Assembly: GCA_030603495.1 (NCBI GenBank)
Contig: JAUVXR010000027.1
Span: forward strand, 1-36,094
DNA from: a bacterium
GTDB lineage: Bacteria > Armatimonadota > Zipacnadia > Zipacnadales > Zipacnadaceae
Length of the DNA stretch: 36,094 bases
Direction: 5' to 3'
Shown here: positions 1-36,094 of the stretch, piece after piece
Numbering within the stretch: the first letter of the stretch is position 1
Layout: each line of letters starts with the position of its first letter
Position numbers and translations under genes: made by a program
The notes under the pieces: model-generated
The model's database searches: none
Told to the model about the DNA's origin: nothing
The model's input: the letters and a program-made list of their open reading frames with translations, nothing else

Positions 1-160
1 TTGACCGCCCTGATAGGTGGTCAGCAGCAGATAAGGACGCGACATCTGAACTAATCTGAAGCTGAAATCCTAAGTCTCTTAACTCCGTTTCTGCGACGAA
101 ACCGTCTGCTGGCAATCATCGAAGGCTTTCTCAACGGTCTCCAATTAGTGGTACCACCTG

Positions 161-462
161 CTATGTTAGTCCCAGGGCCCCTGCAGCCATGGCCGGAAGC
201 TGAGGCGTAGCCGAAGCTGGAGGCCATGGCTGAACTGCCTCCGGAGCCGGTGGTCGATAATTGAGCGCGCTGTGGGGCCTCACTGTGTTGTAATGCCTTC
301 GCCATCGTTCCGTTAATACCTGCACCTCCAGCAAGTGGCGAAAATCTCCACATTCAAAAGATCGTCCCGCAGCTTGCCATTGAACGACTCCAGATACCCA
401 TTCTCCCAGGGGCTGCCCGGCTCGATGTCTAGTGTCTTTACCCCCAGTTCGTCCAGCCAATT
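161..462 (-). pseudogene. IS3-family transposase remnant (C-terminal integrase core), frameshifted
   Basis: Reading the minus strand from about 462, the peptide carries hallmarks of the IS3-family DDE integrase C-terminus: an IEPGSPWENGYLESFN segment containing the catalytic Glu, then RWRRHYNTVRPHSAL and YRPPAPEA. The two halves are in different frames. The shift falls in the codons around 331-337, where one base appears to be missing between IFAT and LLEVQ. The N-terminal half of the transposase, with the first two Asp residues, is absent, so the element cannot be active. The stop is at 161-163. Sequence from there down to about 140 resembles the non-coding tail of such an element, but I could not define terminal inverted repeats or a target duplication. 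The upstream edge coincides with the break in a DUF6785 gene. Confidence 0.85.
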
Positions 463-608
463 GCAGCGGGGGCAAACTGGAGAATGGCGATCTGAATCCG
501 CGTTATGACCAACTCGGCCCAGACCACCACGAAGCAAATTGCCACCGAGCCGAGCACACCAATGATAAGTGCACGTGCCGTGACGCCATTTCCGGTGATT
601 ATTCTCAT
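438..608 (-). pseudogene. Truncated N-terminus of a second DUF6785-type membrane protein
   Basis: An ATG at 608 opens a frame of 56 residues, mostly a hydrophobic segment: TARALIIGVLGSVAICFVVV followed by WAELVI and a second hydrophobic stretch ending APAAIG. The order of the residues (RAL-IG, the long first membrane segment, a polar turn, then FxPAAxG) matches the N-terminus of the intact DUF6785 protein encoded at 5260-7251, which has GRALLLG and STPAAVGL. The frame loses this similarity at about 462, exactly where transposase sequence begins, and stops at 438. It lies 119 bases downstream of the secreted hydrolase gene on the same strand, so it was probably the next operon member before the insertion. 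Identification rests on about 50 residues. Confidence 0.6.
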
Positions 609-727
609 CTACTTCAGACCGGCTACTGATGGGGGAGTCGAGGCCAACACATCCGTTAGCTTCGCGGGGGCCAGCCCGCATACATCTTTGGTGACGCGCA
701 ATAGACGTGCCGAGAAGGAATAGCGGG

Positions 728-2662
728 CTAGTTCTCGACTGGATGCTCTTCGCCGTCGGCCAGGACCGAGACGATGGTATCACACCCACCGGCGGGTAGC
801 GTAAACATTACGGCGCGGCTATTGTTCGATAGCCGTAGGGCCATACCAGACTCCGCCAGGTCTGCACCGACATGCAGGAACTCAGACGCAGTGCATACGG
901 CCTTCAGTTGGATACGAGCATGTATCGGCTCCTCGGTATTGTTCGCCACCATCGTGTATAGCTTGCCGTCCCATTCTATCTGCCGACACTGAATACGCTC
1001 GTCTGAACAGGGGACATCAATGACTTCGCCGTTGACAACGACCGTGCCCAGTTGGAGCGTCTCGACATTGGTGGCCGGAAAGTGCTCCCACAGCGGCGTC
1101 TTGTCCAGCTCCCAACCCGGGTCGCGGAAGGAATACCAGCCGATACCCCTCGCGCCGCCGATGAGCGCCAGATAGACCATCATTCGCGCCTGGGCCACGG
1201 TGGGCTGATTGTCCAGATTTGGGTGCCAGCCGGCCTGAACCGTTGTGTGCATCATCTGCCAAAGCTGCAGAGCAGCAAGGGCCCCTACAGTGAAACTGCG
1301 ACAGTAGTCCATCACCCCGTCGGGCAGCGGATAGTAGTCCACCTCCAGCCAGTCGCAGAAATCGGCCCAGCGCCCGAACTGCGCGGGATTGCAGATGGTG
1401 AGTAGAAAAGGTTTGGTGGAATTAAGTGTCTTTAACCGGACATAGGCTTCCATCACCGGTTCGCGCATGCCCGGGTGGATGCTGGGTTCATCCATAATCT
1501 TCCAGCCCAGCACCGCCGGATGGTCGTTGAAGCGTTTGATCTTCGCCACCGAATGTCGAAGGTTCTCGCGCACCTTCATACCGCCATACAGGCTCATCAT
1601 GACCTTAACACCATGTTCCTGGGCGGTATCCAACATCTCCTGGAGGCTGTCCAGACTGTGGGTGTTTGAGCCCTGCATCACGTTAAACCCAGCCGCGGCC
1701 AGCGCTTCGTAGTGGCTCGTGCTGACGTGGTAGATCTCGATCGGGAAAAACGGCTCACCCTCCACGAGCAGCACACCGTCATTGCGCAGGGACTCGGGTT
1801 GGCGGTTGGCGGAAATTGCCACTAGATTCGCTGTCCCGACTTCTCCGGTGTCGCCGCGCATAATCTCCAGGTTATACAGGTCCGGTGGCAGCGCCGGTAC
1901 GCTCAGCAGTACGCCGACGACGCGGTTGTTAGCGGGGTCCAGGCGTGCCTCGGCTCTTATCGGCGCGGGCAGCCGGTCAGACAAGATGCGAAAAGCCAGG
2001 CGCAGTGGCTCTTCTACGGGCTGACTGAGCTGCACATCGAAGCTCACGGTGTCAGTTTCATCGGCAGTCACAACGAGGTCATTGGGCAGAGCCAGTAGGG
2101 CTGGCCCAGGGGTGACAACGCTGAGTTCAGCATCGTCGAACCAGAGCGTTCCCGGGCCGTACAGACGCACAATAATCACCACGGCGACCACCGTGTCCTG
2201 CGCAGTTGCTGTCCTCTCCACCGCTTGCCACGTCCCGTCGGTTTCAGTTCGCAGGCGCCCATACCACCCACTCACATTTTCGTTCTTTGCATCGTAGAAT
2301 TCCAGCTTCACCGCCGCGGTAGCGCTCTCGCCCTCGGGCGACCGCACCTTCGCCACCAGCCGGTATTCGGTCAGACCACGCAGATTGTCTACCCGCTGTG
2401 CGGCCCAGGGGTTCTCCCCCTCGGCGCCGGAGATGCGCAGGCTGGCCTCGCCACTGTGGCTGACCGTGCGGTCAACAGCGATCTCCTCGGTCTCGGCACT
2501 CGTCTGGAACGACCAGCCTCTGGGGCCCTCTTCGAAGCCGGGATTCGTTATCGCCACCAGCTCGGCAGCAGACACAGCAGGCGCCCACACAGCGCCCAAC
2601 AATACCAAGCCAATCAATATACGGAGAGCAGGCATGCCGGCTGGAGGCAAATCAGCCATCAT
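728..2662 (-). CDS. Secreted glycoside-hydrolase-like protein with N-terminal CBM
   Basis: A protein of 644 residues. A signal peptide covers about residues 1-32 (hydrophobic core ILIGLVLLGAVWAPAVSA). Residues 34-180 look like a CBM4/9-type carbohydrate-binding jelly roll: NPGFEEG start, a GxASLRI strand, and a closing LWFDDAELS strand. A linker beta domain follows. From about residue 295 there is a TIM-barrel region of the GH5/GH42 (clan A) type, with FFPIEIYHVS, a GFNVMQG strand, HGVKVMMSLYG, and GWKIMDEPS, where Glu392 sits at the usual acid/base position. A WYSFRDPGWE segment lies further on, and a small beta domain ends the protein. The start chosen overlaps the polX stop as ATGA, implying translational coupling; an upstream GTG/ATG in the same frame at 2716 is possible but would lengthen the signal-peptide n-region. 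The substrate is unknown; a polysaccharide is inferred. Confidence 0.75.
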   Translation of the reverse strand: MMADLPPAGMPALRILIGLVLLGAVWAPAVSAAELVAITNPGFEEGPRGWSFQTSAETEEIAVDRTVSHSGEASLRISGAEGENPWAAQRVDNLRGLTEYRLVAKVRSPEGESATAAVKLEFYDAKNENVSGWYGRLRTETDGTWQAVERTATAQDTVVAVVIIVRLYGPGTLWFDDAELSVVTPGPALLALPNDLVVTADETDTVSFDVQLSQPVEEPLRLAFRILSDRLPAPIRAEARLDPANNRVVGVLLSVPALPPDLYNLEIMRGDTGEVGTANLVAISANRQPESLRNDGVLLVEGEPFFPIEIYHVSTSHYEALAAAGFNVMQGSNTHSLDSLQEMLDTAQEHGVKVMMSLYGGMKVRENLRHSVAKIKRFNDHPAVLGWKIMDEPSIHPGMREPVMEAYVRLKTLNSTKPFLLTICNPAQFGRWADFCDWLEVDYYPLPDGVMDYCRSFTVGALAALQLWQMMHTTVQAGWHPNLDNQPTVAQARMMVYLALIGGARGIGWYSFRDPGWELDKTPLWEHFPATNVETLQLGTVVVNGEVIDVPCSDERIQCRQIEWDGKLYTMVANNTEEPIHARIQLKAVCTASEFLHVGADLAESGMALRLSNNSRAVMFTLPAGGCDTIVSVLADGEEHPVEN

Positions 2663-4428
2663 GCCCACTGTTTTCGCCTTTTGTCTAGCCATTTCTTTAG
2701 CTGTTTGAGGGTCCATGTGTTTATGACTGACTTCCGCTCAACCCAGCCGCGCCGGGCAGTATATACACCATATTGCATGAACTCCAGGTGGGCAATGTCG
2801 TGGGCATCGGTATTAATGCTCAGCAGAGTGCCGTTCTCCTGGGCAAAGCGGGAATGCACGTCATCGAGGTCAAGCCGGTGCGGATTGGCGTTGATCTCCA
2901 CGGCTACCTTTAGCTGGCCAGCGGCTTCAATTACTTCGGGGAGATGCAGGCCATACGGCTCGCGCTGCAGCAGCAGGCGGCCAGTCGGGTGGGCAAGAAT
3001 GTCAATTCTGCCCGATTGCAGCGCAGCGATGACGCGGGCAGTCATCCGGTCTGCATCCGGCGAGAAGCCCTGGTGAACTGCGCCGATAACAAAATCCAGC
3101 ACCGCAAAGGCCTCCTCGGGCAGATCCACCTGACCTTCGCCGAGAATATCGGCCTCCAGGCCGGCCAGGATGCGGAACTCCACCCCCTGGTCTTTATATT
3201 GCTGGTTCAGCTTCGCGATGCGCGCCGCCTGCTCGAGAATCTCAGCCGCCTTCAGCCCGCCCGCGACGCTCAGCGCCGGAGAATGGTCGGTGATCCCTGC
3301 ATAGCTGTATCCCCGTTGGCGGCACGCTTCGGCCATTTCTTCCAGCGTCCGCTTCCCGTCGGAGCCAGTCGTATGTATATGCAGGTCCCCACGAATCTGC
3401 TTCAACTCGAGTAGTCGGGGAAGATTCCCCTCCGCCGCCGTCTGGATCTCACCGCGGTCTTCCCGCAGCTCCGGTGGAATCCACGCCAGCCCTGCCGCCG
3501 CGTAGACGCTCTCTTCGGTATCCCCAGCCACCCTCTCACCCACCTCGTCATTGTGCTGCTCGAATACCCCGTACTCGTTGATCGTCAGGTTCATCTTCTG
3601 CGCGCGTGACCGTAGGGCTACTCCGTGCGCTGCCGAACCTGTGAAGTACTGCAGGGCGGCACCGTAGCTCTCCGGGGGAACCACGCGCAGGTCCACCGAC
3701 CGTCCCCCGGCCAGCAATCCGCTCACCTTGGTATCACCGGCCATCGTGACCTCGGCAAGCTGGCCGCTGGCTGCAAAATCGCGGCACACCTGCTCGGGGT
3801 GATGCGAGGTAACTAGTAGGTCCAAGTCGCCGACTGTTGCCCGCCGCCGGCGCGTGCTGCCGGCCATCTCGGCGGCGAGGACATCGGGATGCGCCCGTAG
3901 CGAAGCGATGAGCTGCTCAGCAATGGGCAATATGTCGCCCAGCAGGGCCCGCGTCAGCCCCTGGCGGTAGCGCTCGATGCTAGCGAGAATCTTTTCCTCG
4001 CTCTTAGCACCCAAGCCTGGCAGATCGCGCAACTGCTGGTCACGAGCGGCTTGCTCCAGGTCATCAATATCAGCGATCTGCAGTTCGTGATAGACCAGCG
4101 CAACGGTGCGGGGGCCCAGCCCCGGAACGCGCAGCAACTCCAGTATGCCGTCGGGGAATTGGGCGAGCAGCTCCTGGTGGTAACCTATCTGCCCGGTGCT
4201 GAGCAACTCTTCGAGCTTTTCGGCGAGGCCCTTGCCAATTCCGGGAATGGCCTGGAGCCCCTTTAGCCCCTCCTTCTGGGAGATATTCTCAATCTCCTCG
4301 GCCCATGAACTCAGTGAGTCAGCGGCATGGCGATAGCTGCGGATACGGAAGCTGTCAGCCTCCGAGATGTCCAGCAGATCGGCAATCTCATTCAGAAGGC
4401 CAGCGGCCCCGGCGTTAGTCACTGGCAT
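2659..4428 (-). CDS. polX: DNA polymerase/3'-5' exonuclease PolX
   Basis: Bacterial family-X DNA polymerase fused to a PHP phosphoesterase domain, involved in short-patch base-excision repair and trimming of 3' ends. The protein has 589 residues, close to the usual 570-580. Helix-hairpin-helix motifs appear as IPGIGKGLAEKL (about 61), VPGLGPRTV (101) and LPGLGAKSEEKI (136). The polymerase beta-like nucleotidyltransferase core has GSTRRRR (190) and DLDLLV (Asp201, Asp203), with a third Asp in VDLRVVP (246). The PHP domain begins at GDLHIHTTGSDGKR (His350, His352) and includes TDHSPAL, AHPTGRLL and INTDAHD, so the metal site looks intact. The start ATG at 4428 is preceded at 6 bases by GAGG. 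It overlaps the end of recO by 14 bases. The upstream in-frame extension overlaps recO and is rejected. Confidence 0.95.
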   Translation of the reverse strand: MPVTNAGAAGLLNEIADLLDISEADSFRIRSYRHAADSLSSWAEEIENISQKEGLKGLQAIPGIGKGLAEKLEELLSTGQIGYHQELLAQFPDGILELLRVPGLGPRTVALVYHELQIADIDDLEQAARDQQLRDLPGLGAKSEEKILASIERYRQGLTRALLGDILPIAEQLIASLRAHPDVLAAEMAGSTRRRRATVGDLDLLVTSHHPEQVCRDFAASGQLAEVTMAGDTKVSGLLAGGRSVDLRVVPPESYGAALQYFTGSAAHGVALRSRAQKMNLTINEYGVFEQHNDEVGERVAGDTEESVYAAAGLAWIPPELREDRGEIQTAAEGNLPRLLELKQIRGDLHIHTTGSDGKRTLEEMAEACRQRGYSYAGITDHSPALSVAGGLKAAEILEQAARIAKLNQQYKDQGVEFRILAGLEADILGEGQVDLPEEAFAVLDFVIGAVHQGFSPDADRMTARVIAALQSGRIDILAHPTGRLLLQREPYGLHLPEVIEAAGQLKVAVEINANPHRLDLDDVHSRFAQENGTLLSINTDAHDIAHLEFMQYGVYTARRGWVERKSVINTWTLKQLKKWLDKRRKQWA

Positions 4429-5173
4429 TGGCATCCTCAATCTCGCGAACAAAACGATCACTCTGTAGGCGAAAGCCGAGGTGGTATTCGATATGCCGGC
4501 GTACCAGTTCCCTGATTTGGGTCTGACTATTCGCCGGGCACGACACCCGGCCCAGCCGATCAATCGGAAATGTGCTCAGCGATCTCAGAAGCGCGACCGT
4601 CCCGCTAGATACCGCCTGCACGGCACCAGCACCCGGCCGGCAATCAGCGCATATCAGTCCGCCGGCGGCCGGACTGTAGTACGCATCAGCCCCTAGTGGT
4701 CTGCCGCAGCCCGCGCAATGCTCCAGTACTGGCCCGACGCCCAGTCGCTCCATCAGGCGTAGCGCGAATCCCCAAGCGATAATCTGGGGCCGGGCGCCGC
4801 TATCGAGGGCCTCCAGGCTCGCCTGTAGGTCATCGAAAACCCCGGGCATAGGCAAGCCCGGCTCGGTGGCGCGGGCGGTGATTTCGGCGATGTAAGAAGC
4901 GTACGCGAAGCTACGCAAGTCGGACCGAAGGTTGTAGAACGGATTGTGCACTTGACCCTCGGTGAGGCGGTCCAGCTCACGTCCGCAGGCGAAGAAGAGG
5001 TGGGAGAGGGTGAGTGGCTCGACCAGCGAGGCTAGCTTGCTGCCCGGCTTGCCCACCCCCTGGGCGACAGCCTCGACTTTACCGCGCTCCCGAGTGTAGA
5101 AGACCACCAGCCGCTGTGTGCCGCGGTACTTCTTTACCGTCAGGCTGATGCCGGTAGCCGGGAAGGTCCGCAT
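4415..5173 (-). CDS. recO: DNA repair protein RecO
   Basis: Recombination mediator that, with RecR, loads RecA onto SSB-coated DNA in the RecFOR pathway. About 252 residues, the normal length. The N-terminal OB fold has TGISLTVKKYRGTQRLVVFYTRE, GKVEAVAQGV and SKLASLVEPLT, a characteristic RecO arrangement. The C-terminal helical domain has the Cys4 zinc motif: CAGC (Cys153, Cys156) and CADC (Cys175, Cys178). The ATG at 5173 is preceded at 9 bases by GTGAGG; a GTG at 5188 in the same frame is the alternative. It overlaps polX downstream by 14 bases, so the two repair genes form a coupled pair. The upstream neighbour, the DUF6785 membrane protein, ends 86 bases before it on the same strand. Confidence 0.93.
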   Translation of the reverse strand: MRTFPATGISLTVKKYRGTQRLVVFYTRERGKVEAVAQGVGKPGSKLASLVEPLTLSHLFFACGRELDRLTEGQVHNPFYNLRSDLRSFAYASYIAEITARATEPGLPMPGVFDDLQASLEALDSGARPQIIAWGFALRLMERLGVGPVLEHCAGCGRPLGADAYYSPAAGGLICADCRPGAGAVQAVSSGTVALLRSLSTFPIDRLGRVSCPANSQTQIRELVRRHIEYHLGFRLQSDRFVREIEDANASD

Positions 5174-5259
5174 TTGTTGCTGCCTCACCAGGTTCTGGTC
5201 GCTTGGGCGGGCCGTCCTACAGGTCTGCGCGGGAGCACGTGCTTTCGCAGGGAGGTAAG

Positions 5260-7251
5260 CTATATCCAGAATATCTGATTACCGGTATGGCCGCTAAGCC
5301 AGTCTATGAAGACCCATACGACGTTACAGGTGAACTGGCCGCAGATGAAGCCGAGGAAGACCGGCCGCATATTCTGATAGGAGACCATGCCGCCGTAGCG
5401 CAGAATCGTGCCTTTGATCAGCCAGGTCAGGAAGATGGTGAACCAGAGCTGATCCATAAGCCAGACGCTGCCGATGCAATAGCCGATGGGATGGAAGGGC
5501 CACCTGGGCGAGCGGAAGCGCAGGGCTGTAAGCACGAGATAGATGGCTGCGCCGAGGGCGGTATAGAACCACCCGGCGACACTGGGACTGGGCTGCCTTA
5601 CACTCCAGTCCCCCACCCACTTGTAGGCCGCTTGCACTGCACCGTTGAAGAACCAGCTGTTCATCGTCACGCCGCCCTGGGAGTAAGCGCGTGTCGTCGT
5701 CAGCCACACGGAGGCGACTAAGGCTGCCAGAATAGCCAGCACAAAGCCCCAGAAGAGCCGGCGATGCTTGCTTGTGATGACGTCCGTCATCTTCAGGCTG
5801 TTGCAAGCGGAGGCCATCACGAAGGTGCGGATATCGCTGGTCCAGATGTAAGTTAGGCCCAGAGCAGTCATGCCCTGGCTGCCCAGCACGCCCCAGCCTA
5901 ACCAGCCCGAGACCGCCGCGGGGGCGATCGCGGGCGCTACGGCCTCGGCCATACCACTTTCCGCGACGATCCGCGTTAGCCCAATGAAGAAGACAAAGGC
6001 TGTGACCAAGAACAGCGGGACCACCAGCATTGGCAACCCCGACGCTGCCAGCCACCACCCAATCACAACTAACCCGCCGAGCATCCCCCAGAAGGCAACC
6101 CGGTAGGAGAGAATCTCCTTCTCGTCTACCTCCGGGCCGGCCTGGCCAGTCACGCGCTGCCAGATCAGGCTAAGATGACCGCGAGCAATCCACAGTCCCG
6201 AGGCGACTAACGCAAGGAAAGCACCAGTGCCGACGTATTTGAATATGGGATCGCGCGCCCCGTAGACGCTCAAGTTCTCCGTACTAGCGATGCCCAACGA
6301 GGTCATAGCCGCACGCACTGCTTGGGCCAGCAGATTGAAGAACCACAGACTAAAACTGGTCTCCAGGCTCACCAAGTAGAAGAAGCCAATCATCGGGAAG
6401 CTGAGCCGAAAGATCAGTGACCAAATGCCCTTGACCACGGTAATTGACTGGACGAGTTGGAGACCCGGTACCGCCGGGAAGTAGTTGTGCAAACCGACCC
6501 AGCTACCGGCCACGAAGGCGATGCCGAAGCCGATCCAAAAGGTCTTCCGCGAGAGGATAGCGGGCCAGCCCTTGCTATCGGCCCCCGCCAGCGCCAAGGG
6601 CAAGTAGGCCAGCGGGTAAGCGAGGCGCTCGTTGTCCACCCACTGCCTACGCAGCAGCACCATCATACAGATCATCACGAAGTGGACGGCCAGGAGCATT
6701 GGAATCCACGCTGCCAAGGGCTGGGCCCAGGCGCCCCACGGCACCCGGCCCCCCGCCGGAAGCCCCTCATACAGATGCGTGATAACTGGTGCATCTACGG
6801 TAGTGCCCCTCGGCACCAGCCACGCCGGGATGTGCGGGAGAATTAATTCCCCCCAGTCGTTTTCCGGGCTGGCGTAGTAGTGGGCGCCAGTGCTGATGGG
6901 GATGACTTGCGCGGTCAAACCCATCGTCGGGATCGCCGAGGCGACGACCATCATCGTGTATATGGTGATCAACTCGGCCGTGGTCAGCGCCAGACTGCGG
7001 CGAAACCGCAGCAGCAGAAGGTTAGGGCCAGCTACCAGGAAGAACATCAGGCCCACTGCCGCCGGCGTGCTGAAGTCCAGAGCCATATACGAGCCGCGTA
7101 GTACGTGGATCGCCCAGGGCGCAAGCAGGCCAACAGCCGCGGCACCTACCGTGCCGAGCAGTAGGGCCCGCCCGGTTACTGCACCGGGCCGACGCCCCTC
7201 GCGGTTCTTGGAGTTCTGATCTAATTGGGAGTCTTCGAGTCTAGCTGCCAT
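5260..7251 (-). CDS. DUF6785/DUF6784 family polytopic membrane protein
   Basis: About 663 residues with a polar 25-30 residue N-terminus followed by roughly 13-14 hydrophobic membrane segments. The first long segment follows GRALLLGTVG. Recognisable family features include the STPAAVGLMFFL second segment, the LLLRFRRSLALTTAELITIYTMMVVASAIPTMG region, LRRQWVDNERLAYPLAYLPLAL, and IVAESGMAEAVAPA near residue 440. The layout resembles oligopeptide-transporter (OPT) type proteins, and family members are usually found beside secreted carbohydrate-active enzymes in Planctomycetota and Armatimonadota. No function is established, so uptake of a sugar or peptide is only inferred. The ATG at 7251 with an AGGCGGA upstream is chosen over the GTG at 7296. 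The gene precedes recO on the same strand. Confidence 0.8.
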   Translation of the reverse strand: MAARLEDSQLDQNSKNREGRRPGAVTGRALLLGTVGAAAVGLLAPWAIHVLRGSYMALDFSTPAAVGLMFFLVAGPNLLLLRFRRSLALTTAELITIYTMMVVASAIPTMGLTAQVIPISTGAHYYASPENDWGELILPHIPAWLVPRGTTVDAPVITHLYEGLPAGGRVPWGAWAQPLAAWIPMLLAVHFVMICMMVLLRRQWVDNERLAYPLAYLPLALAGADSKGWPAILSRKTFWIGFGIAFVAGSWVGLHNYFPAVPGLQLVQSITVVKGIWSLIFRLSFPMIGFFYLVSLETSFSLWFFNLLAQAVRAAMTSLGIASTENLSVYGARDPIFKYVGTGAFLALVASGLWIARGHLSLIWQRVTGQAGPEVDEKEILSYRVAFWGMLGGLVVIGWWLAASGLPMLVVPLFLVTAFVFFIGLTRIVAESGMAEAVAPAIAPAAVSGWLGWGVLGSQGMTALGLTYIWTSDIRTFVMASACNSLKMTDVITSKHRRLFWGFVLAILAALVASVWLTTTRAYSQGGVTMNSWFFNGAVQAAYKWVGDWSVRQPSPSVAGWFYTALGAAIYLVLTALRFRSPRWPFHPIGYCIGSVWLMDQLWFTIFLTWLIKGTILRYGGMVSYQNMRPVFLGFICGQFTCNVVWVFIDWLSGHTGNQIFWI

Positions 7252-7328
7252 TTCCGCCTGGCTACGCACGAAGTACAGGACCACCGAGCAGGGCACGGCC
7301 TCAATTCGGCATAAGACGACAACAGTCT

Positions 7329-7412
7329 ATCAATTCGGACCCGCTCTGTCCAGTCCTGCTGCGAGCAGCAGCGCCCGGCCAGTCACGACTCCGTGCCTTG
7401 CCGTGGGCTGCT
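7329..7412 (-). pseudogene. Short remnant of another DUF6785 N-terminus
   Basis: Just upstream of the intact membrane protein gene, minus-strand bases 7400-7329 translate as GVVTGRALLLAAGLDRAG before a stop. The core VTGRALLL is identical in protein to the N-terminus of the intact protein (GAVTGRALLLGTVG), but most shared codons differ at their third base. This is the pattern of an older paralogue that was under protein-level selection before decay, not of a recent local duplication. Only about 20 residues can be compared. Confidence 0.45.
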
Positions 7413-7660
7413 GTGTGATTTGGCCAGTAGTCCTATTCTTCCGATAGTCGCTTGAGTCAGTTACCACTTCGCCTAATCCACTATACGCGCCAGTGCATCT
7501 ACTTGTGAATTAGAGCAATCCAGCTGTATATTCGCAAAACATTGGCTAAGACCTTCGTGGATAGGCGCTCCTACCTGATCTAAGCCACACGGAGAGCACT
7601 CCGTTGCCGAATCGTTACATAATTGAGACCTCCTGCTTATCAAGACCGCTGCCTCCGGCA

Positions 7661-7685
7661 CCGATACGACAAGTGGTAGTATCGG
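7661..7685 (+). promoter_or_regulatory. Inverted repeat in the flp leader (possible operator or 5'-UTR hairpin)
   Basis: CCGATAC (7661-7667) and GTATCGG (7679-7685) form a perfect 7-bp inverted repeat with an 11-base loop, 42 bases before the flp start codon. A TAGTAT resembling a -10 box overlaps the right arm (7677-7682), so the repeat could be an operator overlapping the operon promoter. No good -35 box is visible. The role is inferred from position only. Confidence 0.35.
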
Positions 7686-7727
7686 ACCGGTGGGAGCCAG
7701 GATTGTATCCCGAAAGGAGGTTCGAAG

Positions 7728-7898
7728 ATGCTACGAATGATTAAACAACTATGGGCCGACGAGACAGGGTTGACCACGGTAGAATATGCCCTGCTCCTGG
7801 TGCTTATTGTAGCGGCCGCCGTCACTGCCTGGACGCAGCTTGGCAGCCAGGTAAGCACCCAAGTCACGGACGTTAAGAGCACCCTCGCGGGTGATTAG
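7728..7898 (+). CDS. flp: Flp-type pilin (major Tad pilus subunit)
   Basis: A 56-residue prepilin. A short basic leader (MLRMIKQLWADETG) is followed by LTTVEYALLLVLIVAAAVTAW. Cleavage is expected after Gly14, with the conserved Glu at +5 and Tyr at +6, the Flp signature. The single hydrophobic helix drives membrane retention and filament assembly, and the tail is short and polar. The start is fixed by a near-perfect ribosome site (AAAGGAGG, 7714-7720, spacing 7), the strongest in the operon, as expected for the most abundant product. It is the first gene of the Tad operon, followed after 134 bases by the prepilin peptidase gene. Confidence 0.93.
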   Translation: MLRMIKQLWADETGLTTVEYALLLVLIVAAAVTAWTQLGSQVSTQVTDVKSTLAGD

Positions 7899-7926
7899 TA
7901 AGGCGCTACCCGTACGACATTTGTGC

Positions 7927-7994
7927 GCCGCACTTGTGCGGCACCAGTGAAGCCGGGGGCTGGGCACGCCCCCCGCTCGGCCCCCCAGCTTCAC
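7927..7994 (+). terminator. Tandem hairpins after flp (read-through attenuator or mRNA stabiliser)
   Basis: Two stem-loops follow the flp stop codon. The first is GCCGCAC-TT-GTGCGGC (7927-7942). The second is a long GC-rich stem with outer arms GTGAAGC (7947-7953) and GCTTCAC (7988-7994) and G/C-tract pairing inside. Neither is followed by a T tract, so full termination is doubtful. Partial attenuation or 3'-end protection of the flp transcript would explain abundant pilin with low expression of the assembly genes. Confidence 0.45.
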
Positions 7995-8032
7995 CGGGGC
8001 ATATTGGGAAGAACGAAGATCGGCATAGGATA

Positions 8033-8557
8033 ATGAGCTGGCAAGTTGTTTCGACAATAGTCGTGCTGGGAGTGGTTACTACGGCGGCCTACCTCGACAC
8101 CGTCTCAGGTAGGATACCCAACGTGCTTACCGTGCCAGCCGTGCTACTGGGCATCCTGCTAATGACCTCAGCCCAGGGCATGCCGGGCCTATTGGCCAGC
8201 CTGGAGGGGGTCGGCTTGGCACTGGGAGTATGGATAGTGACCGGTCTGCTGGGCGGCAGTCTCGGGGGAGGAGATATCAAGCTACTGGCGGCGGTGGGGG
8301 CGCTCAGCGGCCCCCTCTTTTTGTTACACGTTATTGTGTTCGGGGTGTTGGCGGGGGGGGTATGGGCAGTGGTCGCTGCACTGCGCCACGGCTTGCTGCG
8401 GGCGTCGCTTCGCCGGCTGTGGGCGGGGGTATGGTGCGCAGCAGCCACGCGCACACCCGGGCAGCTCGTGGAACAATCGGGCGGGCTTCAGATACCATAT
8501 GCCCCGGCCATAGCTCTGGGCACTGTGGTAGCTCTGCTCCGGGGGGGAAGTATTTGA
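8033..8557 (+). CDS. tadV: Prepilin peptidase, TadV/CpaA type (A24 aspartic protease)
   Basis: A 174-residue polytopic membrane protease that removes the leader of Flp prepilin and of the TadE-like pseudopilin. Both catalytic aspartates of the A24 family are present: Asp22 in YLDTVSGRIPN and Asp81 in GGGDIKLLAAVGAL. Five to six hydrophobic segments surround them. It lacks the N-terminal methylase domain of PilD enzymes, as TadV proteins do. The ATG at 8033 is preceded by AGGA at a short spacing. An upstream in-frame ATG at 7934 would run translation through the intergenic hairpins and is rejected. It lies between flp and the tadE-like gene in the pilus operon. Confidence 0.9.
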   Translation: MSWQVVSTIVVLGVVTTAAYLDTVSGRIPNVLTVPAVLLGILLMTSAQGMPGLLASLEGVGLALGVWIVTGLLGGSLGGGDIKLLAAVGALSGPLFLLHVIVFGVLAGGVWAVVAALRHGLLRASLRRLWAGVWCAAATRTPGQLVEQSGGLQIPYAPAIALGTVVALLRGGSI

Positions 8558-8574
8558 CAGCGGTGAGTGGATTC

Positions 8575-9084
8575 ATGTTTGACACGCGCAGACTACATCA
8601 TTGTTGCGGCAGATGGCGTGGGGGGAGCGCCGCCACGGCAGGGACAGCCACAGTGGAACTTGCTCTGGTTGCGCCGCTGTTGTTGGTCCTGTTTATGGGA
8701 ATAGTGGAGTTTGGTCTGCTGTTCCAGGATTTCATCCTACTAAGGAATGCAGCTCGCGAAGGAGCACGCAGTGGCGCAGTGGGGGCCGACACCGCTACAA
8801 TTGGGGCAAAGGTCGCCCAGGTGGCCGCCGAGCTCCAGCAGGATAGCCTGACCATCACTCAGGAGTTCGGAACCTACGCCGGAGAGAGCTGGAACTGGCA
8901 GAGCCTGGGTGACCAAGCGACCGAACAGGGGCTGGTCAATGATGCTCCCAGTGGGTCGTGTATTAGAATCTCTATCACCTATCCACATCCGCTGGTCGCC
9001 GCCAGTCTGTTACCTGAGCTGGAGGACGAGCCCGGCAGTGGGACAATTAGCATAACGGCGAATGCAGTATTCCGGCGGGAGTAG
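8575..9084 (+). CDS. tadE: TadE-like pseudopilin
   Basis: About 169 residues. A short Arg-rich N-terminus is followed by GTATVELALVAPLLLVLFMGIVEFGLLF, the TadE-like signature: a Gly before the cleavage point, a Glu at +5 (Glu28), one membrane helix with VEFG, then an RNAAREGARSGA segment. The C-terminal 110 residues are an extracytoplasmic domain with beta character and two Pro-rich turns. TadE-like pseudopilins are processed by the TadV peptidase and are needed for pilus assembly. The start is either ATG 8575 (used here; GTGAG 8 bases upstream) or the in-frame GTG 8563. The longer open frame back to 8230 overlaps tadV and is not translated in my view. Confidence 0.87.
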   Translation: MFDTRRLHHCCGRWRGGSAATAGTATVELALVAPLLLVLFMGIVEFGLLFQDFILLRNAAREGARSGAVGADTATIGAKVAQVAAELQQDSLTITQEFGTYAGESWNWQSLGDQATEQGLVNDAPSGSCIRISITYPHPLVAASLLPELEDEPGSGTISITANAVFRRE

Positions 9085-9132
9085 CCTGGAGTAACTACCA
9101 GGCGGCGGCCCGTCTGTTAAAAGGATCAACTG

Positions 9133-10362
9133 ATGATGCGGGTAATACTAACCGAACCAGAACCGGGGATGGCTGACAGCCTAGTCTCGTTACTGAGTGT
9201 CAACGACGAGACCGAGATAGTCGGTCTGGCGCAGGATGGCCTGGAAACGGCGCAGATGGCAGTCCAGGTCCGTCCCGACGTCTTGCTGGTTCACGAGAAT
9301 ATGCCGGCGGTAGACGGTTACGATGTCTGCCGCCTAGTGAAAATGGCGGCGCCGGCGGTTGCCTGTGTGCTGGTGGTTGACCGCAACGACCCGACGGTCG
9401 TGCCACGAGCGATGCTGGCCGGCGCGAACGCCTTGCTCTCCCCTGATAGCAAGACTGACCAGGTTATGGAGATTATCGAGGCCTGCGCTGGGGGCAGCAA
9501 CATTGTGCACAGCGAGGAATATGCGGCGGTCACCGACCCCACGAAAATGCCTATGACCGTGGGGCTGATCTCAGCCAAAGACGGCATCGGCAAGACCACA
9601 TTAGCCGTCAACCTCAGTGCGCTGTTCGCCCAAAGGTTCCCTGATTCAGTGGTTCTGGCCGATATGTACGCGCAACTCGGTGATGTGGGCCTCCTGCTGA
9701 ATTTACCGCCGCAGGGCAGCCTGGTGGATCTGGCGGACTATGCCGATGAGCTGGATATCGAACTCGTCAATACCCACCTGTCGACTCACCGTAATGGTCT
9801 GCGGGTCCTATGCGGTGCTACTACCCCGAAGCCGGTCGGGCTAGAGGTGATATCAGTGCCCTATATGGCTTCGCTCCTCGGCATATTGCGTCGCAATTAC
9901 CGTTTCTTGCTCTGTGATCTGCCGCCAACGCTGTGGAGTGGCAGCCTGTATGTTCTATCCCGCTGCCAGATCGTTCTGGTGATAACTAACCTATTCGAGC
10001 TGACCACCATTCGCGATACCAACTCGCTGTTGCGGATTATCATTGATGGTGGCTACGCCTCCGAAGCCAATGTCAGACTGGTGGTTAATCGGGCAGCTCC
10101 GCAGGACCGTTTCTCGGCCAGTGATCTGGAGGACGCCACCGGAATGAAAATCGATTTCACTCTGCCTAATGATACCGAGACCGTGGTCACAGCGGGCAAT
10201 CGGGGGGAACCGTTCGTTTTGGAGCAGCCTCGCGCGCCGGTCTCGCGAGGCATTGCCAAGCTGGCCGATGCAATCGTCGAGTCCATCGCTGGGCCCGCCG
10301 AGCAGCCCGCCTTAGGGGGCGTGGATGGGCAGCCAGTTATTGATCAGTCTTCAAAGGAATGA
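9133..10362 (+). CDS. tadZ: TadZ/CpaE-type pilus localisation ATPase with pseudo-receiver domain
   Basis: A 409-residue protein. Residues 1-120 have a response-regulator fold outline (PDVLLVHENMPAVDGYDV), but the phosphoacceptor Asp is replaced by His54, making it a pseudo-receiver. Residues 140-380 form a MinD/ParA-like P-loop ATPase: ISAKDGIGKTTLAVNLS (deviant Walker A, Lys149 and Lys154), VVLADMYAQLGDVGLLL as the A' region, and FLLCDLPP as Walker B. TadZ proteins sit at the pole and recruit the other Tad components. The A' motif has MYAQLGD where ParA proteins usually have DxDxQxG; the Gln-Leu-Gly is retained. The start is one of two adjacent ATGs (9133, 9136) with AAAGGA upstream. The gene ends 7 bases before tadA. 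Confidence 0.9.
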   Translation: MMRVILTEPEPGMADSLVSLLSVNDETEIVGLAQDGLETAQMAVQVRPDVLLVHENMPAVDGYDVCRLVKMAAPAVACVLVVDRNDPTVVPRAMLAGANALLSPDSKTDQVMEIIEACAGGSNIVHSEEYAAVTDPTKMPMTVGLISAKDGIGKTTLAVNLSALFAQRFPDSVVLADMYAQLGDVGLLLNLPPQGSLVDLADYADELDIELVNTHLSTHRNGLRVLCGATTPKPVGLEVISVPYMASLLGILRRNYRFLLCDLPPTLWSGSLYVLSRCQIVLVITNLFELTTIRDTNSLLRIIIDGGYASEANVRLVVNRAAPQDRFSASDLEDATGMKIDFTLPNDTETVVTAGNRGEPFVLEQPRAPVSRGIAKLADAIVESIAGPAEQPALGGVDGQPVIDQSSKE

Positions 10363-10369
10363 CTAAGCC

Positions 10370-11701
10370 ATGGCAGTAACACAACCAACATCACGGGGCG
10401 AGAGATACTGGGGCTCGGCCAAGCAGCAGGAGCAGGAGAAACTGCTCGAGGTCCGAGACGACATCCATCAGGCTATTCTCGATGAGGTGGAGCCGAAGCT
10501 CTTGGATACCCTCAGCGAAGAAGCGCTGATGGAGCGGATCCGCGGCACCACTGCCGAGATCGCCCAGAGATATCGTCTGGCGCTAACCCTGAAAACGCGC
10601 GAACGGCTCTACGCGGCAGTTCGTGCGGAACTACGGGGGTTTGGCCCCCTTCAGGAGTTGCTCAACGACGCCTCGATAAGTGAGATAATGGTCAACGGGG
10701 CTGGTCAAGTTCATATTGAGCGCTACGGCAAGCTGGAGCTAACCGACGTGGCCTTCGCCGACGACGCACATGTACGGCGCATTATCGAGAAGATCATCTC
10801 CCCACTGGGCCGCTGGATTGACGAAACCTCACCGATGATTGATGCGCGCCTGCCTGATGGCTCCCGAGTGAACGCCATCATACCGCCCGTGGTACGCAAC
10901 GGCCCGACGATTACCATTCGAAAATTCGCCGAAGATCCGCTCACGCCGGCCGACCTGATTAACTTCGGCAGCGTCGCCGAGGACATGATGGAGTTAATGC
11001 GTGCCTGTGTACGTGCTCGCCTCAATATTGTAGTTTCCGGCGGCACCGGCAGTGGCAAGACCACCACCCTAAACGTTCTGTCCTCGTTCATTCCTCCTGG
11101 ACAGCGCATAATTACGATCGAGGATGCTGCCGAATTGCAGTTGCGCGATGACCACGTAATCAGTCTGGAAAGCCGGCCACCTAACCTGGAGGGGAGCGGC
11201 GAGGTCACCATCCGCCAGTTGATGCGCAACGCACTGCGCATGCGTCCCGACCGCATTGTCGTGGGCGAAGTCCGTGGCGGTGAGGCACTGGATATGCTCC
11301 AGGCCATGAACACAGGGCACGACGGTTCACTGAGTACCGTCCACAGCAACAGTCCCCGCGATACCTTGTCTCGTCTCGAGACGATGGTGCTAATGGCCGG
11401 AACCGAACTGCCCTCGCGGGCGATCCGTGAGCAGATCACCTCCGCACTAGATCTCATCATTCACCAGACCCGCTTTTCCGACGGACGCCGGCGCCTTACC
11501 CACATCACCGAGGTCCAAGGGATCGAGGGCGACACCATAACCCTGCAGGACATCTGTCGGTTCGAGCAGCAAGGGACAGACGAGGACGGGGCCGTACTCG
11601 GCGCGCACGCCTATACGGGCCTACGCCCGAAGTTTGCTGAGAAACTACTGACCCAGGGAATCGAACTTCCGGCTGGCCTAACTCAAACCTGGACTGGGTG
11701 A
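10370..11701 (+). CDS. tadA: Tad pilus assembly ATPase TadA (CpaF type)
   Basis: The hexameric secretion ATPase (GspE/VirB11 superfamily) that powers Flp pilus polymerisation at the cytoplasmic face. In 443 residues it has an N-terminal alpha-helical domain, EIMVNGAGQVHIER of the N2 domain, and a C-terminal RecA-like core. The core has GGTGSGKTT (Walker A, residues 224-232), TIEDAAELQL (Asp box), RMRPDRIVVGEVRGGEA (Walker B, about 291-306) and TGHDGSLSTVHSNS (His box, about 315-328). All residues expected for ATP hydrolysis are present. It lies 7 bases after tadZ and 7 before tadB, so the three are surely cotranslated from one message. Confidence 0.95.
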   Translation: MAVTQPTSRGERYWGSAKQQEQEKLLEVRDDIHQAILDEVEPKLLDTLSEEALMERIRGTTAEIAQRYRLALTLKTRERLYAAVRAELRGFGPLQELLNDASISEIMVNGAGQVHIERYGKLELTDVAFADDAHVRRIIEKIISPLGRWIDETSPMIDARLPDGSRVNAIIPPVVRNGPTITIRKFAEDPLTPADLINFGSVAEDMMELMRACVRARLNIVVSGGTGSGKTTTLNVLSSFIPPGQRIITIEDAAELQLRDDHVISLESRPPNLEGSGEVTIRQLMRNALRMRPDRIVVGEVRGGEALDMLQAMNTGHDGSLSTVHSNSPRDTLSRLETMVLMAGTELPSRAIREQITSALDLIIHQTRFSDGRRRLTHITEVQGIEGDTITLQDICRFEQQGTDEDGAVLGAHAYTGLRPKFAEKLLTQGIELPAGLTQTWTG

Positions 11702-11708
11702 TAACACT

Positions 11709-12656
11709 ATGCATCCGCTTATGCTGATAGGGGCCGTGTTCCTGGCCGTATTGCTCGGCGGCTATGCGTTGCTCACCGCGTTTGCCCTACCGCAGACTGC
11801 GCCAGCGAAGCAGCGCCTTAACGTCGAAGTTCAGAAAGAGCAGGCCCCTACCGGCTACCGCCCCCGCACTGACCCTGCACCACTGCTAACACAGTCATTG
11901 CGCGGCACCAAGCTCAACCAACTGCTCCAGTGGGAGTTGCTCCGAGCCGGTCTGCTGATTAAGCCTTCGGAGATGTTGGTCATCTGCCTGAGCGCCGGTC
12001 TGACAATGTATCTGGCAGGGCTGTCGTTTCATCTAAGCACCGCCACCCACGGAGTACTGACACTAGCTGGCCTGGCGGCTCCGTGGATATATGTCAGCGC
12101 GCGCAAGCAGCACCGTCAAAAGTTGCTCATAACTCAACTGCCGGAGGCGCTACAACTGGTGGCGTCATCGCTGCGCTCGGGTTTTTCCATCCTGCGCGGT
12201 ATTTCAGTAGCCGCTGAGGAGATGCCTGCCCCCATCTCCGAGGAATTTCGCTGGGTTATAGACGAGGTCAATGTCGGTGTCTCTATGGACAAAGCCTTTG
12301 GCAATATGACCACACGAACCGCCAATCCTGACGTCAAGCTGATGGTGACGGCCATACAAATTCAATCCGGCGTCGGCGGTGATCTCGCTGAGGTGCTGGA
12401 GACGACCAGCGCAATGATCCGCGAACGCTTCCAGCTCACTGCTGAGATTGCAGCCCTGACTGCCGAAGGGCGGCTCTCCGCTATCATCCTCGGTGGTCTG
12501 CCCATCGGCCTCGCCATGTTAATCCATATGCTCAACCCCACCTATCTGCGCCCGCTGGTCAGTGACCCGCTCGGCATCGGCATGCTCATCGCCGGCGGCT
12601 CCCTGATGCTGCTGGGGCTGTTCATCATCAACAGTATGCTCAACGTTGACGTTTGA
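11709..12656 (+). CDS. tadB: Tad pilus inner-membrane platform protein TadB
   Basis: A T2SSF-domain membrane protein of 315 residues. It has an N-terminal anchor (LMLIGAVFLAVLLGGYALL), a paired membrane segment around residues 95-130, a cytoplasmic T2SSF helical bundle (LPEALQLVASSLRSGFSILRGISVAAEE through GDLAEVLETTSAMIRER), and two C-terminal membrane helices. With TadC it forms the platform that TadA acts on. It follows tadA with a 7-base gap and precedes tadC by 11 bases. Confidence 0.92.
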   Translation: MHPLMLIGAVFLAVLLGGYALLTAFALPQTAPAKQRLNVEVQKEQAPTGYRPRTDPAPLLTQSLRGTKLNQLLQWELLRAGLLIKPSEMLVICLSAGLTMYLAGLSFHLSTATHGVLTLAGLAAPWIYVSARKQHRQKLLITQLPEALQLVASSLRSGFSILRGISVAAEEMPAPISEEFRWVIDEVNVGVSMDKAFGNMTTRTANPDVKLMVTAIQIQSGVGGDLAEVLETTSAMIRERFQLTAEIAALTAEGRLSAIILGGLPIGLAMLIHMLNPTYLRPLVSDPLGIGMLIAGGSLMLLGLFIINSMLNVDV

Positions 12657-12667
12657 GGTGATAGACT

Positions 12668-13594
12668 GTGCCCTTTGTGATTGCTGGCCTGGTATTTGGA
12701 TTGCTCCTGGCAATTGGCCTGACCATTGCCAGCACTGTCGAGCGGAGCATGGTGTTGCGGCGGATGGAGCAGATCGGCGACTTGCAGCCTTCAGATCCGC
12801 TTCTGACGACGGAGTTCACGAAGTCGTGGCGGCAGCGCATTGTCACGCCCATGCTGCGTAATGTCTCTGGATGGATCGTCGCTCTCGCACCCGCTACACT
12901 GTTGCGGGCCAACCGCGAGCGCCTACAACGGGCCGGCCATCCCTGGGGACTAATGGCCGAGGGATTTCTGACTCTGCGCTTGGTCAGCCTAGTAGTCGGC
13001 TTGCTCGCAGCTGCCGCGGTTCTTCGTCTTACTGGCGTGGGCGCTGGCTTCAGGTTCCTCCTGGCGATCGGTGCGGCCGGCGCGGGTTGTCTGGCGCCCG
13101 CCTGGATAGTAGATCGAATCGCGAGCAAACGATGTCGTCAGATCAAGAAGGCTCTGCCCAACATCATTGACCTGCTGGTGGTCAGCGTGGAAGCTGGATT
13201 GGGGCTCGACGGGGCTATTGCCGAGATTATTGACCGGGAGAGCGGACCGTTGGTTGATGAGTTCAAGTACGCGTTAACCGAAATACGCCTGGGCAAGCAT
13301 CGCCGTGATGCCTGGCGGAGTCTCGGCAAACGTGCTCAGGTTGCCGACTTGAGCGCCTTTATGGCGGCCCTGTGCCAAGCCGAGGAGTTGGGTTCGAGCA
13401 TATCCAAGGTCTTGCGCACCCACAGCGAGACCCTGCGCATCAAACGGAGTATCCAAGTCCGGGAACTGGCCAACAAGATCCCAGTGAAGATGCTCTTCCC
13501 CCTGATCTTCTTCATATTCCCATCAATGTTCATCGTGATCCTAGGGCCAGGCGCCATATCCATAATGCATACTATGGGTAACCTGGGGAAATGA
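12668..13594 (+). CDS. tadC: Tad pilus inner-membrane platform protein TadC
   Basis: The second T2SSF-domain platform protein, 308 residues, with one N-terminal and two central membrane segments. Its T2SSF domain has ALPNIIDLLVVSVEAGLGLDGAIAEI and LCQAEELGSSISKVLRTHSETLRIKR, and a closing pair of hydrophobic helices (VKMLFPLIFFIFPSMFIVILGPG). The start is GTG 12668 with TGAGGTG 7 bases upstream. It is the last gene of the cluster; no secretin (rcpA/cpaC), cpaB/rcpC, tadD or tadG gene follows. The next gene is convergent and ends 10 bases away, with no terminator hairpin visible between them. Confidence 0.92.
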   Translation: MPFVIAGLVFGLLLAIGLTIASTVERSMVLRRMEQIGDLQPSDPLLTTEFTKSWRQRIVTPMLRNVSGWIVALAPATLLRANRERLQRAGHPWGLMAEGFLTLRLVSLVVGLLAAAAVLRLTGVGAGFRFLLAIGAAGAGCLAPAWIVDRIASKRCRQIKKALPNIIDLLVVSVEAGLGLDGAIAEIIDRESGPLVDEFKYALTEIRLGKHRRDAWRSLGKRAQVADLSAFMAALCQAEELGSSISKVLRTHSETLRIKRSIQVRELANKIPVKMLFPLIFFIFPSMFIVILGPGAISIMHTMGNLGK

Positions 13595-13604
13595 CAACGA
13601 GCTG

Positions 13605-14888
13605 TCAATCGTCCAAGTGGTACTGCACGAGGTCCTGGCCGATCCAGACTTCCTCCTGCGTGTCCGGGTCAATATCGTAGTAGCCACTCCTGACTGGGCC
13701 GATACCGGCAACATACCACGTGATCCGGTCGAATTCGTCCTCATTTGCCAAGACCACGTGCTCGCGTACCCTCACATAGTCGTCGAAAGTCCCCGCGGGT
13801 ACTTCCACCGGATCGGTCACCGGCTCAATGATGAAGTAATGGCCCGGCTCCTGAGGATCGGGCCACCACTGGTGCCCCACCACTACCGGCTCCTGGAGTA
13901 TGTCTATGGTGCTGTTGTCCAGATACAGCTCCCGCAGTCCGTCCTCGTAGTGCTGCAGGTACATGTACCGGGGCGGCACCTGCGGGTCGGTGTACGCCAC
14001 TCGCAACTCATACCAGGTCTCGCCCAGGGCCACGACCTGGCGGAGACAACTGACCGTAAGTGTTATATCCTGCCGCGGCTGGACGCCGGCCGGCTCGACT
14101 GCGCTGCCAGTGTACTGCCACCAATAGCCCAGGCCTAAGGGATAGTAATCAGCGGCTGGCTCCGGCCCGCGAGCGACAACCGTTACCTCAGTCGTCGCGG
14201 GCGGTAAGTTGCCGCAGGTGGCCACGACCTCAGTCACACCCAACTCGACGGCGGTGAAGTCACCAAGGCCATCGATCTCGCCAACGCCTGAATTGGAGCT
14301 CTCCCACTCCACATCCAATGTAATGGTCCGGTAGCTGCCGTCTTGTTGCTCGCCGTATGCCTCGAATCCGATTACATCGCCAACATGGGCAGCGAAATCG
14401 TGGGGAAGGATGCTTAGCCAGATAATCGGGGGCAAGCCGCCGTTGCCACCACAGCTACCAACCTCAAACCACAGCCAGCGCGCATCTTGCCCTTCACCCC
14501 GCACCAGATATACCTCACTGTCATCGAGCCAATAGCTCTCTTGCTCGCCGGCAAAGTCGCCGCCGTAAGTCACAATGTACTCGTTTTCGTTGCCTACCCA
14601 GGTCCCCGTGTATTCAGTCGCTCCCTCCGGCGTCTGGATGGTCGCTTCAAAGCTGTCGTCCTGACGGAACCTGAGCCAGCCGGAATAAGCGGTGCCCTCG
14701 GTGCCAGTCTTGGGCCCATCCAGGGCCTCGCTGGTCGCATACATCACCCACGTTCCGACAATGGGGTCAGGCGGGTCGGTGACGGAGCCGCCACCACCAC
14801 AACCGCTCAACATCGCGATTGCTATTAACGTGGGCAGAATAGGCGCGAGCCACAAACTCGGGCCGGACAGCGAACACCAACGATTCAC
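13605..14888 (-). CDS. Lipoprotein with an Ig-like (BIG2-type) domain
   Basis: About 427 residues. The leader ends in a lipobox LSGC (Cys30) followed by GGGG, so a surface or periplasmic lipoprotein is likely. Residues 40-140 (IVGTWVMYATSEAL, TYTGTWVGNE) resemble lipocalin-like lipoprotein domains. A middle domain of about 80 residues (VTFEV-like strands, WESSNSGVGEIDGLGDFTAVELGVTEVVAT) is a bacterial Ig-like group 2 domain. A C-terminal beta domain starts at YYPLGLGYWWQYTG. GTG 14888 is chosen because AAGGTAGGG lies 8 bases upstream and it gives a normal lipoprotein leader; a longer frame begins with a TTG at 14954. The molecular function is unknown; an association with the adjacent pilus or the FG-GAP protein is possible but unproven. 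Confidence 0.75.
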   Translation of the reverse strand: MNRWCSLSGPSLWLAPILPTLIAIAMLSGCGGGGSVTDPPDPIVGTWVMYATSEALDGPKTGTEGTAYSGWLRFRQDDSFEATIQTPEGATEYTGTWVGNENEYIVTYGGDFAGEQESYWLDDSEVYLVRGEGQDARWLWFEVGSCGGNGGLPPIIWLSILPHDFAAHVGDVIGFEAYGEQQDGSYRTITLDVEWESSNSGVGEIDGLGDFTAVELGVTEVVATCGNLPPATTEVTVVARGPEPAADYYPLGLGYWWQYTGSAVEPAGVQPRQDITLTVSCLRQVVALGETWYELRVAYTDPQVPPRYMYLQHYEDGLRELYLDNSTIDILQEPVVVGHQWWPDPQEPGHYFIIEPVTDPVEVPAGTFDDYVRVREHVVLANEDEFDRITWYVAGIGPVRSGYYDIDPDTQEEVWIGQDLVQYHLDD

Positions 14889-14974
14889 TGATGTATCCCT
14901 ACCTTGCTTGGGGTAAGCTGTTGCAGCGACTTGGCCTTTTGACGAGACAGGCAACCAGAAAGTTCCCGCTTCGG

Positions 14975-16807
14975 TTAGCGCACGGTGTCAGGCAGCCAGT
15001 TGGTGTAGGCCAGAACCATGCCGTACTGGTCGGTGCCGCATAGTAGCGCGGGTGTGCCTGTGCCATAGAGATCGCACGAGCAAACAGAATAAACAGGTGG
15101 GACAACTGCTGGTGGCAGTCGTCGCAGAGCGCTGCGCACACGCAGAAACGGATAGGAACCGCGGGAGTTCTGTGTACGGAACAGGAATACCCCCAGATCC
15201 GCCAACAGCAGGAACCGCGTCGTCCCGTCGGCAGTGGTATCCAAAGGCTCAGTCAACTGTGGTCCCAGCGCGGCCGCATCCAGGTCAGCCAGGGCGCTGC
15301 TGGGTTGGATACAGATACTCAGCAAAGTACCCTTGCTGAAAACGGGCAGGGAATGACGGCTGTTGGCCACATTCTCGAAGTATGCCACCTTCCCCGGGGG
15401 AATAGTCGCTTCGCCCGGAGGAGATGACACACTGGCCTTCCCTCCCACGAATAGATCCACGTCCCCATCACCATCATAATCACAAGGCGCAACCAGCGCC
15501 GGCCCACTGGTGCGAATTGGTTGCCCAGCCACGGTGAGGAACCCAGCCCGCACGAAGCTACCGGAATTGATCCACAACTCCACGCGACCCGCACCAGTTC
15601 CCACGAACAGGTCCATATCTCCGTCGCCGTCGGCGTCAGCGCCCCGGGGCCACGCGCAGCCGTCGCTAGCCTTCACCACACCACTGGCAGCTCTCACCGT
15701 CTTGCCCGCGCGTAGCAGGCAATCGCCCGGGCTGTCAACTCGCTCGAACAACTGCACCGCCCCCGCACGGTTGCCGGCCAGTAAGTCCAGGTCGCCGTCG
15801 CTGTCCCAGTCAACTGGGCACACGGCAGCTCCCTGGCCCACGTCCAGCGGCGGGTGGCGGCCCTGCACATATCCACGCCATACCAGCCCGCCATGTTTCG
15901 TTCGTACCGCCTTGGCAATCAGCCCGCCGGCAGTACCCACCCAGAACTCGTCACCCTCTGGAGCGAGCCGCGGGGTGAGGCATCTAAACCGCTGATCATC
16001 CGACAGCGGGATCTGCGTAGGTGCACTCATCTCGCCGCCGACCTGTAGGCACAGCCACAGCCTCCCCTCGGCGTCGCCAATGAGCAAATCGGCGGCCCCG
16101 TCCTGGTCCCAGTCGGCCAAACAGGGACGGGCCCTTCGCCCCACCACAAGCGGCTGCTTTCCTGCCGTGATCCGTTGGGGCGCTGCCCAAGCGCCATCAC
16201 CAGCATTTGCCAGCCACCATATGCTCCCGTCGTCACCACCCAGGATCAAATCAGCATCACCGTCGCTGTCCAGATCACCAGCCGTCGGCGCGAGGTGGCT
16301 GGTATCGGGTGCAGTTTGTCTTACCGCATCACCGACTGTGGTCCCATCCAACAGCACCATCGGCTGCCCTGCCCCGATATGGCCCTCTCGGTGCGGATAC
16401 CACAGCAGTTGATCCCCCCATCCCAAAACGAGATCTGGGTGTCCGTCGCCATTCCAGTCCATAACTTCAGGAGAAACCTGGCGGAGTTCTGGGGGCCAGT
16501 CGTATGCCCTCGTGGGGCTGCTGATCATAGCTTCCGGCTCAGCAAATATTCCGTGAGCGAGGTAGCGGTAGTGAAGGAGGTCGCCGTAACCCGAGCCCAG
16601 TAGTAAATCCGGGCGGCCATCGCCGTCCCAGTCGGCAATCGCCACATCAACCAGATCCCCCCCGGTTACTGGGCCCTCAATCAGCCGCAATAGCTTGCCT
16701 GGCATCGTCGCGAAGGGGCCGCTTTCCAGCATTCGCGCGAGGTGCTGGGCGTGGATGGCGCTTGGCAATAGAAGTAGTAGGACGATTATGGACGCAGTGC
16801 GGCTCAA
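14975..16807 (-). CDS. Secreted FG-GAP/VCBS-repeat beta-propeller protein
   Basis: A 610-residue exported protein. The signal peptide is residues 1-20 (SRTASIIVLLLLLPSAIHA). It has seven intact calcium-binding loops of the DxDxDGxxDLxxG type: ADWDGDGRPDLLLG, MDWNGDGHPDLVLG, GDLDSDGDADLILG, ADWDQDGAADLLIG, VDWDSDGDLDLLAG, ADADGDGDMDLFVG and CDYDGDGDVDLFVG. An eighth, C-terminal repeat is degenerate (CDLYGTGTPALLCG) and has lost its acidic ligands. Spacing of 45-85 residues is consistent with a seven-bladed integrin-alpha-like propeller. No enzymatic domain is seen, so a binding or adhesion role is inferred. The start is TTG 16807 with GGGGAGG 10 bases upstream, inside the end of the preceding glycosyltransferase gene; the two genes are 3 bases apart and must be co-transcribed. 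Confidence 0.85.
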   Translation of the reverse strand: MSRTASIIVLLLLLPSAIHAQHLARMLESGPFATMPGKLLRLIEGPVTGGDLVDVAIADWDGDGRPDLLLGSGYGDLLHYRYLAHGIFAEPEAMISSPTRAYDWPPELRQVSPEVMDWNGDGHPDLVLGWGDQLLWYPHREGHIGAGQPMVLLDGTTVGDAVRQTAPDTSHLAPTAGDLDSDGDADLILGGDDGSIWWLANAGDGAWAAPQRITAGKQPLVVGRRARPCLADWDQDGAADLLIGDAEGRLWLCLQVGGEMSAPTQIPLSDDQRFRCLTPRLAPEGDEFWVGTAGGLIAKAVRTKHGGLVWRGYVQGRHPPLDVGQGAAVCPVDWDSDGDLDLLAGNRAGAVQLFERVDSPGDCLLRAGKTVRAASGVVKASDGCAWPRGADADGDGDMDLFVGTGAGRVELWINSGSFVRAGFLTVAGQPIRTSGPALVAPCDYDGDGDVDLFVGGKASVSSPPGEATIPPGKVAYFENVANSRHSLPVFSKGTLLSICIQPSSALADLDAAALGPQLTEPLDTTADGTTRFLLLADLGVFLFRTQNSRGSYPFLRVRSALRRLPPAVVPPVYSVCSCDLYGTGTPALLCGTDQYGMVLAYTNWLPDTVR

Positions 16808-16810
16808 CGC

Positions 16811-18481
16811 TCACAAACCTCCCCGGCCGCCCGCTGTTTGCTTACGGACAAAGATCTGGATCTCCGGCCAAGGGTAGAGCCAATCACTGCCCAACTCCCA
16901 GGGCACGTAATTCAGCGCCAGCGCCTGGCCCCCGTACCACTCCCGGCGCTCGTAGTCTTGCAGTAATGCCGAGACAAAACCTACGACCCGGGCGTCACCT
17001 GCCAACAGGCCCGCCCGGCTGTTGAATCCGCTGAGAATGAAGGTAGAGGGCCGTTTGCTCGCTAGAATCGCCGGGTCGAAATCGGTGATGACCAGTTCTC
17101 GTAGGGGCCGCTGGTAGGCGCGGAAGTTGCGCCGCAGGACCCAACCCCCGTTGCAGTAGTCCACAGGCGGCACGTCGAACCACGGCTCGCGTACCAGGCC
17201 TATCCTGGCCTGGTCAGGGGTTACGCTCAGAATCGTCGCCAGAGCCTCCCCCCGGGGGTCGATCCGAGCCAGGCCTGAGCAGGTCTGTATGCTCCAGTAG
17301 AGTGCGGGGAGCAGGCAGATTGCCGCCAGGGCGTAGCCCAAGCCTCTACCCCACTTCCTGGTGCTAAGCAGCTCTGCCATTGGCAATGTCCCCAGGATAA
17401 CCAGGGCAGGCAGCAGAGACACTTCATAGCGCGCATAACGAACCTTCGCGCCGGCCATCATCACTGTCCAAAGAATCGCGAAGACCGCGATAGGCAGTAG
17501 CTCGCGGCGTTTGCGCGTACAGGCCATTACCAGGCCAACCAGAGCCACAACTACGACGGGCCCAGCACCAGGTGACAGGAGGTTCTTGGCGTGGAACAAG
17601 AGTGCACTAGGTTCGGCGGCCACCTCCAGCGGTTCACCCACACGCATATGGTCCCACTCGAACAGGATGTGCTGTCTGGCCTCAGGCCACGCGAGGAAGG
17701 TAAACGGTGATGTCACTGTAAAAGCCAGGAGCGTGCAGCCCAGCACGATCAGAATCTTCTTCCCGACACCCAGGTGTCGCCGCGCCCGCTCAGCCCTACC
17801 ACCAGCAAGCGCCACTGCGGCCAACGGGGCTATTACAACGGCGATCCCATTGTACTTCGTAGATGCGGCCAGGCCAGCCATAGCACCTGCCCACGCGCAG
17901 TCCTGCCAGCGTCCGGACCGCATCAGCTTTAGCGAGAAGAGCAAAGCCAGCGCGACGAACAAGGCCTGAGTGACGTCTACGGTGGCGTAGTGAGAGTTGA
18001 GCACATGCAAGGGAGCCAGGGCGAGTAGGAGTGCACTGAGAATAGCTGGAAGCTGGCCGAGGAGGCGGTGGGCCAGGAAATAGATGACAACGACCGTCAG
18101 CACACCGGCTATCACTGAGACGACACGCGCGTCCAGCGTCCAGAGCCCCAGCGCCTCCGGAAAGCTCTGGTCGCTTAGTGAGAATATCAATGTGGGCTGA
18201 GCGATGACCGCAGCGGCCGCGACCAGGTATAGATAGAGGCTGCCGTAGTTGAAGAAATGAGGGTTCAGGTCGCCACTGATAACCAGAGAAAGCAGCCCGC
18301 GCAGAGAGTGGTATTCGTCGGGATGATAGGAGAACAGATGCGTCTGGTCGGGCAAGCCCCACTTCAGGCCCCACAGGCGCACCCCCCCAGCGATGATGAC
18401 CAGGCCGAGCACGATGGCGAACGTATGAGCAAACCGCCAGCGTCCGTGATGTGGCTGGGTCGGTCTGGTCTCGCGAACCAC
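16811..18481 (-). CDS. GT-C fold membrane glycosyltransferase (PMT/ArnT-like)
   Basis: A 556-residue protein with 11-13 hydrophobic segments and a C-terminal soluble region. The first extracytoplasmic loop holds YHPDEYHSL (Asp55-Glu56), the acidic catalytic motif typical of GT39/GT83-type GT-C enzymes that transfer sugars from polyprenyl-phosphate carriers to proteins or lipids. LAPLHVLNSHYATVDVTQALF and AGLAASTKYNGI are typical of the dolichyl-phosphate-mannose transferase superfamily. It starts at GTG 18481 with GGAG 7 bases upstream. It is followed directly by the FG-GAP protein, which makes glycosylation of that exported partner an attractive but untested idea. A GT4 enzyme lies upstream on the same strand. 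Confidence 0.85.
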   Translation of the reverse strand: MVRETRPTQPHHGRWRFAHTFAIVLGLVIIAGGVRLWGLKWGLPDQTHLFSYHPDEYHSLRGLLSLVISGDLNPHFFNYGSLYLYLVAAAAVIAQPTLIFSLSDQSFPEALGLWTLDARVVSVIAGVLTVVVIYFLAHRLLGQLPAILSALLLALAPLHVLNSHYATVDVTQALFVALALLFSLKLMRSGRWQDCAWAGAMAGLAASTKYNGIAVVIAPLAAVALAGGRAERARRHLGVGKKILIVLGCTLLAFTVTSPFTFLAWPEARQHILFEWDHMRVGEPLEVAAEPSALLFHAKNLLSPGAGPVVVVALVGLVMACTRKRRELLPIAVFAILWTVMMAGAKVRYARYEVSLLPALVILGTLPMAELLSTRKWGRGLGYALAAICLLPALYWSIQTCSGLARIDPRGEALATILSVTPDQARIGLVREPWFDVPPVDYCNGGWVLRRNFRAYQRPLRELVITDFDPAILASKRPSTFILSGFNSRAGLLAGDARVVGFVSALLQDYERREWYGGQALALNYVPWELGSDWLYPWPEIQIFVRKQTAGGRGGL

Positions 18482-18629
18482 AGAAGTCTCCGAACGGGGC
18501 GCTGCGCCCAGTGATATGTGCTAACCGATCTCCTTTCCCCGCTCGGGGGCTGGAGTCCTGCTTGGCCGGTAGATCCTCACTGGTTCAAGAGTGCATAGCG
18601 GGCGATTGGGCCCCAGTTGCCTGCGCTGG

Positions 18630-19865
18630 TCACGGCTCGAGTACCTGAGCGAAGAGGGTGGCCAGGGCCGCGGCGTTGCGATTGGCGTCGAAATACTTGA
18701 CCACTTTTTGTCGCCCGAGCATACTGACCCGGCTGCGTACCTCCTCATCATACAGCGCTATCTCCAGCTTCTCGGCCAGGTCGCGCGGGTCGCCCGGCGT
18801 GGCCAGCAGACCGGTTCTCTGGTGCTCAATCAACTCGGGAATCGCCGAGATGTTGCTGGCGACTGTGGGGATACCCATGGCCAGGGCCTCAAGCAAGACA
18901 TTCGGCAAACCGTCGCGGTCACCGTCGGCGGCAACTACCGAAGCGAGCGCAAAGACCTGCGCCTCGGCATAGAGGCGACGCACCTCACGTTGGGGCAGCG
19001 CACCGAGAAACTCCACGCGGTCCTGAAGCTGGAGCCCAGCCGCCATCCTAACCAGATCCTCGTGCAGAGGCCCCTCACCAACGATGATGATGCGGAAATC
19101 AGCACCGCGCGACTGGAGTATGCTCGCCGCCTGGAGCAGATACGGGTAGCCCTTTTTCTCCACCAGCCGTCCCACCGACAGTATGATGGGCGGCTTGTTC
19201 GCGAGTAGACCCACTGGTCTGAACTCGCTTAAGTCCAGACCGTGATAAATGAGGTGGAGCTTCCCCTCGGCGACCAAGCGGTGACGCTTGAGCAGTCGGC
19301 GCCGGCCGTACTCGGTGCAGACCGTCACAAACTCGGCCTCCGCCATCTTCAGGCTCAGCGCAGTCGCTTGGTAGGTGAAGATGTCGCAGGCGTGGACAGA
19401 GAAACTGTAGCCGCGGCCCGTAATCTCGGCCAGCAGCCAGGCTATAGTCGTGGGCACATTGCCGAAGTGGGCGTGGATGTGCCGTACCCGGCGGCCAAGC
19501 CGCACCGCGAAGTAGCCGGCGCGCCATAGACTGCCGAACATCTCGCGGGTCTCCTGCGGCTGGCGGAGACTGCGCATCACGGCGAACCGCAGCGCCGAGA
19601 AGTAGCCGCCTGGGTATTGCAGCAGGGCCAGCAGCTGGACAATAGCAGCACGCACTGACAGCGGTCGCGGTGCGTAGATCGTCCGCTGCGCGAAGGCCCT
19701 GGCGCCCTCGTGGATGACCTCACCTACCGGCTTCCGAAGAGCGAGGGGTATGATAACGAACCCCCGTCTCTCCAGGGCCAGCATTTCCCGCAGGATAAAG
19801 GTCTCCGTGACCGAGGGAAACTCGGCTAGCACGTACGCAACTCGCTCGGAACCGGCCCTATCCAA
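18630..19865 (-). CDS. GT4-family glycosyltransferase
   Basis: A 411-residue GT-B glycosyltransferase, probably for exopolysaccharide or cell-surface glycans. The N-terminal Rossmann half has VAYVLAEFPSVTETFILREM and HIHAHFGNVPTTIAWLL, and FSVHACDIF, all common in colanic-acid-type (WcaL/AmsK-like) enzymes. The C-terminal half has SVGRLVEKKGYPYLLQA, RIIIVGEGPLHEDL and DGLPNVLLEALAMGIPTVASNISAIPEL, where the two Glu residues 8 positions apart form the EX7E donor-binding motif. The start is a TTG overlapping the end of a preceding glycosyltransferase remnant; AAGGAGGT lies about 11 bases upstream. The gene is separated by about 150 bases from the GT-C gene. Confidence 0.88.
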   Translation of the reverse strand: MDRAGSERVAYVLAEFPSVTETFILREMLALERRGFVIIPLALRKPVGEVIHEGARAFAQRTIYAPRPLSVRAAIVQLLALLQYPGGYFSALRFAVMRSLRQPQETREMFGSLWRAGYFAVRLGRRVRHIHAHFGNVPTTIAWLLAEITGRGYSFSVHACDIFTYQATALSLKMAEAEFVTVCTEYGRRRLLKRHRLVAEGKLHLIYHGLDLSEFRPVGLLANKPPIILSVGRLVEKKGYPYLLQAASILQSRGADFRIIIVGEGPLHEDLVRMAAGLQLQDRVEFLGALPQREVRRLYAEAQVFALASVVAADGDRDGLPNVLLEALAMGIPTVASNISAIPELIEHQRTGLLATPGDPRDLAEKLEIALYDEEVRSRVSMLGRQKVVKYFDANRNAAALATLFAQVLEP

Positions 19866-19995
19866 GCTCAGTCAGTACCTCCTTGTAAAGGCCAACAACC
19901 TTCTGAGCTGCTGCAGCCCAGGTGAAGCCCGCCGCATGTGCCCCGCCCTGGATAATCAGCGCGCCGGGGCCTGCAACCACCGGCAGCACTGTACC
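19858..19995 (-). pseudogene. C-terminal remnant of another glycosyltransferase
   Basis: Immediately upstream of the GT4 gene, minus-strand translation gives VLPVVAGPGALIIQGGAHAA and then GFTWAAAAQKVVGLYKEVL before a TAG at 19860-19858. The FTWxxAAxxxxxLYxEVL ending is the usual C-terminus of GT4 enzymes, and VVAGPGAL resembles the region after the EX7E motif. The residues that should separate the two parts are missing and a stop (TAG) lies upstream in frame, so this is a deletion remnant. Its stop codon overlaps the TTG start of the intact GT4 gene, and the ribosome site of that gene lies inside the remnant. Confidence 0.55.
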
Positions 19996-20163
19996 CTATG
20001 GAGCTCGGACTTTCCTCACCGGCTACAAGAGCCGGCGCGACCACCCGACCTGCTCTCCAGTGATATCATACCCGATGGCTGAATTAGTGTAAATGAACGA
20101 AGGAGTATGGCTCGGGACAGTAACTTCTTGTTACACGACGGCCCGCCGTTGTTGTAAACTTTG

Positions 20164-21681
20164 CTATTCTTCAATCTGCTTCCTTCCGAATTCTAATGCA
20201 TTAGCCACCAAGCTCTCAGCAACACGTCGGCTCTCCTTATAATTGTCACGAATAACCTTTTGGTCCATCTGCAGCACCTCTCGAACCCTAGACAGATCGG
20301 TGCCAGGGAAGATCCTTTCCCATTGCTCCGCTAGTGAATCAAGAGCCATACTCGTGCCAGCAAGACGGACACCGCTATTAGCCCACATGACATTCCTCAG
20401 ACATATGGAGATAGCACGCCGGGGGTCAATTCTTGACGTGTTATTGCCGAGTCGTTCTTCAAACTCAACTAAACCTTTCCTGTCCTCGATCAGTACTTTG
20501 TACCTTTCCCTCGAAGAGGACAGTGCTCGCGGCAGCTTCAGGATAGATGCTATGTGTCTCTCACCAACTTGGTAAACCATATAGTAGTGAGCAAATATTG
20601 AACAACCCAATAACGGGTGCTTCTCGTAGAAGTCTGCTCCTCTCTCATGAACTTCAACGTCGACTGTAATTTTCCCTTGGGGTCTGAAATGATAGAAATA
20701 GTGAGGGTCATCCCCCCAGACAAGTTCTACGTTGTCAAGATGGAACAATTGGAGTAGCTTCTCCTTTACCACATCGCGCTCCTCGCGTTCAGTAACTACC
20801 ATCAAATCAAGGTCCGCCTCATGTTCCTGATAGTCAAACATGCTCTGCAATCCACTCAAATGATCTGCCATTCCTCCGAATACACCTACGTGGAGAATCT
20901 GTGGCGTATTCTCACCCAGCGTAATTAGGCCATTCAAAATGCCTTGAAGCTGTGGCTTGAGGAAATCGCTGCGAGGAGCCTTTTTGTACTGCCCAAAATC
21001 TTTGACGGCTTGAATATTGCCGGATGCGATAAGGCTTTCGAAGTAGCGAGACAGGATCTCGAAAACATTGCGGCTGCGAAACTCAATTGCAAAGTTTAGG
21101 ACTGGTCCTTCGTCTTCTGAATCAATAGCTACAAGCCTGTCTAAACCCAGAATACATCTATATTCATTCTCACTCTTATAAAGAAGCAAGTTTGCTCGCG
21201 GCAACACTGCCCAAAGGGCACCTCCTACGAAGATAGGCCGTCTCACTACATAAACGGTTGCGTCGACTTCTTTTTCTTTCTTCAATTCTTCACAAGTATT
21301 CTCTAACCATTGCTCCTCTAAACGTTTGTCGGCGACCAAAAGGAATCTTCGAAATCTCAAATGTCGTTTAACTCTCCTCAATCGGTGAACGGCATAGTCT
21401 TCCGATGCAGATAGTTCCCCTGGCTGTATATGAGTTGCAATGATCTCGCCTCCATTCTCGGCTGCAAGTTCGTAGATGTGCTCGGCGGCAGCAGAAGCTG
21501 AATCTCGGGTAACGTGAACCTTCGGAATATGCGAGAGCCAGTCGCGAGCAAATACTATCCAAAGAACCACTGCAGCAACAACTACGAGGAAATAGGCCCA
21601 ATAAACAGAGCGTCCAAAGAATATGCCACTTGCTAAGATAATTAGTCCAATTGCTGAGGCAATCACGTCTGATTTACTCAT
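20164..21681 (-). CDS. Membrane-anchored protein with nucleotidyltransferase-like domain (unrecognised family)
   Basis: A 505-residue protein I do not recognise. Two adjacent membrane helices occupy residues 6-45. Residues 55-225 alternate strands and helices (GGEIIATHIQPGELS, FRRFLLVADKRLEEQWLE, VDATVYVVRRPIFVGGAL, LVAIDSEDEG), resembling the PLD-like fold of regulatory domains but without HKD motifs. Residues 262-350 look like a polymerase-beta-type nucleotidyltransferase: HVGVFGG, EADLDLMVV (Asp290, Asp292) and ITVDVEVHE (Asp341), a plausible metal-binding triad, though GG replaces the usual GS. The C-terminal 130 residues are helical and charged. Its ATG overlaps the stop of a 55-codon P-loop gene (ATGA), so the two are translationally coupled. 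Base composition looks more AT-rich than that of its neighbours, suggesting transfer. Confidence 0.75.
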   Translation of the reverse strand: MSKSDVIASAIGLIILASGIFFGRSVYWAYFLVVVAAVVLWIVFARDWLSHIPKVHVTRDSASAAAEHIYELAAENGGEIIATHIQPGELSASEDYAVHRLRRVKRHLRFRRFLLVADKRLEEQWLENTCEELKKEKEVDATVYVVRRPIFVGGALWAVLPRANLLLYKSENEYRCILGLDRLVAIDSEDEGPVLNFAIEFRSRNVFEILSRYFESLIASGNIQAVKDFGQYKKAPRSDFLKPQLQGILNGLITLGENTPQILHVGVFGGMADHLSGLQSMFDYQEHEADLDLMVVTEREERDVVKEKLLQLFHLDNVELVWGDDPHYFYHFRPQGKITVDVEVHERGADFYEKHPLLGCSIFAHYYMVYQVGERHIASILKLPRALSSSRERYKVLIEDRKGLVEFEERLGNNTSRIDPRRAISICLRNVMWANSGVRLAGTSMALDSLAEQWERIFPGTDLSRVREVLQMDQKVIRDNYKESRRVAESLVANALEFGRKQIEE

Positions 21682-21845
21682 TTTGCCTCCTCGGCGAACT
21701 TGCGCAGCAGGAAGCTCTTTCCGATTCCCGCCGGCCCGGTCACCAGCAGTACACCGGGCGAGGGGTCTGCTACGAAGTCGCGTAGCGCCTGGAGTTCGTC
21801 TTCACGGCCTACGAAGTATTCAAGTTCGTCGTCCGTTGACGGCAT
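21678..21845 (-). CDS. 55-residue P-loop stub (STAND/AAA-type NTPase N-terminus)
   Basis: A short frame from ATG 21845 encodes YFVGREDELQALRDF, then LLVTGPAGIGKSFLLRKFAEE, and stops. This is the beginning of a STAND/NACHT-type ATPase (the VGREDEL lead-in and a perfect Walker A GPAGIGKS), with everything after the P-loop helix missing. A stop codon lies just upstream in frame, so it does not extend further. The TGA is embedded in ATGA with the start of the next gene. Either this is the truncated head of a large NTPase whose body was replaced by the membrane gene, or it is a retained mini-protein. No clear ribosome site precedes it. Codons look GC-rich, unlike the following gene. Confidence 0.6.
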   Translation of the reverse strand: MPSTDDELEYFVGREDELQALRDFVADPSPGVLLVTGPAGIGKSFLLRKFAEEAK

Positions 21846-21984
21846 AGGTCAAATGGCCCCCCTGCCAACAGCAGATCAGAACTTCGAGAACACACTATCA
21901 CACAGCGTTTCCCGGTCGAGGTCGGGACTATCCAGGGCGAGTTGTCCGCGCTGGAGCGGCCTCTCGGAGCCTCATCGTCCCGCT

Positions 21985-22680
21985 TCATCGCAGGGGACGG
22001 TCAGCCGTCTCCCCTGCCGGTAGCGTTCTGGTGCCGCCCTCTTCCGTTTGCGCAGCAGTCGGCAAGAAACACATCCACTCGGGGTGTTCGGTATCACGCT
22101 GGATCTGCAAGACGTCACTGCGTAGGTCCAGCCAATCAATCGGGTCCAGCGAGTTCTGATGGCCATCGTACCACCGGACGGTCACGACGTTGGCGTGATA
22201 CGTTTCATCCACCAACATCGGAGTATCGGTAAGGCGCCGATTATGCTGCGCACCGGTCAGCAGGGACGCATCCAAGTAGTAATAGGATGTTGGCGCGGCG
22301 GTCCGGTCAGCCTTGCACTTGAAGGGGTCAACATCATCTTCGAGCGGCCCGAGGTGCCTCCTGAGCGCCTGGTGCCACCTTCTCGGGGTAGGATAGGCGT
22401 CATAATCAATGTTGTACAGCTCCATGGCGACACCCAGTTGGTTGAGATTCGCCAAACATGTCGTAACATATGCGGCATCCTTAGCCTGCAGGTATCTGGG
22501 CCAAAGCAGGGCAGCCACGATGGAGATGATAGAAATCACCACCAGAAACTCCACCAGGTGACTGTAGGTACGCAGCGCGTTGAGTACCTCTTGTGTCGCC
22601 GTGGCTAACCGACCAAAGCGGGTTGCTTGGGCCGCCTCGATTTCTCGCTGGATCTGGCTTTCGGGTCGCCGATCAAGCAT
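21985..22680 (-). CDS. Pseudopilin-like protein with altered prepilin leader
   Basis: A 231-residue protein built like the type II secretion/DUF1559-style pseudopilins common in Planctomycetota and Armatimonadota. After a 39-residue leader comes SHLVEFLVVISIISIVAALLWPRYLQAKDAAYVTTCLANLNQLGVAMELY, then DAYPTP and a globular C-terminal domain with KCKADRT, YYYLDASLL and VRWYDGHQN. The usual GFTLIELLVVI is changed: Tyr39 stands where the cleavage Gly should be, and Ser-His replace Phe-Thr, although Glu44 at +5 is kept. Processing by a prepilin peptidase is therefore doubtful. It could be an uncleaved membrane protein or a gene early in decay. The start is ATG 22680. It lies downstream of the groEL terminator on the same strand. 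Confidence 0.75.
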   Translation of the reverse strand: MLDRRPESQIQREIEAAQATRFGRLATATQEVLNALRTYSHLVEFLVVISIISIVAALLWPRYLQAKDAAYVTTCLANLNQLGVAMELYNIDYDAYPTPRRWHQALRRHLGPLEDDVDPFKCKADRTAAPTSYYYLDASLLTGAQHNRRLTDTPMLVDETYHANVVTVRWYDGHQNSLDPIDWLDLRSDVLQIQRDTEHPEWMCFLPTAAQTEEGGTRTLPAGETADRPLR

Positions 22681-22781
22681 CGTCTCACCATCCCCCAGGA
22701 CCAGATTTGGTGTGCGCCACCTGCGCGTACCACTTGTATATATAACTTCGGCGCATCAGCGCTCGATACCTGCTCCAGAAG

Positions 22782-22812
22782 AAAAACGGGCCGGGCCAAG
22801 TGGCCCGACCCG
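22782..22812 (-). terminator. Intrinsic terminator of groES-groEL
   Basis: On the minus strand, 31 bases after the groEL stop codon, CGGGTCGGGCC, a four-base loop and GGCCCGGCCCG form an 11-bp stem (one G-T pair) followed by TTTTT. This is a textbook Rho-independent terminator. Confidence 0.85.
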
Positions 22813-22842
22813 CTAGGTGACAACTAGTGCGTCGTCGCGTTC

Positions 22843-24483
<1,641 letters not shown>

Positions 24484-24512
24484 TCATAATAGTCGAATCG
24501 TTTGCGGCTACC

Positions 24513-24797
24513 CTAGCTCTTGATAGCCAGCACAGAGTCCTCTTCGACGAGGACATAGTCCTCACCGTCAATGGTGATTTCAGTACCACCGTACTTCCTG
24601 TAGATAACGACATCTCCCTCTTTAATGCTCATCTCGGCCCGCTCACCGTTATCCAGCACCGCCCCGGGCCCGACAGCGAGCACCTTCCCCTCGGCGGGGG
24701 CTTCCTGCGCCGATTCCGGCAGCAGAATCCCACCCGCGCTCTTGTCTTCGGCTTCACTGGGTTTGACAAGCGCACGATTTCCCAGCGGTTCAAGCAT
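24513..24797 (-). CDS. groES: Co-chaperonin GroES
   Basis: The 94-residue lid of the GroEL chamber. It shows LGNRALVKPSEAEDKSAGGILLPESAQEAPAEGKV, where SAGGILLPES is the mobile loop that contacts GroEL, and GDVVIYRKYGGTEITIDGEDYVLVEEDSVLAI at the C-terminus. ATG 24797 is preceded by AAGGTGG at about 10 bases; an in-frame ATG at 24821 lacks a ribosome site. The open frame extends much further upstream to 25034, but that part runs through the CIRCE operator and promoter and cannot be coding for GroES. It is the first gene of the heat-shock operon. Confidence 0.97.
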   Translation of the reverse strand: MLEPLGNRALVKPSEAEDKSAGGILLPESAQEAPAEGKVLAVGPGAVLDNGERAEMSIKEGDVVIYRKYGGTEITIDGEDYVLVEEDSVLAIKS

Positions 24798-24865
24798 GGC
24801 TGATGCACCACCTTCTGTCATGTAAACTGCCAGTGCGACCGTCTGTATGCCGCCCCGGTTACCGT

Positions 24866-24892
24866 TTGGCACTCTATGAGGCTGAGTGCCAA
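24866..24892 (-). promoter_or_regulatory. CIRCE operator (HrcA binding site)
   Basis: TTGGCACTC, nine bases, GAGTGCCAA: a perfect 9-bp inverted repeat with the exact geometry of CIRCE (consensus TTAGCACTC-N9-GAGTGCTAA, here with compensating A-to-G and T-to-C changes in both arms). It lies about 70 bases upstream of groES and overlaps the predicted transcription start, so the HrcA repressor would control groES-groEL. Confidence 0.95.
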
Positions 24893-24897
24893 CTACT

Positions 24898-24925
24898 ATT
24901 ATATCGTAGGAGTTGCAATTGTCAA
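24898..24925 (-). promoter_or_regulatory. Consensus sigma-70/A promoter of groES-groEL
   Basis: On the minus strand TTGACA (24925-24920), a 16-base spacer and TATAAT (24903-24898). Both boxes match the consensus perfectly. The start of transcription would fall in the first arm of CIRCE. A strong housekeeping promoter with a repressor site is the standard design for HrcA-controlled chaperonin operons. Confidence 0.92.
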
Positions 24926-25087
24926 GAGGTTCCAGTACAATGGGAAGGCTCTCCCAGTCTCGCAACTGACGAAGAGAGCACCGGCCATGCGAGGATAGAT
25001 AAAGGGGCAGGCAGAGCGACCGCAGTAATACCATCTGCAGGGACCACGGTTGACGTGCTGGCAGTGAACTGAAAGGAGTTAGACGCG

Positions 25088-26299
25088 ATGAGCAAGTGTA
25101 TATTGGCCTACTCGGGGGGGCTGGACACCTCCGTCGCCATCCAATGGATAGCCGAGAACTATGATGTGGAGATAATCGCGCTGGCAGTAGACGTAGGCGA
25201 AGAGAAAAACTACGAGGGGATTCGGCAGAAGGCGATAGACGTAGGAGCGGTAGAGTCGCTGGTCGTTGATGCCAAGCAGGAGTTCTTCGACGATTTCCTC
25301 GCCCGGGCCATTGGTGTCAATTTGATGTACGAACACAGGTATCCAGCCTTTACCGCGCTGGCCCGGCCGCTCCTGGCCAAGACTCAGGTGGAAGTGGCCC
25401 ATCACTACGATGCCGAATTCGTGGCCCACGGTTGCACCGGCAAGGGTAACGACCAGGTGCGCTTCGAGGTCACCTACGCCGCCCTTGACGCGAGCCTGAA
25501 GGTCATCGCCCCCGCGCGCGAATGGGGAATGACGCGGGAAGAGGCGATCGAGTATGCCCAGGAGCGCGGCATCCCCGTACCAGTGGACAAGGAGAGTCCC
25601 TATTCGGTTGACACCAACCTGTGGGGCCGCTCAGTCGAATGTGGGCTGATAGAAGACCCCAGCCGCGAACCGCCCGAGGATGCCTGGGAGTGGACCAAGA
25701 GTATCGCTGACGCACTGGAGGATCCTACCTGCGTTGAGATCGGCTTCGAGCAGGGCGTGCCAGTGACGCTGGATGGGGATAGGATGGCCGGCCCGGAACT
25801 GATCAGCCGGCTCAATACGCTGGGCGGCGAGAACGCTGTCGGACGCATTGATATGCTTGAGAACCGCCTGGTCGGCATCAAGTCGCGGGAGCTGTACGAA
25901 GCGCCGGCGGCGACGATTCTGCTTGCCGCGCACCGCGACATGGAATCAATGACGCTCGACCGGGAGACGATGCACTTCAAGCCCTATCTGGAGCTGCGTT
26001 ACGCCGAGCTGGTCTACTACGGCCTGTGGTACACGCCGCTGCGCGAGGCCATTGACGCATTCATTGCTGAGACGCAGAAGCGGGTCTGCGGCCAGGTGAC
26101 TATAAAACTGCACAAGGGCACCTGCCAGCCCGTAGCTCGCCAGTCGGACCGCTCCTTGTACCAGTACGAGCTCGCCACCTACGCCGAGGGGGATGTCTTC
26201 GACCAGTCGGCCTCCCCCGGCTTCATACACATCTGGGGGCTACCTGCACGCGTCGCCGCAGAGGTAGACCGAGCCACAAAGAAAGAACAAACCAACTAG
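25088..26299 (+). CDS. argG: Argininosuccinate synthase
   Basis: Condenses citrulline and aspartate with ATP in arginine biosynthesis, in the cytoplasm as a tetramer. 403 residues, full length. The N-terminal pyrophosphatase loop is AYSGGLDTSVAIQWI. HGCTGKGNDQVRFE, the citrulline/aspartate-binding segment, and YSVDTNLWGRSVECG are intact, and the C-terminal TIKLHKGTCQPVARQS and YNMDQ-like helix regions follow. The ribosome site AAAGGAG lies 9 bases before ATG 25088. The gene is divergent from groES and is followed after 23 bases by an MFS transporter on the same strand. No other arginine gene is in the window. Confidence 0.97.
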   Translation: MSKCILAYSGGLDTSVAIQWIAENYDVEIIALAVDVGEEKNYEGIRQKAIDVGAVESLVVDAKQEFFDDFLARAIGVNLMYEHRYPAFTALARPLLAKTQVEVAHHYDAEFVAHGCTGKGNDQVRFEVTYAALDASLKVIAPAREWGMTREEAIEYAQERGIPVPVDKESPYSVDTNLWGRSVECGLIEDPSREPPEDAWEWTKSIADALEDPTCVEIGFEQGVPVTLDGDRMAGPELISRLNTLGGENAVGRIDMLENRLVGIKSRELYEAPAATILLAAHRDMESMTLDRETMHFKPYLELRYAELVYYGLWYTPLREAIDAFIAETQKRVCGQVTIKLHKGTCQPVARQSDRSLYQYELATYAEGDVFDQSASPGFIHIWGLPARVAAEVDRATKKEQTN

Positions 26300-26322
26300 C
26301 TGCGGAGAGCCGCTTGAACTGA

Positions 26323-27543
26323 GTGCCAATTGACCCCGTAGTTCAGCCAACTACTGACGCTGCCAGCCGGAAGCGGCGGCATTTGCTGCTTCTGGTTGGT
26401 ATGTTCTACCTCATCTTTGCCGGTGCCGGGGCCCAGCAGCTTTACCTGGTGCCATATCTGCGCCAGGTTACCTCGTGGACGGGGCTGCGCTGCGCCTTGG
26501 TCCTGGCCGTCGTCTATACCACAATGATGGTCTTTCGGGTGGGCAACGTCTACCTGCTGCGGCGCTGGCCGGACTGGAAGTGGACGATGGCCGGAGCATT
26601 GACCTACTTCCTCTTTCCGGTCGGCATGTTTCTGATGGCCTACCTGCCGAGCTATGCTCTAGCACTGGCCTTCGCGGCGCTTTGGGGCTGGGGAGCTGCA
26701 GCAATGTGGGGCGGCACGACGATGCAGATACTGGCGCTGACCGAAGGTATCCGGAGTCGGCATGGCCTGGGTATAGGTCTGCTGCACGCGGGAAGTCACG
26801 CCGGCTGGTTCAGCGGCGTAATCGTCCTAGGACTGGTCTTCGCCCACGCCAGCGCCCGCCCCGGACTGCTCTATGCTACCGCCGCCGGTATCACGCTGAT
26901 TGCTCTGCTGCCGGCTCTGGCACTGCCCCGGAGTGCCGAGGTCACGATCGCCCCTCCCCACCGGGAAATGCTTTGGGAGATTATCAGCCGCCCCAATGCA
27001 CTCATTGCGATGTTCCTGCTGGGCAGTTCAGCGCTGGCCTCTGGGCTAATGCTGGGGGCGTTTGCCGACTACGTAAGATTGGAGTACGGCGTCGGCTACA
27101 TCTGGCTCACAGCGATGTTCTTCCCCGGGGTGCGCATTGTCCTGGCCTTCCTGAGCGGTGTGCTCTCCGACCTGGGGGGGCGTGCGCCGGTGCTTTCGGT
27201 CAGCTTCCTGCTGGCGGCGGCGGGATGTGCCACGGCGGTCGTCTGGCACAGCCCGGCAGCACTGGCTCTCACTGCCGCTCTCCTGGGGTTACTCAACGGT
27301 GCCGTGCCGGTCGTCAGCGCTTCTCTAGTTGGTGACTCGGCCGAACGCAAGCGCCGGCCGCTGGTATATGGGACCATCTTCACTGCCGCCGACTTCGGTG
27401 GGGTCGTGGGGCTGATTCTAAGCCGCGTTGTAGGCGGCGCGGCGGCGAACCTGGAGACAAGCTTCATCATCTTCGCCGTGCTATTCACAGTTTGCGCAGG
27501 TATATCCGCCCTGCTCCAGCACTATGCCCAACAACGGCTCTAA
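26323..27543 (+). CDS. Major facilitator superfamily transporter
   Basis: A 406-residue protein with 12 hydrophobic segments in two six-helix halves, joined by a charged loop near residue 205-225. The first half has QQLYLVPYLRQVTSWTG, and the loop between helices 2 and 3 (VGNVYLLRRWPDWKW) is a divergent form of the MFS GxxxDRxGRR motif. A clearer version occurs in the second half, GVLSDLGGRAPVL. The protein belongs to a general MFS clade and its substrate cannot be read from sequence. The start is GTG 26323; GGAGAG lies 14 bases upstream, further than ideal, and no better start is seen. It probably shares a message with argG, which leaves citrulline, arginine or an unrelated metabolite as possible cargo. 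Confidence 0.85.
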   Translation: MPIDPVVQPTTDAASRKRRHLLLLVGMFYLIFAGAGAQQLYLVPYLRQVTSWTGLRCALVLAVVYTTMMVFRVGNVYLLRRWPDWKWTMAGALTYFLFPVGMFLMAYLPSYALALAFAALWGWGAAAMWGGTTMQILALTEGIRSRHGLGIGLLHAGSHAGWFSGVIVLGLVFAHASARPGLLYATAAGITLIALLPALALPRSAEVTIAPPHREMLWEIISRPNALIAMFLLGSSALASGLMLGAFADYVRLEYGVGYIWLTAMFFPGVRIVLAFLSGVLSDLGGRAPVLSVSFLLAAAGCATAVVWHSPAALALTAALLGLLNGAVPVVSASLVGDSAERKRRPLVYGTIFTAADFGGVVGLILSRVVGGAAANLETSFIIFAVLFTVCAGISALLQHYAQQRL

Positions 27544-27575
27544 ACACACCGTAACAGGTTGCCGTCTGTCTGTAG

Positions 27576-27605
27576 GGGCGGATGTTGCCACGGCAACATC
27601 CGCCC
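27576..27605. terminator. Perfect 14-bp palindrome between convergent genes (bidirectional terminator or mobile palindrome)
   Basis: GGGCGGATGTTGCC (27576-27589) and GGCAACATCCGCCC (27592-27605) form a perfect 14-bp stem separated by two bases. It sits between the stop codons of the MFS gene and the convergent sugar kinase. No T tract follows on either side. The opening GTAGGGGCG and closing CGCCC are shared with a second palindrome at 32180-32206, so this may be a member of an interspersed palindrome family that also acts as a transcription barrier. Confidence 0.65.
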
Positions 27606-27615
27606 AGTTGCACGC

Positions 27616-28558
27616 TCATCGCATAAAGCTCTCGACCTCCGCGCGGAAGGATGCCCCTTCCATAGGTCCCTGCTTGGTAGCCCCCAACGCGCCGCAGGCG
27701 TTGGCCAGCCGTCCGACTTCTTCGAGCGGCAAGCCTTCGGTAAGGCCAACGACAAACCCGGCGTCAAAGCAGTCGCCCGCGCCCGTGGGATCCACCGCCT
27801 CCACCTCAAATCCGGAGACTGGAATTACACCGTCGGCACTGAATACAGCGCAACCCTCAGCACCGCGCTTGAGGGCGACATACGCGGCACCCCGATCAAG
27901 CAGCGTCTGGCAAGCATCTTCTGGGCCTTCTACGCCGCTGAGAATCTCGGCTTCAGGGCCGCTGGGCAGGATAAGCGACGCCACTTCGACGACAGGCGCA
28001 CATACCTCCCGCAGCGCTTCTTCGCCGCCCAGCAGCTCCGGCCGTAGGTTCGGATCGAAGGAGATCTGCACCCCAGTTTCGTACGCCAATCGTACCGCCT
28101 GGTAACATGCCTCCTGCACTCGCCCTCCGGCCGCCAACGACGACCCAGCGATATGCAGCCAGCGTGCGTTGGCGAAGTAATCAGCGTCGGGCATAGGCAA
28201 CTGCCCGGCCGCGGAGTTGCCCATGTGAAAGATGAACCTGCGACTGCCGTCGGCGAAGTAGGTAACAAAGGCCACGCCTGTAGCGATGCCCTCAACCTGG
28301 GCGATGCGGCTGGTATCCACCCCATCAGCCTCGAACCGATCCAGCAGGCACTTGCCGAAATCGTCCGCGCCTACTGCGCCGATGAACCCGACGCTATGTC
28401 CCAGCCGGGCAACCTGGTCGGCAAAGATAAAAGATAGCGGGCGCACCAATAGGGAAGGGCCCGACGAAATCCGCGGGCTTGTCCAGGGGGCTGTCTACTT
28501 CCTGGCGCATAATCTCGACGAGCAATGCACCAATTGACACCACTTCCGGCGCAGCCAT
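27616..28558 (-). pseudogene. PfkB-family carbohydrate kinase, frameshifted by a 7-bp duplication
   Basis: A ribokinase/PfkB-type sugar kinase in two frames. The N-terminal frame starts at ATG 28558 (GGAGGAGTGA upstream) and reads APEVVSIGALLVEIMRQE, then FVGPFPIGAPAIF. The remaining 270 residues continue in another frame at FADQVARLGHSVGFIGAVGADDFG. They include HIAGSSLA, SFDPNLRPELLGGEEA and AVDPTGAGDCFDAGF, where GAGD is the anion hole and its Asp is the catalytic base. The shift is caused exactly by a tandem copy of TATCTTT; removing one copy restores an uninterrupted protein of about 311 residues, the normal size, reading APAIFADQVARLG. The rest shows no decay. Either the gene is a very young pseudogene, or switched by slippage, or the assembly is wrong here. 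It is the second gene after the phosphatase. Confidence 0.88.
28423..28436 (-). repeat. Perfect 7-bp tandem duplication in the sugar kinase gene
   Basis: AAAGATA occurs twice in direct succession on the plus strand (28423-28429 and 28430-28436), which is TATCTTT twice in the coding strand. It adds 7 bases and shifts the kinase frame after codon 42. Tandem heptamers of this kind arise and revert by slipped-strand mispairing. Confidence 0.9.
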
Positions 28559-28579
28559 TGTCGTTCTCACTCCTCCGAT

Positions 28580-29692
28580 CTAATCCGCCATCGAGTCATC
28601 CCGCGCCCCATGAGTAACCGTGAATTGATCGAGCGCCTTCAGTTGATCAGTGAGGAAAGTAATTTTCAGTTCGTCTCGACTAACGTCGACGCGCGCAAAG
28701 CCCAGCGAGGAAGCGGCGAACTGACGATACGGATTGGGATTGATTCCGACCGGGTACAAGGGCGCGCCGCCGGTGCCGAGCGTTATGTAGTGCACGCCCC
28801 CGTGCAGCGAACGCTCGTAAAGATGATCGTGCCCCACGAAGACCGCGGCCACCCCGTTATTCTCCAGCAGGGGACACCACTGCTCCTGAATCGTCTGGTT
28901 ACCTCCATGCGGGCCGGACGAGAACGGCGGATGGTGGAAGAATGCAAAACGCCAGTCCACGCCCTCGGGCCTGGGCTGGGCCAGTTGCACGCGTAGCCAC
29001 TCAGTCTGCTCAGCGATACGTCGGCAGCTATCCAAAGCGAAAAACTGGCAGTTGCCGAAGGTGAAGGTGTACCACTCGCTCTGGTAATCGCCTCCGCCAT
29101 TGGGTATGGGCAGCAGTTCGTAGTAAAGCCGCGAGTTGTCCTCGTGATTGCCCAAAGAACCATAAAAGGGCAGATTCCGTGCGAAGGCACCAATTACCGG
29201 GAAGAAATGGTACCACTGCTCCAGGACTTCGCCGCTTCCCACTAAGTCACCGGTGTGCAAGATGAGACGGGGGTTGACGTTCGGCATCGCCGCCACCACC
29301 AAGCGGTGTTTGTCGGGGCGGCTGCGGGTATCGCCGTAGGCGGTGAAGGTCCACTGGGCGAGCCAGGGCACCGGCGTCCTGAGCCGGTGCGGACCAATGC
29401 TGGCCGATTCGTCCCCGGCGCTCGCCTTGACCGTATACCAGTATGTCGTCCCCGCCGATAGCCCCTGCACCCGCACTCGATGGGTGCGGGCCGGTCCACC
29501 TTTGCCGATCTTTTCTCCCTTTATCTCGACCCACGCCACCGAGGGCTCGTTGGTATGCCAGGTGAGCAATACAGAATTGGGAGTCAGATCCCCCAGGGTT
29601 GGACCCATGTCTATCTTAAGCGCAGCAGCATAAGCCGGCGCCAGTATGCATAGCGCTAGCGTGCCCCAGGTTAGACATCTGCCTTTAGTCAT
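28580..29692 (-). CDS. Secreted purple-acid-phosphatase-like metallophosphoesterase
   Basis: A 370-residue protein. Residues 1-24 form a signal peptide. Residues 27-105 make a fibronectin-III-like purple-acid-phosphatase N-terminal domain (GPTLGDLTPNSVLLTWHTNEPS, VRVQGLSAGTTYWYTV). The calcineurin-like catalytic domain follows with all metal motifs: AYGDTR (Asp121), HTGDLVGSG (Asp149), GNHED (Asn182, His183), FFHHPP (His253/254) and GHDHLYER (His288, His290). It should hydrolyse phosphomonoesters or related substrates outside the cytoplasm. ATG 29692 has GAGGGAGA 6 bases upstream. A consensus promoter with a C9 spacer tract lies 50-80 bases upstream. The sugar kinase gene follows 21 bases downstream, so the phosphatase and kinase form an operon. 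Confidence 0.88.
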   Translation of the reverse strand: MTKGRCLTWGTLALCILAPAYAAALKIDMGPTLGDLTPNSVLLTWHTNEPSVAWVEIKGEKIGKGGPARTHRVRVQGLSAGTTYWYTVKASAGDESASIGPHRLRTPVPWLAQWTFTAYGDTRSRPDKHRLVVAAMPNVNPRLILHTGDLVGSGEVLEQWYHFFPVIGAFARNLPFYGSLGNHEDNSRLYYELLPIPNGGGDYQSEWYTFTFGNCQFFALDSCRRIAEQTEWLRVQLAQPRPEGVDWRFAFFHHPPFSSGPHGGNQTIQEQWCPLLENNGVAAVFVGHDHLYERSLHGGVHYITLGTGGAPLYPVGINPNPYRQFAASSLGFARVDVSRDELKITFLTDQLKALDQFTVTHGARDDSMAD

Positions 29693-29741
29693 ATCTATCT
29701 CCCTCGCCTATCATCGAGACTGTTGTAAGAGATGCCTTCTT

Positions 29742-29769
29742 ATTATAGCGGGGGGGGGCTTGCTGTCAA
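29742..29769 (-). promoter_or_regulatory. Consensus promoter with C9 tract in spacer (phosphatase-kinase operon)
   Basis: On the minus strand TTGACA (29769-29764), a 16-base spacer and TATAAT (29747-29742), both perfect consensus boxes. The spacer is GCAAG, nine C, GC. A homopolymer of nine between the boxes means that slippage would change their spacing from the present 16 to values that weaken or improve the promoter. Confidence 0.75.
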
Positions 29770-29840
29770 GGAGCGGTTGTGCTAGAATCATCACGAGTTC
29801 TGGAAACTTCATCGGTTGGTGATTGGAGCATACTGTTCTC

Positions 29841-29865
29841 TTGACATCAGCCCCCCTGCTATAGT
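29841..29865 (+). promoter_or_regulatory. Promoter-like site with C6 tract and short spacer (propeller hydrolase gene)
   Basis: On the plus strand TTGACA (29841-29846), TCAG, six C, TGC, then TATAGT (29860-29865). The spacer is only 13 bases, too short for an active sigma-70 promoter. The arrangement mirrors the divergent promoter 72 bases away, which has TTGACA, GCAAG, nine C, GC, TATAAT. Three or four more C residues here would give a 16-17 base spacer. It lies 54 bases before the start codon. Confidence 0.4.
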
Positions 29866-29918
29866 AGAAAATGACTCTTGCACCAGTCTCCATGAGAAAA
29901 CGCCAAAGGAGCCGAACC

Positions 29919-31523
29919 ATGACGACTTCAGTAGTCTCGCTTGCATTGTTGCTAGTATCGCTCCTCGTCTGTTGGGCAAACGGTGAGCCAATCGATGTGG
30001 GCTCGCGCAAACAACTGTTCGTCGATAAGGAACTCATTGAATCATCCAATAACATTCACTTGACAATGAATCCTCCGAGAAAAGCCGGGATAGCGTTTGA
30101 AGCCGAAGGCCCCTTGGAGAATCTACAGATCGGCTATCCCCAAGTGATGGAAGTTGACGGCGCCTATCGACTTTACTACAGCGCTTACGGATGGGATCCC
30201 GAGAGAGAAAGGATAACGTACGCCCAGTGCGTACGAACAAGCCGGGACGGCATCAAATGGGAGCGCCCGAAGCTTAGAAAGATAGATGGAATAGGCTGGA
30301 CAAACAGTATCGGCGTTGGTTGCGACGGTGCTGTGTTCTTGGATCCGAAAGCAGAAGATGGATTTAGGTTCAAATGGTTCGGTAGAACGAAAAACCCCTC
30401 CATATATGGTTCGGAAGACGGACTGACTGGCTGGAAAAGTCTCTATCCTGCCTTTTCCTTCGGCGCCGACAGCCAGAATCAGGCGTTTTACGACGAAGAA
30501 CGCAATGAGTATGTGGCCTATCTTCGAGGATGGACTCGCAATGGAATTCGAACCATCGTTAGAGGACACACCAAAGAGTTAGGAAAACCCTGGCCTTTCC
30601 GGGAGATCGCTAACCCGTTCATGAAGGCTCCTAACCACGAACTCCCAATGATAACCGACGAACTGCCCACGGTACTGGCAATGGATAGCGACGACCCGTA
30701 CGCAACCGATTTGTATAATCCATCCGTTACGAAGTATCCTTGGGCCAAGAGGGTATACCTGGCCTTTCCCAGCGCCTATTTCCATCTGCCACAATATCCT
30801 CTGGAGAAAACACCTGATCGGTCAGAGTTCAGCGATGAAATGGCGCACCGTCCGGGGGCCTCCGGCCAGTTGCGGTGGGTGAACGAGGCGGCCATCGCGA
30901 AGATACCCAAGAACATTAACTTGACATACACCGCAGGCCCCCTGGACATCCAGATGGCAATAAGCCGCGATGGCATCAACTGGCATCGCCCTTACCGCGC
31001 ACCCTATGTCAGACTGGGCATAGAGACGGAGAGAGACTCCAATATGTTGTTTATGGCGGTCGGGATGATCCGGCGCGGCGCTTACATTTATCAATACTAC
31101 GCAGGCTTCCACACCGACCACGGCGACTGGACCGGCCAGCCGAGAGAGCCCGGGAATGTGATATGTCGGCTGGTCCAGAGACTCGATGGCTTCGTGTCTC
31201 TCGATGGCGACTATAAGGGTGGCCAGTTTACAACTGTACCGTTACGATTTGATGGTTCTCATCTGGAACTCAATGTCGACACTTCAGCGCTGGGGGCTGT
31301 TGTCGTTGAGATTCAAGATGAAAACGGTATACCCCTACACGGCTTTGCCGCGAACGATTGTGACATTGTCTATGGGAATCGGATTGACATGCCGGTCACT
31401 TGGAATCAGCAGAGCAACCTGAGGTCGTTGTCCGGCCGTGTTGTCAAACTTCGATTCGTTATGCGCGGCAGTAAACTCTATGCCTTTCAGTTCAAGAAAG
31501 ACAAGCCGAGTGTCGAACGGTAA
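29919..31523 (+). CDS. Secreted glycosyl-hydrolase-like five-bladed propeller protein (GH32/43-like)
   Basis: About 534 residues. After a hydrophobic leader ending in CWANGEP it shows IDVGSRKQLFVDKELIESS and LTMNPPRKAG, the standard opening of planctomycete-type secreted hydrolase-like propellers. Repeated blade motifs follow: YRLYYSAYG, CVRTSRDGIKWERP, GSEDGLTGWKSL and MAISRDGINWHRPY. The C-terminal 110 residues are a beta sandwich (LRFDGSHLELNVDTS) as in GH32-like proteins. Catalytic residues cannot be assigned with confidence. ATG 29919 has AAAGGAG 7 bases upstream; an in-frame ATG at 29892 would add MRKRQRSRT, a better basic n-region, but has no ribosome site. The gene is AT-richer than the left part of the window and is divergent from the phosphatase gene. 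Confidence 0.8.
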   Translation: MTTSVVSLALLLVSLLVCWANGEPIDVGSRKQLFVDKELIESSNNIHLTMNPPRKAGIAFEAEGPLENLQIGYPQVMEVDGAYRLYYSAYGWDPERERITYAQCVRTSRDGIKWERPKLRKIDGIGWTNSIGVGCDGAVFLDPKAEDGFRFKWFGRTKNPSIYGSEDGLTGWKSLYPAFSFGADSQNQAFYDEERNEYVAYLRGWTRNGIRTIVRGHTKELGKPWPFREIANPFMKAPNHELPMITDELPTVLAMDSDDPYATDLYNPSVTKYPWAKRVYLAFPSAYFHLPQYPLEKTPDRSEFSDEMAHRPGASGQLRWVNEAAIAKIPKNINLTYTAGPLDIQMAISRDGINWHRPYRAPYVRLGIETERDSNMLFMAVGMIRRGAYIYQYYAGFHTDHGDWTGQPREPGNVICRLVQRLDGFVSLDGDYKGGQFTTVPLRFDGSHLELNVDTSALGAVVVEIQDENGIPLHGFAANDCDIVYGNRIDMPVTWNQQSNLRSLSGRVVKLRFVMRGSKLYAFQFKKDKPSVER

Positions 31524-31770
31524 CTGTGATCCAGGCGGCCCAGGCCGGACTGTGTCTGCTATCGCCCAAGAGCTGTCAGGCTTGCTTGATTCGGGGCACA
31601 ATCCCCGTCAGAAGTCTTCCAACCTCGGGTCTTGTTAGCTAAATCATCCGCAGCAGGAGGAATCAGTGCAGGAGACAGAGAATGCTAAGCATAGCAACAA
31701 AGCATATGGGGAATCCCAGACAATGTGTGCCGTTAATACCGTTGAGGTCTCACTGGCAGAATAGAAGAAA

Positions 31771-31858
31771 GAAGGGAGAGGGTAACACCTTCTGCGGGGG
31801 AACCCTTTTCTGAAGAAAGTGGGTTCCCCCGCACCCCCTCCCCAAAGACTTTTCATAG
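31771..31858. repeat. 88-base hairpin repeat, copy A
   Basis: It begins GAAGGGAGAGGGTAAC and ends CAAAGACTTTTCATAG. Its core is a perfect 13-bp inverted repeat, TGCGGGGGAACCC and GGGTTCCCCCGCA, around a loop CTTTTCTGAAGAAAGT that itself can pair. Copy B at 31918-32005 has the same length, order and ends. Confidence 0.85.
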
Positions 31859-31917
31859 CGCGCAGGCCGCTGCGGTCACAAGGCCGACCATACCAGTCTG
31901 CGCTTCCCGTTCAAGAG

Positions 31918-32005
31918 AGAGGGGAGAGGGTAACGGCTTTTGCGGGAAACCCGCTTTTTGAAAAAAGCCGGTTCCCCGCACCCCTCCGGCAAAAACTTTC
32001 AATAG
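31918..32005. repeat. 88-base hairpin repeat, copy B
   Basis: The same layout as copy A: GGGGAGAGGGTAAC, TGCGGG and AACCCGC, a CTTTTTGAAAAAAG loop, GGTTCCCCGCA, then CAAAAACTTTCAATAG. Where the stem differs from copy A, several changes keep pairing potential. A fragment TTGCGCGGGGGAACC at 32023-32037 looks like the left arm of a third copy. Confidence 0.85.
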
Positions 32006-32116
32006 TAAGGGGCGGACAATAGCTTGCGCGGGGGAACCGCGGTTGGACGCCAGCACACAGACAGGATAGGAACAGGTTCAGAAACAGGATAACAGCGGAA
32101 CGGGCTACGGCGGAGG

Positions 32117-32143
32117 GCAGGCGCGAGAGGATATCGCGCCTGC
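32117..32143. repeat. 10-bp perfect palindrome
   Basis: GCAGGCGCGA (32117-32126), loop GAGGATA, TCGCGCCTGC (32134-32143). A perfect inverted repeat in the repeat nest, without a T tract; unrelated in sequence to the 88-base repeats. Confidence 0.7.
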
Positions 32144-32179
32144 AATGAGGGGGAACTGCAGGGCCGATCAACGAGAACC

Positions 32180-32206
32180 GTAGGGGCGCTGATTGCCGCG
32201 CCCTAC
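32180..32206. repeat. GTAGGGGCG-type palindrome, second copy
   Basis: GTAGGGGCG, ten bases, CGCCCTAC: an almost perfect palindrome with one unpaired G. It shares its opening GTAGGGGCG and its CGCCC end with the palindrome at 27572-27605, while the centres differ. This suggests a family defined by its ends. Confidence 0.6.
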
Positions 32207-32228
32207 AGGAGGGGACAGGGCACCCGTG

Positions 32229-32288
32229 CCTGCCGTTGCACCTGCCACTATACCTGCTGTTGCACCTGTCGCTATACCTGCCGTTATT
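32229..32288 (+). repeat. Five tandem 12-base units
   Basis: Five consecutive dodecamers beginning CCTG: CCTGCCGTTGCA, CCTGCCACTATA, CCTGCTGTTGCA, CCTGTCGCTATA and CCTGCCGTTATT. Units alternate between GTTGCA and RCTATA endings, so the true period is 24 bases. The array lies 59 bases before the HEPN gene start. Confidence 0.85.
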
Positions 32289-32346
32289 CTGATTGACAGC
32301 AACCGGCGCACAGGCGTAGACTGGGGGCGAGGAGGTGTTGGCGAAC

Positions 32347-33087
32347 GTGAAGCGGATGCCACCGGACGGGTCGGACAACTACAATCAACTTGATAATGTA
32401 TATACCTCTTTGAATCACGCGGCTCTTACGTCACCCGAGACGGAGTTGAATTTTCTTGCGGATTTTCTCGGGACGACAGAGCGATGGATCGATGTCGAAC
32501 TGCCTAAAAGGCACGCAGCAGCGGAAAAACTTAGCCAAGCTATGGAAGCCCGAGGTGATAACAACTATTGGGCGGGACTTCGCGAGCAGATTGCACGGGA
32601 CGAGGCGGGAGTGGTGGGACTTGAATTTCCCAGAATTCTGTATGGAAGTGTAATCATTTCGGCCCACACACTTATGGAACGCGGCCTGTGTCGTCTTCTA
32701 TCGCTCTATCGGGTACTGTGCGACAAGCCAGCGGAACAGGCGCGGGGTCTGTGCAAGATAGCCAAGCAACTCGACGACCTGTGGAGCAAAGGTTGGCCGC
32801 GCCTCCGGGAGACCGCAGAATGGCAGCGGATGAGGCAGTGGACTGAGGTGCGCAATGCCCTTGCCCACGCCAGCGGGTACGTGCCCGAGGAAGACACTGT
32901 TGCACGTCTTAAGAAAGACCTCGGTGTAGAATTTCAGAAGGCGGACATGGGACTGAACGGGGAGTGGGAGATCCAATTGACCGCCGACAACTGTCTCGCT
33001 ATGTTCAATGATATAATGAGGGTTTTCAATTGGCTGCAGATGCGAGAGGACAAGCATAAGGCAAGACGTAGTGGAGAGAGACAATGA
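32347..33087 (+). CDS. HEPN-domain protein next to DNA methyltransferase
   Basis: About 246 residues, almost entirely alpha-helical. The segment QWTEVRNALAHASGYV contains Arg169 and His174 as R-x4-H, the signature of HEPN domains that act as RNases or partner with nucleotidyltransferases. It is preceded by helices IISAHTLMERGLCRLLSLYRVL and LCKIAKQLDDLW, as in HEPN bundles such as the MAE_28990/MAE_18760 type. The N-terminal 95 residues have no recognised motif. GTG 32347 is chosen because GGAGG lies 11 bases upstream; GTG 32335 and ATG 32356 are in-frame alternatives. The methyltransferase gene starts 39 bases later on the same strand, suggesting a joint defence role. No second toxin or antitoxin gene is seen. 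Confidence 0.75.
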   Translation: MKRMPPDGSDNYNQLDNVYTSLNHAALTSPETELNFLADFLGTTERWIDVELPKRHAAAEKLSQAMEARGDNNYWAGLREQIARDEAGVVGLEFPRILYGSVIISAHTLMERGLCRLLSLYRVLCDKPAEQARGLCKIAKQLDDLWSKGWPRLRETAEWQRMRQWTEVRNALAHASGYVPEEDTVARLKKDLGVEFQKADMGLNGEWEIQLTADNCLAMFNDIMRVFNWLQMREDKHKARRSGERQ

Positions 33088-33126
33088 AGCCCCAACGCAT
33101 AGTAGCACAGAGAGGGGGGTGAGGTC

Positions 33127-34764
33127 GTGGAAACCGATTGGCACAACAAGCTATATTTTGGGGATAATCTGGAGATTTTGCGGGACCACGTCGGCGAGGA
33201 GAGTGTGGACCTCATCTACCTGGACCCGCCGTTTAACTCCAAAGCTACCTATAATGTGCTGTTCAAAGAGGAGAATGGGACGGCGTCGGCAGCGCAGGTC
33301 GACGTGTTTGAAGATACCTGGCACTGGGTTGGCGAGGGGCCAGGGGAAGAGATCATGTCCACGCAGGCGGCCTACCAGGAGGTGGTAACGGGCGGGGGGA
33401 AGATCGGAGCGCTACTGGACGCGCTGCATCAGTTCCTGGGCAGCAACGATATGATGGCGTACCTGGTGATGATGGCGATTCGGCTGATCGAGTTGCACCG
33501 GGTGCTCAAGCCGACCGGCTCGATATACCTGCACTGCGACCCGACGGCGAGCCACTATTTGAAGTTGCTTATAGATGCAGTATTTGGTGTCAAGCGTCTG
33601 CGGAACGAGATTGTATGGAAGCGCACGCACTCGCACGGGGACGCACGGAGACGCTTTGGGAAAATTACGGATAGGGTATTCTTGTACACGAAGTCGGACA
33701 CATATACCTTCAATCGACAGTACATGCCGTACTCAGAGGAGTATATTGAGAAGTACTACCGCCACGTGGATGAGAACGGGCGGCGGTACCAACTTGTCAC
33801 CCTGCGAAGTCCCAATCCCAGGCCCAACCTTGTTTATGACTATAAGGGGTATAAACCGCACCGTAACGGTTGGGCTGTTTCGAGGGAGCAAATGGAGAAA
33901 TTGGATCGGCAGGGAAGACTGCACTTTCCGGCAGATCTCAATGGGGCCATGCGAGAGAAGTACTACCTGGATGAAATGCCGGGCGTGCTTGCAAGTGATG
34001 TTTGGATGGATATTGGCCCAATTTCTGCGCACGCTAAGGAACGGATCGGGTACCAGACGCAGAAGCCGGAGGCGCTGCTGGAGCGGATAATCCAGGCGAG
34101 TAGCAACGAGGGTGACGTGGTGCTGGACCCGTTCTGCGGCTGCGGGACGACGATAGCGGTGGCCGAGCGGCTCCATCGGCGCTGGCTCGGGATAGATATC
34201 ACGCACCTGGCGATAACGCTGATGAAAAACCGGCTGGAGAATGCGTTCGGGGCGGAGCTGTCGCCATACGAGGTCATCGGGGAGCCGCAGGACGTGCAGA
34301 GCGCGCGGGCGCTGGCCGAGCAGAATCGCTATCAGTTTGAGTGGTGGGCGCTGGGGCTGGTGGAGGCGCGGCCCGCGCAGGATAAGAAGAAAGGCGCCGA
34401 TAAGGGCGTGGACGGGCTGATAGTGTTCTTTGACGATGACTCGGGCAAGGCCAAGAAGATTATCGTGCAGGTGAAAAGCGGGCACGTGGGGTCCCCGCTG
34501 ATCTCAGAACTCAAGGGGACTATGGAGCAGGAAAAAGCGGAGATCGGGGCGTTCGTCACGCTGGAGGAGCCGACCGGGCCAATGAAGAAAGCGGCGGCGA
34601 CGGCGGGGTTCTATGATCCGCCCGGGCTGCTGCCGGCGGTGCCCCGCGTGCAGATACTGACGATAGCAGAGCTGCTGGCGGGCGCGAAGCTGGACTATCC
34701 GAAGATAGACGTCGCCACGTTCAAGAAGGCCCCGAGGAGGTCTAAGGCGAAAAAGGCAGAATAA
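33127..34764 (+). CDS. Beta-class DNA methyltransferase fused to PD-(D/E)xK-like nuclease domain
   Basis: A 545-residue protein. Catalytic motif IV (YLDPPFNS, Asp33-Phe36) precedes the AdoMet-binding motif I ([11 protein letters not shown], from Asp334), which is the beta-class order of N6-adenine/N4-cytosine methyltransferases. FGDNLEILR and [14 protein letters not shown] are typical, and the target-recognition region lies between about 150 and 300. The C-terminal 145 residues resemble an Mrr-type restriction domain: [14 protein letters not shown] (Asp429), [10 protein letters not shown] (Gln448 and Lys450 of a D...QxK site), then [20 protein letters not shown] and a basic tail. It may methylate and cut the same site, or the nuclease domain may be structural. 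GTG 33127 is preceded by GGGGTGAGG. Neighbours are the HEPN gene upstream and a nuclease-like gene downstream. The target site is unknown. Confidence 0.88.
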
Positions 34765-34851
34765 GGCAGGTAGAGGCAACCGACCGGCGTTGCCCATTAT
34801 TGCTCGGGAAGCACATGATCACTTAACCCATAAGATCGGAGGCATTCCCAA

Positions 34852-35124
34852 ATGAGGCGGAAGGAAACAGTCACGAAAGTCATCGGTGGCGATACGTTCG
34901 AAACGGACAAGCGCAAGAACCCGGTGCGCTTGGCCAACGTGGACGTGCCAGAGAAGGGTCGGCGAGGCGCTCCCCAAGCACGGGAAAAGCTCAGGAGCCT
35001 AATAGAAGGTAAAGAGGTGGGCATTGAGACCGTAGCGCGCGACAAGAACGGGTGCAGTGTCGCTCGGGTCTACTGCGGGCGTGAGTCCGTGAACAAGAAG
35101 ATGCAGGGCGAAGGCAAGAAATAG
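34852..35124 (+). CDS. Small staphylococcal-nuclease-like protein with altered catalytic residue
   Basis: A 90-residue SNase-like OB-fold protein without signal peptide. VTKVIGGDTFET, VRLANVDVPEKG, a helix APQAREKLRSLIEG and VGIETVARDKNGCSVARVYCGRESVNKKM match the short cytoplasmic thermonuclease-like proteins. Of the three key residues of Staphylococcus nuclease, the Arg and Glu of RLxxVDxPE are present (Arg26, Glu34), but the Arg of the YGR turn is Cys68 (NGC in place of YGR). The first Asp of DGDT is also Gly. Reduced or absent nuclease activity is likely. GGAGG lies 9 bases before ATG 34852. It follows the methyltransferase-nuclease gene by 87 bases on the same strand. Confidence 0.8.
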   Translation: MRRKETVTKVIGGDTFETDKRKNPVRLANVDVPEKGRRGAPQAREKLRSLIEGKEVGIETVARDKNGCSVARVYCGRESVNKKMQGEGKK

Positions 35125-35130
35125 CCGCCA

Positions 35131-35219
35131 GCCGAGGCCAGCTTCTATGATGCGCCCGGGCTGCTGCCGGCGGTAAGGCGCCGAGGAGGTCGAAGGCGAA
35201 AAAGGGAGAATAAGGCAGG
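35131..35219 (+). pseudogene. Decayed copy of the methyltransferase 3' end
   Basis: GCCAGCTTCTATGATGCGCC, then GGGCTGCTGCCGGCGGT, then CGCCGAGGAGGTCGAAGGCG and AAAAAGGGAGAATAAGGCAGG. These correspond closely to the last part of the methyltransferase gene (34600-34660 and 34730-34775), with about 80 bases deleted between the two blocks. The first block encodes FYDAPGLLPAV and the second [11 protein letters not shown] in another frame before the matching TAA. A few substitutions show that this is a diverged copy, so a second related gene or a tandem duplication once stood here. The intact SNase-like gene lies between the two copies. Confidence 0.75.
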
Positions 35220-35279
35220 GGCAATCGCGCCGGCAATTGAGTTGGTGAGCGGCTCTTAGATAAAAAAGGGGGGAATACC

Positions 35280-35702
35280 ATGACCGAGCAGGAGAAGCCC
35301 GCAGGTGCCACCGTCCTGGTAATTGACGACGACGGCCGGATCCACGCCGCGCTCCGCACCATCCTCGAAGGCGCTGGTCACAACATCATCGAGGCCTACG
35401 ACGGGGGCACGGCCACCCAGATATTCCAGGCCCAGCACGACGAGATTGACATAGTGATTATGGACTGGAAGATGCCTGGGCTCGACGGTCATAACTGGAT
35501 AACGCTCCTGCTCGACGCTGATCCGAATGCCCAGATAATCTTCTGCACCGCCTACGATGTAGACGAAGATATTCGTAGGCGCCTGGAGATGCAGGTGGTA
35601 GGCTTCCTGGATAAGCCTATTGACCAGGAGCGGCTGCTTAGCTTTGTAGACAAAGCCCTGGCCCAGCGCCGGGCCACTACCAGCGGTCCCCCCGGCGAGT
35701 AA
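35280..35702 (+). CDS. Stand-alone response regulator receiver protein
   Basis: A 140-residue protein consisting of one CheY-like receiver domain, without output domain. VLVIDDDGRIHAALRTIL carries the acidic pair, VIMDWKMPGLDG the phosphoacceptor Asp62, IIFCTAYD the switch Thr, and GFLDKPI the invariant Lys. All signalling residues are present, so it should be phosphorylated by a partner kinase, but no histidine kinase is in the window. A short Ser/Gly/Pro tail follows. The ribosome site AAGGGGGG lies 7-8 bases before ATG 35280. The gene is 155 bases after the SNase-like gene on the same strand. Confidence 0.92.
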   Translation: MTEQEKPAGATVLVIDDDGRIHAALRTILEGAGHNIIEAYDGGTATQIFQAQHDEIDIVIMDWKMPGLDGHNWITLLLDADPNAQIIFCTAYDVDEDIRRRLEMQVVGFLDKPIDQERLLSFVDKALAQRRATTSGPPGE

Positions 35703-35726
35703 GTCGGTCACCAACTAACAAGTCAT

Positions 35727-35749
35727 AAGCGGGTATCGCCGGCCCGCTT
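35727..35749 (+). terminator. Possible terminator hairpin after the receiver gene
   Basis: AAGCGGG (35727-35733) and CCCGCTT (35743-35749) form a perfect 7-bp stem with a 9-base loop, 25 bases after the stop codon. No T tract follows, so its strength is uncertain. Confidence 0.35.
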
Positions 35750-35783
35750 GCGGGGATTCCTGCCATCAGCAGTCAGTCTGTAG

Positions 35784-35789
35784 TATAAT
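35784..35789 (+). promoter_or_regulatory. Probable -10 box of the 53-residue secreted-peptide gene
   Basis: A perfect TATAAT lies 28 bases before the start codon, after the hairpin that ends the receiver gene. No clear -35 box is found at 16-18 bases upstream. Confidence 0.4.
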
Positions 35790-35817
35790 TGACTGTGAAA
35801 TGCCACGGAGCAATGCC

Positions 35818-35979
35818 ATGCACGCAGGCCGGCTTACGGCCATTCTCCTATTGGTAGGCGTAGCATTGCTGGTGACCAGCGCATCCGGCGACATAGGACG
35901 GGCCATTCCCCTGCGCCTGGCTGAGGCCGCGGCCCTCCAGGACTTCTGCGGCGCAGCGCGGCAAAGGCCTCCTAATTAG
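35818..35979 (+). CDS. Short secreted peptide or truncated exported protein
   Basis: A 53-residue frame with its own TATAAT and a CGGAG ribosome site 7 bases before the ATG. It begins with a clear signal peptide (MHAGRLTAILLLVGVALL, then VTSASG) and continues with AIPLRLAEAAALQDF before stopping at TAG 35977. The mature part is only about 30 residues. The strong start signals and abrupt end suggest either a small exported peptide or the head of a longer exported protein that has been truncated. I recognise no family. Its end overlaps the end of a convergent frame by eight bases. Confidence 0.5.
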   Translation: MHAGRLTAILLLVGVALLVTSASGDIGRAIPLRLAEAAALQDFCGAARQRPPN

Positions 35980-36094
35980 TCTCTACCCAGCGCAACCGCA
36001 GCTTCCTATCCCCCTGTGGTCCAGTAGCTTCCGCTGCCAGCCGAGTCATATGCATGGCCATGAGCCGAATAGATGCCGGCTCCTGCCCACGGTC
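35972..36094 (-). CDS. C-terminal end of a gene entering from the right edge (unrecognised)
   Basis: A minus-strand frame open to the window edge, 40 codons before the TAG at 35974-35972. It ends ASIRLMAMHMTRLAAEATG, then PQGDRKLRLRWVETN. Composition (balanced charge, amphipathic helix, Gly-rich turn) is protein-like, but 40 codons are too few to identify a family. Its coding status depends on the sequence beyond the edge. Confidence 0.4.
   Translation of the reverse strand, partial: DRGQEPASIRLMAMHMTRLAAEATGPQGDRKLRLRWVETN

What the first reader, a model, noticed from the sequence alone, without database searches (positions are those of the whole stretch)
20164..21845. P-loop stub translationally coupled to a membrane-anchored nucleotidyltransferase-like protein
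A 55-codon frame ends right after a perfect Walker A of a STAND-type NTPase and overlaps (ATGA) a 505-residue protein with two membrane helices, a PLD-like alpha/beta region and a DxD...D nucleotidyltransferase-like region. Coupling suggests selection for joint production. Either a novel membrane sensor/NTase with a mini-ATPase partner, or a recombination scar that fused a foreign gene behind a truncated NTPase. The membrane gene seems AT-richer than its surroundings.
Basis: partly seen in the sequence, partly recalled or inferred. Interest (0 to 1): 0.66.

Follow-up and report, generated by a model that had tools for sequence, protein, structure and literature searches.

The report
Prophage-cargo scar beside orphan membrane nucleotidyltransferase gene

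Summary
Both reading frames are real: a 55-codon frame (21845-21678, minus strand) overlaps by ATGA a 505-codon frame (21681-20164). The two-protein 'system' is not supported. The stub is the first 55 codons of a 730-aa STAND-type ATPase with TPR repeats, which a same-genus genome keeps whole between a prophage end and a duplicated 5' piece of rnpB (RNase P RNA). The other end of the window's patch, 19981-20100, is also an rnpB promoter plus about 75-80 nt of RNA, although this genome's intact rnpB lies on another contig. Between them sits the 505-aa gene at 46.5% GC (flanks about 61%), clearly foreign. In four related loci the slot between prophage end and rnpB (or an rnpB piece) holds a different gene each time: STAND-TPR ATPase, AIPR (abortive-infection) protein, membrane protein, GHKL ATPase. 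The patch is best read as relocated, partly deleted cargo of such a defence-type slot. The stub lacks Walker B and cannot be an ATPase; the ATGA overlap can arise from the junction alone. The 505-aa protein has two N-terminal membrane helices and all three nucleotidyltransferase motif elements, but no family model, homologue or confident fold confirms this. Likely function (inferred): membrane-bound NTase effector of phage defence.

The parts
21678..21845 (-). 55-codon stub: 5' end of a STAND-type AAA_16/TPR ATPase gene, cut after Walker A
   Evidence: AAA_16 E 1.3e-11; 21688-21828 is 90% identical in DNA to the 5' end of the 730-aa ATPase gene at G006:C29:4511-2319
20164..21681 (-). 505-aa orphan membrane protein, nucleotidyltransferase-like, AT-rich
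   Evidence: open frame; GC 0.465, GC3 0.458; no Pfam, NCBIfam, PHROG or PADLOC family
21538..21675 (-). two predicted membrane helices (residues 3-48 of the 505-aa protein)
   Evidence: hydropathy; helices 3-21 and 26-49 in a low-confidence model
20644..20880 (-). nucleotidyltransferase-like motifs: FGG 268-270, D290xD292, D341
   Evidence: pattern search with controls; motif definition in PMC4125220
19981..20100 (-). truncated rnpB: promoter (TTTACA-17-TATGAT, 20093-20065) and first about 75-80 nt of RNase P RNA
   Evidence: 92% identical to L035:715-834 and 2149-2246; Rfam RF00010 E 1.9e-6 from 20056; promoter scan
19868..19980 (-). C-terminal remnant of a glycosyltransferase gene that is complete in G001:C67
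   Evidence: frame translation, complete 374-aa gene in L021; also decayed in G005
21876..21971 (-). C-terminal remnant of an E1 alpha dehydrogenase gene
   Evidence: 21889-21931 is 91% identical to the end of the gene at G001:C67:9774-10742, Pfam E1_dh
18630..19865 (-). flanking host glycosyltransferase gene
   Evidence: Glycos_transf_1 E 8.8e-38; found in all 21 genomes of one search
21985..22680 (-). flanking pseudopilin-like host gene
   Evidence: weak T2SSG match; aligned to G005 and G004, where it lies close to the glycosyltransferase

Best explanation
The stub/long-gene pair is a recombination scar, not a two-component system. A patch of about 1.87 kb (19981-21845) lies between a decayed glycosyltransferase gene and a pseudopilin-like gene. 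It derives from the cargo slot that, in sister species, lies between the end of a prophage and an attachment-site-like 5' duplication of rnpB. That slot carries one variable gene, often of a phage-defence type. Here the resident STAND-TPR ATPase was cut after codon 55 and a foreign AT-rich gene for a 505-aa protein was joined to it; the prophage part was lost and the patch now lies away from the intact rnpB. Shown: homology of both ends of the patch to one prophage-side locus, truncation of the ATPase, absence of its remainder from the rest of this genome, foreign composition of the long gene. Inferred: that the patch came as prophage cargo, and that the 505-aa protein works as a membrane-anchored nucleotidyltransferase (N-terminal hairpin in the membrane; cytosolic alpha/beta part; NTase domain with D290, D292, D341; C-terminal helices), most plausibly a defence or abortive-infection effector that transfers a nucleotide to an RNA, a protein or a small molecule. 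The stub cannot hydrolyse ATP; at most its translation feeds ribosomes to the downstream start codon.
For: Stub is 90% identical in DNA over 141 bp to the 5' end of a complete 730-aa ATPase gene in G006, while neighbouring window genes are 64-71% identical to that genome. The patch's other end (rnpB piece) is 92% identical to two places in the same G006 contig, in the same orientation, and is rnpB by Rfam. The rest of the ATPase is not found in this genome. GC island exactly over the long gene. G005 has the two flanking genes close together without the patch. Prophage - variable gene - rnpB order in G006 and G004, with an rnpB piece; same unit in G001; GHKL gene between prophage and rnpB in G000. 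AIPR and STAND-TPR genes in that slot, both kinds listed in known defence hotspots (PMC9122126). NTase motifs.
Against: No phage gene remains in the window, so the prophage origin of the patch rests on two short segments. The ATPase 5' segment is known from one other genome only. No integrase has been tied to the rnpB crossover point. The 505-aa protein has no homologue, and no usable fold model could be made; its enzyme class rests on motifs, whose loose form occurs in 6-8% of control sequences.
Confidence: 0.72

Rival explanations
1. A functional bicistronic unit: the P-loop mini-protein and the membrane NTase are selected to be made together and act as a sensor/effector pair.
For: ATGA overlap with a GAGGAGG ribosome-binding-like site 6-7 bases upstream of the ATG. 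Walker A is intact. Stub against the G006 gene: dN/dS about 0.35 on 15 changes.
Against: No Walker B or any later ATPase element. No other searched genome has the stub alone. The overlap follows when any gene beginning ATG-A is joined in that frame, which by rough reckoning is about one junction in ten. Composition of the two genes differs sharply. The low dN/dS may reflect only the time when the gene was whole.
Confidence: 0.06
2. Conserved ends with exchangeable middle: the ATPase 5' segment and the rnpB 5' segment are the constant ends of a cassette whose middle is swapped, so that foreign genes are placed behind a ready start site.
For: Window and G006 share both ends (90% and 92% identity) with unrelated middles. 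rnpB pieces at four loci stop within about 12 nt of each other, next to different genes.
Against: The ATPase 5' segment occurs only in G006 and the window; G004 and G001 have phage-end sequence at that place instead. A single replacement event explains two loci.
Confidence: 0.12
3. Assembly chimera: unrelated reads joined in a draft metagenome assembly.
For: The genome is a 62-contig draft; rnpB pieces are repeats on which an assembler can switch; the composition change is abrupt.
Against: The flanking order (glycosyltransferase remnant, pilin-like gene) matches G005 on both sides of the patch. The window's rnpB piece differs from this genome's own rnpB (84 of 100 bases identical) and is nearer to that of other species (90-91), so it is not a copy of the local repeat. 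Several short remnants in a row are hard to create by mis-assembly.
Confidence: 0.08

Closest known systems
Defence-gene hotspots of P2-like phages and P4-like satellites (PMC9122126)
   Same: One variable slot at a fixed place of a phage-type element, filled with single defence-type genes, including STAND-TPR and AIPR proteins
   Different: Here the slot lies between a prophage end and rnpB in an uncultured genus; the window copy has lost the prophage and lies away from the intact rnpB; no defence activity has been tested
STAND NTPases with TPR repeats (AAA_16/TPR)
   Same: The stub carries the AAA_16 N-terminus and Walker A of such a protein
   Different: Everything after residue 55 (Walker B, rest of the NTPase, TPR) is absent in the window
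[quoted passage not shown]
   Same: hG[GS], [DE]h[DE]h and h[DE]h elements in the right order in the 505-aa protein
   Different: Two membrane helices and an unassigned alpha/beta region come first; about 19 residues between GG and the first D; no match to any curated family

Membership tests
Functional STAND/AAA ATPase (stub) | Walker A (P-loop) | tested here: met
   GPAGIGKS, AAA_16 profile positions 2-48 of 167
Functional STAND/AAA ATPase (stub) | Walker B, remaining NTPase domain and sensor repeats | tested here: not met
   The frame ends 11 residues after Walker A; the remainder is not found elsewhere in the genome
Nucleotidyltransferase superfamily (505-aa protein) | Motifs hG[GS], [DE]h[DE]h, h[DE]h in order | tested here: met
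   FGG 268-270, D290-L-D292-L, V-D341-V; definition from PMC4125220
Nucleotidyltransferase superfamily (505-aa protein) | Match to a curated NTase family profile | tested here: not met
   No NTase family in Pfam, NCBIfam, PHROGs or PADLOC
Nucleotidyltransferase superfamily (505-aa protein) | NTase fold (mixed sheet with flanking helices) | tested here: inconclusive
   Models of pLDDT 36-38, no significant PDB match
Nucleotidyltransferase superfamily (505-aa protein) | Nucleotide transfer activity | not testable with these tools
   Needs a biochemical assay
Prophage defence-hotspot cargo | Position between phage genes and an attachment site | tested here: inconclusive
   Met for the related genes in G006 and G004, partly in G001; in the window only the rnpB piece and the ATPase 5' end remain, no phage gene
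Prophage defence-hotspot cargo | Variable content at a constant place, with defence-type genes | tested here: met
   Four different genes at four loci, among them AIPR (E 1.1e-23) and a STAND-TPR ATPase
Prophage defence-hotspot cargo | Anti-phage activity | not testable with these tools
   Needs a plating assay
PLD-like domain (residues about 55-235) | PLD fold or profile match | tested here: inconclusive
   No PLD profile matched; sub-threshold Usp match E 0.006 only

The most novel reading that the evidence does not exclude
A family of mobile cargo units inserts at about nucleotide 80-95 of rnpB, each bringing its own rnpB promoter and 5' end so that RNase P RNA is restored, and shuttles single defence-type genes, among them an unknown class of membrane-anchored nucleotidyltransferase, within this bacterial genus.
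Probability: 0.25. Interest if true: 0.65.

Novelty: new member of a known kind. Interest (0 to 1): 0.36.

Why it matters
It turns an apparent two-gene sensor into a recombination scar with a traceable origin, and points to a place worth looking at: the slot beside rnpB in this genus, where sister species carry different defence-type genes next to a prophage. The 505-aa protein is a candidate for an undescribed membrane NTase family. If rnpB 5' ends are attachment sites, such pieces can be used to trace cargo that has left the prophage.

Tried and rejected
Homologues of the 505-aa protein were sought in all 291 held genomes of the phylum, 398 Pseudomonadota, 400 genomes of the phylum of a Chloroflexi genome, 23 others, genome contigs, viral contigs (whole protein and three sub-regions), plasmids and phages. 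The three weak genome hits were read and rejected as chance: DnaE (L002), a DUF418-like membrane protein (L201), a transposase (L202); the weak phage hits (E 0.5-0.9, polynucleotide kinase) likewise. Structure prediction from the single sequence failed and its fold search is uninformative. Viral contigs hold no exact match to the rnpB core. Relatives of the STAND ATPase and of the terminase were not found in viral contigs. A link to the short membrane protein at G004:C35:29016 was tested and is not significant. A mini-ATPase partner was rejected for lack of Walker B and of any second stub. Papers on rnpB as an integration site: three candidates read, none relevant.

Full report
What is there. 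On the minus strand a 55-codon frame (21845-21678) overlaps by ATGA a 505-codon frame (21681-20164). The window is one whole contig (C28) of a 2.67-Mb, 62-contig draft genome. The stub matches Pfam AAA_16 positions 2-48 of 167 (E 1.3e-11). The long gene is an island of 46.5% GC, GC3 0.458, in surroundings of about 61% GC, and has the worst codon fit of 16 genes compared.

What the stub is. In 40 relatives only one place matches the stub closely: G006:C29, 75% identical over 53 residues inside a long frame. That gene encodes a 730-aa protein with AAA_16 at its start and TPR repeats at its end, a STAND-type layout. DNA identity is 90% over 141 bp (21688-21828), while neighbouring genes of the window are 64-71% identical to the same genome. 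Homology stops at 21688, 7 bases before the ATG of the long gene. The rest of the ATPase is not found elsewhere in this genome. The stub has no Walker B. Its stop codon is made by the first bases of the new gene (ATG A..), so the overlap needs no selection (inference from the sequence). Between stub and G006 gene there are 7 synonymous and 8 non-synonymous changes, dN/dS about 0.35, which decides nothing.

The other end of the patch. Window 19981-20100 is about 92% identical to two places in the same G006 contig. Rfam shows that it is the 5' end of class A RNase P RNA, with its promoter. The genome's intact rnpB is on contig C20, and the window piece is less like it (84 of 100 bases) than like rnpB of G006 and G004 (90-91 of 100). 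In G005 the glycosyltransferase remnant and the pilin-like gene lie close together (ends about 0.4 kb apart) without the patch. The patch is flanked by a glycosyltransferase C-terminal remnant (complete in G001) and by the last codons of an E1 alpha dehydrogenase gene. The neighbourhood is therefore a mosaic of remnants.

Where such pieces normally sit. In G006:C29 and G004:C35 a prophage (terminase, portal and so on) ends about 10-20 bp before one variable gene, which is followed by an rnpB 5' piece, one more gene, and the intact rnpB. G001:C183 has phage-end sequence at the contig edge, then an AIPR gene, an rnpB piece and a phosphodiesterase gene, with no rnpB in the 14 kb read. In G000:C20 the prophage lies next to rnpB with a GHKL gene between, in the other orientation and without an rnpB piece. 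The variable genes are a STAND-TPR ATPase, an 845-aa membrane protein, an AIPR protein and a GHKL ATPase. STAND-TPR and AIPR proteins are both described in the defence hotspot of P4-like satellites (PMC9122126). The rnpB pieces leave the rnpB sequence at GTGCTG (window), GTGCTGGCG (G006) and about 9 nt further on (G004/G001), all within about 12 nt. This suggests one preferred crossover point; no integrase was linked to it. An XerC/D-like recombinase gene lies beside rnpB in G000:C20 but may be a host gene.

What the long protein is. It has two hydrophobic N-terminal helices and three NTase motif elements (FGG 268-270; D290, D292; D341), in the order that marks the superfamily (PMC4125220). 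The loose pattern occurs in 6-8% of controls; the strict one is rare (2 of 5000 shuffles) but was written after the fact. No curated model recognises the protein, more than 1,100 searched genomes hold no homologue, and single-sequence models are of too low confidence to use. The PLD-like reading has no support beyond a sub-threshold Usp match.

Most likely working. The 505-aa protein is held in the membrane by its N-terminal hairpin, with the enzyme part in the cytosol. By its motifs it transfers a nucleotide; by the company that this kind of slot keeps it is a defence or abortive-infection effector. Both statements are inferences; I put NTase activity at about 0.55 and a defence role at about 0.4. 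The stub is debris that may still lead ribosomes to the start codon.

Novelty. A scar of prophage-linked cargo is a known kind of thing. The orphan protein and the use of rnpB 5' ends as borders are the parts that could be new; neither is proven here. A search of open papers found no report of rnpB used in this way, which is weak evidence because most subscription papers are not held.

Noticed in passing
G000:C20 about 58-86 kb (L079, L203); G004:C35 about 4-33 kb (L078, L205); G006:C29 from 4.5 kb (L035): A syntenic prophage (terminase, portal, a glycosyltransferase-like gene between portal and capsid genes, tail genes, amidase-like gene) lies next to rnpB in three species of the genus, 76-81% identical in DNA between G000 and the others and 90-91% between G006 and G004; it could be a domesticated element.
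   Followed up: partly
L035:2145-2262, L078:1375-1506, L077:1678-1864, window 19981-20100: Extra copies of the rnpB promoter plus 5' end lie directly upstream of other genes (lipoprotein, phosphodiesterase, glycosyltransferase), so they might serve as borrowed promoters.
   Followed up: partly
window 21876-21971: C-terminal remnant of a dehydrogenase E1 alpha gene right upstream of the stub, with a stop codon just before it.
   Followed up: partly
G000:C20:51726-53606 (L079:2727-4607): 626-aa protein with a sub-threshold phosphoribosyltransferase match and a PADLOC match to OloB (E 1.8e-8), near rnpB and the XerC/D-like gene: possible further defence genes on the other side of rnpB.
   Followed up: no

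Follow-up and report, generated by a model that had tools for sequence, protein, structure and literature searches.

Why does a sugar kinase gene of a Candidatus Zipacnadia genome carry an exact tandem repeat that puts most of its codons out of frame: has the gene recently been lost, can it be switched, or is the repeat an error of assembly? As the window we analysed the whole 36,094-base contig (C28) of a draft genome (2.67 Mb, 62 contigs, 93.5% complete). The species is represented by one assembly, and the class, which belongs to Armatimonadota, is known from metagenomes.

A tandem heptamer shifts the frame of a PfkB-family kinase gene

The kinase gene lies on the minus strand at 27616..28558. 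It starts with an ATG at 28558, behind a good Shine-Dalgarno sequence (GGAGGAGTG), and its stop codon ends at 27616. In a profile search, the C-terminal piece of its product scored 166.5 bits against PF00294 (gathering score 25.8), and the conserved PfkB GAGD motif is present (DPTGAGDCFDAGF). Judged by both profile and motif, the gene is a member of the PfkB carbohydrate kinase family, as the first-pass annotation had assumed. Its best NCBIfam match is the tagatose kinase family NF049991 (TagKinase), with 295.3 bits for the intact orthologue of the sister genome G001, which is 81% identical to the window kinase, and 252.9 bits for the window piece, both below the curated cut-off of 420 bits. 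The G001 orthologue matches this family, as well as PDB 3iq0 (a putative ribokinase II), over its full length. The window kinase thus appears closest to tagatose kinases yet falls under the family cut-off, and because even the intact G001 protein stays below it, we call the kinase tagatose-kinase-like and take its substrate as putative.

Within this gene, AAAGATA occurs twice in exact tandem at 28423-28436 on the plus strand (TATCTTT TATCTTT on the minus strand), a 7-nt insertion relative to all homologues. The period-7 match covers these 14 nt, with no extra microhomology flanking the heptamer pair on either side, and the pair lies ∼7.6 kb from the contig end and not at a homopolymer. Kinase codons 1-43, ending in ...GAPAIF, share one frame; the frame shifts after codon 43, and the ∼268 remaining kinase codons are open in another. 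Translation of the N-terminal frame (28394..28558, minus strand) gives a truncated product of 54 aa, made of 43 native codons and 11 foreign codons before a stop. The remaining open frame (27616..28449, minus strand), read from an in-frame TTG, is 277 aa long and misses the first strand as well as the beginning of the sugar-binding loop; no Shine-Dalgarno sequence was found before this internal TTG at 28449. Both the position and the sequence of the repeat, and the inactivating frameshift attributed to it, agree with what had been claimed for the locus.

Piecewise alignment with 28 homologues revealed no other internal indels or stops in the window kinase. The earlier statement that the gene has no other lesion is therefore correct for indels and stops, but two substitutions qualify it. 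Codon 37 is ATT (Ile; 28448..28450, minus strand) at a position that is Ser in all 28 homologues, and this Ser37→Ile change, which on the coding strand precedes the repeat by 11 nt, is the sole violation among the 57 invariant columns of the alignment. We take codon 37 to be the start of the region corresponding to the PfkB sugar-binding loop. The window allele may already be impaired, which is a hint and not proof; several intact homologues have as many or more invariant-column violations. The other substitution, Glu11→Ala, is common to the sister G001.

All relatives carry one heptamer copy

All 28 aligned homologues have one heptamer copy; the window stands alone with its 7-nt insertion, the sole gap at the site. 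Across the order, a one-copy motif pattern matched in 16 of 41 genomes, whereas a pattern that tolerates 1-30 inserted nt matched only the window genome. Neither the homologues nor this order-wide pattern search thus yielded a relative with a repeat at the site, and one copy is the ancestral state, as had been supposed: it is found in 28 of 28 homologues and in each of the 16 motif-matching genomes.

A parsimony count with the outgroups G003 and G005 assigns 28 nonsynonymous and 42 synonymous changes to the window branch, against 16 and 26 for that of G001 (Fisher p = 1), and pairwise dN/dS is ∼0.10. These counts give no signal of relaxed selection on the window kinase branch. The window kinase has been under normal purifying selection for nearly all the time since its split from G001. 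Such constraint until recently means that the duplication is either young, in line with the recency proposed by the first-pass annotation, or an assembly artefact, as the absence of relaxation is expected for a recent inactivation and equally for an assembly error.

A conserved neighbourhood from which the kinase disappears

The kinase sits among conserved neighbours. An intact gene for a purple-acid-phosphatase-like metallophosphoesterase (28580..29692, minus strand; PF00149), syntenic in G001, G002, G003 and G005, lies 21 nt upstream of the kinase on the same strand, and the two genes probably form an operon. Convergent with the kinase is a conserved MFS transporter gene (26323..27543, plus strand; PF07690), followed outwards by another conserved neighbour, argG (25088..26299, plus strand), whose product we take, from its sequence and family knowledge, to be argininosuccinate synthase. 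Where contigs allow, argG, the MFS transporter, the kinase and the phosphatase follow one another in this order throughout the genus. Individual genomes differ in detail: on G003:C296 (∼1344-2262) the phosphatase gene beside the intact kinase is frameshifted, with a ∼24-codon deletion, and on G001:C132 (2248-4432) two tandem phosphatase copies lie upstream of the kinase, where the window genome has one. Elsewhere in the window, at 51-789 (minus strand), an IS3-type transposase remnant, recognised by eye, is divided between two frames where the contig ends.

The kinase is intact in G001, G003 and G005, and most of the order also keeps an intact copy, so the gene is not generally useless. G002 has exactly one internal gap in the kinase, a 95-nt frameshifting deletion, which could be an artefact in a draft that is 67% complete. 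In the two congeneric species G004 and G006, a protein search found no kinase orthologue. Using the MFS gene as an anchor for the vacated locus, we found that both genomes keep argG, the transporter and the phosphatase, with just 214-224 nt between the transporter and phosphatase matches. What is left of the kinase (G006:C50:137200-137700, L126; G004:C32:10550-11000, L127) is its first 27-29 codons, followed by an identical foreign junction in both genomes. The same junction in both points to a shared, older deletion of ∼0.8 kb, and, being present in two assemblies, makes the remnant secure; in G004, a further 8-nt deletion has occurred in it.

In a tree of the MFS proteins, the window genome pairs with the intact G001 (support 1.0), apart from the other losses, and the window lesion is therefore independent of them. 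By these sequence comparisons, the genus shows at least three independent inactivations, the 7-bp duplication, the 95-nt deletion and the ∼0.8-kb deletion, of which the others are not repeat-based. In draft genomes of other genera, the G036 orthologue is frameshifted by what appears to be an additional base in a run rich in C, and the G040 orthologue by a deletion; these add little, and the lesions in the G002, G036 and G040 drafts may be assembly errors. Further inactivating mutations in all relatives had been named as the mark of a plain pseudogene; of the six congeners, G002, G004 and G006 have them and the other three do not.

Tandem heptamers are common, frame-altering ones are not

A base-composition model predicts 2.2 tandem heptamers per window, and four were found, so the repeat in itself is unremarkable. 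In a 364-kb sample of stretches from the window genome, we counted 24 tandem heptamers, 15 of them in a coding context, and only that at 28423-28436 alters the coding frame. An ORF-gain test for tandem duplications returned 61 candidates, about the control rate, at a threshold that missed the kinase, and a coding-frame test was used instead; two further 5-mer 'frameshifts' from this test were ordinary gene boundaries. A Viterbi frameshift scan recovered the kinase, plus many false positives. Its one convincing other case, on G000:C8 (L097, near 11086), is not a small indel and consists of a long gene that runs out of frame into a uroporphyrinogen-decarboxylase-like C-terminal part. The two genes joined there are unrelated; the join looks like a fusion by deletion or a chimera made in assembly. 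Within the 364 kb, these frame scans, whose sensitivity for small frameshifts is limited, found no other tandem-duplication frameshift.

Loss, artefact, switch or bypass

We consider a recent loss-of-function mutation in a dispensable kinase gene the best explanation, with a probability of about 0.62. The 7-nt tandem duplication would have arisen during replication, in an event of an ordinary kind, and would shift the frame of all codons beyond 43, such that no complete kinase could be made. We infer that the cells really carry the duplication and lack a functional kinase. The three different inactivations in the genus form a pattern of dispensable-gene loss, and the window lesion would be part of this repeated loss by unrelated deletions. 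As expected of a pseudogene formed by a recent frameshift, the lesion is absent from functional orthologues, and the gene is lost or broken in close relatives (G002, G004 and G006). Like other single-lesion bacterial pseudogenes, the locus combines one young lesion with an otherwise constrained, dispensable gene that relatives have repeatedly lost; it differs in that the lesion is an exact 7-bp tandem duplication and not the commoner 1-nt indel. Counting against loss, the kinase is intact in G001, G003, G005 and most of the order, and a single exact lesion in a constrained gene would also fit an assembly error or a cell in the OFF phase. If the former, the cells would carry one heptamer and an intact kinase, and the extra copy would have been introduced by metagenome assembly. 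This is a real but lesser possibility. It fits a draft genome of 62 contigs, the lack of detectable relaxation on the window branch, and the published finding that, among bacterial pseudogenes with a single lesion, many are products of faulty assembly, above all where coverage is low (PMC11017572). The suspicious in-gene junction on G000:C8 belongs to the same genome and points the same way. A 7-bp tandem duplication, however, is not a usual signature of short-read assembly, and this one is exact, far from the contig end and away from homopolymers. An altered invariant residue also lies beside the repeat, the frame scans found no second tandem-duplication frameshift in 364 kb, and congeners are losing the kinase anyway.

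The OFF-phase alternative, put forward by the first-pass annotation, is that the kinase is reversibly turned ON and OFF as slippage takes the heptamer from one copy to two and back. The locus would then be a contingency locus of Ca. Zipacnadia, in which the two-copy heptamer slowly and reversibly switches a cytoplasmic sugar kinase and the population contains both states. In favour of this, the remaining kinase sequence is intact and constrained, and there are precedents: in Listeria monocytogenes, slipped-strand mispairing is reported to reverse a tandem duplication of 7 bp within the prfA coding sequence (Lindback 2011, summarised in PMC8874635), and in Mycobacterium tuberculosis frameshift indels silence genes and later restore them (PMC8339072). 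The prfA duplication, according to that summary, likewise shifts the frame and truncates the protein, but in that case isolates with a single copy were obtained and the repeat recurs in others; here we have one sequence, without revertant or recurrence, and relatives that lose the gene by deletion. Phase variation of the M. tuberculosis glycerol kinase gene glpK, cited in PMC8339072, likewise concerns a carbohydrate kinase that a frameshift silences. The element here is a two-copy heptamer of which no variants were seen. In glpK, by contrast, switching takes place at a homopolymer tract. A cytoplasmic sugar kinase is also not the kind of surface function that is typical of phase variation. With two copies only, no flanking microhomology, a repeat in none of 28 homologues nor in the order-wide pattern search, and congeners that lost the gene by irreversible deletions, the proposed switching is not supported, and we regard it as unlikely; the adjacent Ser37→Ile change, which suggests an allele possibly impaired already, speaks against it as well. 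A repeat that is conserved or varies in copy number among relatives would be expected of a contingency locus, and the insertion occurs in the window genome only. Still less probable is that ribosomes bypass the lesion and make some kinase, by shifting +1 at UUU-U or CUU-U in the duplicated stretch or by restarting at the internal UUG. The 7-nt insertion does call for a +1 shift, and both sequences would allow re-pairing after such a slip, but the shift point has neither a stop nor an obviously slow codon and no homologue has such a site; the internal TTG is without a Shine-Dalgarno sequence, and a product restarted there would miss the first ∼36 residues and with them the first strand and some of the sugar-binding loop.

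Implications

If the kinase has been lost recently, as we favour, loss of one copy could still restore its frame by chance, as with any short tandem duplication, and we see no sign that the site has evolved or is being kept as a switch. If both copy numbers were present in the population, phase variation would act on a metabolic gene of an uncultured lineage, and the locus would be worth following. Within one genus, the kinase locus provides a worked example of gene decay, in which intact copies coexist with a fresh frameshift, a medium deletion and a bare remnant.
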